A stretch of DNA of 64,000 bases. Source: Armatimonadota bacterium (GTDB taxonomy: Bacteria > Armatimonadota > Fimbriimonadia > Fimbriimonadales > Fimbriimonadaceae). The position numbers were made by a program, and so were the translations under genes. The notes below the pieces were generated by a model, which ran no database searches, was not told where the DNA came from, and saw only the letters and a program-made list of their open reading frames with translations. Below, in pieces: positions 1 to 64,000 of the stretch. The DNA lies in assembly GCA_037138755.1 (NCBI GenBank), contig JBAXHT010000003.1:62001-126000 (forward strand). The letters run 5' to 3'. Positions within the stretch are counted from its first letter, which is position 1. The number at the start of each line of letters is the position of its first letter.

Positions 1-483
1 GAGGCTCGCAAACTTTAGAGTCGCTGCTGTGTCATCTGCCACGAAGCTGAATGATTTTTGCACCCATCCGATGTTCGGTCTAGAGAAACCTGTGGTGTCG
101 AACGTATAGATTTGGGAGAATGAATCTACAGTTACTTGCGCGTTCTTGACCACCGGGTTACCGTCGGGGTTTCCGGCAAAAAAGAATTCGACGCTGTAGG
201 TGGTGCCGGGAACCGTGACGAAAGACTGCTCTACCGAGCCAGCAAAGACTCGGGACAGATCAATACTCTTAGTGCCGTGTTGGGCAGTCCAATAGCTTTC
301 GATCCAGTCGACGTTTGTCGCGGACCAACCGGGGAGAATGTTTGACGTACCGGGGATGGGCTGAACACCAGCAGAGCCGGTATAGTTACCTAGCTCGAAA
401 CTTCCGTTGACAAGAATATTGGCCGAAGCAGATACAGAGATGGCCGAGATGGCAAGTAGGAGCGCGACGCGAATTGTGAACAC
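1..483 (-). CDS. Choice-of-anchor C family secreted protein (partial)
   Basis: The gene runs off the left edge, so only the N-terminal ~161 residues are seen. A signal peptide (IRVALLLAISAISVSASA) is followed by ILVNGSFELG, the opening typical of choice-of-anchor C domains. Other family marks follow in order: the PGW tryptophan, VDWIESYW, KSIDLSR, VEQSFVTVPGTTYSVEFFFAGNPDG and the FDTTG/GWVQKSF stretch. These are small secreted beta-sandwich proteins that usually carry a C-terminal sorting signal such as PEP-CTERM; that end is outside the window. The GTG at 483 is used as start; an in-frame TTG two codons upstream (489) is equally possible and a stop lies just beyond it. The role is unknown, but a PEP-CTERM protein lies next door. 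Confidence 0.8.
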   Translation of the reverse strand, partial: MFTIRVALLLAISAISVSASANILVNGSFELGNYTGSAGVQPIPGTSNILPGWSATNVDWIESYWTAQHGTKSIDLSRVFAGSVEQSFVTVPGTTYSVEFFFAGNPDGNPVVKNAQVTVDSFSQIYTFDTTGFSRPNIGWVQKSFSFVADDTAATLKFASL

Positions 484-804
484 TCGCAAATTTTACAGCG
501 ATATTGCGATTATTCGGCTAGTAGAAATGCTAGTCGTAGCCAATGTGACTCAAGAAACTTCCGGTGCTACCACAATCGCAATTTGGACGCAATGAATCAG
601 CGTGCCGTGATCCATTTGGGGAGTTTTGGGTTGGAGGCATGGAGGAACACTGACAAGCTGGGCGGACGGAGGGCGATTGGCTCGGGTGGTTGGTCGCTTG
701 TCGATGCCAGACTACTTCCTACCTAGTTTGCCAGAAATTTGGATTTTATTAAACTTGCCTAGCAGAGGGTCAGATTTTATAAGAAGCAAAGGTAACATCC
801 CGGC
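484..804. other. Intergenic region holding composite repeat copy A
   Basis: This 321-bp gap separates the divergent anchor-C and PEP-CTERM genes. Short reading frames here (407-595, 626-808) show no recognisable protein. The right half (about 633-745) is a copy of the dispersed repeat described below, and it starts with a GGAGGCAT foot like that of the REP hairpins. The rest is AT-richer than the flanking genes and must hold both promoters. Confidence 0.5.
633..745 (+). repeat. Dispersed composite repeat, copy A
   Basis: The core AAGCTGGGCGGACGG with GGCGATTGGCTCGGGTGGTT after it (655-690) is nearly identical to 5240-5278. Shorter versions sit at 1945 and 3823. All copies are in the same orientation and lie between genes. 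Confidence 0.7.
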
Positions 805-1929
805 GTGAAGGCAAGTGAGTTAAGACGAGGTACGGCTGTCTTGGTCAGTATCGTTTTCGTACAGATCAGTAATGCTCAGTACACGGCAACAATTCTGAAC
901 AAAACGGGATTTGCTAACCCCAAGCCATCGGGTGCTAGCGGAAGTGCTACCGTGGGAACGGGAGACGTCACGGTTGGGCAGGTTCAGATTCCCCATGCCA
1001 TGCTGTGGACCTCGCCGGGAGCAACTCCAATTGATCTTAACCCAGAGGGGTTCATCCAAACCTTCGCTACTGCCTCAACCGGTACAAATCAGTACGGATA
1101 CGGGTACGGAGACGTAACCAGCTCGCGTTTTCATGCGCTTAAGTGGTCGGGGACAGCAGGAAGTTACGAAGATCTTAATCCCACGGGTTATCAAACAACG
1201 CAGATTTTTGGAGCTCATGGGAACTCGCAAGTTGGGATTGGTTTTGGTTTGATCACAAACAACACATGGAGGGCGATGCTGTGGCAAGGAACCGCCAATA
1301 GCTTTGTCGACCTTTCACCAGGAACGGTCTCCTCTGCGAAAGCAGTCGGGGTCTGGGGATCTCAGCAGGTTGGGAACACCCAAGTGAATGGAATGCATGC
1401 GCACGCGGCGTTGTGGAGTGGGTCTGCGGAATCCTGGGTCGACCTTCATCCGGCATCTTTTACACGAACCGAGGCCACTGGAGTTTGGAATGGGGTGCAA
1501 GTTGGATTTGGAGAGAGCACGGCAACGGGCAACCAGAGCCACGCTTTGCTTTGGCGAGGGTCGGCGGCTTCTGTTGTTGATCTTAATCCGACCGGTTTCT
1601 CGTTCTCGCAAGCTCTCGCGATCTCCCAAGCTGGCCAAGTGGGATTTGCGTATGGCGCGGCGACTTCTTTTCGGAGTCGTGCTGGGTATTGGAACGGTAC
1701 AGCTGGCTCGTTCGTCAATCTCCATTCTCAGTTGACGGGGCTTGGAGTGAACTTCATTGAGAGCCAAGCCACGGGCATCGTGGATAATGGCGACATCGTT
1801 GGTTGGGGTTTCGACAGCGCCAGTAACTATCACGCATTGAGGTGGTCGCAACCTGTTCCCGAGCCGGCCACGGTGGCCGCGCTTGGTCTCGGATTGGTTG
1901 GTTTGGTTCGCAGACGTCGACGCAACTAG
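805..1929 (+). CDS. PEP-CTERM sorting domain protein with HAF-like repeats
   Basis: A 374-residue secreted protein. A GTG start precedes a signal peptide (ending near QISNAQ, residue 24). The body holds five or more repeats of about 50 residues with the pattern HALxWxGxAxSxxDLNPxGF (for example HALKWSGTAGSYEDLNPTGY and ALLWRGSAASVVDLNPTGF), which suggests a beta-propeller or similar extracellular repeat fold. The C-terminus VPEPATVAALGLGLVGLVRRRRRN is a textbook PEP-CTERM signal: PEP motif, hydrophobic segment, arginine cluster. In other bacteria this signal is cut by an exosortase and the protein goes to the cell surface or matrix; no exosortase is in the window. The substrate or partner is unknown. 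Confidence 0.85.
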   Translation: MKASELRRGTAVLVSIVFVQISNAQYTATILNKTGFANPKPSGASGSATVGTGDVTVGQVQIPHAMLWTSPGATPIDLNPEGFIQTFATASTGTNQYGYGYGDVTSSRFHALKWSGTAGSYEDLNPTGYQTTQIFGAHGNSQVGIGFGLITNNTWRAMLWQGTANSFVDLSPGTVSSAKAVGVWGSQQVGNTQVNGMHAHAALWSGSAESWVDLHPASFTRTEATGVWNGVQVGFGESTATGNQSHALLWRGSAASVVDLNPTGFSFSQALAISQAGQVGFAYGAATSFRSRAGYWNGTAGSFVNLHSQLTGLGVNFIESQATGIVDNGDIVGWGFDSASNYHALRWSQPVPEPATVAALGLGLVGLVRRRRRN

Positions 1930-1944
1930 GTTGCGGTAGCGGCT

Positions 1945-1985
1945 GAAAACTGACGAGCTGGGCGGGCGGATGGCGATTGACTGCT
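1945..1985 (+). repeat. Dispersed composite repeat, copy B (short)
   Basis: AACTGACGAGCTGGGCGGGC followed by GGATGGCGATTG between two convergent genes. It matches copy A and copy C in the core only; the downstream part is missing. Confidence 0.6.
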
Positions 1986-1990
1986 CGACG

Positions 1991-2944
1991 CTAGTATGGT
2001 CGAGTCTTGGGGTGCATGGGAATTCCGTCTAGCGTGATCTTAAACCGGCGGGTAACGATAATGGTGAGTAGATCGAGATCTTCGGCTCGAACGTTCGAGG
2101 TGAAGTTCCAATCACCGTTCAGAGCACGGTGTACTTTGCTCAGTTGAGCGGCATGGAAGGTTTTTGACTTGGTCGCTACTGCATAAGGAACTTCGATCAA
2201 CTTTCCTTCTTCGTCAACCGCCAGCCATGTGCTACCGTCCCTTGTAGGATGCTCAACGTATGCGTCCAAGTCAAAGTCTGGCTCACTCAATCCGATCTTG
2301 AATTTGCTCCTTATGAACATCGTCTCAGGAACAATCCTTGCAGGACCGACCTCAACGGGGCTCACAGTATCAATACCACCAAAAGTAAGAACGAGCTGTC
2401 CTAGCTTAGCCGAGCGAGTGTTGCGCAAGGAAAAGCCAGACACCCGAAAGGTCACCGAAGCGTCGGCCTCCACCTTGGTCTGCTGTTCGTTTTGACCAAC
2501 GAGAACGGTGACGACTTGGTAGTTCCACATGGCGTCAGCGTAGGAGACTCCCATACCGTAGCTGTTTCGATAATTGCTCGTCACATTGCCAACGATTATT
2601 TGTGGGTTAGAGTAGGGGGTGCCGTCCTTGTGACTCGTGCGAAAATAGAGCAGCCTACACTCTCTTTTGAACATGGCCGGAAACGTCGGCACGTTTGGAC
2701 CTTGCAGGTAGAGTTCCAACATCTTCTCAAATGCAAGATCTCTCATGCCTTGTACGTCCCAAGCATGAACCGACGTCGGCGTGACCCTGGCGATCCGGTA
2801 AAGGGGAGTCGAGTAGGGCAGTTTCTTGCTCACTACTTTGGAAACCCACTCCGGTAAGTCGGGTGTCGGCTTCCATGCAGTGGAAAGATCCCCGGGGTTC
2901 TGGGCGGTAAGCACTAACGCGGCAACGTTTAGCAGTGAGAGCAT
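1991..2944 (-). CDS. Secreted protein of unknown function
   Basis: A 317-residue protein with a short hydrophobic N-terminus (MLSLLNVAALVLTA) that looks like a signal peptide with few charges. The rest is soluble, mixed alpha/beta, with no motif I recognise. A tyrosine/asparagine-rich stretch lies around residues 115-150, and the C-terminus has a basic cluster (RRFKITLDG, KTRPY). The length, unbroken frame and natural codon choice support a real gene. It converges on the PEP-CTERM gene across repeat copy B. No function is proposed. Confidence 0.6.
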   Translation of the reverse strand: MLSLLNVAALVLTAQNPGDLSTAWKPTPDLPEWVSKVVSKKLPYSTPLYRIARVTPTSVHAWDVQGMRDLAFEKMLELYLQGPNVPTFPAMFKRECRLLYFRTSHKDGTPYSNPQIIVGNVTSNYRNSYGMGVSYADAMWNYQVVTVLVGQNEQQTKVEADASVTFRVSGFSLRNTRSAKLGQLVLTFGGIDTVSPVEVGPARIVPETMFIRSKFKIGLSEPDFDLDAYVEHPTRDGSTWLAVDEEGKLIEVPYAVATKSKTFHAAQLSKVHRALNGDWNFTSNVRAEDLDLLTIIVTRRFKITLDGIPMHPKTRPY

Positions 2945-2995
2945 TTTCTTTCTTCGATTATAGGTCAGATTTCTCGAGCCAGGTAAAAAGGGACG

Positions 2996-3547
2996 GTGTC
3001 AGACGGGCGGTACCGGCATTGGAGGAATCCGAACGGGGAAGGGCGGACTTGTTTCGTGACCTCTACATGCCTGGACTTCGCGCACTTGTTCGGTCGCGAC
3101 GAATTGAAAGACGTGATGGTTCGCTCCTTGCTCAGCGATTGCTGCTACTACGGAGCTCGGTTGCACGGATTCGTCGTGATGTCGCACCACATCCACTTAA
3201 TCGTTACTCCAAGCGAGACAGAGGAGATTTCGGACCTAATCCAAAAAATCAAGCGAAACTCGGCCAAGGCAATCAATCCGTTGCTGAATGATCAGGAGCG
3301 TGCTCAGCTGAAGGACCAGATCGGGCTGAATCAGCGGACGTTTTGGATGCGGTCTTTTCGTGGACTCTTGGTCGATTCCGAGAGGGTCTTTCACCAGAAG
3401 TTGGACTATATCCATACGAACCCGGTCCGAGCCTCGCTGGTGGGTCGCCCGGAGGAGTACCGGTGGAGCTCGGCGCGGATGTACTTAGATGAGGTGCTTG
3501 ACGACCACTTCGTGCTCTCCACGGAGAAGGCTCTGCGACTGTTCTAA
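2996..3547 (+). CDS. REP-associated tyrosine transposase (RAYT, IS200-like Y1 family)
   Basis: 183 residues, the usual size for a RAYT. Such enzymes are single-strand DNA nucleases related to IS200/IS605 transposases and act on REP hairpins. The metal-binding HUH signature is visible as SHHIHLIV (about residues 62-69). The C-terminal hallmark KLDYIHTNPVRASLVGRPEE with YRWSSAR (about 136-162) contains the likely catalytic tyrosine region. GTG start with an AAAAAGGGA stretch upstream. The stop codon is only 10 bp before a 25-bp palindrome, and three such palindromes follow within 270 bp. This is the expected layout of a RAYT with its own REP family. The gene appears intact. Confidence 0.9.
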   Translation: MSDGRYRHWRNPNGEGRTCFVTSTCLDFAHLFGRDELKDVMVRSLLSDCCYYGARLHGFVVMSHHIHLIVTPSETEEISDLIQKIKRNSAKAINPLLNDQERAQLKDQIGLNQRTFWMRSFRGLLVDSERVFHQKLDYIHTNPVRASLVGRPEEYRWSSARMYLDEVLDDHFVLSTEKALRLF

Positions 3548-3557
3548 TACTTCCGAT

Positions 3558-3582
3558 GCCTCCACAGTCGCACTGTGGAGGC
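3558..3582. repeat. REP hairpin 1
   Basis: Arms GCCTCCACAGT and ACTGTGGAGGC around the loop CGC: an 11-bp perfect stem that extends to 13 bp with flanking AT. It lies 10 bp after the RAYT stop codon and may also serve as its transcription end, although no T-run follows. Confidence 0.85.
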
Positions 3583-3667
3583 ATGATTGGTCACTCCGGC
3601 TGGTACGGATGCTGTTCAGATGGTGCCGTTCCGAGCTCGTAGGTTGCTCTGCAGGCTGGTCGTCTTA

Positions 3668-3692
3668 GCCTCCACAGTACGACTGTGGAGGC
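3668..3692. repeat. REP hairpin 2
   Basis: Same 11-bp arms as hairpin 1, loop ACG, followed by ATC. Confidence 0.85.
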
Positions 3693-3729
3693 ATCGGTTC
3701 TGGCTCTTTTGCTCCCGTGCCTGATGCCG

Positions 3730-3746
3730 CAGCAGTCTCACTGCTG
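3730..3746. repeat. Degenerate REP-like hairpin
   Basis: CAGCAGT, loop CTC, ACTGCTG: a 7-bp stem with the same 3-nt loop size and the same AGT/ACT at the loop end as the neighbours. It could be a decayed family member. Confidence 0.45.
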
Positions 3747-3791
3747 AGTGCTTGTTTGGGTGCGAGACTTGCCTGGGGGCTGGTCGTTATC

Positions 3792-3816
3792 GCCTCCACA
3801 GTGCGACTGTGGAGGC
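3792..3816. repeat. REP hairpin 3
   Basis: Same arms as hairpins 1 and 2, loop GCG, followed by ATCGAG and then composite repeat copy C. Confidence 0.85.
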
Positions 3817-3819
3817 ATC

Positions 3820-3894
3820 GAGAACAAGCTGGGCGGGCGAATGGCGATTGGCACCCCAGCACGAGTCCCTAGTTAGCCCACGAAGTGGCTCGTC
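3820..3894 (+). repeat. Dispersed composite repeat, copy C
   Basis: Begins AGAACAAGCTGGGCGGGC and continues to AGCCCACGAAGTGGCTCGTC, the same ending as copy D (about 5310-5330). It directly follows REP hairpin 3 and reaches the stop codon of the next minus-strand gene. Confidence 0.7.
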
Positions 3895-4628
3895 TACTTG
3901 ATGTTTAGATCAGGCGCAACCTCTAACTTAGTTCCATCCTGGAAGATAATCGCGGCTGGCTCGAATTGAAGTTTAAGTTTCGATTCGTCGGCATCACGCA
4001 GTTTTTGATCCTCCGCCATAAACTGGTTGAAGTCTATCTTGCCTGTCCAAGTGACAGTCTTCATAGCAGGAACCGTCTCGTCGTGGCTCAACTTTATTTT
4101 TTTGATGGTATCTCCAAACATGTCGAGGAACTTCAGTTCACCTTTGAATCCAGAAATGTCCCTTGTAGACTTGTTTTGGAACCCGAGGGTTACAATAATC
4201 GAGTCTGAAAAGTCACCCCCGTTCATCGGATCTGCTGCTCTCACTTTCTTAGAAACTAGAACGACACTGAGTGTTTGATCCACTTTTTTCATGAACTCTT
4301 CGCGCTCAGCTCGAAGTTTGTCGGCGAGTTTCTTTTCTTCTGCCTCTTTGGCTTTTTGCGTTGCTTCGATGTTTAACTGCTCAGCAATGGCCTCTTCGAT
4401 AGTAACCGTCCCCAGTTTCGATGTACCGCCGAACGCTTCTGCCATCTTGGACCGCATCATGTATCGCCCAACAATCTGTCGATCTTGGTCAGACAACTTT
4501 TCGAGGGTGGGCTTAAGCTCCTTCTCCCATGTCGAGGCATCGCTCGGTAGAACCGTCTTTTTCGGATCCGCACATCCGAGCGCAAGGAACAGAACTAAAC
4601 CAGATAGCAACAAACAGTAGCGATTCAT
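3894..4628 (-). CDS. Putative lipoprotein
   Basis: 244 residues. The N-terminus MNRYCLLLSGLVLFLALGCA is a lipoprotein signal with lipobox LALGC (cysteine 19), so the mature protein should be membrane-anchored. A charged helical stretch rich in Ala, Glu and Lys (about residues 85-120) is followed by a predicted beta-sandwich (SIIVTLGFQNKSTRDISGFK, FLDMFGD). This pattern is often seen in FxLYD-like or DUF-type extracellular domains, but I cannot assign a family. The stop lies at the edge of repeat copy C. Function unknown. Confidence 0.65.
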   Translation of the reverse strand: MNRYCLLLSGLVLFLALGCADPKKTVLPSDASTWEKELKPTLEKLSDQDRQIVGRYMMRSKMAEAFGGTSKLGTVTIEEAIAEQLNIEATQKAKEAEEKKLADKLRAEREEFMKKVDQTLSVVLVSKKVRAADPMNGGDFSDSIIVTLGFQNKSTRDISGFKGELKFLDMFGDTIKKIKLSHDETVPAMKTVTWTGKIDFNQFMAEDQKLRDADESKLKLQFEPAAIIFQDGTKLEVAPDLNIK

Positions 4629-4725
4629 ATTAAGTGAGAGTTTCCCGAAGAGAGCATATCCTACAACTGAAAACAGATAGTACGTTCAACTTGGATTGCA
4701 CTTTGTTTGTCTGCTCGGCACCAGA

Positions 4726-5040
4726 TCAGCTTTGGTGATAATCATGCTTTCGGAGCCAGTCTTTGGCGGTTTGGATTTGCTTGTGGGTGAAAAGGTCCCA
4801 GAATTTCTCGTTGGCGAGTAGCTGTGCCTCTACAGTCAAGTCGAGCCTTTTCCGTTCTAGCAGAGCTGTGAATCCGATAGAGACCTGGGGCTTATTGAGA
4901 AGTTGTTTGGCTGTCTCAAGTCCACCGAATTGACCTAGCATCTTCTTGAAGATGGTTGCGTTGTAGCCCGCTTCGGATTTTGCACGATTGTAGATGGAGA
5001 CCATCAGTTCGTGAAACTCTTGTTCAAGCTGGGTCATCAA
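4726..5040 (-). CDS. Conserved small protein, second gene of an overlapping pair
   Basis: 104 residues, acidic and basic helices without signal peptide or membrane segment, so probably cytoplasmic. The central part (YNRAKSEAGYNATIFKKMLG, GGLETAKQLLN, GFTALLERKRLDLTVEAQLL) resembles a small conserved family of unknown function that I have seen paired with a short upstream protein. It overlaps the upstream gene by 17 bp, so the two are almost certainly co-translated. A toxin-antitoxin or restriction-associated role would be a guess; no catalytic motif is visible. Confidence 0.6.
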   Translation of the reverse strand: MMTQLEQEFHELMVSIYNRAKSEAGYNATIFKKMLGQFGGLETAKQLLNKPQVSIGFTALLERKRLDLTVEAQLLANEKFWDLFTHKQIQTAKDWLRKHDYHQS

Positions 5041-5206
5041 CTCGTTCTCCAGGAATGAAGTCGTCTTCTAGCCAGCGAACAAACGTGTTTGCGTGGCGCA
5101 GATACGTTCCCTTGGTGTTGATGCTCATACTGGTTGCTTCAACCTCCTCGGTGTACTGTGCCAGCGCGAGTTTGATCTCAGCGAGTGCGGAGGGAGTTAC
5201 TTTCAT
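5024..5206 (-). CDS. Small protein resembling a recombinase core-binding N-domain
   Basis: 60 residues, first gene of the overlapping pair. The segment NTKGTYLRHANTFVRWLEDD resembles the SAM-like N-terminal DNA-binding domain of tyrosine recombinases (pattern TxxTYxxHxxxFxxWL), but the catalytic domain is absent. ATG start, reading frame ending inside the next gene. It could be a stand-alone DNA- or partner-binding module for the 104-residue protein. Repeat copy D lies immediately upstream. Confidence 0.55.
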   Translation of the reverse strand: MKVTPSALAEIKLALAQYTEEVEATSMSINTKGTYLRHANTFVRWLEDDFIPGERVDDPA

Positions 5207-5225
5207 CCCTTGACTGTATCACGTT

Positions 5226-5330
5226 TGGAAGAACACTGACAAGCTGGGCGGACGGAGGGCGATTGGCTCGGGTGGTTGTTCGCTTGACAGTGCCACCCGA
5301 GTCCTTACCCAGCCCACGAAGTGGCTCGTC
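5226..5330 (+). repeat. Dispersed composite repeat, copy D (longest)
   Basis: Starts GGAAGAACACTGACAAGCTG, shares the core with copy A and the AGCCCACGAAGTGGCTCGTC end with copy C, and is followed 10 bp later by a REP hairpin. This copy best shows the full unit. Confidence 0.75.
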
Positions 5331-5340
5331 GGAACCTTTA

Positions 5341-5365
5341 GCCTCGGGATCGCGGATCCCGAGGC
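5341..5365. repeat. REP hairpin 4 (different stem)
   Basis: Arms GCCTCGGGATC and GATCCCGAGGC, loop GCG, followed by ATC. Feet (GCCTC/GAGGCATC) and loop length equal those of hairpins 1-3, but the inner six base pairs differ on both sides. Confidence 0.8.
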
Positions 5366-5462
5366 ATCAAAGTGGCTCTGCAGCGACGAAGTGGCCAGTT
5401 GCAAGACCTTGTTTCAATATTTGCTATGCAAAGAGCCTACAAGTAGTATATAAATACGTGGT

Positions 5463-6128
5463 ATGGAACACATCGAACAAACCAAGGAAATTAACCAGAT
5501 CGCGGTCGCCGGGAAAGTTTTCGGCAGCATCAACGAACACGCCTTTAACGGAACGGTAACAGGAACGGCGAACAGAGCGACAGGTCACGTAAGAAACATC
5601 TATCATGGAATCGATCCCGCAATTGGGGCAGAGCTGAGCCGAATCGTACTGGGCCTAACGATTGTTTGCTCTGATATGGCAATCGAAGTCGGCACCGCGC
5701 GCAACCTAAACTCGATCGCGCCGATGCAGTCTATGCGACGGCTTGCGACGTACAGGCTGCCAAATCACACGATGCAGTGCTTGCAAACGGTGATCTGGCC
5801 TGTTCAGAATATCGCCGTGGTTACCATGGAGTACTCTGGTACTCTACCAGTCGTGAGCGGAGAAGGCCCCCCAATTCCAGACGTGATCTGCGACTTCCAA
5901 CAGACAGGGCCGCAGACGATTCGTCAGTACGGGCAGACTCATGCTTCATTTGGAGCTGAGGCACTTCCGCTATCGGTGGAAATCGATTACTGGATCAACG
6001 TTCACCGAATTGCATGGTCTAAATCGGAAAAACAATGTCTAGCAAACGAGAAAAACTCGTCTAAATATGATGCTACTCGCAGAACGATCACTTACGACAC
6101 TCATGTGAGGATGCTAGAGGCAAGCTGA
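5463..6128 (+). CDS. Protein of unknown function
   Basis: 221 residues with no family I recognise. There is no signal peptide and only a modest hydrophobic stretch (AELSRIVLGLTIVCSDMAI, about residues 56-74). The N-terminal part is Gly/Asn/Thr-rich (VFGSINEHAFNGTVTGTANR), suggesting beta structure; the end is charged. It stands alone: its upstream gap is repeat DNA and it converges on the DUF4062 gene. The unbroken 666-bp frame and ordinary codons make it a likely real gene. TATAAA near 5451 could be part of a promoter, but it is very close to the start codon. Confidence 0.5.
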   Translation: MEHIEQTKEINQIAVAGKVFGSINEHAFNGTVTGTANRATGHVRNIYHGIDPAIGAELSRIVLGLTIVCSDMAIEVGTARNLNSIAPMQSMRRLATYRLPNHTMQCLQTVIWPVQNIAVVTMEYSGTLPVVSGEGPPIPDVICDFQQTGPQTIRQYGQTHASFGAEALPLSVEIDYWINVHRIAWSKSEKQCLANEKNSSKYDATRRTITYDTHVRMLEAS

Positions 6129-6147
6129 GCCATTATCGGAGCCACTT

Positions 6148-6177
6148 GGTGCCTCCAACCCGCAACAGTGGGGGCAC
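6148..6177. terminator. Hairpin between convergent genes
   Basis: GGTGCCTCC and GGGGGCACT arms can pair over 8 bp (one G-U) around a 13-nt loop. It lies between the ends of the 5463 gene and the DUF4062 gene and may end transcription from either side. The GCCTCC foot also recalls a decayed REP. There is no T-run on the plus strand. Confidence 0.4.
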
Positions 6178-6230
6178 TAAGCGCCAGGACCTACCAGCCC
6201 AAATTGTTGCTCTCCGCAAATGAGGAGACC

Positions 6231-7202
6231 TTATTCATCTGCGAATGGGTCGTATTCATCGAAGGCTTTTTTCGAAACCCGCATAAAGGATTCTTTCCAT
6301 TCTTCTGGCCGAAACAGTTTGAGTCGAAATTCTGAGTCGAAGACTTCCTCCGAGACCTCGAATTGGGTAATGAAGCCCTCTCGTTGTCGACGAAAGGCAT
6401 ACCAGCCGTCGTTAAATGGATCGTACTCACCAATGATAAACTGTGCTAGAAATCCGTAAGCGGCAAGAAGGTCACACAATTCCTCCACTGAGGTGAAATA
6501 GACTCTGTGTTTTATGTTGAGCTTCTTCGTGAGGGCCGAAAAAGCGGGATGTATGGACAGCATCAACTCCTTGGTCAAGTCCTTTGACTCGATCTGATTG
6601 GAAAGCACTTCTGATAAATCAACTAGAACTTTGGAGACCATGAGAAGCTCACTTAGGGAGTGGTCGTACCGTTTCTGCCGTTGGGTAACAAGAAACTGTT
6701 GAAAGAGCCCAGCCCATTGTTCTCGTAGGAGCTCGATTATTTCCTCATGGGTTCGGAAAGGGAATGTCGCGTTGTTTTGACTGAGCTGCAAGACCTCATC
6801 CAAAAATGCGAAAACCCGTATGTCGGCATGTGCTGGTTCGTAGCCTGCCAATTCAGCGTTCTTCTTGTAATTTGCGAATTCGGCGTAGATATCGGCCTGA
6901 ACAAACACGAATAATTGCTTTCCCAACTCATGGGCGATACGAAGTTCCTTCTGTGAGATTGACGTGTTTTCATCGCCAGATTTACTTCCAAACCTGGCAC
7001 CAATAATCGAAACAAGAATATCGCAGTTTTCGATTTCTCGGTAAGCACCCTCTTCGGGCTTACCATCCGCTCTATATGGAACGGAGCCTCGCTCGTGCAG
7101 AACTGTTTCATAACCCAGAGACTTGATAAAAATTTCTAGGCTCGCGCGGATCGACTGTAGGTCATAAAATGTCGAACTGACGAAGATGCGGGGCTTCGCC
7201 AT
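6231..7202 (-). CDS. DUF4062 domain protein, coupled to nrdJ
   Basis: 323 residues. The N-terminus RIFVSSTFYDLQSIRASLEI with ETVLHERGSVPY and CDILVSIIGARFGS is the classical DUF4062 opening, a TIR-like/Rossmann-type domain often found at the front of NTPase and defence-type proteins. The rest (about 150-323) is helical and unrecognised, and ends in an acidic tail with DPFADE. There is no P-loop. The ATG at 7202 overlaps the nrdJ stop codon by one base (TGATG), so translation should be coupled to nrdJ. A TTG one codon earlier is the alternative start. DUF4062 proteins are usually encoded apart from nucleotide-reduction genes, so the link is notable. Confidence 0.85.
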   Translation of the reverse strand: MAKPRIFVSSTFYDLQSIRASLEIFIKSLGYETVLHERGSVPYRADGKPEEGAYREIENCDILVSIIGARFGSKSGDENTSISQKELRIAHELGKQLFVFVQADIYAEFANYKKNAELAGYEPAHADIRVFAFLDEVLQLSQNNATFPFRTHEEIIELLREQWAGLFQQFLVTQRQKRYDHSLSELLMVSKVLVDLSEVLSNQIESKDLTKELMLSIHPAFSALTKKLNIKHRVYFTSVEELCDLLAAYGFLAQFIIGEYDPFNDGWYAFRRQREGFITQFEVSEEVFDSEFRLKLFRPEEWKESFMRVSKKAFDEYDPFADE

Positions 7203-10200
7203 CAACTACACCCGCTCGTTTCTCCGCAGCTGTTGCACTTGAGGCAGACTCCGTTCCTTACCAACGTAAACGCTCCGCAGTTGCCGCAGGGGTCGCCTTC
7301 GTAGCCTTTTAGGCGGGCTTCTCTTACCTTCGCGGCGGTGGCATCGGCAGCCGAAGGTGCTAGGTATGCGCCCGCCGCTTCGGTTGTCTTGAGTCTTGAG
7401 TCTTGAGTCTTGAGGGCCGGAGCTTCGCTCACTTCGAACAATCCCAATCCGTTGGAGCCGTTGCCGCTGACGACTCGTTCTTCGTAGACGGCAACGTTAT
7501 TCGCTTGGTTGCGGATGAGGGCGTCGGTGGGCGAACCGAGGGCTCGCCCGCCTTCAAAAGGGAGGGGGTCTTGTTGTCCTCCATCGTTGCCGGCGGAGGC
7601 GTTGTAGCCGACGCTGCTGTGGTCGTTTCTTGCGGAGCCGGGGACGTGGTCCTCGAGTTCGCCTTGTTCTTCTTCTTCATCGAAGTCCACCGCTTGTGAG
7701 GGGCTACCCATGGTGTCGGAGCGGAGGTCCTCGGGCTTGACTTGCACGAGGTCGGTTCTGCCTAGATAGGACATGCTGAGCTCGCGGAAGATGTAGTCGA
7801 TGACCGACGTGGACATTTTGATGTTGTCGTGGCCATGGACGGAGCCGTTTGGCTCGAAGCGGGTGAAGACGAACGCCTCGGTGAACTCCTCGAGCGGGAC
7901 TCCGTATTGGAGGCCGAGGGAGACGGCGATGGCGAAGCAGTTCATGAGCGACCGGAAGGCGGCGCCTTCGCGGTGCATATCGATGAAGATTTCGCCGAGG
8001 GTTCCGTCTTCGAATTCACCGGTTCGGAGGTAGACCTTGTGTCCGCCGACGCGGGCCTTTTGGGTGTAGCCTCTTCTTCGGCCAGGCATCACTCGTCGCT
8101 TGCTGATGTAGCGGTAGACGAGTTTGGTGGCGATGCGTTCGATCTCGGCGTGGGCCGAGAGGTTGGAAGTTGGAAGTTGGAGGTCGGAAGTTTCCTCACC
8201 CCCTAGCCCCCTCTCCACTTGTGGAGAGGGGGAGCCGGATTCCATTTCCATGTCGAGAGTGGCTTCTAGGATTGCGGCGGCGGAGTCGGAGCTGCTGCTG
8301 TTGAGCGGCTGGCTGAGTTTGCTGCCGTCTCGGTAGAGGGCGTTGGCCTTGATTCCGAGCTGCCAGGAGAGCCAGTAGGCGTTGTGGACGTCTTCGACGC
8401 TGGCCTCGGAGGGCAGGTTGATGGTCTTGCTGATCGCTCCGGAGAGGAACGGCTGGGCGGCGGCCATCATTCGGATGTGGCCTTCGGCGCTGATGAAGCG
8501 TTGACCCTTCTTGCCGCAACGGTTGGCGCAGTCGAAGACGGCGAGGTGCTCGTCTTTGAGGTGCGGGGCGCCTTCGACGGTCATGGAGCCGCAGACGTAC
8601 TCGTTCGCTTCTTCGATCTGGGCTTTGGTGAAGCCGAGTTCGACGAGCATGTTGAACGACCAGTCGTTGATCTGATCTTCGGTAAAGCCAAGGACTGACG
8701 TGCAGAACTCGTCACCGAAGGTGTATTTGTTGAAGACGAACTGGAGTTCGAAGGCGGATTCGAGGCCTGCTTCGAGCTTTTGGAGTTCTTGTTCTGTAAA
8801 TCCGCGAGCGGTGAGGGTTTCGTGGTTGATGTGCGGGGCACCGTTGAGGGTTTTGTAACCGACGGTGTAGCCGATAATGTCGTCGATTTGCTTTCCGTCG
8901 TAGCCCATCTTGGTGAGGGCGGGCGGGATCGACTGGTTGATGATCTTGAAGTATCCGCCGCCGGAGAGCTTTTTGAACTTAACGAGGGCGAAGTCGGGTT
9001 CGACACCGGTAGTGTCGCAGTCCATGATGAGCCCGATGGTTCCGGTGGGCGCAAGAACCGTCACCTGGGCGTTGCGGTAGCCGTACTTCTCGCCGAGCTC
9101 GAGGGCTCGATCCCACGATTTGTGGGCAGCGTGAAGCAGGTCTCCGGGGCAGAGAAGCTGGTCGATGCCGAGGGGGAGGATGCTGAGGCCTTCGTACTCC
9201 GATCGAGCGGCGTTGTAGGCGGCGCGTCGGTGGTTACGAATGACGCGGAGCATGTTTTCGCGGTTCGGCTGGTAGGAGGGGAATGGGCCGTGCTGCTTGG
9301 CCATTTCGGCGCTGGTTGCATAGCTTTCGCCCCCGAGGACGGCGGTGAGGGCTCCGGCGATGGCGAAGCCTTCGGGGCTGTCGTAGGGGATTCCCATCTG
9401 CATCAGCAGGGCGCCGAGGTTGGCGTATCCGAGGCCGAGGGTTCGGAAGTCGTAGCTGAGCTGGGCGACTTCTTTGGATGGGAACTGCGCCATGAGGACG
9501 CTGATTTCGAGGACGACGGTCCAGAGTTGGATGGCGTGCATGTAGCCTTCGACGTCGAACTTGCCGGTTTCTCGGTTGTAGAGGGTGGCCAGGTTGATGG
9601 AGGCGAGGTTGCAGGCGGTGTCATCGAGGAACATGTACTCCGAGCATGGGTTGGACGCGTTGATGCGGCCATGCGCTGGGCAGGTGTGCCACTCGTTGAT
9701 GGTGGTGTCGTATTGGAGCCCGGGGTCGGCGGAGTTCCAGGCGGCTTGGCAGATGTCGTCCCAAAGGCCTTTGGCTTTGATGGACTTGACGGTTTTGCCG
9801 CTGGTTCGGGCGGTCAGGCTCCAGTCGGAATCGTTCTCGACGGCTTTGAAGAAGTCGTTGCTGACCCGTACGGAGTTGTTGGAGTTCTGACCGGAGACGG
9901 TGATGTAGGCTTCGGACTCGTAGCCGGTGTCGAAGGTTGGGAACTCGATGCTGGTGTAGCCCTGCTCGGCGAACTGGATGGCGCGCTGGATGTAGTTGGT
10001 GGGGATTTCGTCGAGCTTGGCTTCGGCGATGGCGGTCCAGAGGGCTTTGTTGGTTCGCGGGTTGGCGTTGACTGTTCCGTCGACGTAGGCGGCCTTCATC
10101 ACGTTGTTGATGTGGCGCTGATTGAGCTTGGAACCGGTGACGAGGGAGGCAACCTTTTGCTCTTCCTTGACCTTCCAGTTGACGAATTCTTCGATGTCGG

Positions 10201-11023
10201 GGTGGTTGATATCGAGGCAGACCATCTTGGCTGCTCTTCTTGTAGTGCCGCCTGATTTGATCGCTCCAGCGGATCGGTCGCCGACCCGGAGGAAGCTCAT
10301 GAGACCGGAGGATTTTCCGCCGCCGCTGAGTCGTTCGTTCTCGCCGCGGATCTTAGAGAAGTTGGTGCCGACTCCGCTGCCGTACTTGAAGATTCGGGCT
10401 TCGCGGGTCCAGAGGTCCATGATTCCGCCCTCGTTGACCAGATCATCTTTGACGCTGAGGATGAAGCAGGCGTGGGGCTGGGGTCGCTCGTAGGCGTTGG
10501 TGGACTTCTTCAGCTCGCCGTTACGGGGATCGACGTAGTAGTGACCTTGAGCCGAGCCGGTGATGCCGTAGGCGAAGTGCATTCCGGTGTTGAACCACTG
10601 GGGGCTGTTTGGCGCGGCGACTTGGCGGGCGAGCATGTTGACCATCTCGTCGTAAAAGGTTTGGGCGTCGTCGGCGGAATCGAAGTAGTGGAACTTCTCG
10701 CCCCAGTGTCGCCAGCATCCGGCGAGGCGGTGGAAGACCTGGCGAGAGTCAGTCTCGCATTCAGCCGATGGGGTGACGACAGCGGCGTTTTCGCCGGCGT
10801 ATTCGACTCCGCCGACTTTGCCTGGGGTGAGGCCTGCTTTGCGGAAATACTTTTGCGCCAGGATGTCGGTCGCTACTTGGCTCCAACCGGACGGAACCAT
10901 GACGTTTTCCATCAGGAAGACGGTGGAGCCATCGGGGTTGCGGATCTCGCTCTTACGCGGCTCAAAGTTGATGCCTGCGTACGGGTTTTGACCAGATTGC
11001 GTAAAGTAGCGTCGAATTTTCAT
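7202..11023 (-). CDS. nrdJ: Vitamin B12-dependent ribonucleotide reductase (class II)
   Basis: 1273 residues. It reduces ribonucleotides to deoxyribonucleotides using adenosylcobalamin, without needing oxygen. Landmarks include [12 protein letters not shown] (substrate-site cysteine), [34 protein letters not shown] (active-site loop), [20 protein letters not shown], a TSCPD-type domain after residue ~970, and a C-terminal zinc ribbon CGNCGAF...CLKCNSCG with the terminal redox cysteines. The start overlaps the nrdR stop by 4 bp (ATGA). Two odd linkers are encoded by repeats: a palindrome plus heptamers at 8162-8232, and heptamers at 7386-7413. Both lie in variable regions outside the catalytic barrel. 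NrdR boxes upstream of nrdR should control the operon. Confidence 0.97.
7386..7413. repeat. Heptanucleotide tandem repeat inside nrdJ
   Basis: Four perfect copies of GTCTTGA. On the coding strand they read as [12 protein letters not shown], so the repeat shows a 7-residue (21-bp) period in the protein. Confidence 0.85.
8162..8189. repeat. Heptanucleotide tandem repeat inside nrdJ
   Basis: Four units of GTTGGAA with small changes (GTTGGAG, GTCGGAA). They encode the linker segment DLQLPTSNL. Confidence 0.85.
8207..8232. repeat. Perfect palindrome inside nrdJ
   Basis: CCCCCTCTCCAC, loop TT, GTGGAGAGGGGG: a 12-bp perfect stem that encodes SPSPQVERG in frame. It sits 18 bp from a heptamer array and looks like an inserted palindromic repeat tolerated in a linker. 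Confidence 0.8.
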
Positions 11024-11541
11024 GATTTCTCTTCCTGAGTTGGGATGGTGATGAGTTCCTTCTGCAAATGCCGGAAAGGGTTGAGGGCTTCTTCTCGTTG
11101 CACAGTCTCAACCATTTCGGCAAAATCGGCGACGGTCTCGAACTCTTGGTAGACCGACGCAAAACGGACATAGGCGACAGTGTCAATGGTGGATAGCTCG
11201 CGCATCACGGCGCGACCGATCTCCTTGGTTGGCACTTCATTGTCGAATTTCTTTTGGAGTTGTTCTTCGATTCTGAGCGCGGTGGCTTGTAGGGTCTCGA
11301 TTGAGACTGGGCGCTTTCCACAAGCGAGGCGCATGCTTTCGAAGACTTTTTCACGGTTGAAGTCGGCGCGGCTCGTGTCTCGTTTGATAACAAAAAGCCT
11401 GGCCTTTTCGATGCGCTCGATCGTGGTGAACCTGCGGCTGCAGGACGGACACTCGCGACGTCGTCGTATCGACTCTCCGTCCGAACCTGGACGCGAGTCG
11501 AGCACCTTGAGGTCTTCGTTTCCGCACGAGGGGCAATGCAT
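11020..11541 (-). CDS. nrdR: Transcriptional repressor NrdR
   Basis: 173 residues, slightly longer than the usual ~150. The N-terminal zinc ribbon has Cys3, Cys6, Cys31 and Cys34 (MHCPSCG...[15 protein letters not shown]). The ATP-cone follows from about residue 48 ([20 protein letters not shown]). NrdR senses nucleotides and represses ribonucleotide reductase genes. It is the first gene of the nrdR-nrdJ-DUF4062 operon, overlapping nrdJ by 4 bp. Two NrdR boxes lie 17-64 bp upstream of its start codon, implying autoregulation. Confidence 0.97.
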
Positions 11542-11557
11542 CGATCTTCCGTGATAG

Positions 11558-11573
11558 CCACTAGATATAGTGG
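11558..11573. promoter_or_regulatory. NrdR box 1
   Basis: CCACTAGATATAGTGG is a near-perfect palindrome (flanked by G and C to give 18 bp) and close to the known NrdR consensus ACACTATATATAGTGT. It lies 17 bp upstream of nrdR. Confidence 0.85.
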
Positions 11574-11589
11574 CTTGAACAGTATGCCA

Positions 11590-11605
11590 CCACTAGGGAT
11601 AGTTT
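11590..11605. promoter_or_regulatory. NrdR box 2
   Basis: CCACTAGGGATAGTTT matches box 1 at 12 of 16 positions and starts exactly 32 bp from it, the spacing expected for tandem NrdR boxes on one face of the helix. Confidence 0.75.
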
Positions 11606-11725
11606 ACAAGAGGTTTTTTTCGGAATTTTATGCGCATCGTTTTCCACAGGTTATCCGTCGCAACATTCGGAGAAGATGTAGACGAACCTTGAGTGATATT
11701 TTTCGTTCACAATGATAGATCAGAG

Positions 11726-12709
11726 ATGGTGGGGGATAAGGTTCTCAGAACGGTTGTACTGTCTGACGCGGTGGGTTTCACTGCGCGGATGCAAGCCGAC
11801 GAGCCGGCGGCCCTGATGGCCCTAGCGAATGATCATACGGTCTTTCGGGCGGCGGTGGAATCGCATGATGGTGTAGTGGTGAAGTCCACTGGTGATGGGC
11901 TGTTATGTCTTTTTGAAAGTCCGGCCCAGGCTGTGCGGGCGTGCCTCGCGGCGATCCCGATGATGAGCGAGCTTGAGCATCGCTACGCGGTTCATACCGG
12001 GGAAGTCACCGTGACGGATGAAGATGTCTTTGGTGATGCTGTGAACATTTGCGCCCGACTGGAGCGCGAGGCGAAGGCGGGCACGATTGTTTGTTCCCGG
12101 ATGGTTTTCGATCTCGTTCGGGCGCAAGCGTTGCCCGCAGCGAAGAAGGTCGGTCGAGTTGTGGTGAGAGGCGTTCAGGAGCCGCTCGAGATCTATTCAT
12201 GGGGTTCGCAAATGCGAAAACGCCGAGCCGTCCCTTGGGCGGCGACGAGAATTGCACTCGTCTTGGCTCCGCTCATCGTAGTTGGATTGATTTGGCAGAA
12301 TCGCCAGATGGCCGAGCCAGCAGACGAACAAGCTGTGCGGCGTTCGGTCACGAAGATGATGCAAAAGGATGGCGCGAACAGCGAGGCGCCCGATATCGAG
12401 GCGTTTATCGACGAGACTTACGCGCAAGTTCTGGATGAAGTTGAACAGTATGAGACGGTCAAAGCCGAAGCAAAAAAGAGTGTTAGTCCAGCCAAGGTAG
12501 TGGAGTGGCTGAAGTCGAGTCCAATGGGTAAGCGGGAACGTGGTTTGCGCGAAATCGAGCACTGGTCTCTTGCCGCAATGGCGGTGAAGCTGGCGAACTC
12601 TAAGGACCCAAGGGTAGTGGTCGAAAAATTGAGTGCCTCGAAGGATGCGTCGGCCGAGATTGCGCTGAAGGCTTTCCGTGAGGAGTTCGCCCCTTTGGGA
12701 GTGCGTTAA
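11726..12709 (+). CDS. Class III adenylate/guanylate cyclase with one membrane segment
   Basis: 327 residues from this ATG; a GTG at 11693 would add 11. The catalytic domain is N-terminal: LSDAVGFTARM (metal-binding Asp), KSTGDGLLCLF (second metal Asp), HTGEVTVTDEDVFGDAVNIC and ARLE, all typical of class III cyclases that make cAMP or cGMP. A single hydrophobic segment (RIALVLAPLIVVGLIWQ, about residues 187-203) follows, then a ~125-residue charged helical C-terminus. The catalytic domain thus comes before the anchor, with the tail probably on the other side of the membrane. It is divergent from nrdR and may share its promoter region. Confidence 0.85.
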   Translation: MVGDKVLRTVVLSDAVGFTARMQADEPAALMALANDHTVFRAAVESHDGVVVKSTGDGLLCLFESPAQAVRACLAAIPMMSELEHRYAVHTGEVTVTDEDVFGDAVNICARLEREAKAGTIVCSRMVFDLVRAQALPAAKKVGRVVVRGVQEPLEIYSWGSQMRKRRAVPWAATRIALVLAPLIVVGLIWQNRQMAEPADEQAVRRSVTKMMQKDGANSEAPDIEAFIDETYAQVLDEVEQYETVKAEAKKSVSPAKVVEWLKSSPMGKRERGLREIEHWSLAAMAVKLANSKDPRVVVEKLSASKDASAEIALKAFREEFAPLGVR

Positions 12710-12833
12710 CTAAGCTCACCCTTTGCGGTTTGGAGAGGAGAGAGACTACTCTCGGGCCGAAATTGCTCGGGATGTTCCACACCCAGCTTTGCTGAGCCGT
12801 TAACTGCTTGAACTTCGGTGAAGCACTGCCAAA

Positions 12834-13094
12834 TCAGGCTTCGGAGCTACAGGCGCACGACGCCTTATCACCTGTGCAACTCTCTACCGGAGCTGGGGAA
12901 GTTGTGGACGAAACCGAGGAGCTATCGTTCACGTAGAATCCGGAACCCTTGAAGGCGATGCCGACGGGCTGGATGACTCGTTTCACGGTACCATTGGAGC
13001 CGCATTGACAATCCTTGATCGGGTCTTCGGTGATGCGTTGTTCGAGCTCGAAAGTCTTTTCGCAGGACGAGCATTCGTAGACGTAGGTTGGCAT
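12834..13094 (-). CDS. FmdB family zinc-ribbon protein
   Basis: 86 residues starting MPTYVYECSSCEKTFELEQR, the standard opening of the FmdB putative regulatory family. Cysteines are in the expected C-x2-C and CQCG positions; VKRVIQPVGIAFKGSGFYVND is the family's second conserved block. The tail is Ser/Cys-rich and variable. A frame extending upstream to 13130 was not used because the family always begins at MPTY. Its start codon is only 18 bp from that of the divergent TerC gene. Confidence 0.9.
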   Translation of the reverse strand: MPTYVYECSSCEKTFELEQRITEDPIKDCQCGSNGTVKRVIQPVGIAFKGSGFYVNDSSSVSSTTSPAPVESCTGDKASCACSSEA

Positions 13095-13112
13095 ACACAA
13101 AGATTTTGAACG

Positions 13113-13895
13113 ATGGAACTCCCATTTCACCAGATTGTTGAAACGAAAGACCTGGCTAGCGTTGCGGCGCTCGTGGTTTTGGAAGGTCTGCTGTCGGGTG
13201 ATAACGCGTTAGTTTTGGCGATTATGGTTCGCCACTTACCTCGTGAACAGCAGAAGAAGGCTCTGCTATTTGGCCTCGGCGGTGCGTTTTTCTTTCGCCT
13301 GGTCGCAATCCTTTTCGCTACGGTCATCCTGAAACAATGGTGGCTTCAGGCCATTGGAGCGGCCTACTTGATCCTGATTTCGATCAAGCACTTCGTCGGC
13401 TCGGCTTCAGAAAAAGAGGTCAAGCCGGTCGGAAAAGGGTTTTGGCCAACCGTGATCGCGGTTGAACTGACCGATATTGCCTTTGCAGTCGATTCTGTTC
13501 TGGCCGGAATCACTTTCATTCACAACGATGGTCGGAAGATTTGGGTCGTGCTGTTCGGGGCGATTGTTGGAATCGTCTTGCTGAGATTTGCAGCCGGAGC
13601 GTTCGTTCGCATTCTTGATCGGTATCCAGTATTGGATCATGTCGCCTATGCTCTCGTGGCCTGGGTTGGCGTCAAGCTCGCGTTCCTCGCAGCAAGCTCG
13701 TCGCCACAAGCCACTCCGCACATGCCCCAGCCAATTTTTTGGGGTGTCCTGTTGACGATCGCGGTCGGGGGAACATTGCTGGCGATGAAGTATTCGCACG
13801 ATCCAAGTCAGGAAGAGTCGGACTCAGCCAATCTGGTTGAGGATGCGCAAGACCTCGAGTACGATGAGGACCGACCTAAGCCCGATACTGTCTGA
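13113..13895 (+). CDS. TerC family integral membrane protein
   Basis: 260 residues with about seven hydrophobic segments. LEGLLSGDNALVLAIMVRHL (residues ~23-42) and the second acidic motif ELTDIAFAVDSVLAGI (~117-132) are the paired TerC signatures with metal-binding Asp residues. Relatives export manganese or other metals, or give tellurite resistance. The C-terminus is a cytoplasmic acidic tail. It diverges from fmdB and overlaps the convergent DUF1801 gene by 20 bp. There is no room for a yybP-ykoY manganese riboswitch upstream. Confidence 0.92.
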   Translation: MELPFHQIVETKDLASVAALVVLEGLLSGDNALVLAIMVRHLPREQQKKALLFGLGGAFFFRLVAILFATVILKQWWLQAIGAAYLILISIKHFVGSASEKEVKPVGKGFWPTVIAVELTDIAFAVDSVLAGITFIHNDGRKIWVVLFGAIVGIVLLRFAAGAFVRILDRYPVLDHVAYALVAWVGVKLAFLAASSSPQATPHMPQPIFWGVLLTIAVGGTLLAMKYSHDPSQEESDSANLVEDAQDLEYDEDRPKPDTV

Positions 13896-14235
13896 TTGTT
13901 TCCTTCAGCAGCTCTTCCACGACCTTAACGTTCACCTTGTTTGGCGAGCTGTATCGCACACAGCACTTTCCGACGCTGAGCCCATCCAAGAGGTGTCGTT
14001 TGGCATCAACCACCGGAACTGGGAAGTAGATTGAGATGTACTTAGCCTGACTTGCAAATGCCACTTCCGGCTCTGATTCGCCTGGCCGAGTGTACGCCGC
14101 CATCCCGTACTTCATTGATTCTTCCAGCTCTGGGATTACTTCGCGAATTGCTGCTCTCACGCTATTCAGCACTTCGCGTCGTGTTTCAGGGATTTCTGCT
14201 AAATAGTCGTCAACCGTCTTTGCTGAGCTTTGCAT
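13876..14235 (-). CDS. DUF1801 domain protein
   Basis: 119 residues. SAKTVDDYLAEIPETRREVL at the start, PELEESMKYGMAAY in the middle and LDGLSVGKCCVRYSSPNKVN toward the end fit the DUF1801/YdhG-like family, small cytoplasmic proteins of unknown role. The 3' end overlaps terC tail-to-tail by 20 bp. Confidence 0.85.
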   Translation of the reverse strand: MQSSAKTVDDYLAEIPETRREVLNSVRAAIREVIPELEESMKYGMAAYTRPGESEPEVAFASQAKYISIYFPVPVVDAKRHLLDGLSVGKCCVRYSSPNKVNVKVVEELLKETIRQYRA

Positions 14236-14289
14236 AGCGCAATTTTTACCCAGAATTGCGCTTTAGGGGATGGGTAACCTTGAACCTGC

Positions 14290-15366
14290 ATGGCTGACAA
14301 AGTACGAGTCGGAATTATTGGAGCAGGCGGGATCGCCCAGAACGCGCACATGAAGGGATACGAGACGATCCCGGACAACTGCGAAATGGTCGCGGTAGCT
14401 GACCTCAACGAGAAGGTGGCAAACGAAGCAGCCGAGAAGTTTGGGATCAAGCGAATCTACTCGGACTATCGCGAGATGCTTGCCGCTGGAGAGATTGATG
14501 CGGTTTCGGTCACGACCCCAAACAAGTTTCACAAGGATCCAACGATTGATGCGTTGAAGGCGGGAATTCACGTCCTTTGCGAGAAGCCATTGGCCATGAA
14601 CGCAGAAGAGGCAAAAGAGATGTGCGCGGCGGCTCGCGACTCCGGGAAGATTCTCCAGGTCGCCTTGCAGAGCCGGTTCAGCGGCCCTGGCCGCTTCATG
14701 AAGGAGTACATCGACGCGGGGAACATGGGCGACATCTACTTTGCTCGCGCTCAGGCTCTTCGCCGCCGGGGTGTTCCGGGTTGGGGTGTCTTTATCGACA
14801 AGGAGAAGCAAGGTGGAGGTCCGCTGATCGATATTGGAGTCCACATTTTGGACTTCACGCTCTATTTGATGGGTTATCCGAAACCCGTTTCGGCAAGTGG
14901 CAAAACTTGGGACATGCTCGGCAAGAATCCTGACCTGACCAACAACTTCGGCGACTATGATCGGTCGAAGTTCACCGTCGAAGATTTTGCGGTTGGAATG
15001 ATTAAGTTCGACAACGGTGCGGTTGTTTCGCTAGAGAGTTCGTTCATGGCGAACCAGGGCGAGGGCGAGAGCATGAAGACCCAGCTTTTCGGAACCAAAG
15101 CAGGTGCAAACGTCAAGATTTGGGGAGACGACCCGATTGAGATTTACACCGAATCGAATAAGCAGTTGTTCGACCTTAAACCGAAGAACGTGCCGAAGGT
15201 TGATTCTCCGCACACGGCTGAGGTCGTAGCCTTTATTGATGCTATTCAGAACGGCAAAGAGTCCCCTGTTCCAGGGCTCAATGGCTTGATCCTGAACGCC
15301 ATTTTCGACGCCCTTTACAAGAGCAGCGAGACTGGTAACGAGGAGAAAGTCGACGTTTCGTTCTAG
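14290..15366 (+). CDS. Gfo/Idh/MocA family oxidoreductase
   Basis: 358 residues. An N-terminal NAD(P)-binding fold is marked by VGIIGAGGIAQNAHMKGYE, and the family's catalytic-region lysine lies in HVLCEKPLAMN. The C-terminal domain has GGGPLIDIGVHILDFTLYLM with the conserved His, close to myo-inositol dehydrogenase-like members. These enzymes oxidise sugars, inositols or related compounds; the substrate cannot be read from sequence. It forms a plus-strand run with a lipoprotein and a second oxidoreductase. Confidence 0.92.
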   Translation: MADKVRVGIIGAGGIAQNAHMKGYETIPDNCEMVAVADLNEKVANEAAEKFGIKRIYSDYREMLAAGEIDAVSVTTPNKFHKDPTIDALKAGIHVLCEKPLAMNAEEAKEMCAAARDSGKILQVALQSRFSGPGRFMKEYIDAGNMGDIYFARAQALRRRGVPGWGVFIDKEKQGGGPLIDIGVHILDFTLYLMGYPKPVSASGKTWDMLGKNPDLTNNFGDYDRSKFTVEDFAVGMIKFDNGAVVSLESSFMANQGEGESMKTQLFGTKAGANVKIWGDDPIEIYTESNKQLFDLKPKNVPKVDSPHTAEVVAFIDAIQNGKESPVPGLNGLILNAIFDALYKSSETGNEEKVDVSF

Positions 15367-15387
15367 AGGAAGTCGCTGAGGTAAATT

Positions 15388-15735
15388 ATGAGCATGAACG
15401 CACGGATCGCGATTCTTGGATTGGCCCTTGGACTTCTTCTCACTGGGTGTCACCCGAAGTCTGTGGAGAGCTTCATTTCGGCGACCACGCCTCACGAAGA
15501 GAAGCCTCGCTATATGGGCGATAAGGGATCGAATGGCGGGTTCGGCGGAGCGAACAGCGGCACCCGACTCGGAAAGGACAACGGGGGCCGTGCGAAAGGC
15601 ACTGTCTCTGGCTACGATGACCCGGCAAAGGGAAGCGGAAGCCAGCCTGGCGAAAACCCAGGTGCAGGTGGAGCAAATGGCCCAGCCATGCAAAGCAAGG
15701 TAACCAACTCTATCTCCGGCCGCTACAAGAGCTAA
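15388..15735 (+). CDS. Small Gly-rich lipoprotein
   Basis: 115 residues. The signal MSMNARIAILGLALGLLLTGC ends in lipobox LLTGC (Cys21). The mature part is Gly/Asn/Ser-rich and low in complexity (GSNGGFGGANSG), probably disordered. It sits 21 bp after one oxidoreductase gene and 1 bp before the next, so it belongs to the same transcript. Function unknown. Confidence 0.75.
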   Translation: MSMNARIAILGLALGLLLTGCHPKSVESFISATTPHEEKPRYMGDKGSNGGFGGANSGTRLGKDNGGRAKGTVSGYDDPAKGSGSQPGENPGAGGANGPAMQSKVTNSISGRYKS

Positions 15736-15736
15736 G

Positions 15737-16747
15737 ATGGCATTTCGCATCGGTTTGATGGGCTGCGGTTCCGTCGCCGACTTCGGACACCTCCCGGCAA
15801 TCGGGAGGTGTTCTGATTTTGAGCTTGTCGGCTTGTTCGATCCTGTTCCCGGCAAAGCGGCTTCGTATGCTTCGCGGTTCGGCGGTCAGGCGTTTGAGAC
15901 GGATGAGGCGTTCTTTGAACAGCCGATGGATGCAGTTGCGATTTGCTCGCCTTTGGCATTCCACTTCGATAATGTGATGCTGGCCTCGCAGCACGGAGTT
16001 CACGTGCTCTGCGAAAAGCCAATTGCTCAAAATGAGGACGAAGCCGCAGACATGATCGCGGTCATGGAAGATTCTGGAAAAGGGTTCTTTGTTGGGCTGG
16101 TCTACAGATTTTCTCACGTCGCTGCCCAGTTGAAACAGTGGTTGCGAGAAGGGCTGATCGGGGATGTGCGGCACATTCGGATGCAGTATCTCTGGAATCT
16201 TCATGGGCAGTGGGTCCAGGACTCAGCAGGGAATTGGATCGAGAGTCCGCTGTGGCGGGGCAGGATGCTTGAGGGTGGACCATTGATTGACTGCGGAGTT
16301 CACCAAATCGACTTGATCAGGTGGATGACCGGGCGAGAGGTGGTGTCTTGCGATGGGTTTGGAGCTTGGGTCGCAAAATACGATGCTCCCGATCATGTGA
16401 CTTGCCATCTAGCCTTAGAAGGTGGAATTACCGCCTCTGTCGAAGTTTCGTTCACATATGGGCATACAACTCGTGAGCCAGTTTCATTCTTCACTTACGA
16501 GCTGATCGGAACAGGCGGAGTAGCGCGGTTTGATCGAGATGGCTATTTGCTGGAGGCACGGAACGGCGAAGGCGTGATTCGCTCTGAGGGAGCGAGCGAG
16601 AAGGACTTTGATGGCATGTATCGGCAGTTTGCTCGGTACATGGCGAACGGCGAGATTGGCGCGCTTGCCTCGCCGGATGACGCGTTGGTCGCAACGAAGA
16701 TAGCGATTGAGTGCACAGATCGCGCGATAGCGCGGCGTGTTCGCTAG
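15737..16747 (+). CDS. Gfo/Idh/MocA family oxidoreductase (second copy)
   Basis: 336 residues. IGLMGCGSVADFGHLPAIGR is the dinucleotide-binding loop; HVLCEKPIAQNEDE carries the family lysine; GGPLIDCGVHQIDLIRWMTG holds the conserved His in the C-terminal domain. It is diverged from the neighbour at 14290 (shared motifs, otherwise different), so it is not a recent duplication. The two may act on consecutive steps of a sugar pathway, but this is inference from co-location. Confidence 0.9.
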   Translation: MAFRIGLMGCGSVADFGHLPAIGRCSDFELVGLFDPVPGKAASYASRFGGQAFETDEAFFEQPMDAVAICSPLAFHFDNVMLASQHGVHVLCEKPIAQNEDEAADMIAVMEDSGKGFFVGLVYRFSHVAAQLKQWLREGLIGDVRHIRMQYLWNLHGQWVQDSAGNWIESPLWRGRMLEGGPLIDCGVHQIDLIRWMTGREVVSCDGFGAWVAKYDAPDHVTCHLALEGGITASVEVSFTYGHTTREPVSFFTYELIGTGGVARFDRDGYLLEARNGEGVIRSEGASEKDFDGMYRQFARYMANGEIGALASPDDALVATKIAIECTDRAIARRVR

Positions 16748-16794
16748 GCCGTTTAGTCCGTGCTAAAGCCCACCAGTTTGCGTCAGAGCTGACT

Positions 16795-17133
16795 CTATTT
16801 GATCTCTACCGAGATCAAATGGATAGGCTGGTCTCCGACGTTCTCGAGGGTGTGTGGTGGCAACGGTCCCTGCCAGGTAGTTGCACCAGGCTCCACGCAA
16901 ACTCCAGCAGCCTTTGAGTCAAAGAGTACTTCGCCTTTGTCGTCTCGGCGGATGCAATCTGACCACGAGAAGAAGTAGTTCGTCGAGGAGTTTTGGTGGG
17001 TGTGGACCGGAACAGTTTCCCCCGGATTGATCTTTGTCTCCAGGACGCGGACCTTCTTGTTCTCCATCAGTAGCTTGTGGTGATCGGGAGCGGCAATGAG
17101 CGCGTCGAGTTCGGGTGGCCATTCAGAGGACAT
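16795..17133 (-). CDS. Cupin domain protein
   Basis: 112 residues, single cupin barrel. INPGETVPVHTHQNSSTNYF carries the two His ligands of cupin motif 1, and PLPPHTLENVGDQPIHLISV the His of motif 2. Small cupins bind a metal and serve as isomerases, dioxygenases or binding proteins; no specific role can be named. Confidence 0.8.
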   Translation of the reverse strand: MSSEWPPELDALIAAPDHHKLLMENKKVRVLETKINPGETVPVHTHQNSSTNYFFSWSDCIRRDDKGEVLFDSKAAGVCVEPGATTWQGPLPPHTLENVGDQPIHLISVEIK

Positions 17134-17163
17134 CTCGGCTAGTTTAGCGGGTAAAAGGTTGGG

Positions 17164-18720
17164 ATGGCTTTGGTTCCGCTCCTATTGATGTCTGGATTGT
17201 TCGACGATCCGCTAAAAACGCGTGCCGAGCGGACGAAGTATTTGGAGACTTCGACTTACGAGGACGTGGTTAGCTACTGCAAAGCACTCACGACCAAATA
17301 TCCGAAAGTCTCGCAGTTGGGTTACAGCGGCACATCGGCGAAAGGCCGGCAGATTCCGTTAGTCACGATCGCCGAGCCGATGGTTTCCACCGCGCAAGAA
17401 GCGGCTAAGAGCGGAAAACTGGTCATTTATGTGCAGGCCAACATTCACGCAGGCGAGGTGGAAGGGAAGGAGGCTGCTCAACACTTGATGCGCGAATGGG
17501 TCCGAGATCGCGGGCTGCTGAAGAAGGCGATCTTGCTCGTGCAACCGATCTATAACTGCGACGGGAACGAGGAGTTTGCTCCGCAGGCGAAGAACCGACC
17601 AGGGCAGAATGGGCCGGAAATGGTCGGTTTGAGGCCTAACGGTCAAGGGTTGGACTTGAACAGAGATTGCACAAAGGCGGAGTCGCCCGAGATGCAGGGC
17701 GCGCTCCGTAACATCTACTCTTGGAACCCAGATGTTGTTTTTGATTTGCACACCACGGACGGCACCCGACACGGCTACCCCATGACATATGGCGGTCCGG
17801 GAAATCCTAATGCTCATCCCGAGCTGTTGAACTATGCATTCAAGGAGTTCTTTCCCGCTGTTCGGTTGGAGGCGCGAAAGAAGTTCAAGTTAGAGCTGCA
17901 GGATTACGGAAATGGGTTCTTTCAGGATGGGAAGTGGCGGTTCGAGACATTTGCCGCCGATGCTCGGTTTGTGACCAACTATGCGGGTCTGCGGGGCGCG
18001 TTGCCTATTCTCAGTGAAGCAATGGTTTACGAGCCGTTCGACGTTCGAGTCAGAGATACTGAGCGATTCGTCAAACTTTGCCTCGGCAAGATGTTAAAAG
18101 ACGCCGCCAAGATCAAAGCGATTCATGCGGCTTCTGAGACCTCGATTGTTGGGTCAAAGTTGGCCACCCGGTTCCAAATGACTTCTCGGGGCGAAGAGGA
18201 GGTTTTGTTGGAAAAAGGGTTGAGCGCTGGAGTGAGGAACAAGGGGCCAGTTCGAGATATTGAGAAGGTGATGATGCCGGTATTTGATCGTTTCATCGGA
18301 ACCACCTTTGCCGAAGTTCCATTCGCCTACGTGATCCCGGACTCGGAACCAAAGCTGATCGAGTTACTGAAGTTGCACGGGTTGAAGTTGGAAGTGATCG
18401 AGGGGCTTGATCAAGATCCGCCGAAAACCAATCCTCTCGAGGCTTTCCGAATCTCGAAAAGAACCGAGGCCAGATCTGCTTTTCAGGGCCATAAACTCAT
18501 TACGCTTGAGGGCGAATGGCGCCCCTGGAACCGACCGATTCAAGGGATTTTGGTTCGTTGCGAGCAGCCGCTTGGGCGAGTTGCATTCGAGCTTCTGGAA
18601 CCTAGCTCGATGGATGGGGCGACGGCCTGGGGAACGATTCAGGACGGATTCATCGAGGACACCTGGCATCCGGTGTCTCGGGTAATTCGACCAGTTAAGC
18701 TAAAGACACGACCGCTGTAA
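17164..18720 (+). CDS. M14 family zinc carboxypeptidase
   Basis: 518 residues with a short hydrophobic N-terminus (ALVPLLLMSGLF) that may be a signal peptide. Zinc ligands are visible as HAGE (His95, Glu98) and DLHTTDG (His196); GLDLNRD supplies the substrate-binding Asn-Arg; SEAMVYEPFD (about 284-293) is a candidate for the catalytic glutamate region. The C-terminal ~200 residues are extra, as in other bacterial M14 proteins. Likely a secreted or periplasmic peptidase acting on peptides or cell-wall fragments. Confidence 0.88.
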   Translation: MALVPLLLMSGLFDDPLKTRAERTKYLETSTYEDVVSYCKALTTKYPKVSQLGYSGTSAKGRQIPLVTIAEPMVSTAQEAAKSGKLVIYVQANIHAGEVEGKEAAQHLMREWVRDRGLLKKAILLVQPIYNCDGNEEFAPQAKNRPGQNGPEMVGLRPNGQGLDLNRDCTKAESPEMQGALRNIYSWNPDVVFDLHTTDGTRHGYPMTYGGPGNPNAHPELLNYAFKEFFPAVRLEARKKFKLELQDYGNGFFQDGKWRFETFAADARFVTNYAGLRGALPILSEAMVYEPFDVRVRDTERFVKLCLGKMLKDAAKIKAIHAASETSIVGSKLATRFQMTSRGEEEVLLEKGLSAGVRNKGPVRDIEKVMMPVFDRFIGTTFAEVPFAYVIPDSEPKLIELLKLHGLKLEVIEGLDQDPPKTNPLEAFRISKRTEARSAFQGHKLITLEGEWRPWNRPIQGILVRCEQPLGRVAFELLEPSSMDGATAWGTIQDGFIEDTWHPVSRVIRPVKLKTRPL

Positions 18721-18746
18721 CCAGACGGCACGGATACAATAGACTT

Positions 18747-20051
18747 ATGCGCCTTCGCGTTTTGCTGTTTGCTTTGGTCATGACCGTGTTGCTTGCCTGT
18801 GGCGGAAGCGGTGGCTCAGGTTCACCCGCTCCCTATCGCGGCATTTCGATCACGCCTTCAACGATTAGTTTGAAGCCGAACGAGTCGATCCAGCTAACCG
18901 CGGTCGTGGACGGCGGGAATCAAGCAGTGGTTTGGAGCCTTCCGGGCGTGGGTCCTACATCTCAGGGAAGCTTTACGGAGCCGGGCAAGTACAAGGCCCC
19001 GGCTGCTTCGGGAAATTACACGATTCGGGCTGAGGTTTCTGGCGAACCAACCAAGTTTGCAGAGGCGGTTGCAAAGGTAGATTCTGGATACGTCGTCAAT
19101 ATCAGTTCAGCGGGAAGTGCGACGGTTGCCTACGGTGGAACCAAGACCTTCAGTGCGACGGTCACCGGTGCTGGTTCGAGCGCGGTGACCTGGACTGCGA
19201 CTCTGGGAACTATCACGGTGTCGGGCGTTTACACCGCACCGAGCGGAGCAGTGGGAACTTCGACGTTTACGGATACGATCACGGCGACGAGCGCGCTGGA
19301 CCCAAGCAAGAAGCAGACCTTCACGGTGACCGTTGCGCCTGCGATAGAACTGGTTGCTTTCTCGGGAACCCGGTACGCAATGCCGCTTTCGCGGCAGACT
19401 TTCCAGGCGAAGGTTGCGGGAACCGTTGCCACCTCGGGTGTCAACTGGTCAGCTTCTTCGGGAACCATAACTAGTGCTGGCGTATGGACTGGTGATGCGA
19501 CGACGTTGGGTGATGTGACAGTGACGGCTACTCTGGCGAGCGATACGTCAAAGTCCGTCAGCACTACGATTTCGGTCAGAACCGATTTGATGGTTCGGTT
19601 TAACTTCGCTACCGCTGGTTCAATCTCTCTTGGCTTAAGACCTGATAAGGCTCCTCGACACTGCGCTAACCTAGTTTCCTTGGTGAACGAGAAGTTTTAT
19701 GAGGGAATCAAGTTGCACCGGCGAGAAGAGAACTTTGTTGTTCAGTGGGGTTGTCCATTAACCAAAACGCTCCCGCTCACGGATCCCAGTATCGGAACAG
19801 GCGGACCCGGCTATACGATCAATTTTGAGGCGAACGATCTCAAACATCTCAAGTATTCGCTGGGTATGGCGCGTTCGACGAGCTTGGATTCAGCGGGGAG
19901 CCAGATCTACGTTTGTCTCGATGATCTGAAGTCTTTGGACGGCAACTACGTCGTGTTTGGATCGGTGATTAATGGTGAGGCCCTGATCGATGCCATCCAA
20001 GTTGGTGATACGATCACGTCGGCTACGGTTGAGCCGGTTCCGGCACCTTAG
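18747..20051 (+). CDS. Lipoprotein with Ig-like repeats and a C-terminal cyclophilin-type domain
   Basis: 434 residues. Lipoprotein signal MRLRVLLFALVMTVLLACGG (lipobox LLAC, Cys18). Three Ig-like, Ser/Thr/Gly-rich beta domains of roughly 85-90 residues follow (ITPSTISLKPNESIQL, AYGGTKTFSATVTG and LSRQTFQAKVAG). From about residue 290 there is a cyclophilin-like prolyl isomerase fold: ISLGLRPDKAPRHCANLVSL, FYEGIKLHR, GPGYTINFEAND, LGMARS and NYVVFGSVINGEALID. Active-site residues are partly altered (LHRREENFVVQWG in place of FHRVIPGFMIQGG). It overlaps the convergent lipoprotein gene by 29 bp. Confidence 0.85.
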   Translation: MRLRVLLFALVMTVLLACGGSGGSGSPAPYRGISITPSTISLKPNESIQLTAVVDGGNQAVVWSLPGVGPTSQGSFTEPGKYKAPAASGNYTIRAEVSGEPTKFAEAVAKVDSGYVVNISSAGSATVAYGGTKTFSATVTGAGSSAVTWTATLGTITVSGVYTAPSGAVGTSTFTDTITATSALDPSKKQTFTVTVAPAIELVAFSGTRYAMPLSRQTFQAKVAGTVATSGVNWSASSGTITSAGVWTGDATTLGDVTVTATLASDTSKSVSTTISVRTDLMVRFNFATAGSISLGLRPDKAPRHCANLVSLVNEKFYEGIKLHRREENFVVQWGCPLTKTLPLTDPSIGTGGPGYTINFEANDLKHLKYSLGMARSTSLDSAGSQIYVCLDDLKSLDGNYVVFGSVINGEALIDAIQVGDTITSATVEPVPAP

Positions 20052-20436
20052 GTTCTAGAACAACCGCATCTTTTTCATCGATGGCTCGGAAGTAGATTTT
20101 GCTGTCCTTTACTTCGGCGGTGAAGGCGGCGGTTTTCTGGGTTCCTTCAGGTTGCACTCCTACAGGTCGGTTCATGATCTGTAGAACATCAAAGCGAATC
20201 TCGTTTGCCGACACCACATAGGTCCCCTCAAACGGAATTCCACCATCTTGCAGAAGAAATGTCTGGTTCGGTCTGAGTTCAAGGATCACTCCAGCGAGAG
20301 CCCTCGAAACTTCCTCGTTTTGGGTGCCTATTGCCTTCCAATCGCGGGAACCCTCCCATTTACCAACGACCTTCGGACCAGAAGCACACCCGGCAAGCAG
20401 GGCGACAGATATACTTAGGAAGATGGCCGCCTTCAC
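20023..20436 (-). CDS. Small lipoprotein
   Basis: 137 residues. MKAAIFLSISVALLAGCAS is a clear lipoprotein signal (Cys17). The body has VVGKWEGSRDW and EGTYVVSANEIRFD, the pattern of small lipocalin-like beta barrels that open with GxW, but no firm family can be named. Its 5' end overlaps the purL start head-to-head and its 3' end overlaps the cyclophilin-type gene tail-to-tail, so it is packed between both. Confidence 0.7.
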   Translation of the reverse strand: MKAAIFLSISVALLAGCASGPKVVGKWEGSRDWKAIGTQNEEVSRALAGVILELRPNQTFLLQDGGIPFEGTYVVSANEIRFDVLQIMNRPVGVQPEGTQKTAAFTAEVKDSKIYFRAIDEKDAVVLEPKVPEPAQP

Positions 20437-22675
20437 ACCAGAAGTCTACTCGTCCATGGGCTTGAACGATTCGGAGTACGCCCTGCTGACCGAACTTTTG
20501 GGGCGCGATCCCTCCTACGCTGAACTGGGAATGTTCGCCGTTATGTGGAGCGAGCACTGCGGCTACAAATTCTCCCGACCAGTTCTGAACCGTTTTAGCA
20601 AGTACAAAGAGGCAATGGAAGGTGAGGGCCTGGAAAACGCAGGCGTTGTACCTTTGGGCGATGGGCTGGGAATTACCATGAAGGTCGAGTCTCACAACCA
20701 CCCATCGTACGTTGAACCCTACCAGGGTGCGGCGACTGGTGTCGGTGGAATTATCCGTGACATTTTGACTATGGGTGCTCGTCCGGTTGCTCTGCTCAAC
20801 TCGCTTCGTTTTGGCCCAATTGAGGACGGCAAAGCACCAGAGGCGATTGTTCGCAAGAACCGGTACCTCTTCGATCACGTGGTCGAAGGGATCGCGGGTT
20901 ACGGCAACTGCGTTGGAGTACCCACGGTTGGTGGCGAAGTCAATTTCCATCCCAACTACTCGGGCAATCCATTGGTGAACGCCATGTGCGTGGGTGTTCT
21001 CAAACTGGATGAAGTCACAACCGCCGCAGCGAGCGGGGTTGGGAACCCGGTGATCTACCTCGGTTCGTCCACCGGTCGCGACGGAATCCACGGCGCGACC
21101 TTCGCTTCGGAAGCATTTGGCGAAGACAGCGAAGCGAAACGGCCAAACGTCCAGATCGGTGACCCTTTCGCAGAAAAGCAAGTCATTGAAGCAACCTTGG
21201 AAGCATTGGCAACCGGAGCAATTGTCGCAATTCAGGATATGGGAGCTGCCGGGTTGACTTGTTCGACCGTTGAGATGGCGAGCAAGGGCGGAGTCGGAAT
21301 GGAGATCAATCTTGATTTGGTTCCGATGCGCGAAAACGACATGAGTGGCTACGAGCTGATGCTTAGCGAGAGTCAAGAGCGAATGATGGCGGTTGCTACG
21401 AAAGGCCGCGAGCAAGAAGTCATCGAGGTTTTTCACAAGTGGGGAGTCCACGCCGTTGTGGTTGGGCATGTCACGGACGGGGAAATCCTTCGTGTCTCTC
21501 GGCATGGTGAGGTTATTGCCGAGCTGGATCCTAAACTTCTAACTGACCACTGCCCGGTTTATCACAGCGAGCAAATTGAACCAGAATCTTTCCGAAAGGC
21601 GGCCCAGTTCGATCCGGCGAGCTTGCCGGAGGTGGACTTGCATTCCGCCCTCCTTCGGCTTCTCGCGAGCCCAGACATAACGAGCAAGCGGTACGTGTAC
21701 CAGCAATACGACCAACACGTCCAGACTCAGACGGTGAGGTCATCTGGGGCGGCGGACGCCGCGGTCATAGCTCCAAGCGGAGCAAAGAAAGGATTTGCAG
21801 TAAAGCTCGACGGAAACGCCCGTTGGACCAAAGCTCACCCACGGCGGGGTGGCCAACTTGCGGTCGTCGAGTCGGCTCGAAATGTCGCCTGTACAGGTGC
21901 TCGCCCGGTTGCTGTCACAGATGGACTCAACTTCGGAAACCCAACCTATCCCGAGGTTTACTGGCAGTTTGCTGAAGCCGTCGAGGGAATCGCAAGCGCA
22001 AGCGAGGCGATGGACACGCCGGTTATCAGCGGAAACGTCAGCTTCTATAACGAGAGCGAGCTTGGTGAGATTCCGCCCACGCCCATGATTGGAATGGTAG
22101 GCGTGCTCGATGATCCAAGCAAGGCGCTAGGTTTGGTTCCTCGTCTTGGGGACACTCTCGCATTGATTCGAACAGGGCAAACCCCTTCAAGCCATCGAGG
22201 GCTTGGCGCTAGTGCATTTTTGGTTGATGTGGTTGGACGTGAAGATGGTTACCCAGAAGCTCCCGACCTCGCAGCCGAGAAACGGCTCTGCTATGCTCTT
22301 GCAGAGCTTGCAAGTGAGGACGCAATCGCCTCGGCCCATGATGTGAGCGACGGAGGATTGGCGGTAGCTCTGAGTGAGATGGCGATTGCCGCAGGCCTTG
22401 GAATCAACGCGAAACTTCCCGCAACCGGACATGCAGTTTCGGAGCTATTTGGAGAGTTTCAAGGAGATGTCGTGGTTTCGACTTCCGACCTAGCAAAGGT
22501 GAGAGAAATTGTGGAAAAGCACAATCTTCTGGTAATTGAACTAGGTGAAGTCACGAATGTGCCTGAATTGAACCTAAACGGCACGTTCGGTGCCCTCTCG
22601 TGGGGCCTGCTCCACCTTGAGGATGCCTACGAAAACGCGATTCCCAAAATCATGGGTGCCTACGAATTGGCATAG
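20423..22675 (+). CDS. purL: Phosphoribosylformylglycinamidine synthase subunit PurL
   Basis: 750 residues, the size of the small-type PurL that works with separate PurQ and PurS (neither is in the window). It makes FGAM from FGAR in purine synthesis. WSEHCGYKFSRPVL, VESHNHPSYVEPYQGAATGV, GGIIRDILTMGARPVA, GGEVNFHPNYSGNPLVNAM and QDMGAAGLTCST are typical, followed by the second AIRS-like half with SGNVSFYNE and SDGGLAVALSEMA. The ATG at 20423 with TAGGAAG before it fits the family; the longer frame from 20324 would overlap the divergent lipoprotein heavily. Confidence 0.96.
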   Translation: MAAFTPEVYSSMGLNDSEYALLTELLGRDPSYAELGMFAVMWSEHCGYKFSRPVLNRFSKYKEAMEGEGLENAGVVPLGDGLGITMKVESHNHPSYVEPYQGAATGVGGIIRDILTMGARPVALLNSLRFGPIEDGKAPEAIVRKNRYLFDHVVEGIAGYGNCVGVPTVGGEVNFHPNYSGNPLVNAMCVGVLKLDEVTTAAASGVGNPVIYLGSSTGRDGIHGATFASEAFGEDSEAKRPNVQIGDPFAEKQVIEATLEALATGAIVAIQDMGAAGLTCSTVEMASKGGVGMEINLDLVPMRENDMSGYELMLSESQERMMAVATKGREQEVIEVFHKWGVHAVVVGHVTDGEILRVSRHGEVIAELDPKLLTDHCPVYHSEQIEPESFRKAAQFDPASLPEVDLHSALLRLLASPDITSKRYVYQQYDQHVQTQTVRSSGAADAAVIAPSGAKKGFAVKLDGNARWTKAHPRRGGQLAVVESARNVACTGARPVAVTDGLNFGNPTYPEVYWQFAEAVEGIASASEAMDTPVISGNVSFYNESELGEIPPTPMIGMVGVLDDPSKALGLVPRLGDTLALIRTGQTPSSHRGLGASAFLVDVVGREDGYPEAPDLAAEKRLCYALAELASEDAIASAHDVSDGGLAVALSEMAIAAGLGINAKLPATGHAVSELFGEFQGDVVVSTSDLAKVREIVEKHNLLVIELGEVTNVPELNLNGTFGALSWGLLHLEDAYENAIPKIMGAYELA

Positions 22676-22699
22676 AATATGAGGTGGTCTGAAATAGAT

Positions 22700-24163
22700 A
22701 TGAAGTCAATGCGATTATTGGTTACGGCTCTTTGTGCCATTGCTCTGAGCAGTGCGTTCGCTCAGGGGCCTACGGATGTTGAAAACGCGGCAAACGTAAA
22801 GGTCGTAGCTGCTGCCGAGCAGTACAACAAGAAGACTCTTGCGCTGGGAGATGCGATCGCGACCTTCGAGGGAATCGTTAAAGAGTTTCCAATGAGCGGA
22901 TCTGCAAACGGCTGGCTAGGGTTCCTCTATCTCAAGAACAACGAAGCTAAGAAGGCGGTTGGCCCACTGGAAGTCGCCTATGCGGCAAACAAAAAAGATA
23001 CGGAAGTTCTCAACAACCTCGCAAACGCCTATTTCATCACGGACCAAAAAGATAAGGCGCTGCTTCGGTACAACGAGTTGATCGTGGTCGACCAAGCATC
23101 CTTTGAGCCTTACTACAATCTTGGAAACATTCACATCCAGAACAAGGATTGGGATAAGGCTATTTTGATGTTCACCAAGGCGGGCGACAAGGCTAAAGAT
23201 AAGGCTTTCGTTGTCAACAACCTTGGTGTCGCTCAGGAAGGCGCGAAGAAGTTTGATGCAGCTGCGGCTACCTTCAGCCGAGCTTCGGACATGGATCCGA
23301 AGAACCAAACCTACGCACGTAACGCTGGCGCACTTCTTTATCGACTTCGCAAGCATTCCACTGCCGCAACATATCTCGAGCGCGCTCTGAAGGCAGGCGC
23401 TCAAGACAAGCAAATCGTTCTGGCTCTCGGCGACTGCTACGCTCAAGGTTCTCGAACGGCAGACATGGAAGCACTATACTCGAACTACGAGTCGATGTTT
23501 GCCTCTGATTTCACTTACAACTTCAACATCGGCGTGATGAAGAAGAATAAGAAGGACTATGCTGGCGCAGAAATGGCGTTCCGCAAGGCACTTTCGCTGC
23601 GGGATTCCGACGGAGCAACCCTTGGCAACCTCGGTGTGATCCTCTTCAATAAGGGTGAGTACGCAGAAGCTCGGGAACTCTTCGAGAAGCTCTCAGGAAT
23701 CGATCCTTCCGCTAAGAATAAGAAGAACTTTGCCGCGGCTGCAGCTCGATCGGGCGATGTCAAATCTGCAATGCCAATCTGGATGGAGATGCTTCGGCTC
23801 ATGCCAAGCGACATCGAAACTCGACTTCTGGTTGCAGACGCTCAGTACGAGATGGGCAACACCAAGGAAGCAATGACTCAATACAAGAGCGCGCTTGCTA
23901 CTAAAGGGACAAGCTCAATGGCTCTCGACGGAGTTGGACGATGCCATCTTCGAGATGCAAACTATGCCGCCGCCGAAGCTGCCTTCCGAAGTGCGATTGC
24001 TGCTGACGCAAAGTTTGTTCCGGCGTACAATAACCTAGCAGTTGTTCTTGAGAAGATGAACAAGCGGCCACAAGCGATCATCGTACTCGAAAGGGCAGCC
24101 ACGATCGATCCGAACAACTCGGATGTCGCTAAGAATCTTAAGAGAATGAAAGCAGCGGGTTAA
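22700..24163 (+). CDS. Secreted tetratricopeptide repeat protein
   Basis: 487 residues. ATG chosen because GAGGTGG lies 12 bp upstream; an ATG at 22679 would add seven residues. A signal peptide (RLLVTALCAIALSSAFAQ) is followed by about twelve TPR units, seen as repeated A..LGxxxxxxGxxxxAxxxxxxAxxxxP patterns (for example FEPYYNLGNIHIQNKDWDKA and VPAYNNLAVVLEKMNKRPQA). Likely a periplasmic scaffold for protein complexes. It lies 24 bp after purL and touches nadK. Confidence 0.85.
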   Translation: MKSMRLLVTALCAIALSSAFAQGPTDVENAANVKVVAAAEQYNKKTLALGDAIATFEGIVKEFPMSGSANGWLGFLYLKNNEAKKAVGPLEVAYAANKKDTEVLNNLANAYFITDQKDKALLRYNELIVVDQASFEPYYNLGNIHIQNKDWDKAILMFTKAGDKAKDKAFVVNNLGVAQEGAKKFDAAAATFSRASDMDPKNQTYARNAGALLYRLRKHSTAATYLERALKAGAQDKQIVLALGDCYAQGSRTADMEALYSNYESMFASDFTYNFNIGVMKKNKKDYAGAEMAFRKALSLRDSDGATLGNLGVILFNKGEYAEARELFEKLSGIDPSAKNKKNFAAAAARSGDVKSAMPIWMEMLRLMPSDIETRLLVADAQYEMGNTKEAMTQYKSALATKGTSSMALDGVGRCHLRDANYAAAEAAFRSAIAADAKFVPAYNNLAVVLEKMNKRPQAIIVLERAATIDPNNSDVAKNLKRMKAAG

Positions 24164-25024
24164 TTGCGAGCCTCTATCGTCCTCAATCTGCATCGTGACG
24201 ATGCCGCCGAAGCCGCCCAACGGGCGGCACGTTGGCTTTTGGACCGAGGGTGCGAGGTCGTCTCCGAAGACCGCGCCGCCGGACGGCTTGGCCTCCACGC
24301 TGTAGGGCCTACGGAAGTTGCCGATTGCGATTTGGTTATCGCCTTTGGGGGAGATGGGACGATTATACGTGCCGCTCATCTTTGTTCCGCAAAAGGAACA
24401 CCGATTCTTGGAGTTCACTTTGGGCGATTCGGGTTTGTGACTCAGTGTATGCCCGAGGACATTGGCGCGGTTCTGAGTGCCTTTCAAGATGGAGAGCACA
24501 AGACCGAACGTCGGATGATGCTCGAGACCTCGCTTGTTCGTGGCGAGAAGTCTGTCGCCACGATCCATACGCTCAACGAATCCGTTCTACAAAGAACGGT
24601 TACGGACCGAATGCTGACGTTCGATGTCGAAGTCAACGGTCAGGCGTTGACCAGCTATCCGGCTGATGGAGTCATGGTCTCTACTCCTACTGGCTCCACC
24701 GGATACAATCTTTCCGCTGGTGGACCTGTCGTTGATCCGAACGTGGATGCCCTCATCCTGACCGCTCTCGCCCCGCACACGCTCTCTGCAAGGCCGCTGG
24801 TACTCGGAGCTGCCTGCACTATTAAGCTGAGGCTGAATAGCGGCGGAGACGCAGTTCTGAGTGGTGATGGTCAGACCCGCTTGCATCTTCTTCCTGGCGA
24901 TTATGTAGAAATTCGCCGTTCGGAGCGCACAACTAACCTTGTAACCATCCAAAATGAAGACTTCCTTTACAAGCTCCGCAACCGCTTGTTCTGGAGTCAA
25001 AGCATCTTGGGAGACAATGACTAA
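24164..25024 (+). CDS. nadK: NAD kinase
   Basis: 286 residues; phosphorylates NAD to NADP. The GGDGT motif (residues 62-66, in IAFGGDGTIIRAA), LGVHFGRFGFVTQ, the TLNESVLQR segment and the TPTGSTGYNLSAGGPVVDP block are diagnostic. TTG start immediately after the TPR stop codon (TAATTG), so translation is probably coupled. The C-terminus overlaps the ABC ATPase start by 8 bp. Confidence 0.95.
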   Translation: MRASIVLNLHRDDAAEAAQRAARWLLDRGCEVVSEDRAAGRLGLHAVGPTEVADCDLVIAFGGDGTIIRAAHLCSAKGTPILGVHFGRFGFVTQCMPEDIGAVLSAFQDGEHKTERRMMLETSLVRGEKSVATIHTLNESVLQRTVTDRMLTFDVEVNGQALTSYPADGVMVSTPTGSTGYNLSAGGPVVDPNVDALILTALAPHTLSARPLVLGAACTIKLRLNSGGDAVLSGDGQTRLHLLPGDYVEIRRSERTTNLVTIQNEDFLYKLRNRLFWSQSILGDND

Positions 25025-25928
25025 CACCGTTCTTCGCGTCGACGATCTTCGAGTAACTTACCCGGTAAACAAGGGTGTGGTTCACGCCCTTGATGGTGTC
25101 TCGCTTGAAGTCAATGAAGGAGAGATAGTTGCGGTCGTCGGAGAATCAGGTTGCGGCAAAACAACGTTGGCAAAGGCCGTGCTCGGCTTGCAGCCCACTT
25201 CAGGCGGTTCAATAGTACTCGGCGGCCAAGGGGTGGTGAAGACCACGAGCGATATGGCGTCGCGAGTGGGAATGGTCTGGCAAGACCCTTACGCCTCACT
25301 CAACCCGCGCTGGACGATCTCTCGCTCCATCGCAGAGCCAGGAATGCTAATGAACGTTCCCGTTGATGTGCCGGCGGTGATGAGGCAAGTTGGGCTTGAT
25401 GAGCGGTTCACTGATCGTTTTCCGCACCAGCTTTCGGGCGGTCAGCGGCAGCGAGTCGCCATCGGTCGCGCCTTGGCATTGCGTCCTCCCTTGGTCATCT
25501 GCGATGAGCCGACTTCGGCTCTGGATCTTTCTATTCGGGCGCAGATTCTAAATCTGCTTAAAGACATTCGGACCGAGCTTGGCTGCGCGTTCCTGTATAT
25601 CTCGCACGACCTAATGACGGTTCGCTTTCTTGCTGATCGGATTGCGGTCATGTATTTGGGTCGCATCGTAGAGACTGGGCCAACGGAAGAGATTTTTGCA
25701 AATCCGAAACACCCTTACACTCGCGCCCTGCTTGAGTCTGCTCCGACGCTCGATAAGTTGGGTTATCTGCCCGAGCCGCTGGAAGGCGAGCTGCCCGATC
25801 CCAAAGATGTCAAACCCGGTTGTCGCTTTGCTGACCGTTGCGTTCGCCGCCAAGACATTTGCGCCACCGTGAAGCCTGAAGGAACGACCGAGGGTGAGCG
25901 AACTTTCTACTGCCACAATCCGTTTTGA
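25017..25928 (+). CDS. Oligopeptide-type ABC transporter ATP-binding protein
   Basis: 303 residues. Walker A GESGCGKTTLAK, Q-loop MVWQDPYASLNPRW, signature [14 protein letters not shown], Walker B LVICDEPTSALD and the switch His in YISHDLMTV are all intact. The Cys-rich C-terminus (GCRFADRCVRRQDIC) is the oligopeptide/dipeptide (OppF/DppF-like) extension. No permease or binding protein is nearby, so partners must be elsewhere. ATG at 25017 inside the nadK tail. Confidence 0.9.
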   Translation: MTNTVLRVDDLRVTYPVNKGVVHALDGVSLEVNEGEIVAVVGESGCGKTTLAKAVLGLQPTSGGSIVLGGQGVVKTTSDMASRVGMVWQDPYASLNPRWTISRSIAEPGMLMNVPVDVPAVMRQVGLDERFTDRFPHQLSGGQRQRVAIGRALALRPPLVICDEPTSALDLSIRAQILNLLKDIRTELGCAFLYISHDLMTVRFLADRIAVMYLGRIVETGPTEEIFANPKHPYTRALLESAPTLDKLGYLPEPLEGELPDPKDVKPGCRFADRCVRRQDICATVKPEGTTEGERTFYCHNPF

Positions 25929-25933
25929 TCGAC

Positions 25934-26617
25934 ATGGAATCCGTAAGCTACGCCCGCCAGAATTTTGATCGAGAACTCGAGATCATGGAGCACGAGCTTC
26001 TTGAGATGGCGAGTTGGGTTGAAAAGATGGTGGCGGATGCATCGAATTCCTTAGTGAAACTCGACCCCGTGCTGGCCAAAGAGGCGATTCAGCAGGATGA
26101 TGCGATAGACGAAAAAGAACTGGTGATCGAGTCTCTCTGCATGAAGATCATCGGGCTCCAGAACCCGATGGGTGCGGACCTTCGACACGTGGGAGCGACT
26201 CTTAAGATCATCACTGATCTCGAAAGGTGCGCCGACCTTGCAGTGGATTTGGCCAAGGCGACTTTGAAGATTGAGCGAGAAGAAGGGCGAACGGACATTA
26301 TTGACTTGGGCAAGTTTGCGATTCTTTGTCGGAAAATGCTTCACGACGCCATGGAGGCGTTTGTGCGGCGAGATTTGGATCGAGTTGAGTTGGTTGGAAC
26401 CCAGGAGAACGAGGCGGATAAGATTTATCGCGAACTTCGGGCGCAGGTGTTCCTGCTGATGCGCCGTGACCCGGACTCGGTGGTTGCCCACGGCTGGCTT
26501 TTCCAGGCGATTCACCATTTGGAAAGGATCGCCGACCACTCAGTGAACATTGCCGAGCGAGTTCACTACATGGTCACGGGTGAGCTCAAGCAACTCGCGG
26601 GCTTTGAAGAGCAGTAA
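25934..26617 (+). CDS. phoU: PhoU family phosphate regulator
   Basis: 227 residues, all-helical with two PhoU repeats: RELEIMEHELLEMASWVEKM with LRHVGATLKIITDLERCADL, then CRKMLHDAMEAFVRRDLDRV with IHHLERIADHSVNIAERVHY. The E/D-R-x-x-D-x-x motifs bind metal clusters. PhoU restrains phosphate uptake through the Pst transporter and the PhoR kinase, neither of which is here. The upstream TTG (25925) is an alternative start that overlaps the ABC gene. Confidence 0.92.
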   Translation: MESVSYARQNFDRELEIMEHELLEMASWVEKMVADASNSLVKLDPVLAKEAIQQDDAIDEKELVIESLCMKIIGLQNPMGADLRHVGATLKIITDLERCADLAVDLAKATLKIEREEGRTDIIDLGKFAILCRKMLHDAMEAFVRRDLDRVELVGTQENEADKIYRELRAQVFLLMRRDPDSVVAHGWLFQAIHHLERIADHSVNIAERVHYMVTGELKQLAGFEEQ

Positions 26618-26621
26618 GTGT

Positions 26622-26707
26622 TGGTGCCCAGGGAGGGACTCGAACCCTCACGGTATTACTACCAAAGGATTTTAAGTCCTCTGCGTCTACCATTTCGCCA
26701 CCCGGGC
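26622..26707 (-). tRNA. tRNA-Leu (anticodon TAA)
   Basis: The minus strand folds as a class II tRNA. Acceptor arm GCCCGGG pairs with CCTGGGC, the D-arm begins TGGCGAAATGGTAGACGC, the anticodon loop is CTTAAAA in GACTTAAAATCC, a long variable arm follows, and the T-arm is GAGGGTTCGAGTCCCTC. Anticodon TAA reads TTA/TTG leucine codons. Discriminator A and CCA are encoded (26622-26624). Confidence 0.97.
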
Positions 26708-26720
26708 AACGGAACCAAGA

Positions 26721-27560
26721 TTATATCGGAAATTCGCCCTGAAACACCGTGGTGGCCTCGCCCTCGAGGGTGATTGGTGAAGACCAGGTGTCCGCCGAAA
26801 CCCAAACCGTGCCTCCTGGATTCCGAACTTCGATTCTTCCGCCGCGTTTGCGTCGGCGCATCCAGTCTACTGCGGCGGCTGAAGAGCCGGTGCCGCAGCC
26901 CAAGGTCTCTCCGACGCCACGCTCCCAGATGCGAATCTTTAGTGCCTCGCCTTCGCGAGCGGCCCAGATCACGCTGGTTCGGTCAGGAAATCGGGGATCG
27001 ACTTCGATACGGGAGGAGATGGCGCGGAACCCATCGTCGTCGGGCAACGACCCTACTGGCAGAACAACATGCGTAGACCCAGTCGACAGGGCGGAACCCG
27101 ATAACACAACCGACCAATCGGAATCTCGGCCCGCGAAAATCGTCTCGTCGAACAGTTCCCCGGCGATGATGGTGGGAACGTCCTTCGGCTCGTAGGAGGC
27201 GGTACCGATCATGGTTTTGATGAGCGGACCCTCGACGGTTACCGCGACCGTGCGATCAAGGTGCCGGATGTTGAACGATGGTCCCACCATGCCTTGGTCG
27301 AAAGCGAATCGGGCAGCGCAGCGGAGCCCGTTTCCGCAGAAGTCTTCCGTCCCATCTGGATTGAACATTCGGAGGCGGAGATCATCGCCCTCAACTCCCA
27401 CCGCCAACAAGCCATCTCCGCCGACTGAAAAGTGATCTCGGCACATCGAAATGGCTAATTCTGGCAGTACTCCCGAGAAATCGCTCATCAGGACGAGCGG
27501 GAAGTGGTTCCCGATGGATTGAACTTTCCAAAACCTCAATTCATCGGCTCCCACCAGCAT
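26721..27560 (-). CDS. dapF: Diaminopimelate epimerase
   Basis: 279 residues; converts LL- to meso-diaminopimelate for lysine and peptidoglycan. Both catalytic cysteines are present: Cys75 in EDFCGNGLRC and Cys222 in GVGETLGCGTGSSA. The N-terminal motif reads GNHF rather than the common GNDF, and the usual GNPHVV reads GSTHVVLPV, so this is a diverged member. The start overlaps the upstream 642-residue gene by 25 bp, which suggests one transcript. Confidence 0.93.
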   Translation of the reverse strand: MLVGADELRFWKVQSIGNHFPLVLMSDFSGVLPELAISMCRDHFSVGGDGLLAVGVEGDDLRLRMFNPDGTEDFCGNGLRCAARFAFDQGMVGPSFNIRHLDRTVAVTVEGPLIKTMIGTASYEPKDVPTIIAGELFDETIFAGRDSDWSVVLSGSALSTGSTHVVLPVGSLPDDDGFRAISSRIEVDPRFPDRTSVIWAAREGEALKIRIWERGVGETLGCGTGSSAAAVDWMRRRKRGGRIEVRNPGGTVWVSADTWSSPITLEGEATTVFQGEFPI

Positions 27561-29464
27561 TCGGCAGATTTCATTACGGCGTCAAACAATTTACCGTCTG
27601 GCGAGATCATCGGAAGCCACCATGCGGCGGGGCGGCGATTCGCATTCTCAAGCCCTGTGCTAGAAACGATGGCTTCACGGATCAGCTTGAGCCGCTTCAG
27701 CTCGGCTTCGATCTCAATTTCCCGTCTTCTTTCATGGGCCCGCATCACTGCCGGGTCCTGGGATGCTTCGCGTTGTTTTCGGCCCAGTTTAACCAGAGCG
27801 GCCTTGAGGGAATCTCTTTCGGATTGGAGCAAGAAGAGCTTTTGCCCATAGAGTGCCCGGGTTTCCATATCAGTTTCGGTAGCTAGTCGGTCAAAAATCC
27901 GTTCGCGGAAGTGCTGCCCTTTCTGCTTTTCAAGTGCCTGCCATTCGACGCGGATTTCTCTGAGACGACCGTAAATTCGCCTTCGTTTCTCCGACAACTC
28001 TTCGACCTCACGTGAGAGGACCGATAACTGACGCTGGAGCACGGCGTACTCCTGGGCCTGGGTACTCCAAGCTCCACCAACGAGTTGCTCGATGAATTGA
28101 AGAAGGTCAATCGGTTTTCTGATCGTACCGAGCCTGGCGAGCCTCTCTCGCTGCTCCACGCCCACCGCCCGCCACCGAGCTGCGAAAGAAGGGAAGCAGA
28201 TATCGTCAGACCCGAACGCCCGATGCAGCGGCTCGGGCATTTTGAACCAGCCTTGCAGGCCATCTAGTGAATCCCAGAGCTGATATCGGATTCTGAGGAT
28301 TGGGTTCACTTTGAAGTCCAGAGCACGATGAAGCTCGCGAGATGCCTTGACGTAGGACGAGGCGCCCTCGTGGAAGGAAAACACGAACTCGCGGCCCAGC
28401 ATTCCGATGAGGGTGACGGCTTTTCCGACGAGAATGCACTCAGGTCCAAACTTATCCTCAATGAGACCAGCGAACTCTTCGAGTGATTCGATTGGCTTCT
28501 TGAAGGAGAGGAACTTGGGACTTGGGGTGTTGATGACCATCCCCCGATTTCCAATGCGAATCGTTCCTCGTCCGACGCCGGGGATCACGAGGTCGAACGG
28601 GATCGCACCCGTGCCGAACTTGGCAAGGCTGTAAAGGCCCGGATAATCTTTAATCGCCGTGTCGTATGCTGATCTGGCCGAAGAATCCTCGATGAATCTT
28701 CTCACCAGTTCGAATCGAGGAAGAGAGCACGTCGAAAGGTTGAATCGGAGCAACTCGCTGGTCTGCGTCGTTTTCATTGGGACGGGCCGATTGGCGACAA
28801 ACGAGTAAACCTTGGGGAGCAAGTCGCGGTAGACCTGGGAAAGTGTCTGGCCGTCTCGTTCTGCTGAATCGCAGAAGTGGGCATTGAGTTCGTCGCCTTT
28901 TTGAACGGCCTTAGGGAATCCGTCTCCGCCAAACGAGGAAGTTGATTCATCAATCGCCCACTTGAGCGTTTTGCACAGTTCGCGGCTGAGCGAATCGGTC
29001 TTCACTTCAAGGGTGATCGGCGGTTGCTCGTCGAGCGAGACAATTCCGCGCCAGCCCCAAGCCTGGGTTGCTTCATCGAGGAAGCCCTTGCGAATCTGGT
29101 TCAGTCGGTCGAAGCGGAGACCGGCCTTGATCAGCGCATCCTTGGTAATGACCGTTTCGGAGCCGAACAGGCAAGAAAATTCGGCAGCGGCGGACCAAAG
29201 GGCCTTTGTGGATCCGTCGTTATGAGGCAGGGTCAGGAATTGATTTTTGGCGTGCTTAGTGCCGGGTGCCTTCGCGAAATAGTCCGTATCATGAACTCCG
29301 GCAACGAAAGTCGCGCCTGCCTGCGCGGCTTCAAGAGCGAGACCGGCCTTCATCGGCTCATCCCAAAAAACCGTCTGCCCCAGGGCCAAGAGCGGTGCCC
29401 CAGGCGCGACCGTGCCGAGCTGCTCAACAGCCTCGCGCAAGGTCATACAATCCGGTTCGCTCAT
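27536..29464 (-). CDS. Large coiled-coil protein of unknown function
   Basis: 642 residues, no signal peptide or membrane span. The N-terminal half is a mixed fold with the hydrophobic/acidic stretch LLALGQTVFWDEPMKAGLAL and later FDLVIPGVGRGTIRIGNRGM. The C-terminal third (about residues 470-610) is a long charged coiled coil (QLSVLSREVEELSEKRRRIY, RDSLKAALVKLGRKQREASQ). I do not recognise a family; an RqcH/NFACT identity was considered and not supported. Located directly upstream of dapF and overlapping it. Probably cytoplasmic; function unknown. Confidence 0.65.
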   Translation of the reverse strand: MSEPDCMTLREAVEQLGTVAPGAPLLALGQTVFWDEPMKAGLALEAAQAGATFVAGVHDTDYFAKAPGTKHAKNQFLTLPHNDGSTKALWSAAAEFSCLFGSETVITKDALIKAGLRFDRLNQIRKGFLDEATQAWGWRGIVSLDEQPPITLEVKTDSLSRELCKTLKWAIDESTSSFGGDGFPKAVQKGDELNAHFCDSAERDGQTLSQVYRDLLPKVYSFVANRPVPMKTTQTSELLRFNLSTCSLPRFELVRRFIEDSSARSAYDTAIKDYPGLYSLAKFGTGAIPFDLVIPGVGRGTIRIGNRGMVINTPSPKFLSFKKPIESLEEFAGLIEDKFGPECILVGKAVTLIGMLGREFVFSFHEGASSYVKASRELHRALDFKVNPILRIRYQLWDSLDGLQGWFKMPEPLHRAFGSDDICFPSFAARWRAVGVEQRERLARLGTIRKPIDLLQFIEQLVGGAWSTQAQEYAVLQRQLSVLSREVEELSEKRRRIYGRLREIRVEWQALEKQKGQHFRERIFDRLATETDMETRALYGQKLFLLQSERDSLKAALVKLGRKQREASQDPAVMRAHERRREIEIEAELKRLKLIREAIVSSTGLENANRRPAAWWLPMISPDGKLFDAVMKSAECWWEPMN

Positions 29465-29575
29465 CCGCCCCTATTCCTTATGCCGATTTTCGCGGCAGGG
29501 TTCCAGTTTACAGTCAAACGGTGAGGCAACAGGCTCCAGGATTCAGGATTGAGTTTTCACGCGAGGACTTTCCCT

Positions 29576-29989
29576 TCAATCCGGAAGCCTGATGGTCAAC
29601 TGCCCCAGAAGTTCATCGTGTCCAACGTAGAAGTGCTGAGAGAACTCGCCGGGCTTCAGCCACACCAATGCCGAAGGCACACCGTGGAGAATCAGTGAAG
29701 CAACCTCGTGCGCCTCGGAGGTGGTGACCACTACACCCGAGGTCGCGGTGACCATCAGATGTAGAAGGTCTTCCTCACCTTCGAACTGGTATCGGTAGGG
29801 GCCAATGGTGCCGCCGAAATCGTTCGGCTCCAATCCCACGTTGATCAGGGCAAACTGATCGGATGGGCGCGCGCGGGATGGGTCGAAGTCTGGAAGTTTG
29901 ATGCGCGTTTCGGACCGAATGCACTCTAGAACTCGCGCCATCACCTGATTGCGCTGTTCGATCTCGTCAGAAGTTGGAGCAAGGGGCAT
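29576..29989 (-). CDS. Protein of unknown function
   Basis: 137 residues, soluble, no motif recognised. NVGLEPNDFGGTIGPYRYQF, EDLLHLMVTATSG and LKPGEFSQHFYVGHDELL suggest a small alpha/beta domain. It diverges from the VOC gene with 23 bp between start codons. Confidence 0.55.
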   Translation of the reverse strand: MPLAPTSDEIEQRNQVMARVLECIRSETRIKLPDFDPSRARPSDQFALINVGLEPNDFGGTIGPYRYQFEGEEDLLHLMVTATSGVVVTTSEAHEVASLILHGVPSALVWLKPGEFSQHFYVGHDELLGQLTIRLPD

Positions 29990-30012
29990 CTGCTAGGAGT
30001 ATACAGTCGTGT

Positions 30013-30462
30013 ATGAGCGAGTACGTCGTCCCGAGTGAAACCCGAATAGGGCATGTTCACCTCAAGGTCAGTGACCTGGAGCGGTCGCTTGAATTCTACT
30101 GCGGATTGCTCGGCTTTCAGCTCACTCAGCGGTATGGTGCCGACGCGGCTTTTGTATCGGCCGGCGGGTACCACCATCATATTGGGCTGAACCAGTGGCA
30201 TAGCAAAGGAGCTGGGCCAGCACCGCAAAGGGCACCAGGTCTCTTTCACGCAGCGATCCTCTATGCGACTCGCGAGGAACTCTACGAAGCGGTCAAACGA
30301 GTTGAACACCTAGTCGAAGGCTCAGCCGACCACGGTGTCAGCGAAGCCTTCTACCTTTCTGACCCCGATGGTAACGGCTTAGAACTGTACTGGGACAAAC
30401 CCGAAAACGTGTGGCCTCGGGACGAAAAACACGGCCTTGCGATGTACACAAGGCCGCTTTGA
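30013..30462 (+). CDS. VOC (glyoxalase/dioxygenase) family protein
   Basis: 149 residues from the ATG at 30013. IGHVHLKVSDLERSLEFYCG with LLGFQL is the opening beta-alpha-beta unit. Likely metal ligands are the His of HVHLKV, the His of GLFHAAIL and the Glu in GNGLELYWDKP. The sequence is close to the half-size catechol 2,3-dioxygenase-like (CatE) subgroup. Substrate unknown. A longer frame from 29974 was rejected for lack of family similarity. Confidence 0.88.
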   Translation: MSEYVVPSETRIGHVHLKVSDLERSLEFYCGLLGFQLTQRYGADAAFVSAGGYHHHIGLNQWHSKGAGPAPQRAPGLFHAAILYATREELYEAVKRVEHLVEGSADHGVSEAFYLSDPDGNGLELYWDKPENVWPRDEKHGLAMYTRPL

Positions 30463-30482
30463 AGTGGAAATGGTGCGTTTAG

Positions 30483-30785
30483 TTAGCGCTGTCCGCCGCC
30501 GCCAGGTGTCGGGTTGCCTGTCGGGGCTGTCGAACCGCCACCTGAATTAACCATTTCTTTGAACTTCGTGCGTTCTTCGTCGGTGAGGTTTTTTCGCGTG
30601 TCGATCGCGACAATCTTTTGTTGCGGGCTGAGAGCCTGCTTTTGCAAGTTGTCGAACCACTCTTGCGAAGACATTTTGTCTAGCGTGGCAATTGCCTTGT
30701 CTGCGGCTGCAGGGTCAGGGCCTTCGGCACTGCCACAGCCAATCATCATTACCAGTATGGGAAGAAGGAGAATAGCTTTTTTCAT
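30483..30785 (-). CDS. Small lipoprotein
   Basis: 100 residues. MKKAILLLPILVMMIGCGS is a lipoprotein signal (Cys17). The rest is helical with a Gly/Pro-rich tail. It lies 50 bp after the pseudopilin of the amylase operon and may be transcribed with it. Function unknown. Confidence 0.7.
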   Translation of the reverse strand: MKKAILLLPILVMMIGCGSAEGPDPAAADKAIATLDKMSSQEWFDNLQKQALSPQQKIVAIDTRKNLTDEERTKFKEMVNSGGGSTAPTGNPTPGGGGQR

Positions 30786-30835
30786 GGATAGTTTTGTGCA
30801 TCCCCAAAGAAGGCTCTGGGGATGCGATCATTGTC

Positions 30836-31690
30836 CTACTGGACGGAAGGCGAAGCCCAGTTGAAGCCCCAAGCCTTATAGTCAGTTCGAAGACCAGCAC
30901 TATCCGTACAGTTTTCTCGTCCACAAGGGTGAAGAGCCCTGAACTTGTTATACTTGGCATGTCCGTCAACATAACCAACGTTTGATCCTTCGCTAAATGG
31001 ACCCCTGTAGTTAGCGCCCCAGAAGCTTGAATAGGCAGATCCTACACTTGCTCCGTTGTCGCAATTGCCGTCAACACATCCGCCTGGCCATTGGGTACCG
31101 ATGGAAGGGAAGTTTGACCACATTGCAACCTTGGCAATGTTGGTGAACTTTCCGGAGGTCATAGAGATGCCACCGTCAATGTTTACGGTAGCACTGGTAT
31201 TCCACCAAGGGCCGGTACAGGATACTTGCCCCTCATTCAGAGACTCGTTCCAAAGATAATCTAGAGGTGGGTAGATGTCATCGTAAAAGTTTGCCTGTCC
31301 TCGAGTGGACACGCCGAGCGCACCAACACAAGGGCTAGCTGGGTTTTCCATGTAGAAGCCGTAGCCATTTCCACCTTGCTTCTTCTGGTACGAACCAATT
31401 TTGAACGTCGAAACCGACGATGTGAAAACCTGTCGGTTCTTGATGTAAGGCATGAATCTCGCCGCGTTAGCGTAGAAGTCAGGCCACTCAACGAATGGAA
31501 GCATGTCATCGGTATCAGCCGTGTAGAGAATGCCACCCATGGTGTTATTCTTGATGTTGCTGAGATCAGAGGTCTTCTTGGCTGCCAATTTCGCCTGAGC
31601 GAAGACTGGGAAGAGGATCGCGGCGAGGATTGCGATAATCGCAATCACGACGAGGAGTTCGATGAGCGTAAACGCTCGATTGTTTTTCAT
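30836..31690 (-). CDS. Pseudopilin-like protein (prepilin N-terminal methylation domain), copy 1
   Basis: 284 residues. [20 protein letters not shown] is a type IV prepilin/type II secretion cleavage signal, cut before Phe by prepilin peptidase, with the conserved Glu5 of the mature protein. [13 protein letters not shown] continues the helix. The C-terminal globular part has NVGYVDGHAKYNKF, resembling the DG motif of DUF1559 (H-X9-DG) proteins, without the His. Lies 17 bp downstream of the amylase gene, so probably co-transcribed and under LacI control. Confidence 0.88.
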   Translation of the reverse strand: MKNNRAFTLIELLVVIAIIAILAAILFPVFAQAKLAAKKTSDLSNIKNNTMGGILYTADTDDMLPFVEWPDFYANAARFMPYIKNRQVFTSSVSTFKIGSYQKKQGGNGYGFYMENPASPCVGALGVSTRGQANFYDDIYPPLDYLWNESLNEGQVSCTGPWWNTSATVNIDGGISMTSGKFTNIAKVAMWSNFPSIGTQWPGGCVDGNCDNGASVGSAYSSFWGANYRGPFSEGSNVGYVDGHAKYNKFRALHPCGRENCTDSAGLRTDYKAWGFNWASPSVQ

Positions 31691-31707
31691 GGTTGTTGTG
31701 TTTGCTC

Positions 31708-33822
31708 CTAAATGGAATTCGCTCGGCGTTGAACCGAATCCCCTTTCGAAACAGCAAAGAGCTGAACCTTGGGGGCAAGCGAGGATTTCTTCGCAACCGT
31801 CGCCAGCACGCGGGCAGACTTGGGTCGCATTTTGATGATTACCGGTCGGTCGGAAACCGCAAAACGGTCCCCGGAGATGATGTCAGAAAGTCCCCCGCTT
31901 GCGAGCTTTCGCACGCTTGTTGGAGGGCGGAGAGAAATCGTTTGTTCCATTTCGGAACGGTTGAAGGCAACAACGACGGCGTCTTTGTCGCTGGTGCGGT
32001 AGTAGGCACCTACCTTGTCGCTTTCGGTGCCTTCAATTTCGGCGAATTCCACGTTCGGAGTCCAGAGTGCCGAGTTCGTTTTCTTGAGTGCGGCGAGCTT
32101 TTTGTAGTAGCCGAGCATGTCGTTGGCTGGAGTCGCCATTTCCCACGCCATTCCTCGACGGTTGTCGGGGTCGGCTCCACCTTCCATGCCGAGTTCTTCA
32201 CCGTAATACACGCTGGGCGCACCGACCCAGGTGAACTGGATTGCGGCGCCGAGCTTTTGAAGATCCTTGTCTCCACCGGCCTCGGTGAGGAACCTTGCGG
32301 TGTCGTGGCTACTCAGCAGGTTCATCATGTTGTTGCTGACCTGCGGAACGTAGCTCTCGTGAACCTTCATGAGCTGGTTCGCAAATTGGGTTGAGTTGGT
32401 GGTGCCTTTGGCGATGAACTTGAGGCAAGCGTCGCGGAACTGGTAGTTCATTACCGAATCAAACTGGTCACCCTTTAGCCAAGGGTTTCCGTCGCCCCAA
32501 ATTTCGCCAATGATCCAGACGTTTGGATTGGCTTTCTTGACCACGGGTCGCATTGTTCTCCAGAACTCTGGATTCACTTCGTTTGCAACATCAAGCCGCA
32601 TTCCGTCGAGGGCCGAGTTCTTTAGCCAGAACTGCGCCATCTTGAGGAACCAGTCGCGGGCTTCGGGGTTGACGATGTTTACCTTCGGCATGGAAGGGAA
32701 GCCGTACCAGGCTTCGTAGGTTTTGCTGTCTCCGCTCACTACGGGGAAGCTCTTGGGGAAGTACCAATCCTTGTACTTGCTGTCTTGCCCCTTTTCGGCA
32801 AGATCCTTGAAGGCAAAGAACCGTGGCGAAGTGTGGTTGAAGACGAAATCCATCACGGTTCGGATTCCGCTCGCCTTCATCTCTTTGGTAAGAGCAATGA
32901 ACTCGGCTTGCGTTCCGAATTCTTTGTCTGGCTGATAAAAATCGTCCGCCTCGTAACGGTGGTTGCTCGGGCTGGCGAAGATTGGGTTGAAGTAGACCGT
33001 GCCAACTCCGAGGTCTTTCAGGTGCTTGAGGTGCTTGCTGACGCCTGCGACATCTCCGCCGAATCGGTTGCCGTAGGTCGGTTTTGCGTCCCACGGCATG
33101 ACGTCCGCAGGGTCGTTGGCTCGGTTGCCGTTAGCAAATCGATCTGGGAAGATTTGATAGACGACGGTTTGTGGAACCCACGCTGGGGTGATGAAAATGG
33201 GGGTCTTGGCTGGGTCAACTGAATAGGAGTAGGAGGCCTTCGCTGCGCCATCGGTGACTTCAAAACGGTAGAACAACTTCGACTTTCCGTCCCAAGGAAG
33301 GTCGGCTTTCCAGTTGGAATAGAAGTCGTCAACGGGCGATTCTTTTGCACTCACGGACACTTGTCCAGAAACTACTTTGACCGATTGAACATCGCCTGGA
33401 CGGGTTCTGAATTTCAGCTGAACCTTGCCGTTGTAGAAGTTGAAGTAGGGAGCCAGCGGCTCGTGGAAGATCGCGCTTTTCGCGGTTTGCCCATCGGTTC
33501 GGCTAGCCTTGAGCTTGTAATCCGGAGGGGTGATGAAGAGGATCGAGTTGATATTCCCGCCTCCGTCGTCCTCATTCTTGTTGGCTTTGGGGTCGGTGAT
33601 CCATTGATCGCCGTTCTTGATGAACTTGTATTGGTGCTTGCCGAGACCGAGCTTGATGTTTGTTGTCCAGGTGCGACCGTCGGAGTCAAGAGTGAGCGGG
33701 TTTGCGTCCTTGTTCCAGTTGTTGAAGGTTCCTGCAACGCTGACCGAGTTGAGCTTCTCGTCGGCGACGAAAACGAACTTATGCAGCGTGTCTTGCACCA
33801 GGAGCATGCCGACAAGCATCAT
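31708..33822 (-). CDS. Alpha-amylase family glycoside hydrolase (GH13) with N-terminal starch-binding-like domain
   Basis: 704 residues with a signal-like start (MMLVGMLLVQDTLH). Residues ~10-95 form a CBM48/glycogen-binding-like domain (VAGTFNNWNKDANPLTLDSD). A second domain comes before the catalytic barrel, as in neopullulanase/cyclomaltodextrinase types. Catalytic residues are Asp in GMRLDVANEV (about 407), Glu in IIGEIWGD (about 439) and Asp in LLSSHDTARF (about 505). It should cut starch, pullulan or maltodextrins outside the cytoplasm. It overlaps the lacI gene by 4 bp (ATGA). Confidence 0.93.
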   Translation of the reverse strand: MMLVGMLLVQDTLHKFVFVADEKLNSVSVAGTFNNWNKDANPLTLDSDGRTWTTNIKLGLGKHQYKFIKNGDQWITDPKANKNEDDGGGNINSILFITPPDYKLKASRTDGQTAKSAIFHEPLAPYFNFYNGKVQLKFRTRPGDVQSVKVVSGQVSVSAKESPVDDFYSNWKADLPWDGKSKLFYRFEVTDGAAKASYSYSVDPAKTPIFITPAWVPQTVVYQIFPDRFANGNRANDPADVMPWDAKPTYGNRFGGDVAGVSKHLKHLKDLGVGTVYFNPIFASPSNHRYEADDFYQPDKEFGTQAEFIALTKEMKASGIRTVMDFVFNHTSPRFFAFKDLAEKGQDSKYKDWYFPKSFPVVSGDSKTYEAWYGFPSMPKVNIVNPEARDWFLKMAQFWLKNSALDGMRLDVANEVNPEFWRTMRPVVKKANPNVWIIGEIWGDGNPWLKGDQFDSVMNYQFRDACLKFIAKGTTNSTQFANQLMKVHESYVPQVSNNMMNLLSSHDTARFLTEAGGDKDLQKLGAAIQFTWVGAPSVYYGEELGMEGGADPDNRRGMAWEMATPANDMLGYYKKLAALKKTNSALWTPNVEFAEIEGTESDKVGAYYRTSDKDAVVVAFNRSEMEQTISLRPPTSVRKLASGGLSDIISGDRFAVSDRPVIIKMRPKSARVLATVAKKSSLAPKVQLFAVSKGDSVQRRANSI

Positions 33823-34841
33823 CGGATCACCCCTTTTCGCATTGTGCTGTGCCGAAGGCTTAGCTTCGCCGGAATGATGAGACGGCGGTTTGCTGGAACA
33901 TCCTCGCCATCAATAATGCGAATCAAGCGCTCTACAGTCTGTTTGACAAGGGCGGGAATGTTGAGGTTGACGCTTGTGAGTCCTCCACCGACCGCTTCGC
34001 AAAGGCTGGTGTCATTAAATGAAGCCAGGCCGAGATCATCAGGAATTGAAAGACCCTTCTCGCGAGCGGCGATCGAGACCCCGAGTGCCATGAAGTCGTC
34101 CAGAACGACAACTGCATCAGGTCGGTCATCTTGGCTCAGGAATTCAAAAGCAGCTTTTCGGGCATTCTCGCTTCCAAAGTCAGCATGGTAGACCAGGTGA
34201 TCATCCTGACTCCCTCGAAGCGCGCGTTGGTACCCGGCGATGCGATCGTCCGACACGGTGATTCCTGATCTAGCACCTAGGAACGCAATTCGCTTGTACC
34301 CCTGCTCAACTAGGTGCCTGGTGAGGGTTTCTGAAGCAAGGACATTGTCGTTGTCAACACTGTGGACTTCGCCCGCGTGGAGCGGGTTGCCGATGAGAAC
34401 GAAGGGAAAGTGGTCACGTTGGAGCCGGATGATTCGATCGTCAGAGGCTTCTGACTCCACGAGAATTAGCCCGTCCACGCGCCGGGTGCGGAGCATTTCA
34501 TCGTAGATCGCTTCGTGCGAGAAGTCGCTCATTGCGGAGTCGACGCAAAGGTGGAAGTCTGATCCGGAGAGTTCATCAACGATTGATGAGATCAAGTTGG
34601 CAAAGAACGGATCGTTTGAGATGCCGCCTTGGGGCCGCTTGATCACGAGTCCGATCATTCCGGCTCGTTTACTGCGAAGGGCTTGAGCGCGCACGTCAGG
34701 CTTGTAATTCTTCTCCGCCATGATGCGAAGGACTCGGTCGCGAATTTCGGGTTCGACCCGGACATCACCCGACAGCACACGCGAGACCGTAGCCTGTGAG
34801 ACCTTTGCCAACCTTGCTATATCGCGCTGTGTCACCCTCAT
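33819..34841 (-). CDS. LacI family transcriptional regulator
   Basis: 340 residues. The helix-turn-helix and hinge (TQRDIARLAKVSQATVSRVL, YKPDVRAQALRSKRAGMIGL) and the periplasmic-binding-like effector domain are complete, including the DAVVVLDDFMALG and GLASFNDTSLC segments. It is the first gene of the operon, with amylase following by a 4-bp overlap, so it probably represses its own operon in the absence of maltodextrin. Two matching operators lie upstream. Confidence 0.95.
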   Translation of the reverse strand: MRVTQRDIARLAKVSQATVSRVLSGDVRVEPEIRDRVLRIMAEKNYKPDVRAQALRSKRAGMIGLVIKRPQGGISNDPFFANLISSIVDELSGSDFHLCVDSAMSDFSHEAIYDEMLRTRRVDGLILVESEASDDRIIRLQRDHFPFVLIGNPLHAGEVHSVDNDNVLASETLTRHLVEQGYKRIAFLGARSGITVSDDRIAGYQRALRGSQDDHLVYHADFGSENARKAAFEFLSQDDRPDAVVVLDDFMALGVSIAAREKGLSIPDDLGLASFNDTSLCEAVGGGLTSVNLNIPALVKQTVERLIRIIDGEDVPANRRLIIPAKLSLRHSTMRKGVIR

Positions 34842-34872
34842 TGGTGCGTCCTTACAACTCTCGGTTCATCCC

Positions 34873-34888
34873 GTGAATTCGTATTCAC
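34873..34888. promoter_or_regulatory. LacI-family operator O2
   Basis: GTGAATTCGTATTCAC is a 16-bp palindrome with one mismatch and the central CG typical of LacI-family sites. It lies just downstream of the predicted -10, around the transcription start of the minus-strand promoter. Confidence 0.7.
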
Positions 34889-34892
34889 AAGA

Positions 34893-34920
34893 ATCATAAC
34901 ACAAGAATACGAATTCTCAA
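34893..34920 (-). promoter_or_regulatory. Predicted lacI-amylase promoter
   Basis: On the minus strand TTGAGA (34920-34915) and TATGAT (34898-34893) are separated by 16 bp. Operator O1 fills the spacer and O2 covers the expected start site, leaving a leader of about 44 nt to the lacI start codon. Confidence 0.6.
34904..34917. promoter_or_regulatory. LacI-family operator O1
   Basis: AGAATACGAATTCT shares 12 bp with O2 in inverted orientation and has the same central CG. Its centre is 30 bp from that of O2, three helical turns. Confidence 0.65.
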
Positions 34921-34945
34921 CAACAATTTTTGTTCCGTATGCACA

Positions 34946-34984
34946 AAAAAAAACCTGAGAAGGCACTCTTCTCAGGTTTTTTGA
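34946..34984. terminator. Rho-independent terminator, probably two-way
   Basis: AACCTGAGAAG, loop GCACT, CTTCTCAGGTT, with A-run before and T-run after. It lies just after the response regulator gene (minus strand) and also shields the lacI promoter. Confidence 0.85.
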
Positions 34985-34999
34985 ATCTGGTGATATGTT

Positions 35000-35407
35000 T
35001 TAGAGATCGATTCGCTTGCTGCTTCCGCCGCCGCCATCGTTTCCGTCAAGGATTCTTTTGACAAATGTGACAAGCTCGATTGGGTTGAACGGCTTGGTGA
35101 GATACATGTCTGCACCGTAGTGGTAACCCTCAAAAACGTCCTTATCTTGCGCCTTTGCGGTGAGCATGATGACCGGAAGTGACTCAGTCTCTGGCTCACG
35201 GCGAAGCGACTTGAGAACCTCAAAGCCGTCCATGTAAGGCATCATGACGTCGAGAACAGCCATGTCTGGTTTCTCCGCCTTAACCTTTTCAAGCCCTTCT
35301 TTTCCGTCAAACGCGGTTACAACCGTGTAACCCTGTTTCTCAAGGTTGACTTGAATCAGGCGAACTATATGTCGCTCATCGTCACAAACAAGAATTTTTT
35401 TCGGCAT
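35000..35407 (-). CDS. Single-domain response regulator
   Basis: 135 residues, receiver domain only. The acidic pair Asp9/Asp10 in LVCDDE, the phosphorylation Asp53 in VLDVMMP, the Thr in IMLTAK and the Lys in LTKPFNP are all in place. There is no output domain; a short Gly-rich tail (DGGGGSS) ends the protein. Such regulators act by protein contact (CheY/PilH-like). An upstream extension to 35470 was rejected because MPKKILVCDDE is the standard start. No kinase is adjacent. Confidence 0.92.
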   Translation of the reverse strand: MPKKILVCDDERHIVRLIQVNLEKQGYTVVTAFDGKEGLEKVKAEKPDMAVLDVMMPYMDGFEVLKSLRREPETESLPVIMLTAKAQDKDVFEGYHYGADMYLTKPFNPIELVTFVKRILDGNDGGGGSSKRIDL

Positions 35408-35523
35408 CCAGATTCTCCCAGGTCGTGCCTGTTCTGCGGGTGAATCATACCACGGATTTGCCGGGTGCATCTAGCCGTTTTGGCGTTTAAGGGTCAATCG
35501 GCTCGAAAAGGTATCCTGTTCGG

Positions 35524-36273
35524 GTGAAACTTTGCCGTTTTGAACTGAAATCCGAGCCAGGAACAATTCGCTCAGGAATGGTTTACGACGGAAAAATCTA
35601 TGAAACCGACGGGACCGAGGCCATTGGAGTTCATGAGGCTGCCGATGTGCGTCCGCTTGCCCCGGTGCCGACTCCGCCTTCGATTCGGGTGTTCCGGACG
35701 GATGTTGCGGAGACCGGTTTTGTGTACGCCAACCCTGCCGCCGTGATCGGGCCAAGCATGGTGATCGAACTTCCTGATACCTCCGCCGAATATGTGGTTC
35801 GCTCCTATATTGGAGCCGTGATTGGTGGGACTGGCTACCAACTCGACGAAGACGAAGCTGAGGCAGTTCTTCTTGGTTTCACTCTTGTCAACATTCTTTC
35901 TTCAAACAGCATTCAGCAAGACGACGGGCCCTTGATCGGCCGAGCGCAGGATTTCGGAATCATGGTTGGCCCCGTGATCACGACTCCGGACGACCTCGAT
36001 GATGTGATGACCCCTACGGACAACGGAATCATGTACAAGCTTTCGGCGTCAATTAGGGTGAATGGCGATGAGAAGGGCTTCCTGAACTTCGAGGAGTTTT
36101 CGCTTTCTCTCGTCGAAGCTGTAAAGCTCGCCAGTGAAACCTGCACCGTCAAGAGTGGCGACCTTCTCTGTATCGGACCTCTATTCGAGGATTCGACCTG
36201 CGCCGTTTCAAAAGGCGACGAATTTCAATTTTCAATGGAGCGTCTTGGGATGCTCTCCACCAAACTTGGCTAA
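35524..36273 (+). CDS. Fumarylacetoacetate hydrolase family protein
   Basis: 249 residues, GTG start. The FAH-fold middle section is seen in the SAEYVVRSYIGAVIGGTGYQ, VLLGFTLVNILSS and RAQDFGIMVGPVI segments, but the metal-binding ExE motif common to the family is not clear, so activity is uncertain. First of three tightly packed plus-strand genes (3-bp gaps) with an M16 peptidase and a histidine kinase. Confidence 0.75.
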   Translation: MKLCRFELKSEPGTIRSGMVYDGKIYETDGTEAIGVHEAADVRPLAPVPTPPSIRVFRTDVAETGFVYANPAAVIGPSMVIELPDTSAEYVVRSYIGAVIGGTGYQLDEDEAEAVLLGFTLVNILSSNSIQQDDGPLIGRAQDFGIMVGPVITTPDDLDDVMTPTDNGIMYKLSASIRVNGDEKGFLNFEEFSLSLVEAVKLASETCTVKSGDLLCIGPLFEDSTCAVSKGDEFQFSMERLGMLSTKLG

Positions 36274-36276
36274 CAA

Positions 36277-37506
36277 ATGAGCGAAATCAATAAAACCACG
36301 CTGGACAACGGCGTACGAATCCTTGTCGAAAATGTCCCCTATGTCCGCTCAGCGGCCATAGGGCTCTGGTGCAAAACCGGCTCACGCCATGAGTTTGAGC
36401 ACGAAGCTGGGATTACCCACCTCATCGAGCATATGCTCTTCAAAGGAACCGAACGACGGACGGCCAAGGAGATCGCGGAGTCAATCGAGGGTCGCGGAGG
36501 GATGCTCAATGCATTTACGGACAAAGAGTCTACTTGCTATTACTGCCGAGTTCTCTCGGACGATGTCGCGAATGGCGTCGACGTACTGTCGGACATGATG
36601 CTGCACTCAAATTTTGATCCCGAGGAATTGGAGAGGGAAGAAGAAGTTGTCTGCGAGGAAATCAAAAGATCTCTTGATGAGCCGAGTGACCATGTTCACG
36701 AACTTCATCTTGGCTACCGCTGGGGTGACCACCCGCTTGGAAAGCCGATCATCGGCACCGAAGAGTCAGTTCGCTCCTTCCGGGCAACCAACATCCGGGA
36801 CTACATGGATCGGCGCTACCGTGCAGAAAACGTTGTCCTGAGCATCGCAGGAAACGTCGATGTTGAGCAGGTCAAAGAAGTTGCTGAAAAGTATCTGGGC
36901 AAAATTCAAAGTGGTGGTGAGTCGACGCAGGTCTCACGACCATCAGGTATTGCCGCCGTGAACGAAGTTAGTAAGGACACAGAGCAGGTGCACTTCTGCA
37001 TCGGAACGGATGGAATTTCAGTGTACGACGAGGAAGAAATCGCGGTGATGAGCATTCTTGATTCAGCCCTTGGCGGCTCGATGTCCAGCCGTCTCTTTCA
37101 AGAGATTCGGGAGAAACGGGGTCTCGTTTACTCTGTCGGCTCGTACGTCCTTAGTTACGGAGCGGGCGGAGCGTACACCGTTTACGGCGGAACCAGCCAG
37201 AAGAATTGGGAACTGGTGAAGGACCTTGTTCGAAAAGAATTCGATGACGTGATGGCAAATGGCCTCTCGGCAGACGAACTTGACCGAACGAAAAAATCGC
37301 TCGCTGGAAATCTCGTGTTGGCTCTTGAGGGGATGAACTCCCGTATGATGCGGCAAAGCCGAAACGAGTTGAGCTATCAGCGACAAGTGACCGTCGATGA
37401 GGCTCTCGAGCGACTGAACAAGGTGACGAACGACCAAATCGTCGCCCTTGCCAGCCGAACGTTGGGCGCTGACAAAGTGAGCATCACCGCTATCGGCCCC
37501 TTCTGA
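36277..37506 (+). CDS. M16 family zinc metallopeptidase
   Basis: 409 residues, bacterial processing-peptidase type. The inverted zinc motif HLIEH (His48, Glu51, His52, in GITHLIEHMLFKGTERR) with the distal Glu in VVCEEIKRSLDEP is complete. The second-half motif SRLFQEIREKRGLVYSVGSY is conserved, so a full two-domain enzyme. It lies 3 bp downstream of the FAH-family gene and 3 bp upstream of the kinase. Confidence 0.94.
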   Translation: MSEINKTTLDNGVRILVENVPYVRSAAIGLWCKTGSRHEFEHEAGITHLIEHMLFKGTERRTAKEIAESIEGRGGMLNAFTDKESTCYYCRVLSDDVANGVDVLSDMMLHSNFDPEELEREEEVVCEEIKRSLDEPSDHVHELHLGYRWGDHPLGKPIIGTEESVRSFRATNIRDYMDRRYRAENVVLSIAGNVDVEQVKEVAEKYLGKIQSGGESTQVSRPSGIAAVNEVSKDTEQVHFCIGTDGISVYDEEEIAVMSILDSALGGSMSSRLFQEIREKRGLVYSVGSYVLSYGAGGAYTVYGGTSQKNWELVKDLVRKEFDDVMANGLSADELDRTKKSLAGNLVLALEGMNSRMMRQSRNELSYQRQVTVDEALERLNKVTNDQIVALASRTLGADKVSITAIGPF

Positions 37507-37509
37507 CAA

Positions 37510-39108
37510 ATGGAACTAGAAGCCACTCGCGAACTGATAAGAGCCGCCGCCAATACTTGGTCGGAAGACGATCTGTTGAACGAGATGGTGCATATCGTCC
37601 AACGAGAGACGAGAGCTGATTCGTGCGATATTCTATTCCGAGACTCTCAAGATGGGCTGATTCTACGCGCGAGTACGGTTGTGCCGGAAATGGTCGGGAG
37701 GCTCAAACTCGGAAAGGGAATTGGAATCACCGGACAAGTCATTCTGCAGGGAGAGGGCGAGTATGTATCGAACCATGCGTTTAAGCATCCAAACTACGCG
37801 AAGTATCCTGGCCTGAGTGAGCACGAATCGGGCGCCGTGGCGGCAATTCCTCTGCGACACGTGACTGGACACCTTTTCGGAGTGTTGTTATTGAGGCGCC
37901 AGAAGCCCTGGCGCTTTTCGGCACCGGTTAAGAAGAAGCTCGAAGAGAGCGCGACGACTTTGGCGATGGTCTACAAGTCGTTCCGCGCCGGGTTTCAAGT
38001 CGGGGCTCAATCCAACCGACTGGGAGCTTTGAACGAGGTCACTCAGCGGATGACGAACTCGCCCTATTTGGACGAGATTCTTCAGCTGCTGGTTAACCTC
38101 ACTGCTCAACAGTTCAACTACAAGGTGTGCACAGTTCGGCTCGTTGATGAGGCAGGAAAAGAGCTCGTCCTCAAAGCCACGCAGGCTACGGTCAAGGCAT
38201 ACCAGCGCAAGCGGGCTATCCAAATCGGAGAGTCCATCGCAGGACGCGCTCTAGAAGAAGACCGACCGATCATTGTGCGCGACGTCCAGACCGACAGCGA
38301 GTACATCGGCCACGATCTGGCAGTTGAGCAGGGCCTAAGAAGCATGATCTGCGTCCCGCTCAGCATTGCCGAGAAGCCTGTTGGAGTTTTGAGCTGCTAC
38401 ACCGAGGAAGTCCGAGACTTCTCGCCCGATGAGATCAAGGCCCTCGAAACTCTGGCTCAACAGGCCGCGCTCGCCATTGAAAATGCCAAACTTCAAGTGC
38501 GCGGAACCCTGATGCAGGAAATGCACCACCGGGTCAAAAACAACCTACAACAAGTTGCATCGCTCCTACGCCTTCAACTCAGAACGGCGAACTACAAGAC
38601 ACTAGAACAAGCGCTTAACGACGTCCTTACCCGTATCCTAACGATCTCTTCAGTTCATGATCTACTGAGTCGAGAAGACCTCGACCACGTTGGCATCAAG
38701 AGTATCGCCGAGGCTCTTGTCCACCACCACCAAAGTTCTCTGCTCATGCCGAACAAAAAGATTTCCTTTCTTGTTCGTGGCGTTGACTTAAAGTTGAACA
38801 TGAACCAGGCAACTTCCGTGGCTCTTCTTTTGAACGAGCTAATCAGTAATGCTATCGAACACGGGTTTGAGATTTGCAGCGAGGGAGAGATTCACGTGAC
38901 GGTCGAAGAGAAGGACGGGAACGTTAATCTCTGGGTCAGCAATAGCGGCGACAAACTGCCCCCGGAATTCAATCCAAAGGACTCGAAGAGCCTCGGGCTT
39001 CAGATCGTCGAAAACCTATCTCGATCCATGAACGGAACTTTTTCGCTCCGTGATGTGTTAGGTTGGACGGTCAGCGAAGTCAGTTTCCCAAGACAGACCG
39101 GCGAATAG
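37510..39108 (+). CDS. GAF-GAF sensor histidine kinase (HisKA_2 type)
   Basis: 532 residues, no membrane segment, so a cytoplasmic sensor. Two GAF domains (about 20-165 and 180-325; IGITGQVILQGEGEYVSNHA, GESIAGRALEEDRPIIVRDV, YTEEVRDFSPDEIKALETLA) precede the phosphoacceptor motif MHHRVKNNLQQVASLLRLQL (His339/340) of the HisKA_2 type. The ATPase domain has LLLNELISNAIEHGF and SLGLQIVENLS. The partner regulator is not adjacent; the single-domain regulator at 35000 is a candidate only by proximity. Confidence 0.92.
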   Translation: MELEATRELIRAAANTWSEDDLLNEMVHIVQRETRADSCDILFRDSQDGLILRASTVVPEMVGRLKLGKGIGITGQVILQGEGEYVSNHAFKHPNYAKYPGLSEHESGAVAAIPLRHVTGHLFGVLLLRRQKPWRFSAPVKKKLEESATTLAMVYKSFRAGFQVGAQSNRLGALNEVTQRMTNSPYLDEILQLLVNLTAQQFNYKVCTVRLVDEAGKELVLKATQATVKAYQRKRAIQIGESIAGRALEEDRPIIVRDVQTDSEYIGHDLAVEQGLRSMICVPLSIAEKPVGVLSCYTEEVRDFSPDEIKALETLAQQAALAIENAKLQVRGTLMQEMHHRVKNNLQQVASLLRLQLRTANYKTLEQALNDVLTRILTISSVHDLLSREDLDHVGIKSIAEALVHHHQSSLLMPNKKISFLVRGVDLKLNMNQATSVALLLNELISNAIEHGFEICSEGEIHVTVEEKDGNVNLWVSNSGDKLPPEFNPKDSKSLGLQIVENLSRSMNGTFSLRDVLGWTVSEVSFPRQTGE

Positions 39109-39152
39109 CCCTGTAAGAATTACCTGGCTCTGCCATAATTGAGAGGAGAAGT

Positions 39153-39509
39153 ATGGAGTTTTTCAACCCAGAGTCCGGCGCGCCTGAGAGTGCATTGGAG
39201 GTCATGATGGTCCCACTGCTGTTCCTTGTATTCGCAATCCTTGCGTATTCCGCCTCAAATCGGTACCTGGAGAACGAGGGGAAGCGACCTAAGTGGATGC
39301 CAGTTGTCTATGTCGCCTTCGGATTGGCACTGCTTTTCGGATTTCAGAAGTACATGTTTACGCGAGAGCTTCTGTACGCGAACACCTTGACAACGGGCAA
39401 GGTGCGGTATGCGCACTACCTAGGTTTCCTTCTCCCGCTCCTGACTGGAATCGGAGTTGGCATCAGGGAGTTCTTCCGAAAGCGGGCAAACGCGGAGCGT
39501 CTTTACTAG
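39153..39509 (+). CDS. Small membrane protein of unknown function
   Basis: 118 residues with three hydrophobic segments (MVPLLFLVFAILAYSA, WMPVVYVAFGLALLFGF, GFLLPLLTGIGVGI). GAGAGGAG before the ATG is a good ribosome site. It ends 25 bp before the phenylalanine hydroxylase gene. No family recognised. Confidence 0.7.
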   Translation: MEFFNPESGAPESALEVMMVPLLFLVFAILAYSASNRYLENEGKRPKWMPVVYVAFGLALLFGFQKYMFTRELLYANTLTTGKVRYAHYLGFLLPLLTGIGVGIREFFRKRANAERLY

Positions 39510-39534
39510 GTTTCCTAGTAAACTTGCGGACACA

Positions 39535-40479
39535 ATGACAACTGCGAACGAAGAAGTTCCGGTTCAAATCGGTCTCACTACTAACGAAGCCCCGTTTATT
39601 GAAGAGCGCAAGGCGGCTGGCGAGCTCTACATCCAGCAACCGTACAATCTCTATTCGGAAGCGAACCACGAGGCTTGGGCTGCGCTCTACTCGCGAATGG
39701 CTCCGCGCTGGGAAAAGTATGCTAACCAACACTTCATGCGGGGCATCGCAAATCTGTGCCTCGATCCTCGGCGAGTCCCGAAGCTTGATGATGTTAACCA
39801 GTTTCTAAATCCCCTGACTGGGTTTAAGGCAAAGGCCGTTGCTGGCTACGTTCCAGCATTTATGTTCTTCGATTGCCTTCGCAATCGCGAGTTTCCCACC
39901 ACGATCACCATCCGGCGCGGTGACAAGCTCGACTATCTTCCGGAACCCGATATCTTCCACGACATCGCTGGTCATGTGCCAATGCACACAGACCGAGCTT
40001 TTGCCGACACGTTGGTTAGGTTCGGTGATCTGGCTCATCTCGCAGCGGAGATCGCTCAAGGAATCAAGGATCCCGAGAAGCAGGTCAGAAAGGTCGAGAG
40101 CATTATCAAAGCGATGGCCAGGTTCTTCTGGTTCACCATCGAATTCGGATTGATGAAAGAATCCGACGGGATGAAGGTGTACGGCAGCGGTTTGCTCAGC
40201 TCATATGGTGAGATCGAGCACTGTGTCGAATCGCCAGAAGTACAACGATATCCGATCCAGCTCGAATGGGTCATCAACCAGTACTTTGAAATCGACCACT
40301 ACCAACCCTTGCTGTTCTGGGTTGACAGTTTTGATCATCTCTTCTCGCTCGTTGGCGAGCTTGAGCTGTGGATGAAAGACGGCAAACTCGACAACGTCTC
40401 GCCAGGTGAGCCGCTTGTCAACGAGGCGGATTTGCGGAGCTTTATTGCCGCCGAATTCAGCTCTCAATCGGTAGACTAG
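39535..40479 (+). CDS. phhA: Phenylalanine 4-monooxygenase
   Basis: 314 residues. A biopterin-dependent aromatic amino acid hydroxylase that turns phenylalanine into tyrosine. The iron site is visible as PDIFHDIAGHVPMH (two His) and the Glu in FWFTIEFGLM. GFKAKAVAGYVPAFMFFDCL and LLSSYGEIEHC are conserved family segments. The ATG at 39535 is preferred; an upstream extension overlaps the membrane protein in another frame. No pterin-recycling gene is adjacent. Confidence 0.92.
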   Translation: MTTANEEVPVQIGLTTNEAPFIEERKAAGELYIQQPYNLYSEANHEAWAALYSRMAPRWEKYANQHFMRGIANLCLDPRRVPKLDDVNQFLNPLTGFKAKAVAGYVPAFMFFDCLRNREFPTTITIRRGDKLDYLPEPDIFHDIAGHVPMHTDRAFADTLVRFGDLAHLAAEIAQGIKDPEKQVRKVESIIKAMARFFWFTIEFGLMKESDGMKVYGSGLLSSYGEIEHCVESPEVQRYPIQLEWVINQYFEIDHYQPLLFWVDSFDHLFSLVGELELWMKDGKLDNVSPGEPLVNEADLRSFIAAEFSSQSVD

Positions 40480-40488
40480 GAGAAAGAA

Positions 40489-41751
40489 ATGCGTGTAGAA
40501 ATCTTGATGCCCGAGCTTGGTGAATCTGTCCATGAAGGAACAGTCAGCCGCTGGTTAAAACAGGTAGGCGACACCGTCAAGGAAGACGAGCCGGTAGTTG
40601 AGATCATGACCGATAAGGTCAACACCGAACTCGGTGCTCCTTCGGCGGGCGTGCTGGCCGAAATCGTTATCGGCGAAGGTGCCCCAGTCAAAGTTTTTGA
40701 AGCGATGGGCTTTATCGAGACGGATGCAGCTGCCGCTGCAAGTGCACCTGCTCCTGTAGCCAAGAAGGAAGAAGCTCCGAAAGCCGAATCGCCTGCTCCA
40801 ACGCCGGCAGAACTTGCAACTTCCAACCTTCAACCTTCAACTGAGAAGCGCTGGTACACCCCGCTCGTCCGCGCTATGGCGAAGGACAACAATGTCTCCG
40901 ACGCCCAACTCGCCACGATCACTGGCTCTGGCGAAGGCGGACGGGTTACCAAGAAGGATCTCGAGGCATTCCTTGCAGGTAGCGGCTCCAAAGCTGCTCC
41001 GGTCGCAAAGGCTCCAGAATTCAAGGCTCCGCCCACAACCGTAGCTGGGCCAGACCAAGAAGTCACCCCTCTGGCTGGAATGCGAAAGATGATCGCCGAC
41101 CACATGGTCAAGTCATCACAGGTCCCAACCGTCACCACGATCACCGAAGTCGACGTTACTCACATGGTTAACTTCCGGGATAAGAACAAGGAGACGTTCC
41201 TTGAGACCTACGGTGTCAAGCTCACCTACACTCCGTTCTTTATCAAAGCTCTCACCGAGGCTGTTGTCGAGTTCCCGCTAATGAACGCCGCCCTGATGCC
41301 TGATAACAACATTGTGAAAACCAAGGGCGTTCACATGGGCGTCGCGGTTGCGCTTGGAGCCAAAGGCGAAGGCGGCCTCATCGTCCCCGTCATCCGAGAC
41401 TGTCACTCTAAGTCGCTGATCGACATCGCTCGGGACCTGGATGTCATCGCGAAGAAGGCTCGGTCTAACTCGCTTTCCGTTGCTGATGTGCAAGGCGGAA
41501 CCTTCACGTTGACGAATCCGGGTACCTACGGTGCTCTGTTCGGAACCCCGATGATCAACGCGCCCCAGGCGGGAATCTTGGGCGTTTACGCGATCAAGAA
41601 GACCCCGGTCATTGTCGACGACATGATTGCCATCCGCTCTATCATGCACCTGGTTCTGACATACGATCACCGGCTGATTGACGGCATGCTGGCCGGAGCT
41701 TTCTTGGCTTCCGTTCGCGATAAGCTTGCGAAGTTCGATTTCTTTAAGTAA
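40489..41751 (+). CDS. 2-oxoacid dehydrogenase E2 subunit (dihydrolipoyl acyltransferase)
   Basis: 420 residues. Domain order: lipoyl domain (Lys43 in IMTDKVNTE), Ala/Pro-rich linker, peripheral subunit-binding domain (TPLVRAMAKDNNVSDAQLAT, GEGGRVTKKDLE), second linker, and acyltransferase domain ending in YDHRLIDGMLAGAFL with the catalytic His and Asp. Strong ribosome site AGGAGAAAGAA before the ATG. Which 2-oxoacid is used (pyruvate, 2-oxoglutarate or branched-chain) cannot be said because E1 and E3 are absent. The first linker contains heptanucleotide repeats. Confidence 0.93.
   Translation: MRVEILMPELGESVHEGTVSRWLKQVGDTVKEDEPVVEIMTDKVNTELGAPSAGVLAEIVIGEGAPVKVFEAMGFIETDAAAAASAPAPVAKKEEAPKAESPAPTPAELATSNLQPSTEKRWYTPLVRAMAKDNNVSDAQLATITGSGEGGRVTKKDLEAFLAGSGSKAAPVAKAPEFKAPPTTVAGPDQEVTPLAGMRKMIADHMVKSSQVPTVTTITEVDVTHMVNFRDKNKETFLETYGVKLTYTPFFIKALTEAVVEFPLMNAALMPDNNIVKTKGVHMGVAVALGAKGEGGLIVPVIRDCHSKSLIDIARDLDVIAKKARSNSLSVADVQGGTFTLTNPGTYGALFGTPMINAPQAGILGVYAIKKTPVIVDDMIAIRSIMHLVLTYDHRLIDGMLAGAFLASVRDKLAKFDFFK
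40814..40841. repeat. Heptanucleotide tandem repeat inside the E2 gene
   Basis: Four units: TTGCAAC, TTCCAAC, CTTCAAC, CTTCAAC. They encode ATSNLQPST in the flexible linker. The reverse complement resembles the GTTGGAA family in nrdJ. Confidence 0.75.
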
Positions 41752-41919
41752 CCAGCCAACAACTCCCCACTCGATGGGGAAGGGTCCGCTCAAAGGTTGC
41801 CTCAACGGCAAGCTTTGAGTGGAGGATGTGACTCAGGTCGAACCGGTGGGTCCGTTCTTGTTTCCTACAAGCCGCCGTTTTCGAGGATTGTTGTACCGTT
41901 TGAGCGAAGCCTGAACGGC

Positions 41920-41944
41920 GAGAACTGCGACGCGTTTTGGTGGG
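41920..41944 (+). repeat. 25-bp direct repeat, first copy
   Basis: GAGAACTGCGACGCGTTTTG followed by GTGGG. The second copy at 42043 differs at two positions. Confidence 0.8.
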
Positions 41945-42042
41945 GACACCGGGTTCAAATGGGGTCTCATTTCTCGATTCTGGTGGGGACAAGTGGGGAC
42001 AGCAATTTGGCCTCGGTCATTGGCTTACAGCAATTAGCGGAA

Positions 42043-42067
42043 GAGAACTGCGACGCCTTTTGATGGG
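42043..42067 (+). repeat. 25-bp direct repeat, second copy
   Basis: GAGAACTGCGACGCCTTTTG followed by ATGGG, 123 bp downstream of the first copy. Confidence 0.8.
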
Positions 42068-42127
42068 TAGTAAGGTTCAACGCGGTACGTGTTTGTGGAG
42101 AAAGGTCGGTAGGGGTGGGTAGGAGTG

Positions 42128-42154
42128 CTGGGAGTTGGGAGTTGGGAGTTGGGA
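42128..42154. repeat. Heptanucleotide tandem repeat, intergenic
   Basis: Three perfect GTTGGGA units and a partial one before them, a close variant of the GTTGGAA array in nrdJ. Confidence 0.85.
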
Positions 42155-42618
42155 GTGAGGCTTCTTCATCGCATTGCTTGAACAACAGTGGGGCAGTTGA
42201 GATACCCGGACTTGATCGGGATACTCCGTGCGCGGTCTGCAGAATTTGATCTTCTACATATAGGCGAAGAAGTCGAGGGTTTGTCAACCTGCGATTTGCT
42301 TTGGGGCGATCATTTTGATCGCGCCGGTTCCCACCCACCACGGCCCCGTTTGGCTGGTGCTTCGAATTTGGTGGCTTGTCTGGGAGTACGGGCTCGCTAC
42401 GCTCGGTGGACCTTTGGGAGGGCGGGTTTTGCTCTATTTTGTTGGTGGGCAGGTTGGGGGGCTCCCAGGTGATTTCGGCTTGGTTTATCCCGAAGTCTCG
42501 TGACCGTGAGCTGGTAAAAATGTTCTTAGGCAGGCAAAATTTGAAAGACGGGTAGATGAAGACTACTTCTGAGGATGGTGCTAAGACAGTCTCCTTCCTC
42601 CTGTATCCCCTGTCCTGA

Positions 42619-42922
42619 TTGTCCCCCTCAGAGTCCGAGGAATTACTGGCGAACGCCCTCGGACAAGCAAGGGAAGCCGCACGAAGTTTGGCGAGAAGTG
42701 AGATTCCGAAAACGCTAAGGGCGGTTGATTCCAGAACGATCGCGAGCCTTGAAAATGCGGGACAATGGGTCATTCTCCGAGTCGGAAATCGAGGGTCACC
42801 GGAAGCACTACGAGATAAAATTGCGAATGTCTGGCTACGACGAAGCAACGATCTCGAAGGTGACTCGTTCGACGAAGCTGAACGGATACATCCTTGCTTG
42901 GCATGATGCTAAAGCCGCCTAA
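42619..42922 (+). pseudogene. Possible frameshifted gene remnant
   Basis: Two overlapping frames look protein-like in succession. The first (SEELLANALGQAREAARSLA, TIASLENAG) gives helices up to about 42770. The second frame then continues with HRKHYEIKLRMSGYDEATIS and TKLNGYILAWHDAKAA to a stop at 42922. A single frameshift would join them into a protein of about 100 residues. No family recognised. Confidence 0.3.
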
Positions 42923-42957
42923 AAGCGGGTTATGGCATCATAAGTTAGAGCCGCGTG

Positions 42958-43959
42958 ATGAATCAAGTTGCGTTCTTTGACACTAAACCGTACGATCGCG
43001 AATACTTCACGCGGGCCATCAGCGGCTCGACCCTAGTGGCGGAGTTTCACGAGTTTCGTCTGAACACCGAGACCGCGTCTAGTGTCGAAGACAGTTCGGC
43101 GGTGTGCGTATTCGTGAACGATAAACTCGACCGTCCCTGTCTCGAACAGCTCGCTCGATCAGGAGTTCGGATGGTGGCCCTTCGCTGTGCGGGCTTCAAC
43201 AACGTCGACATAGCCGTGGCCAAACAACTCGACATCGCGGTCACTCGGGTTCCCGCGTATTCACCCCACGCGGTCGCCGAACACGCGGTGGCCCTTCTCC
43301 TAACCCTGAACCGCAAGATTCACCGCGCACACAACCGAGTTCGCGAGCACAACTTCGCTCTTGAAGGGCTCGTCGGATTCGATCTTTTTGGAAAGACAGT
43401 GGGAATTGTAGGTACTGGCAAGATCGGGCGGGCTGCCGCGCAGATATTTCGGGGATTTGGAACCGAGGTCGTGGCCTATGACCCCTTTCCGATGGAGGGC
43501 TGGGCGCAGGACATCGGCGTTCAATACGTCCAGTTCAGTGAGCTCCTGTCCCGGTGTGATATCGTCTCGCTCCACCTGCCTCTCACGCCGGATTCGGTTC
43601 ATCTCATCAACCAACACTCGATTTCGCAGATGAAACGAGGAGCCTATCTGGTCAATACAAGTCGGGGCAAACTCGTGGACACGTCCGCGCTTTTTGCGGC
43701 GCTCCAGGGCGGTCAACTTGGTGGCGTCGCCCTTGATGTTTATGAAGAGGAAGAAGGAATCTTCTTTGAAGACCACTCAAATGCGATGCTCGGTGATGAA
43801 GTTCTCTCTCGTTTGCTAACATTTCCGAACGTCCTGCTGACAGCTCATCAAGCATTCTTAACTCACGAGGCGCTCACCGCAATCGCAACAACAACCGCCG
43901 AGAACGTTAAGAGGTTCTACCTCGGACATCCGTTCACCGAAGGCTCGGTCCTAGCTTGA
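42958..43959 (+). CDS. D-2-hydroxyacid dehydrogenase (D-lactate dehydrogenase-like)
   Basis: 333 residues. The NAD-binding motif is GIVGTGKIGRAAAQIFRGFG. Catalytic Arg in NTSRGKLVDT, Glu in the DVYEEEEG region and His in LLTAHQAFLTHEA follow the D-isomer dehydrogenase order. The Tyr/Phe-rich YEEEEGIFFEDHS segment is typical of the fermentative D-lactate dehydrogenase branch. It would interconvert pyruvate and D-lactate. ATG at 42958; a GTG one codon upstream is the alternative. Confidence 0.9.
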   Translation: MNQVAFFDTKPYDREYFTRAISGSTLVAEFHEFRLNTETASSVEDSSAVCVFVNDKLDRPCLEQLARSGVRMVALRCAGFNNVDIAVAKQLDIAVTRVPAYSPHAVAEHAVALLLTLNRKIHRAHNRVREHNFALEGLVGFDLFGKTVGIVGTGKIGRAAAQIFRGFGTEVVAYDPFPMEGWAQDIGVQYVQFSELLSRCDIVSLHLPLTPDSVHLINQHSISQMKRGAYLVNTSRGKLVDTSALFAALQGGQLGGVALDVYEEEEGIFFEDHSNAMLGDEVLSRLLTFPNVLLTAHQAFLTHEALTAIATTTAENVKRFYLGHPFTEGSVLA

Positions 43960-44109
43960 TGAACATAAAATGACCACCTTTTTCTCGCACAACGTCCACT
44001 CTGAGTATTACTTTGGAAGTAAGCAGCAACCAAAGACGAGCACCTAGGAGTGTAGCTTACGCCACCGAACTCTGGCCTAGACGCGTACAGAATAGGTTAG
44101 AATCTACTC

Positions 44110-46977
44110 GTGGTGAGGGCAAAACTGAGATTGCTCGGCGGAGACTTGTTGGTCGGGCCGCAAGGCGTCTCTCTTTCGCCTAAGTACCACGAGAGTTTCC
44201 GGCTTATTCGGTACGTGGCGGCGCAGGGTAGATCAGGGGTTACGAGTTCATTTCTCGCGGAAGCCCTCTACTCCGACACCTGGGACGATCCCCAGACGGG
44301 TCTGCGCACCCAACTCGGGAGGGCCAATCGGCGAGCTCAAGAAGTTGGTCTCGAAAAGCTACTTGAGCGATCTGGTGAGAGTATTCAGTTCGTTTCGGGA
44401 GTTGTAACCTGCGACTTATGGGACCTTCACGATTCATGCAAAGGCTTTTCTAACTCTCTCGAATCTATTGAGTGCGAACAGAGCGCATTTGCACTGCTCG
44501 AAGAGATTGAGCCGGAAAGGCTATCCGAAGTTCTTCGAACTGAGCCCGACTCAGATTCGACTCGAGTCATCGCCGAAACCCTGCTTTTCTGCATGGAGAG
44601 AATAGTGATTCTTCCCACATTGGGGGGACATCGAGTCAGAATTGTTCAAATTCTTGGTGTGATTAGCTCGTATTTGCCGTTCACTTCCCTGAACATCGAG
44701 TCTATTTTGAAACTCTACGCAGCGTGTCACTGCCGTCAAGAAGTTTTGCAGACCTACTTAGACTATGAGACGCAAATCGATAACGAACTGGGAGAACTCC
44801 CCGCCGCGAGAATCAAAGAACTTTGCGAATCTCTTTTGCGCAACTTGGACTATGGCGCAGAAAGTCAACTCGTAATGCTTCCTCGATGCCCAGACGTCAG
44901 CTTTGGACTCGAGCACTTGCTGGACGAGACCGTGAGGACGATTCAGGGCGGGGGAAAGATTTACGTCGGGGGAGTTACCGGGGTAGGAAAATCTCACCTG
45001 TTGCGAAAGATTGTCCACCAAGAGTCGCTCGCCCTGTTTCGATTCGGCTGGATCGATCTGGAGGAGGTTTCGCCCGATGATCTTACTCACATCCTTCCAG
45101 ATAGTCCGGCGGATATCATCATCATTGACGGCTACAATTCAAGGCACGCAGCCAACTTGGCTTACCTCCAACGGGTGTGCCGTTTCCACGCCATCGTTGT
45201 GGCTGGAGTCTCGTCAGTCGGGTTCTCTTACGATGCCTCTCTGACAGTTCAACCCTTAGAAGCTGGCACGGCTCATAACCCTGGGCCAGCAACATTACTC
45301 CTCGAGCACGGGTTAACTGAACCAGTCAACGTCTTGACCAGACAGTTTTCGGTGCGACTCGCAAAGTCAGCATATGGACTTCCTATCAGCCTAAAGCTAT
45401 CGGCTTCCCTAGCAAATACCCTGGGTCTCCGATCTGTTGTTTCGCAATTGGAGGAAAACACGGAAGAAGGGCCGTCAGCGGGTAAGTTTCTCCACACTGC
45501 TCTTTCTGAAACCCTCCACCAGTTTGGCCCCGATACCCGAGCCGCAGTCATTGCAATGGCAGGCTTCGGCGAACGACTACCGGTTTCATTAGTGACCAAA
45601 CTCTTCAACCTCGACATCTTTGCCTTGAAGTCGATCGTAGACTCGGGACTCCTTTTGTCATATCCTCGCAGTGGCGAGGTTCGATTAGCAGAAGCGATTG
45701 CCGAACAGATGCGTGGTGGCAGGTTTGAATCGGAAATCAGAGAAAGTCAAATCAGATTTGAAACCGCAGTCGTGAACTTGTGCGTATCCAGCGGGATCCA
45801 CGCTGCTAGTGATGAATTGTTAGTCTCGCATCTTCGGGTCTTTTTCCGAGTCGCGCAAAGCCTTGTGTCTCGAAAACAGTACGAGTTAGCCCTACAGCTT
45901 GTTTCCGTTTTGCGTCCCCACATCGCGGCTTTTACTGACGTCAACTTGGTACCGGAGGAGCTCGAAGGTGCACTCTGGAACTTGGAAATCGACGGCTCAA
46001 ACTTTATTCGCTACTCGCTGTCAGTTGGCGCGTTGTACATCTTAAGGCACGATCCGGTCGGGTTAGAACACTTCTTCAACTTGGCGGTTAGTGATAGCAG
46101 ATTTGCCGAGTCACCGCTAGAGTTACAGATTGACTTCTACTCCCAGATGGGACTTGGTCATCGACTCGGAATGCGTTTAAACGATTCAGAAGACATTTTC
46201 GATAAAGCGTTGAGAATGTTGGATGAGACCTGTTCGCCTGCCTTAGAGCTGAAGTTACTCCACAATAAATCGATCACTCTGGCAGTGGCAGGAAAGTATG
46301 CCGAAGCTCTGAAGACAAAGCGCGCAGCACTCCAGCTCGCTGAGTACGCTCCGAACGACCACTACCGGCTCGAGCTGTTGCATATGGAGGCAGTATCCAT
46401 GTACGAGGCCGGGCTTCCCCTCGAAGATATCAAATCTTCTTTCCAGGTAGCGATCGGTTTCGCCAGGATGTACCGACTTTCTTTGCAAGAAGGATGGATG
46501 CTTCAGAATGCGGCGCATATACTCGGAAATTCGTTGACCCCGGTCGAGCGTGCTGTGATGGCCCTGGTCGGAATAGGGCTACACATTAGCGAGGGATTAA
46601 GTGTCGAAGTCCGGCGACACGTTAAGTCCAGCTGCGTGCTTTTGCGTGAGCTGTTAGCCGCATTGAATCATAAGTCGATAGCGGTTGAAGCAGCTCTCTT
46701 TGCACAGAGACTAGGTCCTTTGCCTTCTGTCACGAGCCAAAAAGAAACCGTATGCGAGCCGGATACAAACGCAGTTTTCTTTCCGTATGAAATTCCCGCT
46801 TCTTTAGTCAGTCCGGCCGAAGTGTCTGAATTCGTGAGTTCCTGCATTCGTAGCCTATCGAGTCATCCTGACGCGGAAATGGCGGTAAACGTTTGGGGAT
46901 TGGATATCGGCAGATGGCAAGAATTTCGAAGAACAGTTACCGTTACAACTGAATTGAAAGCTGCTAGCAGGAACTAG
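44110..46977 (+). CDS. SARP-like regulator with STAND ATPase and TPR region
   Basis: 955 residues, GTG start. Domains in order: N-terminal winged-helix DNA-binding region (KLRLLGGDLLVGPQGVSLSP, VTSSFLAEALYSD; about 1-100); a bacterial transcriptional activation (BTAD) helical region ending in LDYETQIDNELGELPAARIK (about 120-250); a P-loop ATPase with Walker A GVTGVGKSHLL (about 289-299) and Walker B DIIIIDGYN (about 334-342); then ~500 residues of helical repeats with TPR-like units (AGKYAEALKTKRAALQLAEY, LHMEAVSMYEAGLPLEDIKS). This is the layout of AfsR/LAL-type signal-integrating activators. Ligand and targets are unknown. It stands alone; pseudopilin and ABC genes follow. Confidence 0.85.
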   Translation: MVRAKLRLLGGDLLVGPQGVSLSPKYHESFRLIRYVAAQGRSGVTSSFLAEALYSDTWDDPQTGLRTQLGRANRRAQEVGLEKLLERSGESIQFVSGVVTCDLWDLHDSCKGFSNSLESIECEQSAFALLEEIEPERLSEVLRTEPDSDSTRVIAETLLFCMERIVILPTLGGHRVRIVQILGVISSYLPFTSLNIESILKLYAACHCRQEVLQTYLDYETQIDNELGELPAARIKELCESLLRNLDYGAESQLVMLPRCPDVSFGLEHLLDETVRTIQGGGKIYVGGVTGVGKSHLLRKIVHQESLALFRFGWIDLEEVSPDDLTHILPDSPADIIIIDGYNSRHAANLAYLQRVCRFHAIVVAGVSSVGFSYDASLTVQPLEAGTAHNPGPATLLLEHGLTEPVNVLTRQFSVRLAKSAYGLPISLKLSASLANTLGLRSVVSQLEENTEEGPSAGKFLHTALSETLHQFGPDTRAAVIAMAGFGERLPVSLVTKLFNLDIFALKSIVDSGLLLSYPRSGEVRLAEAIAEQMRGGRFESEIRESQIRFETAVVNLCVSSGIHAASDELLVSHLRVFFRVAQSLVSRKQYELALQLVSVLRPHIAAFTDVNLVPEELEGALWNLEIDGSNFIRYSLSVGALYILRHDPVGLEHFFNLAVSDSRFAESPLELQIDFYSQMGLGHRLGMRLNDSEDIFDKALRMLDETCSPALELKLLHNKSITLAVAGKYAEALKTKRAALQLAEYAPNDHYRLELLHMEAVSMYEAGLPLEDIKSSFQVAIGFARMYRLSLQEGWMLQNAAHILGNSLTPVERAVMALVGIGLHISEGLSVEVRRHVKSSCVLLRELLAALNHKSIAVEAALFAQRLGPLPSVTSQKETVCEPDTNAVFFPYEIPASLVSPAEVSEFVSSCIRSLSSHPDAEMAVNVWGLDIGRWQEFRRTVTVTTELKAASRN

Positions 46978-47030
46978 TTGGTGTGCTTGTGTCTGCTATT
47001 GTTAAGGCCATCCGGCGAAAGGACAAGAGG

Positions 47031-47792
47031 CTATTTTAGATCCGTTCCGTTGTATCCACCCGGAGTCAGGTTTGGATCAGCGGAACCAAAGTTGGGGTTG
47101 ACTGTCATTTGCGACGCGGCAAAGCTCTTCGAGTGGCCATCAACAAAGGTTAGATTTCGACGTCCCTCTAGTGAACCGGGGCCGATGGAGAAGCCGACGT
47201 TTTTGCCCCAGGGGCCAACGGGGCCAGTTTGCCCAAAGTTGTGAGCATTCACCCACTCAAAAACCATCACCTTTGAAGCTGGCTGTGAAACCTGTGTAAA
47301 GGAGACCGACTCACATGTCCCAACTGGACAAGCTGCGTCGCCTGCCAGCAGGCCCAGAGATGTTACTGACGCCAAGAATGAAGGAGGTCGGTAGAGAGAT
47401 GAGACGTACGAGTAAGAGGTGTCGTTGAATGCCGAGCGCGAAGCATCTGAAGGACAGTAGAGCAGAGCCGAGGAAGAGTCGGAATCGTACTGGCTTCCAG
47501 CTCGACTCTTGAGTGCGATACCCAGATACGGCATCAAGGGAAACCGGAATCGGCGGCCGGTCCAAAGACCCGTCACATTCGTGTTTGGAAGCATATCGTC
47601 TGAATCTGAAGCGTATAGGGTGAACGCCAAACCAACGCTTTTCAGGTTAGAAAGACATGCTGTCTGCTTCGCAGCTTCCTTCGCTCGGGCGAAGACGGGG
47701 AAGAGAATCGCGGCCAGAATGGCAATAATAGCGATCACCACCAAGAGTTCGATAAGGGTGAAACCGCGGCGAATCTGCATTGTTAAGACCAT
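47031..47792 (-). CDS. Pseudopilin-like protein, copy 2
   Basis: 253 residues. [20 protein letters not shown] is the prepilin signal with mature Glu5; [14 protein letters not shown] follows. The globular part ends with [18 protein letters not shown] (DG motif). The ATG at 47792 is chosen for the AAGG seven bases upstream; another in-frame ATG lies four codons later (47780). It diverges from the MalK-type ABC gene. No assembly ATPase or secretin lies nearby. Confidence 0.87.
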
Positions 47793-47842
47793 AAAGATAC
47801 CTTGCCAAGCGAATGAGGGTCGAAATCTGGTTGAAAACAGGT

Positions 47843-47848
47843 TATAAT
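47843..47848 (+). promoter_or_regulatory. Possible -10 box for the ABC gene
   Basis: A perfect TATAAT (in GTTATAATCGG) 40 bp upstream of the chosen start. No good -35 is visible at the right distance, so the call is tentative. Confidence 0.4.
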
Positions 47849-47888
47849 CGGCGTGATCCCCATCGATGGGGAGCATCGGAGTAACAAA

Positions 47889-49025
47889 TTGGCAGGAGTC
47901 GCATTCAAAAGCGTAAGCAAGATATTTGGCAAGGACGTCAAAGCAGTCAACGACCTTAACCTCGAAGTCAGAGACCAAGAGTTTATGGTTCTCGTCGGCC
48001 CCTCGGGCTGCGGAAAGACGACTGCGCTACGCATGATTGCTGGTCTCGAAGAAGCGTCGCTGGGCGACATTATGATTGGCGAAGTTCGCGTGAACGATGT
48101 TCCGCCAAAGGACCGCGATATTGCGATGGTTTTCCAAAACTACGCGCTGTACCCGCACATGAACGTGTATGACAACATCGCGTTCGGTCTGCGACTTCGG
48201 GAGCTAAAGGGCTTCTTCTGGCAGCTTGCCAACGCCGCCGAAGCGAAGAGAATTAAGGAAGACATCGACAACCGCGTGAAAGAAGCGGCGCGAATGCTCG
48301 ATATCGAAAAGTATCTCACACGCCGTCCAAAGGAGCTTTCCGGTGGCCAACGCCAGCGCGTTGCGCTAGCGCGAGCCATTGTGCGAAAGCCAAAAGTCTT
48401 CTTGATGGACGAGCCCCTGTCCAACCTAGATGCTAAGCTCCGAGTTCAGACTCGCTACGAGCTGATCTCGCTCCACCGGAAGCTTGGGATTACGACGGTT
48501 TACGTTACGCACGACCAGGTCGAGGCCATGACGATGGGTCAGCGGATGGCGATCATGAAGGACGGAGTCCTCCAGCAGTGTGACAAGCCAGAAGAGGTCT
48601 ATTCGCATCCGGCAAACAAATTTGTAGCAGGCTTCATCGGCTCGCCTCCAATGAACTTCCTCGACGCTGTGATCAAAGAAGGGAGGGTCGACGCAGGCGC
48701 TTTCTCCTTGCCCCTCCCTAGCGGGCACCCGGCGATTGCGATGAACGGAAAGCGAGTGACCCTTGGGATCCGCCCGGAAGAGCTTTTCGACAAGGCACTA
48801 CCAACCAACGTCCCGGCAACGCCGGACAATACGTTGAAAGCCGTGGTTGACGTTATGGAGCCCCTGGGGCACGAGTACGTTGCTTATCTGCAGGTTAACG
48901 GGGCAAAGCTCGTTGCCTCGATCGATAAGGAGACCAAGCTGCGCCCGGGATCTGAAGCGGACATTCTGGTGAACATGGATCGCATCCACATCTTTGATGC
49001 TGATACTGATCAGGCCATTAGATAA
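47889..49025 (+). CDS. MalK/UgpC-type ABC transporter ATP-binding protein
   Basis: 378 residues. TTG start with CGGAG seven bases upstream, giving (M)[13 protein letters not shown], the family's normal opening. Walker [33 protein letters not shown], signature [14 protein letters not shown], Walker [17 protein letters not shown] and His in [10 protein letters not shown] are complete, and the C-terminal TOBE-type regulatory domain (GIRPEEL) is present. There is an extra stretch of about 18 residues ([18 protein letters not shown]) between the Q-loop helix and the signature. Such subunits power sugar uptake and are often shared by several permeases; none is adjacent. Confidence 0.92.
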
Positions 49026-49109
49026 ATCACTGCAAAATGATATATGGTTCAGGGTTTTAACAGTTCCATAACCTTTGCTTCGTGATATGTAAGGTTTCAT
49101 ATCAGCGTC

Positions 49110-50060
49110 ATGTCGCGACGCGCATTTACCCTGATCGAACTCTTGGTGGTCATCGCCATCATCGCCATTCTCGCTGCCATCCTCTTCCCAGTTTTCGCAC
49201 AGGCGAAACTTGCGGCCAAGAAGTCAGCTGACCTAAGCAACACTAAGCAGATTGGAGTTGCCCTTCAAATTTATCTCGCTGACAACGATGACACATTCAT
49301 GCCGTCGAATCACCGCGAGAACAACAGCGCAAACTTCGAAACCCACTGGTCATGGATGTTGCTACCTTATCTAAAGAACGAGCAACTATTCGTCTCTCCA
49401 GCCTGTAAGATTAACGGCTGGGCTCCTTCGCAGTATAACAACACCAACAACAACCGCGGCTTCGGAATTCCGAGCATTCAAACGGATTATCCTACGTCAT
49501 ACCCCGCGACCTACACCCAGCAGGTCGGTCGCATCAGCTATGTAGCGAACCAATCGATCATCGGTCGCAAGCGAACCACTGCCGATACTTCCAACGTAGT
49601 TAATGCAACCGCCATTGATGGCGTCAGCCAAACCATCGTGGTTGCGCCAGCGACAGAATCGAAGGAGTGCATGAGAGGTACCGACGGTGAATATCGTACG
49701 TACCGACCAGCCTTCGGTATTGCCGCAAGGGGTCAGCTGGCTCTTTCAGGATCCAGTCTTCCTGCTGCATCTGCCTTGCCGTTGGAGGCTATTACTTGGG
49801 CAACGGCATCAACGTTGTGGAATCGTTGCGAAGGTAAGAACGGCGTGGTCGCTGGACAACCTCCAGTCGATTTGACCCTTCGATTTACCAACTCCGGCCG
49901 GTTCGACAAGGGTAACAACTACGTGATGTGCGATACATCGGCAAAGTTCCATCCAACGAATGCAACGTTCAATCCACAGCGCTACATGTGGGGTAAGGCT
50001 GCTTACTCACTCGGCGGACTTCCGGTTATCAACCCAGCCACTGGACTAGAAGTTCAGTAA
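49110..50060 (+). CDS. Pseudopilin-like protein, copy 3
   Basis: 316 residues. [20 protein letters not shown] and [20 protein letters not shown] match copy 1 almost residue for residue, while the globular domains differ. The end ([14 protein letters not shown]) sits where the other two copies have the DG motif but lacks it. Several paired cysteines may form disulphides. Expected to be cleaved and methylated by prepilin peptidase and exported. Confidence 0.87.
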
Positions 50061-50077
50061 GGCGTTCGCTCAAAATC

Positions 50078-50110
50078 AAACTGCTTGGCCGCTTGGTCAA
50101 GCAGTTTTCT
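50078..50110 (+). terminator. Rho-independent terminator directly before the phytase-like start codon
   Basis: AAACTGCTTG, loop of 10 nt, CAAGCAGTTT, then TTC. It ends the pseudopilin transcript; the next ATG is only 5 bp further. Confidence 0.8.
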
Positions 50111-50114
50111 GTTT

Positions 50115-51077
50115 ATGATTTACCAACTTGCCTCTCTAATTCTCTTTACTCAGTCCGTTGAATTTGACGCGGACGACCCGGCGTTTGCCTATCATGCGTC
50201 ACAGCCCGACAAATCACTGCTTATCGGGACCGATAAGCAGGAGGGACAAGGTGCGCTTTACGCATTCGATCTCTCCGGAAAAGTTGTTGCGAAGTCGGCG
50301 CCTTTGGATCGGCCGAATAATGTCGATGTCTTCGACGGGTCGCAGTCCTTAGTTGGCAAATCACCTTTAGCCGTTGTGACGGAGCGGTTACGGAACAGGC
50401 TGAAGATTTTTCAAGTGAACTGGTCGGGGGACATCTTCATTGATGTTACAGGCTCAACGGAGGTGTTTGCCTCCGAGACTGGGGAGGATAAGGCGCCGAT
50501 GGGTGTCGCCACTTGGAGCTACGGGGGGCGGTCATTTGTGTTCGTAACGCCCAAGGCCGGAGGCACTTCGCGGCACTTGGAGCAGCTGGAGCTGAAATGG
50601 AATCCGTTGACCAAGAAGGTTGATGCTCAAAGTGTGCGACGTTTCGGAGCATTTAGCGGCAAGAAGGAAACGGAGTCGATTGTCGTTGATTCTGATACAA
50701 GCCGGGTCTTCTACTCGGACGAAGGAATCGGAATTTGGGTTTATGATGCTCGACCTGAGGCAGCAGACCGACCTCTGATGCTGATTCGTAACCCTCAGCA
50801 TCTCGGCGACCATGAGGGGTTGGCAATCATGGGTGACCTACTCGTATCTACTGACCAGCGCAAGGAGCGATCCTACTACTGGTTTTACGATAAGCGAAGT
50901 GGGATTCCTCGGGGCGGATTCTCTGCAGAAATTGATGAAACGGATGGTATCGACATCATCGATCGACCAGGTGTGCGCCTCATGGCAGCCATGAATAGCA
51001 AAGGCAAAAACTTCGCCCTGATCCCGCTCGACTGGGTGAAAAAGCAGGTTGGCAGGTACCCTATAGGGCGTGATTGA
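50115..51077 (+). CDS. Beta-propeller phytase-like protein
   Basis: 320 residues with a short signal peptide (IYQLASLILFTQS). VEFDADDPAFAYHASQPDKS, LLIGTDKQEGQGALYAFDLS and RPNNVDVFDG are the signature blades of alkaline beta-propeller phytases, which bind calcium and release phosphate from phytate. Later blades (ETESIVVDSDTSRVFYSDEG, GDHEGLAIM) are also conserved. Start at 50115 excludes the terminator. The C-terminus overlaps purB by 8 bp, so the two are co-transcribed. Confidence 0.85.
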   Translation: MIYQLASLILFTQSVEFDADDPAFAYHASQPDKSLLIGTDKQEGQGALYAFDLSGKVVAKSAPLDRPNNVDVFDGSQSLVGKSPLAVVTERLRNRLKIFQVNWSGDIFIDVTGSTEVFASETGEDKAPMGVATWSYGGRSFVFVTPKAGGTSRHLEQLELKWNPLTKKVDAQSVRRFGAFSGKKETESIVVDSDTSRVFYSDEGIGIWVYDARPEAADRPLMLIRNPQHLGDHEGLAIMGDLLVSTDQRKERSYYWFYDKRSGIPRGGFSAEIDETDGIDIIDRPGVRLMAAMNSKGKNFALIPLDWVKKQVGRYPIGRD

Positions 51078-52365
51078 TCGCTACTCTACCGCCGCAATGA
51101 ACGACATTTGGTCCCAGCAGGCCAAGTTCGAAAGGTGGCAGGAAGTTGAGGTTGCGATCTGCGAGGGTTGGCAGGAGGCGGGGGTGGTTCCTGCTGCCGA
51201 CATGCGCGAGATTCGCGAGAAGTCGGCTTTTACGATTGCTCGATGTGACGAACTGGAGCTGGAGACTAGGCACGACCTTGTGGCTTTCGTTCGCTGCCTT
51301 GAGGAGAATGTTGGATCAGCGGGGCGATGGATTCACTATGGGGTTACGTCGTACGACGTGATTGATACCGCGCTCGGAATGATGCTACGCGATTCCTGCT
51401 CGGTTCTTCTTGAATCGGCGGGCCGACTTCGGGATCAGATTGAGCGACTGGCGGAGGAGCATATTGACACTCCCCAAATCGGGCGAACGCACGGGATTCA
51501 CGCCGAACCGATTACCTTCGGCTTTAAGTGCGCGAACTGGCTAGCCGAATTGGATCGAAACATTGTGCGGATCAAGACCTGCCAGGAGGAGCTTTCTTAC
51601 GGCAAGATCAGTGGAGCGGTCGGCATTCACGCAGTTGTTTCTCCTGAAATGGAGAAGTCGGTTTTAGCTCGACTTGGACTGAAGGCAGAACCTTCTTCGA
51701 CACAGATTATCAACCGCGACAAGCACTCGCAGTTCATCAACGTTCTCGCCGTGATGGGCGGGGGGCTGGAGCGAATTGCAACTGAGCTTCGAAACCTTCA
51801 GCGGACCGAAATTCTTGAAGTCCAAGAGGCCTTTGCGGCGGGTCAGACTGGTTCGAGTGCAATGCCGCATAAGCGGAACCCTTGGAACTCGGAGACGGTA
51901 GTCGGTCTTGCTCGTCTTTTGCGGGGTCATGCATTGTCGATGCTGGAGAGCGTTTCGACTTGGCACGAGCGCGATTTGACGAACTCTTCGTTGGAGCGGA
52001 TCGTATTTCCGGATGCCTGCCACTTGGCAGACTTTATGTTGAACCGCATGGCGCGGATTCTGACTGGGCTCAACGTGTATCCGGAGACGATGGCGGCGAA
52101 CCTTCGCAAGATGGGTGACCTGGTGTTCAGCGAGCACCTGATGGTGGCTCTCGTTGGCAAGGGCCTGCCTCGGGCGGCGGCTTACAAGGTTGCTCAGCGT
52201 AACGCTGCTCTTGCCTGGGAAGGCAAGGATTTCAAGACCTCGGTTGAGCAGGATGAGGATGTTGTTGCGAACTTAACCAAGCAAGAAGTCGAGCACATCT
52301 TCTCGCTGGAGCACCATTTGCGTCACGCGAAGCACACTTTGGAAGCGGTTCGAGCAGCGCAGTAA
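51070..52365 (+). CDS. purB: Adenylosuccinate lyase
   Basis: 431 residues; catalyses two steps of purine synthesis. GTG start gives (M)IDRYSTAAMNDIW, matching the Bacillus-type beginning. Conserved parts include HYGVTSYDVIDTALGMM, IGRTHGIHAEPITFGFK (catalytic His region) and the fumarase/aspartase signature SSAMPHKRNPWNSE. Complete length for the family. Confidence 0.97.
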   Translation: MIDRYSTAAMNDIWSQQAKFERWQEVEVAICEGWQEAGVVPAADMREIREKSAFTIARCDELELETRHDLVAFVRCLEENVGSAGRWIHYGVTSYDVIDTALGMMLRDSCSVLLESAGRLRDQIERLAEEHIDTPQIGRTHGIHAEPITFGFKCANWLAELDRNIVRIKTCQEELSYGKISGAVGIHAVVSPEMEKSVLARLGLKAEPSSTQIINRDKHSQFINVLAVMGGGLERIATELRNLQRTEILEVQEAFAAGQTGSSAMPHKRNPWNSETVVGLARLLRGHALSMLESVSTWHERDLTNSSLERIVFPDACHLADFMLNRMARILTGLNVYPETMAANLRKMGDLVFSEHLMVALVGKGLPRAAAYKVAQRNAALAWEGKDFKTSVEQDEDVVANLTKQEVEHIFSLEHHLRHAKHTLEAVRAAQ

Positions 52366-52373
52366 GACAGCAG

Positions 52374-53042
52374 CTAGTCGCACTCATGGGTTGCGGTCAC
52401 GACTGAACATGTCACACAGAGGTGGTAGACCACTTGGACGTAGTCATTTCCTACAAACTCAGGTGGATCCGTTGAGGAGTTGGCGACTGTCATGAGAAAT
52501 TGCATTTGCCGAGAACAAAGTGGGCAGGTAGGGACCGAGTTCTCAAATCGAAATGGGGTTCCGCCAAGTTGGTGCCTTGGTGTGGAGACGTGATCTCGTT
52601 CAGAGAACGTGAAGAACTTGTTTATGCGGTCAGGTTCATTTTCTGAAAGATCTTGGTATTGCTCGATTTGGTGCGCTAGTTGAGCGGGCATTGGCTGGAA
52701 ATCGACTCTTGCTTCGGGGAACCAGCGAGGATAGTCTTCGTAGGGGAAGTCATCTTCTTTTGGCCCGGTGGCACATTTTAGGAGTTTGAATTCGCCGAAT
52801 TGGTAGGAGAATTCACTTTGGGCGACTGGGCATTGCCAGCAGTACAGCAGCTCGAGACCGGAAAGGTTTGTTTGATGATCGCCAAGATTTGGGTCTGTCA
52901 CGTCAAGGTAGAAGAATCTTGTGAACGGAAGCTCACAGTTGGGACAGACGGCTCCGGGCGTAGACGGTTTGCCGCCGATCACGTGTCTTCCAGTGTGACT
53001 TGGGAAAGTTGCGACCACGGGTTTAGGGAATACGGATGCCAT
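52374..53042 (-). CDS. Zinc-binding protein of unknown function
   Basis: 222 residues. Two likely zinc sites: CPNCELPF with YCWQCPVAQ in the first half, and CPLCSRQMQFLMTV with HLCVTCSVV in the second. RHQLGGTPFRFE before the second site resembles a motif of DUF1963 proteins, so a distant relation is possible. No signal peptide. It overlaps the upstream 151-residue gene by one base and so shares its transcript. Confidence 0.6.
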   Translation of the reverse strand: MASVFPKPVVATFPSHTGRHVIGGKPSTPGAVCPNCELPFTRFFYLDVTDPNLGDHQTNLSGLELLYCWQCPVAQSEFSYQFGEFKLLKCATGPKEDDFPYEDYPRWFPEARVDFQPMPAQLAHQIEQYQDLSENEPDRINKFFTFSERDHVSTPRHQLGGTPFRFENSVPTCPLCSRQMQFLMTVANSSTDPPEFVGNDYVQVVYHLCVTCSVVTATHECD

Positions 53043-53497
53043 CAGTCAACAATCTTTAGGAGCTTGTATTTCCCGGAGGAATAGACCCGAACCAAGAACC
53101 TAACAGACCGCATGTCGACGGGTTGGACTGGTTCTTGGGCCTGACGGTAGCAAGCCGAGTACCTAGGGTCGAAGAAAGTAGCTTTGCCGTAGTAGAGGCC
53201 AGGTTGCTTGTCAAAAAAGGAAAACTGGCTTGTCACTTGGGCGACGGCTCCGTTCTCAATCCTAATCGAATCACAGTAGAGGCCCGGTAGGCGACAAACA
53301 ATTCGATCTGGTGGGGTCTTGCCTGGAGCGGCTTCGACTAGCTCAAAGCTCTCTCGCATCGGATCGCGTACGGGATCGAGGATCGCTGCCCGGATTCCAG
53401 AGGTGTTTCGAACATAGACCTTTAGACTAGTCTGATCATTGGAAATCTTGAAGGTGAACTCAAGTCCGTCTCCGCGGATCGGCATGACCGGCAACAT
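53042..53497 (-). CDS. Protein of unknown function
   Basis: 151 residues, no signal peptide, predicted mostly beta (FTFKISNDQTSLKVYVRNTS, VRFLVRVYSSGKYKLLKIV). The N-terminal part resembles small beta-sandwich domains that describe conserved contacts on secreted proteins, but no family is certain. First gene of a two-gene unit with the zinc-binding protein. Confidence 0.5.
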   Translation of the reverse strand: MLPVMPIRGDGLEFTFKISNDQTSLKVYVRNTSGIRAAILDPVRDPMRESFELVEAAPGKTPPDRIVCRLPGLYCDSIRIENGAVAQVTSQFSFFDKQPGLYYGKATFFDPRYSACYRQAQEPVQPVDMRSVRFLVRVYSSGKYKLLKIVD

Positions 53498-53549
53498 TTG
53501 TGAATGTTACCAAACGTAGCAAGGAGTTGCCCTTCTAGAAGATCGGTGA

Positions 53550-53574
53550 GCCCCGGGATCGAGGATCCCGAGGC
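53550..53574. repeat. REP hairpin 5
   Basis: GCCCCGGGATC, loop GAG, GATCCCGAGGC, followed by ATCGAG. Same stem type as hairpin 4 with one mismatch. It is 48 kb away from the RAYT, so the family is spread beyond the cluster. It may also help end the aldo/keto reductase transcript. Confidence 0.75.
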
Positions 53575-53594
53575 ATCGAGGAGTCTGTATGCAA

Positions 53595-54578
53595 TTACCA
53601 AGCGTAGTGTTCTGGTGAGGTCTTGAACGCTGGGAAGATGGCGTCGATCTTCTCGTTAAGCTCGGTGGTGATCTCGATTTCGAGGGCTCGAAGGGAACCG
53701 TCTAGTTGTTCGAGGGTTCGGGGACCGATGATTGGGGCGGTGACGAACGACTTCGAGAGGGTCCAGGCGAGGGCTACGTCGGCGGGTTGTTCGCCGATGG
53801 ATTCGCAGAGATCTTCCCAGGCGGTGAGCTTATCTCCTTTTTCCTCAATGAGCTTCTTCACCCAGTCGCCGTGGCGCCGAGCGCCTTCTTGGCCCTTCAT
53901 GACACCGGCAAGGACTCCGCTGGCAAGAGGTGACCAAGGAATGACTCCTACGCCGTAGGCTTCGGCAGCGGGTCCAACTTCCATTTCGATTTCGCGTTGG
54001 AGAAGGGAATACTTGGATTGCTCGGAGACGAGGCCCATGATGCCGCGTCTTTTGGCTTTCTCATTCGCCTGGGCGATGTGCCACCCGGCGAAGTTGGAGG
54101 AGCCGATGTACAAGACTTTGCCTTGCTGCTTGAGAATGGTGAACGCTTCCCAGACCTCTTCCCACGGGGTATCGCGGTAGATGTGGTGCATCTGATAAAG
54201 GTCGATGTAATCCGTCTTCAGGCGGGTCAAAGAGCCTTCGCATGCGCGGCGGATGTGGAGGGCGGTGACGCGGTTGGTGTTTGGCCATCCGTCCATGTTC
54301 CCGTTGCCCATGTCGCCGTAGAGCTTGGTGGCGATTACGGTCTTTTCTCGGCGGTTTCCGCCTTTAGCGAACCAGTCACCGATGATCTTCTCGGTGATAC
54401 CCTCTCCCTTTTGCCAGCCGTAGACGTCGGCGGTATCGAAGAAGTTGATGCCATGCTCGTGGGCGCGGTCCATGATCGCGTAGCTCTCTTCGGGGGTTGC
54501 GTGGGGTCCGAAGTTCATGGTGCCGAGGCACAGACGCGAAACTTGCAGGCCCGAGCGGCCTAGCGACGTGTATTTCAT
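53595..54578 (-). CDS. Aldo/keto reductase
   Basis: 327 residues, start at MKYTSLGRSGLQVSRLCLGT. Catalytic residues are visible: Asp and Tyr in FFDTADVYGWQKGE, Lys in VIATKLYGD and His in LYQMHHI. The NADPH-binding C-terminal part (ALAWTLSKSFVTAPIIGPRT) is typical. Related enzymes reduce sugar or other aldehydes. Last gene of the cluster that begins at 59732, 33 bp after the glycosidase-like gene, so it may be co-transcribed. Confidence 0.92.
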   Translation of the reverse strand: MKYTSLGRSGLQVSRLCLGTMNFGPHATPEESYAIMDRAHEHGINFFDTADVYGWQKGEGITEKIIGDWFAKGGNRREKTVIATKLYGDMGNGNMDGWPNTNRVTALHIRRACEGSLTRLKTDYIDLYQMHHIYRDTPWEEVWEAFTILKQQGKVLYIGSSNFAGWHIAQANEKAKRRGIMGLVSEQSKYSLLQREIEMEVGPAAEAYGVGVIPWSPLASGVLAGVMKGQEGARRHGDWVKKLIEEKGDKLTAWEDLCESIGEQPADVALAWTLSKSFVTAPIIGPRTLEQLDGSLRALEIEITTELNEKIDAIFPAFKTSPEHYAW

Positions 54579-54611
54579 CATCCGCAGTTTACGCGGCACT
54601 GTAACGGTAAA

Positions 54612-56132
54612 TCACAGTTTTCCGTTAAGGATGGTATCTACAGCCCGAATCTTTGGCGTGTTGGTCTTCGTGAGATCGTCAGTAAGACCCCAGGTGCCGT
54701 ACTGAGTGTCGTAGTTTGTAGCACCGGCGATGAAGTAGTTCATTAGTTCCCCGCCGCTGGACCGCCAAGTCTTCCAGTATTTCGCCATGAGTTGCTCCAT
54801 GCGAGGATCCAGCTGAGATGCTTTCTTTGCCTGGATGTGTTCGGGACCGAAGGTATCGGGGCCAGCTTCGTAGCAGAGCCATTTAACGTTGTATTTCTTC
54901 ATGATCTCTTGGTGCTCTTTGAACTTTGCCCACTTCGGCATCTCGTCGATCACTCTTTCGAGAGCATCCAGAACGTCGTCTTTAGTGGCATTTGGCTTCT
55001 TCTTGACTTCCTCAGCGTTGAAGTATGGGGCTCCGGCGATGGCGTAGATCACGTCGCTGGGGTTGGCATAGTTGTGAGCGATATAGTTCATGCCCTCGTA
55101 GAGCCAGTTCTCGGGCCAGACGACTTGGGTTGCCAATACAGGTCTCACTTTAGTTTTGAAGTCGGGACCGTAAACGGCTTTGAAGGTGTCGGAGATTTCG
55201 GCAATGCGCTTTCCGATCCGGCGGGCGGGCCAGGTCCAGTTAGAGCCCTGTCCATCCCAGCTCATCTTGGGGTCTTTCGCTGCTTCGGCGTTTGCTCGGT
55301 CTTTGTTGTAGGTGGCTTGTTCGAAGCCCCAGTTCCAGACCTCGTTGCTGTATTCGACATAGAGTTTGAGCGATGGGTCGAGGCGCTTCTTGCAAAGATC
55401 GGCGAGGCTCTTGACGAATTGATCGTTCGCATGTGCGGGAACGCAGATCCAGGCGTCCGCTTTGATCGTGTTTGAGAGATCGATCATTGTTTCGTAAGGC
55501 ACACCTTTCGGATTAGCGAAGCTGGGCGAAGTTGGGATCAGACGATCTTCCCACTTTTCGATGCGGTTACCGTTGGTACTGCCCCAGTCCATGTAGCGAA
55601 TCGTGGTAAAGCGGCGGACATGGTCGACGAAGGGCTTGTAGAAGGTGTCGGTTGGCTGCGTTCCTGGGCGCATGATCTTGAGATCACGGACTCCACCTTG
55701 CGTGTTTGTGAAGCTCAGCATCAGCTGTTCAAATTCGTTAGGAGGAGTGAGGTCGGCAGTCCAGGTTTCTCCGGTCTTCTTGAGATTGGTGATGGCTCCC
55801 GCGCTGGCAACCGCTTTGATCTCCGGTGTGCCGCTGCATTTGAACGAGACCTTGTATGTGCCTCCCATGCCTTTGACTCCGTTGAGTGCCGCAAAAAGAA
55901 CGACGCCGAAATCCTCTTTTGGCCAACCTTGAGCATCAAGGTTTGAGATTGCCGTCCAGGGCTGATCGGGCTTGCCAAAGGCGCGAGAGGACTTCATGAC
56001 ATCGGCAAACGGCATCGAACGCATCCAGTCGGCGATGCCTTCTACATTCGCGCCCAGCGGTGCCTTTCTAGGCGGTAATGAAGCGGTTTGTTGCAAGGCG
56101 CAAGACGTGATGAGACATGCGGCGAAGATCAT
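54612..56132 (-). CDS. Secreted glycosidase-like lipoprotein
   Basis: About 506 residues. MIFAACLITSCAL looks like a lipobox (ITSC), but the n-region is uncharged from this ATG; a start at 56192 would add Arg residues but overlap the upstream gene. A beta-sandwich-like N-domain (TYKVSFKCSGTPEIKAVASA) precedes a probable TIM barrel. KLYVEYSNEVWNWGFEQATY could hold the acid/base Glu and VKWLCYEAGPDTFGPEH the nucleophile of a clan GH-A enzyme. Similar proteins are often called cellulose-binding. The substrate is not known. It lies directly behind the GT-C-like gene. Confidence 0.65.
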   Translation of the reverse strand: MIFAACLITSCALQQTASLPPRKAPLGANVEGIADWMRSMPFADVMKSSRAFGKPDQPWTAISNLDAQGWPKEDFGVVLFAALNGVKGMGGTYKVSFKCSGTPEIKAVASAGAITNLKKTGETWTADLTPPNEFEQLMLSFTNTQGGVRDLKIMRPGTQPTDTFYKPFVDHVRRFTTIRYMDWGSTNGNRIEKWEDRLIPTSPSFANPKGVPYETMIDLSNTIKADAWICVPAHANDQFVKSLADLCKKRLDPSLKLYVEYSNEVWNWGFEQATYNKDRANAEAAKDPKMSWDGQGSNWTWPARRIGKRIAEISDTFKAVYGPDFKTKVRPVLATQVVWPENWLYEGMNYIAHNYANPSDVIYAIAGAPYFNAEEVKKKPNATKDDVLDALERVIDEMPKWAKFKEHQEIMKKYNVKWLCYEAGPDTFGPEHIQAKKASQLDPRMEQLMAKYWKTWRSSGGELMNYFIAGATNYDTQYGTWGLTDDLTKTNTPKIRAVDTILNGKL

Positions 56133-56151
56133 CACCACGTATCTTACGCCA

Positions 56152-57633
56152 TCAAGGCAAGAACTCGAAGACCATTGTGTAGTTGTCCTCATAGCGAAGT
56201 TTGGCCTTCGGATCTTCCTTAAGCGCATCTAAGACGGCTCGATACGTGAACTTGTGGGCGATCAGCCATCGTGTGTTGAAGAGTTTTGGGAAGACTTCGG
56301 AGATTGGCTTTTCGTCTCTCTGTTCTTTAGGGTCGCTCGTGCCGGTTTCGCCGGGGATTCTGAGCGGGGCACCTAGGCTCATCGCCCAATACTTCTCTTT
56401 TGAGAATGTGTATTGGAAGATCGGGTCCATGCCACCGAAGAAGCAATTGTGCTGGTTCCAAAAGAAGATCGGTCCGAAGTCAGACCAGATACTTTGACCT
56501 ACGATCTCGCCTTTTGTGGTGTTTGCAATCAGCCACTCGCTGGCACCCTTGAAGTCGGTTGCGTTGAGCTTGTGGGTCCGAAGGTGATGCTGCCACACGA
56601 AGCCTCCGATCGAGACGAGTGAGTTTCCGGCGAAAAGGAACCCGGCGATCAGATTCAGCCCTCCGGTTTGTCGGATCAGGAGCAGCGCGGATGTGATGAG
56701 GAACGGCACATATTGGTCAACCCCTCGGCGAGTGATGAGCATTGAGATTCCGATTGCCCCGAGAGAAATCAGGAGTCCAGATGCGAGGGCGTGCCCGTCT
56801 TTCTCTCGCTTCGATCGTAGGGCAAAGAAGAGCGCGGCGCAGAACATGATGGTGGGACCCAGCATCGCTCGCACGAAGTAGGACGGGTTCACGGGAGCTA
56901 GCTCGGAGCCGAAATTGTGGATTGCACCGGCCTTTTTGGCCATCATGAGGTCAATCAGTTGCACCTTGAGGAGTGCTAATCCATCAGGGATTCCGGGGCG
57001 CAGTACGGCGACGCTCAGCGCGACGAGTACACAGGAGAATTCGATCCAGGCGTTCCACTCCCGTTTTATCATCCTCCGGGTCAGGGCAGTTGCCAGGGCA
57101 ACCAATACGACCATGTAAGAGAGGGTTGGGTGCACGAAACCTAGAACTGCGGAACCCAGAATGGCTACCCACGGGCCGTTTGTTACCAGACCTGAAAAGA
57201 TGAGCAGCAAGAGAACGGATGACAAGGTTTGGGGGCGGACGGTGTCCATACGGGTGAGGAAGGAAAGACTCCCGAACAGGACGGCCAGCGCATACCACTG
57301 CGAAATTTTGAGCCGAACTAGTGCCCAGCGAGCGATAAGTACATGGAGTGTGAGCAGGAAAACCGGAGCTAGACCGAGCACCCATACGGGAGCTCTAAAA
57401 ACCCAAAGCGGAGTTAGAAGGAGGTGGAATCCCCACCACATGTCACTATTATGCTGGCTGATGACGCTATAAGTTGCCCACGGAAACGGGCGGAAAGTGG
57501 GGCCCTTTTGCCAATACAGCTTGGCGTGACCGAGGTGATAGAAGTTATCGAGATCGTAGTTGAACTGGGAGTACCAGCAAAGGAAGCCGATGATGGCGAT
57601 TGTTGTGAGGAAGAAGCCCGCAAAGCCCTTCAT
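56152..57633 (-). CDS. Multi-pass membrane protein, GT-C glycosyltransferase-like
   Basis: 493 residues with about eleven hydrophobic segments and a soluble C-terminal domain. The first loop has YDLDNFYHLGHAKLYWQKGP with Asp27 and Asp29, the position of the acidic pair in GT-C enzymes that use lipid-linked sugars. Other segments (RPQTLSSVLLLLIFSGL, RRGVDQYVPFLITSALL) fit this fold. The identity is inferred from topology and the acidic motif only. It overlaps the MFS gene by 4 bp. Confidence 0.6.
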   Translation of the reverse strand: MKGFAGFFLTTIAIIGFLCWYSQFNYDLDNFYHLGHAKLYWQKGPTFRPFPWATYSVISQHNSDMWWGFHLLLTPLWVFRAPVWVLGLAPVFLLTLHVLIARWALVRLKISQWYALAVLFGSLSFLTRMDTVRPQTLSSVLLLLIFSGLVTNGPWVAILGSAVLGFVHPTLSYMVVLVALATALTRRMIKREWNAWIEFSCVLVALSVAVLRPGIPDGLALLKVQLIDLMMAKKAGAIHNFGSELAPVNPSYFVRAMLGPTIMFCAALFFALRSKREKDGHALASGLLISLGAIGISMLITRRGVDQYVPFLITSALLLIRQTGGLNLIAGFLFAGNSLVSIGGFVWQHHLRTHKLNATDFKGASEWLIANTTKGEIVGQSIWSDFGPIFFWNQHNCFFGGMDPIFQYTFSKEKYWAMSLGAPLRIPGETGTSDPKEQRDEKPISEVFPKLFNTRWLIAHKFTYRAVLDALKEDPKAKLRYEDNYTMVFEFLP

Positions 57634-58976
57634 TTCACGCCTTTCACATTCCGGAGCAGATAGGCACCCAGCGCGAAACAGATCGAGCAGAGGATGAAGA
57701 CCATTGCGTAGCCTGCGAGCTTATAGTGAGAGATTGCTTCGCCGCCGACTTCTAACGCCGGAGTCGTGGTTTTGCCGGGGAGGCTGATGAGGATTCCGGC
57801 GATGGGGGCGGTGATTGACTGGGGCAGAGTCATCGCGATGTGCCAGACCGCCATGTCTTTTCCGGCATCGGTATTGCTGGGCAGAACGTCGGTGCCAAGG
57901 GCGTAGTCGACCGAGATATAGGCTCCGTAGCCAAAACCGAACAGCGCGCCGACTAGCAAGGCAAAAGGCATTGAGTGTGCGAGGACGAACAGAGGGGCGA
58001 CGATCGCGATGATCGTGTTCGCGATGTAGACGACTTTTTTTCGACCGATTTTGTCGCTGATTGCTCCGCCGTAGTAGCCTGACACCGAAGAAACGATCAA
58101 AACTACTCCAAGGAGCATCGGTGCTGTCGAGTCCACCTTGTCCTGGGCCACGCCGACCACGTCGACGAGGTAGTAGTTGATGAATGGCATGATGGCGTAG
58201 AAGCCCATCATGACGAGGAAGCGAGTAATCCAAACCCAGGCGAAGTCCGGGAACTGCTTGGGATCGATCCAAATGCTCCGCCAGTAGGTGTTCCAATCAA
58301 TGGGTTCGGATTCTGTTTGATGGAACTCTTTGATCTTTCGTGTTGAGAACCCAACCAGAACTAGGACCAGCGCAACCGCGAAGTACCGCTCAAGGGTTCC
58401 TTTTAGGAGCATTCCTGCACCGACGGCACCGAATAAAGTGCCGAATTGGGTCATCAGCGCCATGTAGCCCGAAGCTTTTCCGCGCTCTTTATCCGGCACA
58501 ACATCCGGGATGACGCCCATGAAGGCTCCCGAGGCGATGTTGTTCCCGATCTGGACGACGGTGTAGCCAAGAAGATAAAAAGCGAGCGGGACGGGAAGCT
58601 GTTTGTGCATCTGCACGGTAGCGGCCATCATGACTAGGCCGAGGATGTTGACCGCGATGCCTTTCGCCAGAAACGGCTTTCGTCGGCCAGATGGATGGGT
58701 ACAGCGGTCGCTGAGCGCTCCAGCGATTAGGGGGACGATCAGGGCCGGGATCGCTCCGAGGCCCGTGACGAGTCCCAAAACGGTTGCTTTGTTATCTGGC
58801 GCGAGCACCCGGATATCTCCTGGAAGGAGTATGAGAAGGAGTGCCCCCCAGTGGAAGTTTGTTGCGAACCAGTACGCCGCAATCGTCAGATGCTCCGACA
58901 GGGTAAGTGGGCGGTCGCCATACGGCGACGGATGCCCTAAGTCGTCCTCAATCGGAACCTGGTAGTGGGTTTCCAT
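57630..58976 (-). CDS. Major facilitator superfamily transporter
   Basis: 448 residues with about twelve hydrophobic segments. The motif between the second and third segments (GALSDRCTHPSGRRKPFLAK) is the MFS motif A, and a related one occurs in the second half (GAISDKIGRKKVVYIANT). The arrangement is like the glycoside-pentoside-hexuronide and SLC45-type sugar transporters. It sits between the nucleotidyltransferase (0 bp) and GT-C-like (4-bp overlap) genes, so it is part of one transcript. Confidence 0.88.
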   Translation of the reverse strand: METHYQVPIEDDLGHPSPYGDRPLTLSEHLTIAAYWFATNFHWGALLLILLPGDIRVLAPDNKATVLGLVTGLGAIPALIVPLIAGALSDRCTHPSGRRKPFLAKGIAVNILGLVMMAATVQMHKQLPVPLAFYLLGYTVVQIGNNIASGAFMGVIPDVVPDKERGKASGYMALMTQFGTLFGAVGAGMLLKGTLERYFAVALVLVLVGFSTRKIKEFHQTESEPIDWNTYWRSIWIDPKQFPDFAWVWITRFLVMMGFYAIMPFINYYLVDVVGVAQDKVDSTAPMLLGVVLIVSSVSGYYGGAISDKIGRKKVVYIANTIIAIVAPLFVLAHSMPFALLVGALFGFGYGAYISVDYALGTDVLPSNTDAGKDMAVWHIAMTLPQSITAPIAGILISLPGKTTTPALEVGGEAISHYKLAGYAMVFILCSICFALGAYLLRNVKGVK

Positions 58977-59732
58977 TTACTTGTTCCGCAAAGCGTACTC
59001 GTAATCTGGGATATCGTCGACGTCGAAGGCAAGTTCCGCAGGGCCGTTTTTGACCGCGGCTATCTTGCAACCGATGACTCCTTCGATCTTTGAGACAACT
59101 TCTGGGACCGAGATGGAACGTGTCATCACTTTCCAAAGGAATCCGAGTCCGAGGATTCCGGCGAGCTTGGGAACGCTCTTTCGGTTAGCGACGACTTTCT
59201 CGATCTTGGGTAGGGCTTTGATGAAGACGTCCGGCTTGAAAAGGTAGGCGCATCCGATTGTCCATTCGCCGTCGATCAGCTTGGCGAAGGTTCCCGTTGC
59301 TGACGGAAAGCGGTCGAGATACTCATCTTTGCTGATGAGCGGGACGGCAAGATCGACATCAGGGCAGAGGTCGAGGAACTGATCTATCACCTTAGTTTCT
59401 AGGTAAGGGAGATCGGTAGTGACGATGAGAACTCGATTAGAGATGTTGCCCAGGGACTTCAATTCTTGAAGACCCATGGAGATGTTTTTGGTGAGATCCC
59501 CGGTGTCATTGAGCACGGAAGTGCATCGTCCGCCGAGCTTTTCTTTGACTTCTTGAGAAGCGACCAGGACCGTGCGACCCACCCGTTGGCTTCCTAGCAC
59601 AGCATCGATGACTTTGTAGCCAATCATCGAATCTTGCACGTTGATAAGTGCCTTGTAAGGCGTCAGCGCGACTCTCGCGAAGTGGTCGTCAATCCGGCCC
59701 CCAGCCGGCATGATTACGTCAAATTTCTCCAA
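58977..59732 (-). CDS. Nucleotidyltransferase (NTP transferase fold)
   Basis: 251 residues. The N-terminus FDVIMPAGGRIDDHFARVAL with LTPYKALINVQDSMIGYKVI shows the GxR-type nucleotide-binding loop of the MobA/GlmU-like NTP transferases, and RVLIVTTDLPYL is the metal-binding Asp segment. The C-terminal half is unique. It may activate a sugar or other group for the downstream membrane genes. First gene of the cluster. Confidence 0.8.
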   Translation of the reverse strand: MEKFDVIMPAGGRIDDHFARVALTPYKALINVQDSMIGYKVIDAVLGSQRVGRTVLVASQEVKEKLGGRCTSVLNDTGDLTKNISMGLQELKSLGNISNRVLIVTTDLPYLETKVIDQFLDLCPDVDLAVPLISKDEYLDRFPSATGTFAKLIDGEWTIGCAYLFKPDVFIKALPKIEKVVANRKSVPKLAGILGLGFLWKVMTRSISVPEVVSKIEGVIGCKIAAVKNGPAELAFDVDDIPDYEYALRNK

Positions 59733-59785
59733 GTCTCTACCCTAGGGCTTGTTAATCCCTGCGATAAAGACGGCGCAAAATCGGC

Positions 59786-60676
59786 TTAAGCCGCAGCTTG
59801 CATCGAATAATGTGCGAGTGATTTGGCAAGTTGATAGCAATCGAGGAAGTTTTGCGCGGCACGACGAGAATGGTAGCCAATGCAAAGCTTCTCATTGTAT
59901 CCCTGCAAAAGGGTGAGCACCGCATGTTGCTTGACCTCTCCAATATTGCACATAAGAATGGCAAACTCGTGGATCCCCATTTTGTAAATTCGGCTGTATG
60001 GTCCTAACTTGGACTGAAGGTTTGCCACAAATGCAGCCGCATCGGCGGTCGCGAATTCATGCTGAATCACAATGACACCTCCTGGGTGAGCGGAAACGGC
60101 AATTTCCAGATCAGCCGACCGAATATCGTACTCCCAAGCGCGAAGCGTGTGAGCCCCAGTTTGAGTGTCAGTCCAAGATTCGTTTGCTAGTGCCAAACTG
60201 CGTCTTTCAACGCGGCTCCTTTCCACCTCACCTTGGTAAACGTGCATGAGAAGTGAAGCGATCAGCTCAAGCTCTGGCAGGCTGTGTGTGAGTTCTTGGT
60301 CTTGCACACAAGGATCAATGGCACAGAGAGTTCCGAAGAACTCTTGGTGGTGATCATAAAGCGGAATGCCGACGTAGGCCGCAATTTCAACTTGCTGTCC
60401 AATAGGAGCGGAGCGGTAAACCTCGATTTGATTCGAGTCAGGTGCAATACGTGGTCCCTCACCCTTCACCATACGGCTGCAGAAACTGTCGGACCACTTG
60501 AAGACTTGGCCCCCTTTGACCCCATACAACCGATCGTTTGAGTCTAGTACGATCCACTCGTCCCCGTTGGCACGGGTGACCATCCAAAGCGACATCGGGT
60601 GTCGATGAGCGAGGTAACTGAGTACCTCTCGACTTGCCTTTTGAAACGCGGATTGATTTGAAGTGATCGCTGACAT
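59786..60676 (-). CDS. GAF protein with degenerate GGDEF domain
   Basis: 296 residues. Residues ~15-165 are a GAF sensor domain (VEIAAYVGIPLYDHHQEFFG with TLCAIDP). The C-terminal half keeps the layout of a diguanylate cyclase: SWTDTQTGAHTLRAWEYDI stands where DPLTGLxNRR is usual, and KMGIHEFAILM where RxGGDEFxxL is usual. The catalytic GGDEF thus reads MGIHEF, so cyclase activity is very unlikely. Such domains may bind GTP or c-di-GMP, or act in signalling by contact. No neighbour is obviously linked. Confidence 0.8.
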   Translation of the reverse strand: MSAITSNQSAFQKASREVLSYLAHRHPMSLWMVTRANGDEWIVLDSNDRLYGVKGGQVFKWSDSFCSRMVKGEGPRIAPDSNQIEVYRSAPIGQQVEIAAYVGIPLYDHHQEFFGTLCAIDPCVQDQELTHSLPELELIASLLMHVYQGEVERSRVERRSLALANESWTDTQTGAHTLRAWEYDIRSADLEIAVSAHPGGVIVIQHEFATADAAAFVANLQSKLGPYSRIYKMGIHEFAILMCNIGEVKQHAVLTLLQGYNEKLCIGYHSRRAAQNFLDCYQLAKSLAHYSMQAAA

Positions 60677-60739
60677 CTGAAGTGGCTTGCTCCAGGTATA
60701 GATATCGGTACACGAAAGGGTGAATCTTGATAGAAAGGC

Positions 60740-61789
60740 CTAAGAAGTCTTGTTAAGGTTTGCTGCGCCGAGTTTTTCGAGCAAGGCAACTGTTTCTTCA
60801 AACCCGATACAGGCATCCGTGACGCTTTGACCGTACACCATGCTCGGGCCCACCTTTTGCGCCCCTTCAACCAAAAAGCTCTCGATCATCACGCCCATAA
60901 TCCCATGATCCGGTTGTTTAAGCTGGTCGAGGATCGAGTCGATGACGAGAGCCTGATTGCGATGGTCCTTGCTTGAGTTGCCGTGACTGCAGTCCACCAT
61001 TAACCGAGCAGGAAGCTCGTTCTTCAGGAGAAGTTCCCGAGCAGCTTGGACTGAGTCTCGATCGAAGTTGGTTCCGGTCTGGGTTCCTCCGCGAAGGATA
61101 ATGTGGCAGTCATCGTTCCCGCTTGTCTTAAAAAGTGATGAAACGCCTTGTTTGGTGATGGAGGGAAACCAGTGTGACTGTTTGGCGGCGATGACGGCTT
61201 CTACGGCGCGTTGGACGTTGCCTTCGGTCGTGTTTTTGAAGCCAACGGGCATCGAGAGACCGCTGCTCAGTTCGCGGTGGACCTGACTTTCGGTAGTTCG
61301 GGCTCCGATTGCGACCCAGCTTGTGACATCTGCGATGTGCTGAGGCAGTTGGAGATCGAGGTATTCACTGGCAGTGGGAAGCCCAAGTTCGTTGACATCG
61401 AGGAGGAGCTTGCGGGCAAGCCGGAGTCCCTTGTTGACGTGGTAGCTTTCGTCAAGGTCAGGATCGTTGATGAGACCTTTCCATCCAACGCTCGTACGCG
61501 GTTTCTCAAAGTAGGCCCGCATCAAGACAATCAGTTTGTCTTCAAGTCGACAGGCGTGCGGGAGCAGTTTTTCGGCGTATTCTAGAACAGCTTTCGGGTC
61601 GTGGACGCTGCATGGGCCGACGACGACGACTAACCGGTCGTCCCGTCCATGGATTGTGTCCGAGACTGCGTTTCGAGCGTCTGCAACTCGGCGCGCGATG
61701 TCATTGGTGAGTGGCATCTCCTCATGCAGGATCGCCGGAGGAATCATTGGCCGGGCGTCAGTTATTCGGAGGTCATCAGTAAGGCGCAT
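60740..61789 (-). CDS. aroG: 3-deoxy-7-phosphoheptulonate synthase (DAHP synthase, class I)
   Basis: 349 residues; first step of the shikimate pathway. VVVVGPCSVHDPKAVLEYAE, LMRAYFEKPRTSVGWKGLIN, IGARTTESQVHRELSSGLSM, GFKNTTEGNVQRA and LMVDCSHGNSSKDHRNQ are diagnostic of the AroF/G/H type. Complete. Which feedback amino acid acts on it is not readable here, so the symbol is generic. Confidence 0.94.
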   Translation of the reverse strand: MRLTDDLRITDARPMIPPAILHEEMPLTNDIARRVADARNAVSDTIHGRDDRLVVVVGPCSVHDPKAVLEYAEKLLPHACRLEDKLIVLMRAYFEKPRTSVGWKGLINDPDLDESYHVNKGLRLARKLLLDVNELGLPTASEYLDLQLPQHIADVTSWVAIGARTTESQVHRELSSGLSMPVGFKNTTEGNVQRAVEAVIAAKQSHWFPSITKQGVSSLFKTSGNDDCHIILRGGTQTGTNFDRDSVQAARELLLKNELPARLMVDCSHGNSSKDHRNQALVIDSILDQLKQPDHGIMGVMIESFLVEGAQKVGPSMVYGQSVTDACIGFEETVALLEKLGAANLNKTS

Positions 61790-61898
61790 GGTGGGTGCCG
61801 CCCAAACATCATCGTTCGCTCGGAGGCTCGATTATATCCGATTTGAACCTAGCGCAGAATTGTGTTGAACCCCGGGTGGTTTTCGACGTACAATCCTG

Positions 61899-62306
61899 GT
61901 GATGAAAGCCGTCGCCCTCATTCCCGCGCTAGCCGTGGTTGCGCTCGCAGGTATGGTCTTCGCCCAAGACCCTCCCAAAGAACCCGTCAAAACCACGAAG
62001 CTCGACTTCAAGAAGGACATTATTCCAATCGTTAAGGCGAACTGTATCAGTTGCCATAACAAGGATAAGGCGGAGCACAATGTGATGTTTCCGGACAACA
62101 TGACCGAAGAAGACGCGTTGAAGAATGCCCGAATGTGGCGCAACTCGGCTCGCGAGGTGAAGAAGGGTGCAATGCCTCCCAAGAACAACGGAACAATGGG
62201 CGATAAGGATCGGGCAAAGTTTGTGGAGTGGGTTGAAGCAAAGATCCCTCGACCAGCACGCCGACCGGGCGGTGAGCCACCGAAGACGACTGGCGGCGGC
62301 CACTAA
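61899..62306 (+). CDS. Small secreted c-type cytochrome
   Basis: 135 residues. A signal peptide (MKAVALIPALAVVALAGMVFA) precedes one heme-binding CISCHN (Cys-x2-Cys-His). The MPPKNNG segment (about residue 95) supplies a possible Met ligand. The FKKDIIPIVKANCISCHN layout is like the planctomycete-type cytochrome c domains. Likely a periplasmic electron carrier. A strong terminator follows. Confidence 0.85.
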   Translation: MMKAVALIPALAVVALAGMVFAQDPPKEPVKTTKLDFKKDIIPIVKANCISCHNKDKAEHNVMFPDNMTEEDALKNARMWRNSAREVKKGAMPPKNNGTMGDKDRAKFVEWVEAKIPRPARRPGGEPPKTTGGGH

Positions 62307-62322
62307 GGCTTCCAAGTTTGAT

Positions 62323-62360
62323 AAAAAGCTGTCGTTGACGAGGTCAACGACAGCTTTTTT
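62323..62360 (+). terminator. Rho-independent terminator after the cytochrome gene
   Basis: A 17-bp perfect stem including the A/T ends (AAGCTGTCGTTGAC, loop GAG, GTCAACGACAGCTT) with a T-run. Confidence 0.95.
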
Positions 62361-62445
62361 GTTTTTCTCTTGCTTATGGGAACTTCTGGAGAACGATGGT
62401 TCGTACACCGATCAACCAACGTTGCGTTGGAAACAGGAGAACACA

Positions 62446-63669
62446 ATGCCGATCCTTTCCGGACTCTTATTTGCAGCAAGCATGACAATTGCCATGCAAG
62501 ACGATTTGATTCACGACAAGCAGTATGTTGTGGTCAAGAACAATGAGCAGGGAACCAGCGCAGGAGCAGGAGCAGGAGCAGGAACGAGCTCAACTGCAGT
62601 GGCGGGGAGTGTTTTGCCGCTGACGGAAGTCCAGACACGCGACTTACCAAGCAGGCCGGCGGAGGTGATTGAAGTTCCCCGACTAGCTGAACTGCCGATT
62701 GTCGGTAACCTATTCGCTACAAACCCTTCTTCAGATCAACTTCGGCGGATTCCCGAACTCAAGAAAGACGTTTCCTGTGCTTTTGTTGACGCATCAGCGA
62801 CCGACGTTTTGAAATGGCTGTCGAAACAGGGCGTGAACTTTGCCGGATCAAGCGATTCAATGCCAAAAGGTCGGCTCTCCTTGGCCCTCAAAAATGTCCC
62901 TCTTTACGAGGCTCTCGACGCTATTGGAGAAGTCTTTGGAGGTTATTGGAGCTTGCGAGGGAAGACTTTGGTTTTCCGAGCAGGGCGGTCTTATGCAATT
63001 GCGCCCGATATGGCAGTCGGTCGGTCGATCCCTGCACGTCCTCTGGATCCAAAGCGACCGTACTCGATCACCGTTCCTGGAATGGCTGTGATGCCCCCTA
63101 TGGGAGCGATGCCTCCGATGAGTGCAGAAGGTTTTAGACTCCGACTTGATCAGAATGCATTTGGTGACCTGGCAAAGTTGCGTGAGATTCCTCCGATGAG
63201 TCAGGAAGAGCGGGCGAAGATGCAGAAGGATCTTGCGGTTGCTCGAGAAGAGATCAGCAAGTCGCTTAAAGAAGTGGAGCGAGTTCGCGAAGTCGATATT
63301 CGAGCATCTCGAGCTGAGCTCGATAAAGCCCGAAAGGACATGGAGAAGGTTCGAGAAATTGATGTTCGCGCAGCGAGAATCGATATGGAGCGAGCTCGTA
63401 AAGACATGGAGAAGGCCCGCGAAGAGATGACCAAGGCCGAGCGTGCGCACCGCGAGGCCTCGTCTCAGCTCAAAGACCTCGGGGAGCGCATGAAGAAGTT
63501 GATGGGCTCGATGACTCCTGCGCAGTGGGATCTTCATAAGAAGCAGGGGCACCTGATGTTCAACGACCTGACGAAGGAGCAGCAAAAGATGCTCGCACCT
63601 GACGGAAAGTTCAAAGGGAACACCGTCCAGACCACCATCGACGGAAAGTCGCTGACAATCAAAGGCTGA
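62446..63669 (+). CDS. Secreted STN-like domain protein with coiled-coil repeats
   Basis: 407 residues. AGGAGA lies five bases before the chosen ATG; a longer frame from 62167 runs through the cytochrome gene and terminator and is rejected. A signal peptide (PILSGLLFAASMTIA) is followed by a Gly/Ala linker (SAGAGAGAGT). Residues ~110-185 (VSCAFVDASATDVLKWLSKQ, RLSLALKNVPLYEALDAIGE) resemble the STN domain of secretins and TonB receptors. From about 260 comes a long coiled coil with two clear 22-residue repeats (VREVDIRASRAELDKARKDM, VREIDVRAARIDMERARKDM). Probably periplasmic and structural; partner unknown. Confidence 0.75.
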   Translation: MPILSGLLFAASMTIAMQDDLIHDKQYVVVKNNEQGTSAGAGAGAGTSSTAVAGSVLPLTEVQTRDLPSRPAEVIEVPRLAELPIVGNLFATNPSSDQLRRIPELKKDVSCAFVDASATDVLKWLSKQGVNFAGSSDSMPKGRLSLALKNVPLYEALDAIGEVFGGYWSLRGKTLVFRAGRSYAIAPDMAVGRSIPARPLDPKRPYSITVPGMAVMPPMGAMPPMSAEGFRLRLDQNAFGDLAKLREIPPMSQEERAKMQKDLAVAREEISKSLKEVERVREVDIRASRAELDKARKDMEKVREIDVRAARIDMERARKDMEKAREEMTKAERAHREASSQLKDLGERMKKLMGSMTPAQWDLHKKQGHLMFNDLTKEQQKMLAPDGKFKGNTVQTTIDGKSLTIKG

Positions 63670-63676
63670 CCTTGGC

Positions 63677-63712
63677 GGCTCCCTGCACTCACTTGAGGCA
63701 GGGGGCCTTTTC
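63677..63712 (+). terminator. Rho-independent terminator
   Basis: GGCTCCCTGC pairs with GCAGGGGGCC (one G-U) around an 11-nt loop, followed by TTTTC. Confidence 0.8.
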
Positions 63713-63734
63713 GTGGGTCAAGTATGCTTGATGT

Positions 63735-64000
63735 ATGAATCGGTGGGTGAAAGTTGCTGCGCTTAGCGGGGCTCTTGCAGTCGCGCTCGGGGCGTTTGGC
63801 GCGCATGGTTTGAAGTCACACGTCACCGGAGAAGCTCTTGAAACGTGGAAAACCGCGGCGCACTACCATTTGATTCACTCAGCTGTTTTGCTTATGTTGG
63901 GATTGCTGAGCGAGAAATTAGTTTGGTCTAAGCGGCTGATGCTGGTGGGAATGTGCATCTTTGCCGGCTCGCTCTACATCTATGTGCTCAGCGGAGTGAA
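63735..64000 (+). CDS. DUF423 family membrane protein (partial)
   Basis: Cut by the right edge; 88 residues are visible of about 120. LSGALAVALGAFGAHGLKSH, LETWKTAAHYHLIHSAVLLM and GSLYIYVLSG are the typical DUF423 (YwdK-like) blocks with hydrophobic segments in between. The family has no established function. Confidence 0.92.
   Translation, partial: MNRWVKVAALSGALAVALGAFGAHGLKSHVTGEALETWKTAAHYHLIHSAVLLMLGLLSEKLVWSKRLMLVGMCIFAGSLYIYVLSGV

Follow-up and report, generated by a model that had tools for sequence, protein, structure and literature searches.

A probable REPtron with GTAG-less hairpins and two stem classes in a genome of the Armatimonadota

Introduction

Biochemical work on the recognition of REP hairpins by RAYT (TnpAREP) transposases covers RAYT groups 2 and 3 (PMC8266576). 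The TnpAREP of E. coli, a member of group 2, has been shown to carry out cleavage and strand transfer in vitro, and its REPs have the tag GTAG and a required bulge (PMC8266576). In the group 3 systems of Pseudomonas and Stenotrophomonas, each RAYT has one REP class with a class-specific stem; the REPs start with GT(A/G)G, are present in tens to more than 1000 copies, also form inverted doublets, and can persist as orphan classes once their RAYT has been lost (Nunvar et al., 2013; PMC3686654).

GTAG is absent from TnpAREP subclass 2.6 (Quentin et al., 2018), which is known mainly from Bacteroidetes and was described as having 'atypical secondary structures'; its proteins are about 179 aa long, carry NH[LIV]H, WQ, YIH[QN]NP and SS motifs, and have a short insertion between helix C and strand 4 (PMC6006769). 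The same survey includes in subclass 2.6 the RAYT group 5 defined by Bertels et al. (2017) (PMC6006769). The palindromic repeats tagged with CGTC also lack GTAG, vary in their stems in a paired way and are often dimers; AT makes up their first stem pairs, and most of them have CCA tails (Di Nocera et al., 2013; PMC3733652). The Armatimonadota are not mentioned in the main TnpAREP survey (PMC6006769), and searches of the open-access literature found no report of REPtrons or repetitive extragenic palindromes in Armatimonadota or Armatimonadetes and no further REP study of RAYT group 5.

The locus described here lies in the window, the whole stretch of 64,000 nucleotides of an Armatimonadota genome that was analysed. 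It contains a known kind of RAYT/REP system with an unusual recognition tag. Very probably it is a REPtron, in which a domesticated IS200/IS605-like HuH transposase of the RAYT/TnpAREP type goes together with REP hairpins that are probably recognized in two parts, and in which one class of hairpins, type 2, looks orphaned. It extends REPtrons to the Armatimonadota. As in the group 3 systems, there is one REP class per RAYT, and class-specific stems, inverted doublets and an orphan class occur; in contrast to those systems, GTAG is missing and the copies number a dozen or so. The E. coli system provides the best structural match of the protein and likewise has a short 5' tag beside the hairpin, but its GTAG is missing here. 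As in the CGTC-tagged repeats, the stems vary in pairs and doublets are formed, whereas AT lies outside the stem.

The RAYT gene and its protein

The gene at 2996-3547 is a Y1/HuH RAYT (Table 1). The HuH motif of its product is formed by H65 and H67; these two residues and Y138 are invariant in an alignment with 16 relatives, and Y138 is probably the catalytic tyrosine. An AlphaFold model, for which an alignment of 28 relatives was the input, has a mean pLDDT of 88. Its top structural match is the REP-bound TnpAREP of E. coli (4er8; Z 16.3, 143 residues), which a profile comparison also ranks as the closest solved structure (E 4.6e-10). The IS200/IS605 transposases ISDra2 (Z 13.3) and IS608 (Z 13.2) come behind it in the fold comparison. 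The residues linked to the reading of GTAG in the E. coli protein, E100, H101 and R104, align here with G/S/A, hydrophobic and variable residues.

By its motifs, its length and its GTAG-less hairpins, the protein is likely to belong to TnpAREP subclass 2.6, or RAYT group 5. It is 183 aa long and has the HuH, W, YIHTNP and SS motifs, and its GTAG-less hairpins have copies elsewhere in the genome. It departs from the subclass in having HHIH and WM, where its aligned relatives have NHxH and WQ, and its loop between helix C and strand 4 is about 8 residues shorter than that of the Bacteroidetes relatives. Relatives at about 35% identity come from Flavobacterium and many other phyla, and several of them also have non-GTAG hairpins.

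Whole-genome searches found one gene of this RAYT clade in the genome; the three other Y1_Tnp genes are distant. At one locus (L016, C1:1832015-1835251), an ORF (259-1782) joins a PrmC-like methyltransferase in frame to a distant Y1_Tnp domain that follows it, with CCCGGCG-TCT/TCC-CGCCGGG hairpins on both sides of the Y1 part.

Hairpins and inverted doublets in the window

Table 1. Positions of the RAYT gene, the REP hairpins and the inverted doublets in the window.
Feature	Position	Strand	Remarks
RAYT / TnpAREP-like HuH-Y1 transposase gene	2996..3547	+	183 aa; Pfam Y1_Tnp (PF01797) E 7.8e-9
REP hairpin 1, type 1 (GCCTCCACAGT CGC ACTGTGGAGGC)	3558..3582	+	perfect; covariance-model match 5.7e-9
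REP hairpin 2, type 1	3668..3692	-	perfect; covariance-model match 2.9e-10
REP hairpin 3, type 1	3792..3816	-	perfect; covariance-model match 1.8e-10
REP hairpin 4, type 2 (GCCTCGGGATC)	5341..5365	-	perfect; covariance-model match 6.5e-9
REP hairpin 5, type 2	53550..53574	-	one mismatch in left foot; covariance-model match 4.4e-5
REPIN A, an inverted pair of hairpins 1 (+) and 2 (-)	3555..3695	.	GAT outward at both ends; one long hairpin when folded
REPIN B, an inverted pair of hairpin 3 and a degenerate left partner (3726-3750)	3723..3819	.	sequence

The arms of hairpins 1-4 are 11 bp long without a mismatch and enclose a loop of 3 nt; those of hairpin 1 stretch out to 3556-3584. In hairpin 5, the left foot is GCCCC and the right foot GAGGC. 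The inner six pairs of type 1 (CACAGT) and type 2 (GGGATC), which the original prediction took to be completely different, do differ at most positions but have the A at position 4 in common.

Like other RAYT genes, this gene has flanking palindromic hairpins, which lie on both sides in its relatives and on the 3' side only in the window, and these hairpins have dispersed copies. Classical REPs are preceded by GTAG or GTGG and often number more than 100; here AT, with GAT in this genome, stands 5' of the hairpin, and the copy number is low. The arrangement of two inverted REPs with outward tags that defines a REPIN is found in REPIN A and in a second inverted doublet of the same genome (C1:1514339-1514488). 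The degenerate left partner of hairpin 3, with the stem CAGCAGT-CTC-ACTGCTG, was absent from the original prediction. REPIN A and REPIN B share GGCTGGTCGT, which directly precedes the right-hand hairpin of each, hairpin 2 or hairpin 3, on its inner side.

Besides the hairpins, another dispersed element, about 97 bp long, is situated at 5239-5335 and ends just before hairpin 4. Partial copies of it are found in the window at 653-709, 1953-1982, 3824-3852 and 3862-3894, and more at other loci of the genome (L018, L100, L102 and L103). That it might be a part of the hairpin unit was rejected, as its other copies in the window have no adjoining type-2 hairpin. The window also contains three similar stretches of 113-124 bp (31555-31678, 47659-47771 and 49116-49242); the one examined looks like the start of prepilin-type genes and not like a mobile repeat.

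Copies across the genome

In the 3.27-Mb genome, the type-1 pattern with at most 3 mismatches has 6 occurrences per strand and the type-2 pattern has 4, where one palindromic site may score on both strands; the reversed-pattern controls give 0 in both cases. The covariance model has 19 matches at E<=0.05, some of which are the two strands of one palindrome. The genome therefore contains a dozen or so hairpins, a low copy number for a REP family, and the prediction of a RAYT with its own REP family holds. A search with the feet alone (GCCTC-N13..19-GAGGC), close to the form in which a genome-wide check had been proposed, finds no enrichment, with 47 matches against 77 in the reversed control. 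The feet alone thus do not define the family, and the whole hairpin is the repeated unit.

The feet, which had been described as fixed, are nearly so, but they too vary in a paired way: a copy at C4:206975 combines the type-1 stem with the flipped feet CCCTC/GAGGG. A type-2 copy at C2:252002 has a one-base bulge (GCCTG-CGGGATC). GAT next to the foot is invariant in 9 of 9 hairpins of this genome, the flipped-foot copy included.

Several of the copies are intergenic. At C1:1514339, homology with genome G016 breaks off on one side precisely where the AT foot begins, and on that side alone. Comparisons of C1:1514339, of the RAYT locus with G016, and of C1:1697438 turned up no clean empty site and no locus that could be shown to be homologous on both sides; they give no evidence of hairpin insertion or recent mobility. 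The short ORF at L103 2036-2487 (C1:1514035-1514486) extends into the inverted doublet, and the matching frame of G016 has a TAG stop shortly before the homology ends at the AT foot. The stretch at L104 3330-3700 (C1:1698329-1698699), which has numerous short matches in both G016 and G001, is another dispersed repeat.

Paired variation of the stems

Across 17 hairpins aligned without gaps, 8 of the 11 pairs change on both sides, and the three constant pairs are foot pairs. This supports the predicted hairpin with near-fixed feet and paired stem changes. The covariation score is 0.695, compared with 0.173 in shuffles and at most 0.10 in slid controls. As the 17 sequences were chosen as hairpins, their 100% pairing is a product of that choice, whereas the variety of their paired states is not set by it.

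Hairpins at the loci of related RAYTs

RAYTs of the same clade (>100 bits) are present in 19 of the 61 genomes of the first set searched. The named close matches are MAGs of Armatimonadetes and Fimbriimonadaceae, by which the genomes of the clade probably belong to the order Fimbriimonadales (Armatimonadota). Perfect hairpins of 9 bp or more lie within 350 bp of the gene at 17 of 36 clade loci, on both sides at 15 of them, against 6 of 159 control tiles (p=4e-10); at about half of the 36 loci there is none within this distance. The flanking hairpins are mostly in mirror orientation around the gene, and neighbouring hairpins at the loci examined are arranged '+-' in 15 cases and '-+' in 3.

The consensus at the clade loci is (A)T|[G/C]CCTC-N6-loop-N6-GAGG[G/C]|T, and no description of such a foot and tag, (A)T|SCCTC...GAGGS, was found in the open-access literature. 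When 62 hairpins of RAYT loci are oriented solely by their loop, position -1 is T in 59 of them and position -2 is A in 49; at -3, 34 have C and 16 have G. Of the guide tetranucleotide GATG that had been suggested, T and mostly A are therefore conserved, and GAT is constant in this one genome. Conservation across the order does not extend to the G at -3, and the final base of GATG already opens the stem, where it switches between G and C.

Matches to the covariance model number 57-71 in each of the genomes G023, G036, G042 and G050, with the highest count, 71, in G050. Such matches occur in 26 of 40 genomes with the RAYT profile and in 12 of 73 without it (p=3e-7), and among the 52 genomes outside the first set in 10 of 18 with a RAYT and 6 of 34 without (p=0.01), the model being built partly from genomes that were later counted and the counted genomes not being mutually independent. 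As exceptions, G002, G003 and G035 have a RAYT and no model matches, and G008, with 23-24 hairpins, lacks a close RAYT.

Two stem classes and two RAYT lineages

Genome G001, of the same genus, has two sister RAYTs that are 53% identical to each other, each with its own stem class. RAYT1 is 65% identical to the RAYT of the window and is flanked by GCCTCCACAGT. RAYT2 is about 52% identical to it and is flanked by hairpins of the CGGGATC/CGGGATT class (GCCTCGGGATC), which there have a one-base bulge. Whole-genome searches, together with a check for remnants at the loci around the hairpins, did not find a RAYT2 gene in the genome of the window, and because of this its type-2 hairpins look like orphans. 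The original prediction had been staked on the stem classes not belonging to other transposases; in part they do, although the other transposase, RAYT2 of G001, is a related one.

Among 23 RAYTs, the distance between stems follows the distance between proteins (Mantel r=0.45, p=5e-5). A part of this correlation is due to shared descent, so that it supports, and does not prove, a sequence-specific reading of the stem. In the four genomes in which dispersed copies were examined (G001, G023, G029 and G042), most of them bear the stem of the local RAYT. G029 and G071 belong to different genera, and their RAYTs, mutually nearest within the set, have an identical stem. The feet and the T/AT tag are common, and the inner stem looks RAYT-specific.

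Proposed mechanism and alternative explanations

By homology, the RAYT would bind the single-stranded hairpin, cleave beside it by means of a tyrosine, probably Y138, and rejoin the ends. It most likely nicks REP hairpins and spreads them in trans as single-stranded DNA, often in the form of REPINs. Recognition is probably two-part. The common part would consist of the SCCTC/GAGGS foot and the unpaired 5' T, which mostly occurs as AT and in this genome as GAT. The conservation of these elements suggests that SCCTC serves as the docking base and that the unpaired T or AT stands in for the classical GTAG tag. The RAYT-specific part, again as suggested by conservation, would be the inner stem with a loop whose first base is C or T. 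This would account for a stem that changes by paired substitutions and in step with its RAYT. The two stem classes of this genome belong to two RAYT lineages.

The original prediction held that one transposase reads only the feet, the structure and a GATG guide, so that any paired stem serves and the gene at 2996 acts on both classes. Both classes do have identical feet, the GAT tag and a loop that begins with a pyrimidine, and the genome has a single clade RAYT. This explanation is nevertheless improbable: type 2 flanks a RAYT of its own in G001, stem distance tracks RAYT distance, most of the dispersed copies examined match the stem of the local RAYT, and the feet themselves can flip (C4:206975). 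That the gene and its hairpins are an ordinary insertion sequence of the IS200/IS605 type, moving as a unit, would agree with the HuH-Y1 fold that it shares with ISDra2 and IS608 and with the hairpins on both sides of related genes. The end hairpins of IS200/IS605 elements have one common orientation, whereas those flanking the RAYTs mirror each other; the genome has a single clade gene next to three distant Y1_Tnp genes instead of a set of near-identical copies, and the top structural match is a TnpAREP. Such an element is very unlikely here and was rejected.

Hardly credible at all is the possibility, also rejected, that the hairpins serve as intrinsic transcription terminators or as structures at gene ends and merely happen to be near the gene. 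Hairpin 1 begins only 11 bases past the RAYT reading frame, and several of the genomic copies are intergenic, but none of hairpins 1-5 is followed by a T run, and their sequence is shared with copies elsewhere in the genome. The hairpins of relatives, moreover, are found upstream of the gene as well, in mirror orientation and with a fixed outer AT.

Within the preferred explanation of a REPtron with two-part recognition, a stricter recognition code is put forward tentatively and may well prove wrong: the foot and the 5' T would be an invariant docking site, the inner stem would be read by each RAYT specifically, and the T or AT next to the foot on its outer side would take over from GTAG in guiding cleavage. 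Under such a code, sister RAYTs in one cell would keep separate hairpin populations, and the sequence of a stem could be predicted from that of the RAYT protein. The system bears on how RAYTs distinguish their own REPs from others and on what stands in for GTAG in the lineages that lack it. The 23 pairs of RAYT and hairpin, with closely similar feet and different stems, amount to a natural mutagenesis set.

Hairpin arrays and more distant relatives

Near-regular arrays of hairpins occur on one or both sides of some RAYTs, with spacings of about 49 and 56 bp: around the RAYT at L089 (genome G026) and upstream of it at L078 (G032). RAYT relatives in Planctomycetota, Pseudomonadota and others (L133, L159, L164, L173, L179 and L180) have hairpins with a CGTTCCCA-type foot, variable inner stems and no GTAG.

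Follow-up and report, generated by a model that had tools for sequence, protein, structure and literature searches.

The window analyzed here is the whole 64-kb stretch of DNA, and positions given without a further label refer to it. The gene for E2, a 2-oxoacid dehydrogenase acyltransferase, lies just downstream of a biopterin-dependent aromatic amino acid hydroxylase domain (39457-40479) and is followed by an intergenic region with a tandem array of a seven-nucleotide unit. Further arrays of period 7 are found within E2 itself, within the ribonucleotide reductase gene nrdJ and, more weakly, at one other place:

7202-11023, minus strand: nrdJ, class II ribonucleotide reductase, 1273 aa (PF02867, PF08471, PF12637), which hosts two arrays
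7386-7414, plus strand: nrdJ site b, GTCTTGA x4.1, in the C-terminal linker of nrdJ (Tandem Repeats Finder)
about 8159-8191, plus strand: nrdJ site a, GAAGTTG x4.7, in an nrdJ linker (by Tandem Repeats Finder 8162-8192, as GTTGGAA)
29524-29553, plus strand: weak period-7 array AGGCAAC AGGCTCC AGGATTC AGGATTG AG, borderline score 13
40489-41751, plus strand: E2, 420 aa (PF00364 at 4-69, PF02817 at 123-159, PF00198 at 189-415)
about 40811-40841, G-rich strand minus: E2-linker array AACTTGC AACTTCC AACCTTC AACCTTC AAC (40811-40842 by Tandem Repeats Finder)
41920-42440, plus strand: dispersed intergenic repeat that includes the 42129 array (blastn and alignment of copies)
42129-42156, plus strand: perfect intergenic array TGGGAGT x4, downstream of E2 (Tandem Repeats Finder)

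A preliminary description of this DNA had placed heptamer arrays in the E2 linker (40814-40841) and in the intergenic region behind the gene (42128-42154), and both are there. The first is imperfect, its C-rich strand being the coding plus strand of E2; it translates as LATSNLQPST and sits between the lipoyl and E3-binding domains. The units of nrdJ site a read GAGGTTG GAAGTTG GAAGTTG GAGGTCG GAAGT, and site b is an additional array that the preliminary description did not contain. Beside site a, at 8190-8240, nrdJ carries an in-frame palindromic insert, CCCTCTCC...GGAGAGGG, that has no counterpart in either of the two sister species considered below. The weak array at 29524-29553 is placed between two minus-strand ORFs and has an inverted partner close by (score 12).

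The perfect array at 42129 belongs to a dispersed repeat of about 0.5 kb that is marked by two GAGAACTGCGACGC boxes and GTGGGGACAAGTGGGGACAG, with copies in L017 (15705-16225), L109, L145, L008, L154, L112, L160 and L151. In the L017 paralogue, GGAAGTTGGAAGTTGGG stands in place of the array. A protein-family search of this repeat found none, and Rfam gave no match there, its single match type over the whole window being a tRNA.

Period-7 arrays exceed chance and comprise many units

The window contains three exact period-7 runs with at least 12 matched bases and four with at least 10, compared with 0.00 and 0.06 per shuffle in 100 dinucleotide shuffles, and every other period from 4 to 15 gives at most one exact run with at least 12 matched bases. 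In a sample made up of the window and 60 stretches of 20 kb from the same genome (1.264 Mb of 3.27 Mb), 15 exact period-7 runs of at least 12 matched bases were counted against 0.0 in three shuffles, with periods 6, 8, 9, 10, 11 and 12 giving 2, 0, 3, 0, 0 and 4. Not all 60 stretches were blind, some being window flanks and two being places with known pattern hits; the 40 blind stretches (800 kb) hold eight runs at period 7, none at periods 5, 6, 8, 10, 11 and 13, and three each at periods 9 and 12, which are codon multiples. The density is uneven, as the first 20 blind stretches alone give just two of these eight runs. An excess of 15 over 0.0, with eight in the blind part, refutes an array frequency equal to that expected from base composition, the outcome that the preliminary description had set against its own reading, and the shuffles, neighboring periods and blind stretches rule out chance or composition as the source. 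By their excess over both shuffled sequence and neighboring periods, the arrays are heptanucleotide repeats of the SSR/LSSR kind.

What did not hold up is a single heptanucleotide family of the GTTGGAA/GTTGGGA type, since the 15 runs comprise 13 units, among which AAGACTC alone recurs (three times), and units within an array vary around a core. This commonest unit, AAGACTC/GAGTCTT, has no GG tract, yet it forms arrays and element arms. We also discarded an AACT core taken alone: the reversed-pattern control itself matched another heptamer family, TCAAGAC, which has 13 hits in this genome, so the AACT-core comparison is not clean.

Across the phylum, GTTGGNN x3 was found in 43 of 291 genomes and AACTNNN x3 in 87 of 291; counts of the latter range from 0 to 319 and differ strongly within one genus. 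Stretches of one relative, G226 (170 kb, chosen on hits), hold 67 fuzzy period-7 arrays against none in one shuffle, with no other period between 4 and 12 exceeding four. In some relatives the reversed patterns meant as controls are very abundant too (TCAANNN x3, for example, has 174 hits in G131 and 132 in G228; G229 is a further case), which means that large heptamer families of other kinds are present there. A 400-kb sample of G080 (L124-L143) has four exact period-8 runs with at least 12 matched bases, against 0.0 shuffled, and five at period 7.

The exact string (TGGGAGT)4G occurs in 47 stretches of genome contigs; going by record titles, these represent at least six phyla and include Cyanobacteria, Bacteroidota, Planctomycetes, Chloroflexota, Gemmatimonadaceae, Acidobacteria and a Porticoccaceae MAG, and heptamers are already in print for Beggiatoaceae, Bacteroidetes and Xanthomonas. 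The preliminary description had suggested that the heptameric short tandem repeats (STRR) of cyanobacteria would here extend to another phylum. Heptameric tandem repeats of the cyanobacterial sort are indeed present, above chance, but the type is not limited to Cyanobacteria and this phylum, and with identical (TGGGAGT)4 arrays in several phyla such an extension is ordinary. The feature common to these heptamers is a 7-nt period with a short core, not one unit. STRR is thus a description and not an explanation; the association with a protein family set out below explains more.

PF05635 genes are flanked by heptamer arrays

Heptamer arrays are associated with genes of PF05635, the 23S_rRNA_IVP family (23S-rRNA-IVP/S23; "four helix bundle protein" in NCBIfam). 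Thirty loci from a phylum-wide PF05635 search, taken by score and not by repeats, have 34 period-7 arrays within 250 bp of the match (2.30/kb) versus eight farther out (0.12/kb). Arrays stand on both sides of the gene at 14 loci, on one side at five and, within 250 bp, on neither side at 11. Period 8 gives six arrays near and none far, and period 9 five near and four far; some PF05635 elements use period 8 or 9 in place of 7. Control gene ends yielded one period-7 array for nrdJ (30 loci) and none for E2 (19 loci), and none of 26 Y1_Tnp loci (30 fetched, four dropped for short flanks) has a period-7 array within 250 bp.

The association extends to other phyla, where 17 of 19 genomes reached via (TGGGAGT)4G loci hold PF05635 genes. 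These genomes were picked for having heptamers, and the near/far comparison was made within loci: 28 loci from 16 genomes (30 loci, two skipped at contig edges) show 42 arrays near (3.00/kb) versus 17 far (0.25/kb), with arrays on both sides at 12 and on one side at another 12 (24/28 in all). Represented among them are Nostoc, Plectonema, Scytonematopsis, Chamaesiphon, Rhodopirellula, Flavobacterium, Tepidiforma and a Gemmatimonadaceae MAG, whose PF05635 gene has the arms GAGTTGG/AACTCCC, the unit of the window's 42129 array. Over 85 genomes of the family, heptamer counts correlate with PF05635 counts (rho 0.57; partial 0.44) and with Y1 counts (rho 0.44; partial 0.18 given PF05635), the p-values being too small because the genomes are related.

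Arrays also occur widely without the gene. The PF05635 profile hit just one of the 47 (TGGGAGT)4G loci and none of the G226, G228 and G235 stretches, and gene-less arrays outnumber gene-bearing elements in every set looked at.

Two elements are absent from sister species

The genome of the window has PF05635 genes at L148 (8450-8758, plus strand) and L152 (15776-16084), both flanked by arrays, and a third at L022 (12802-13095, E 6e-12) without flanking arrays. The nearest solved structure to the protein is 2GSC, XCC0516. The relatives with the most similar nrdJ, G090 and G096 (96 and 94%), lack both the L148 and the L152 element. At L148, the two arrays flank a stretch absent from both sisters, an insertion of about 435 bp between two genes that are adjacent there; a minus-strand ORF at this locus gave no match in a Pfam search. 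The L152 element occupies the gap between two convergent genes, a gap of about 65-75 bp in the sisters. Judged from these alignments, which supply the two empty sites known relative to the sisters, L148 and L152 are insertions, and the elements are probably mobile. In the predicted folds, the arms form the basal stem and the gene lies in the loop (z -3.84 for L148, -3.88 for L152).

The search for a mobilizing function gave negative results. No convincing target-site duplication was seen, a 4-base match beside the L148 arms being judged untrustworthy, and no recombinase was found within the element. A reverse transcriptase was rejected, as a search for RVT_1 gave none in this genome or in the heptamer-rich G080, G084, G097 and G101, and so was the Y1 transposase, with no arrays at its 26 loci although its counts correlate with those of the heptamers.

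Arms are complementary, polar and built on a core

Compared with the reverse complement of their 150-bp flanks, arrays reach mean local scores of 11.0 in G226 (67 arrays), 10.1 in G228 (38) and 9.1 in the genome of the window (33), against 6.7-7.0 for shuffled and 6.9-7.4 for directly oriented flanks. At PF05635 loci, this complementarity is element-specific: left and right arms match in inverted orientation with a score of 26.2 within an element versus 11.1 when swapped, and an arm's own partner is the best match of all at 17 of 29 loci (one locus was dropped for a short flank). Y1 loci have inverted repeats too (38.2 vs 13.2), but these are not heptameric. Strand polarity is fixed along the PF05635 gene, with G exceeding C in 34 versus 3 of the 5' arms and C exceeding G in 37 versus 5 of the 3' arms (p 1e-13; arms at a lower score limit, ties left out). 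Two hairpins of the genome of the window fold with z -6.4 (L146) and z -2.2 (L022).

The units themselves share AG[T/C], which appears in the consensus of 99 of 179 arrays of the phylum set versus 51.6 after letter shuffling (maximum 66 of 200), a comparison in which arrays within one genome are not independent. Variation between units is half as large in the AG[T/C] columns (0.093 vs 0.182). Among trinucleotide controls, the effect is missing for AGG, GTG and GAT, partial for GTT and GAG, and reversed for ATG. Co-evolution of unit and protein was rejected: the 11 PF05635 pairs with at least 60% identity have a unit similarity of 5.8 of 7, versus 3.7 below 45% identity, but across all pairs the relation between the similarity of units and the identity of proteins does not reach significance (76 of 1000 permutations).

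These properties bear on the possibility that the arrays arise by plain replication slippage, with 7 nt as the favored slip length (set by polymerase footprint and poor repair of large loops) and an incidental association with the gene. Slippage would suit the many different units and the copy-number difference at L106, where the G090 array is shorter. It also has precedent, as heptamers have been reported to outnumber the other long SSR classes in most genomes, with slippage and polymerase contact length proposed as the cause (PMC4679880, PMC4692102). We nonetheless consider slippage an unlikely origin. It does not account for inverted arms that are complementary and element-specific, for a fixed polarity along one gene family, for the near absence of arrays at nrdJ (1), E2 (0) and Y1 (0) loci or for insertions of whole elements such as L148 and L152, although it may still set copy number.

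Most of the compared arrays are not conserved between sister species

Arrays differ between sister species in unit, presence and copy number, but some are kept. At nrdJ site a there is a TTCCAAC array in the genome of the window, a CAAGACT array in G090 and none in G096; at site b, TCAAGAC x4 is present in both the genome of the window and G090 and there is none in G096. In a six-genome nrdJ alignment, site a has arrays of three unit kinds in four genomes and site b has arrays in three. The regular E2 array has a degenerate counterpart in G090 and none in G096, and for the 42129 region no alignable counterpart was found in G090 or G096. Seven more array sites were compared with both sisters, and at L148, L152, L146 and L114 neither sister has the array.

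Two of the remaining sites directly precede the starts of groEL- and upp-like genes, names that come from reading the translated starts and not from a family search. G090 lacks the groEL-leader array (L022 13635-13669); G096 keeps five ordered units of it with a single mismatch, although the surrounding spacer is not alignable. In the upp leader (L153 2508-2544), five CTG at exact 7-nt spacing are kept in G090 despite differing spacers, an arrangement reached in none of 20000 shuffles. Such leaders, together with the TAACTGA repeats described several nucleotides upstream of start codons in Beggiatoaceae (PMC4679880), would fit arrays that are host regulatory sites, in which a protein binds cores 7 nt apart in RNA leaders. 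As a general account this is improbable: the majority of compared sites are not conserved in the sisters, arrays also lie within genes and between convergent genes, and the PF05635 association is left unexplained, unless regulation is a secondary use of the arms.

A comparably low probability attaches to the idea that arrays are gene-independent and that PF05635 genes preferentially insert, or persist, in heptamer hairpins that were already there. We keep it in consideration because gene-less arrays and hairpins far outnumber gene-bearing ones; in addition, the L152 element stands where the sisters have a short, terminator-like stretch. However, arm polarity follows the gene, and where whole elements were inserted the sisters are without arms as well as gene. 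Retention of the arrays as G-quadruplex-forming repeats is very improbable as a general cause, for although TGGGAGT x4 offers four GGG tracts, four units are the commonest array length in the pooled set and a four-unit preference with quadruplex formation in vitro has been reported (PMC4692102), other arms are G-poor and AAGACTC/GAGTCTT has no GG tract.

Discussion

Based on the association, complementarity and polarity described above, we propose, as a reading that we hold to be reasonably probable, that the heptamer arrays found here and in related genomes represent arms of small hairpin elements carrying a PF05635 gene. Measured across both arms, complete elements span 419-743 bp and consist of a G-rich array, the gene and a complementary C-rich array; in the RNA, the arms would pair as a stem with the gene in the loop, as in 23S rRNA intervening sequences. 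Such elements would be located between protein genes and not in rRNA, with arm pairs lacking the gene and single arms more numerous than complete elements.

Neither a PF05635 gene nor an inverted partner was found near the window's arrays at nrdJ sites a and b, E2 and 42129. The unit of nrdJ site b is that of the L148 arms (it is common to 6 of 33 arrays in this genome, both arms included), and we therefore read these four arrays, with moderate confidence, as solitary arms that descend from PF05635 elements: two in nrdJ linkers, one in the E2 linker and one in an intergenic repeat. Among arrays of this genome, an inverted partner (within 450 bp, score at least 11) accompanies none of 10 in protein genes and 14 of 23 others (Fisher p 0.001; "inside gene" status set by hand). 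A possible reason for the survival of arrays within genes is that a single array free of stops can be tolerated as a linker, whereas a paired one would fold the mRNA.

The protein TRAP reads spaced triplets. In a similar manner, a ring of PF05635 protein might read the array, one 7-nt unit per subunit, with AG[T/C] as the core and the rest of the unit as a variable spacer. Contact of one core per 7 nt by each ring subunit would explain period, core and spacer together, and slippage would then alter copy number. XCC0516 (2GSC) is a homopentameric toroid (PMC4990558).

It is also possible, although we offer this only tentatively, that all bacterial heptamer repeats are arms or relics of one old selfish IVP element whose single arms are reused by hosts. 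Cyanobacterial STRR, the TAACTGA repeats of Beggiatoaceae, GGGAATC of Xanthomonas and the heptamers described here would then share an origin, and the period would be 7 because a pentameric ring reads its own arms, one unit per subunit. Host reuse would include protein linkers, terminators and the leaders of groEL and upp.

23S rRNA intervening sequences are excised from the RNA by RNase III. The elements at L148 and L152 resemble these sequences in carrying a PF05635 gene, in terminal inverted repeats predicted to form a basal stem and in their similar size, but they lie between protein-coding genes and not in 23S rRNA. The elements described here also differ in having arms made wholly of 7-nt units that vary from element to element, and in their many gene-less copies. 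The intervening sequence of Coxiella burnetii 23S rRNA (428 nt) carries an S23p gene, a 28-bp terminal stem and, before the start codon, tandem heptamers whose copy number differs between strains (PMC4990558). Within the parts of the open-licence literature consulted, this one rRNA element is the only link between heptamers and S23p, and a general link was not found. Both rRNA intervening sequences with a PF05635 protein and repeats of heptamers have been described; an element that combines the two throughout a genome was not found in that literature.

The classical cyanobacterial STRR units are CCCCART, TTGTCAT and CAACAGT, and they are not among the 13 units of this genome. STRR are otherwise alike in their head-to-tail 7-nt units, intergenic position and many copies, and the PF05635 genes of Nostoc, Plectonema, Scytonematopsis and Chamaesiphon have heptamer arms. 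The Beggiatoaceae TAACTGA repeats share the 7-nt period and an ACTG-type core right before start codons, as in the groEL and upp leaders here; there, however, one unit is used per genome, and the sections of that report available to us give no PF05635 link (PMC4679880). GGGAATC of Xanthomonas and GGGGAYT of Nostoc are likewise G-rich heptamers with a four-unit preference, forming close inverted pairs in Xanthomonas, and their G-rich strand coincides with the coding strand downstream of stops but with the non-coding one upstream of starts (PMC4692102). They were read as quadruplexes, with no protein gene implicated in the portions available, and the functional role of long heptamer repeats was said to be one that "still remains to be elucidated" (PMC4692102).

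REP/RAYT and MITE-type elements are also small hairpin elements whose gene-less copies outnumber gene-bearing ones. Unlike REP/RAYT, the elements in this genome are without a transposase, and Y1_Tnp loci have inverted repeats without heptamer arrays. PF05635 resembles Avd (PMC10053308), but a retroelement of the DGR type differs in that this genome has no reverse transcriptase (0 RVT_1).

A tie to one structurally solved protein family would give a testable cause for the preference of long bacterial tandem repeats for 7 nt. It would also provide a setting for the "four helix bundle protein", which is very common but has no known function, and would widen the rRNA intervening sequence, in several phyla, into an element found throughout the genome. 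Domain linkers of core genes, nrdJ and E2 among them, appear to take up the arrays.

Two Y1_Tnp occurrences were seen in passing. The window itself has a Y1_Tnp (IS200-like) domain at 3122-3415 on the plus strand. At L123 (8279-9796), outside the 26-locus Y1_Tnp set, one ORF of 505 aa joins a PrmC methyltransferase to Y1_Tnp, with a CTTCCAA heptamer array between the two domains.
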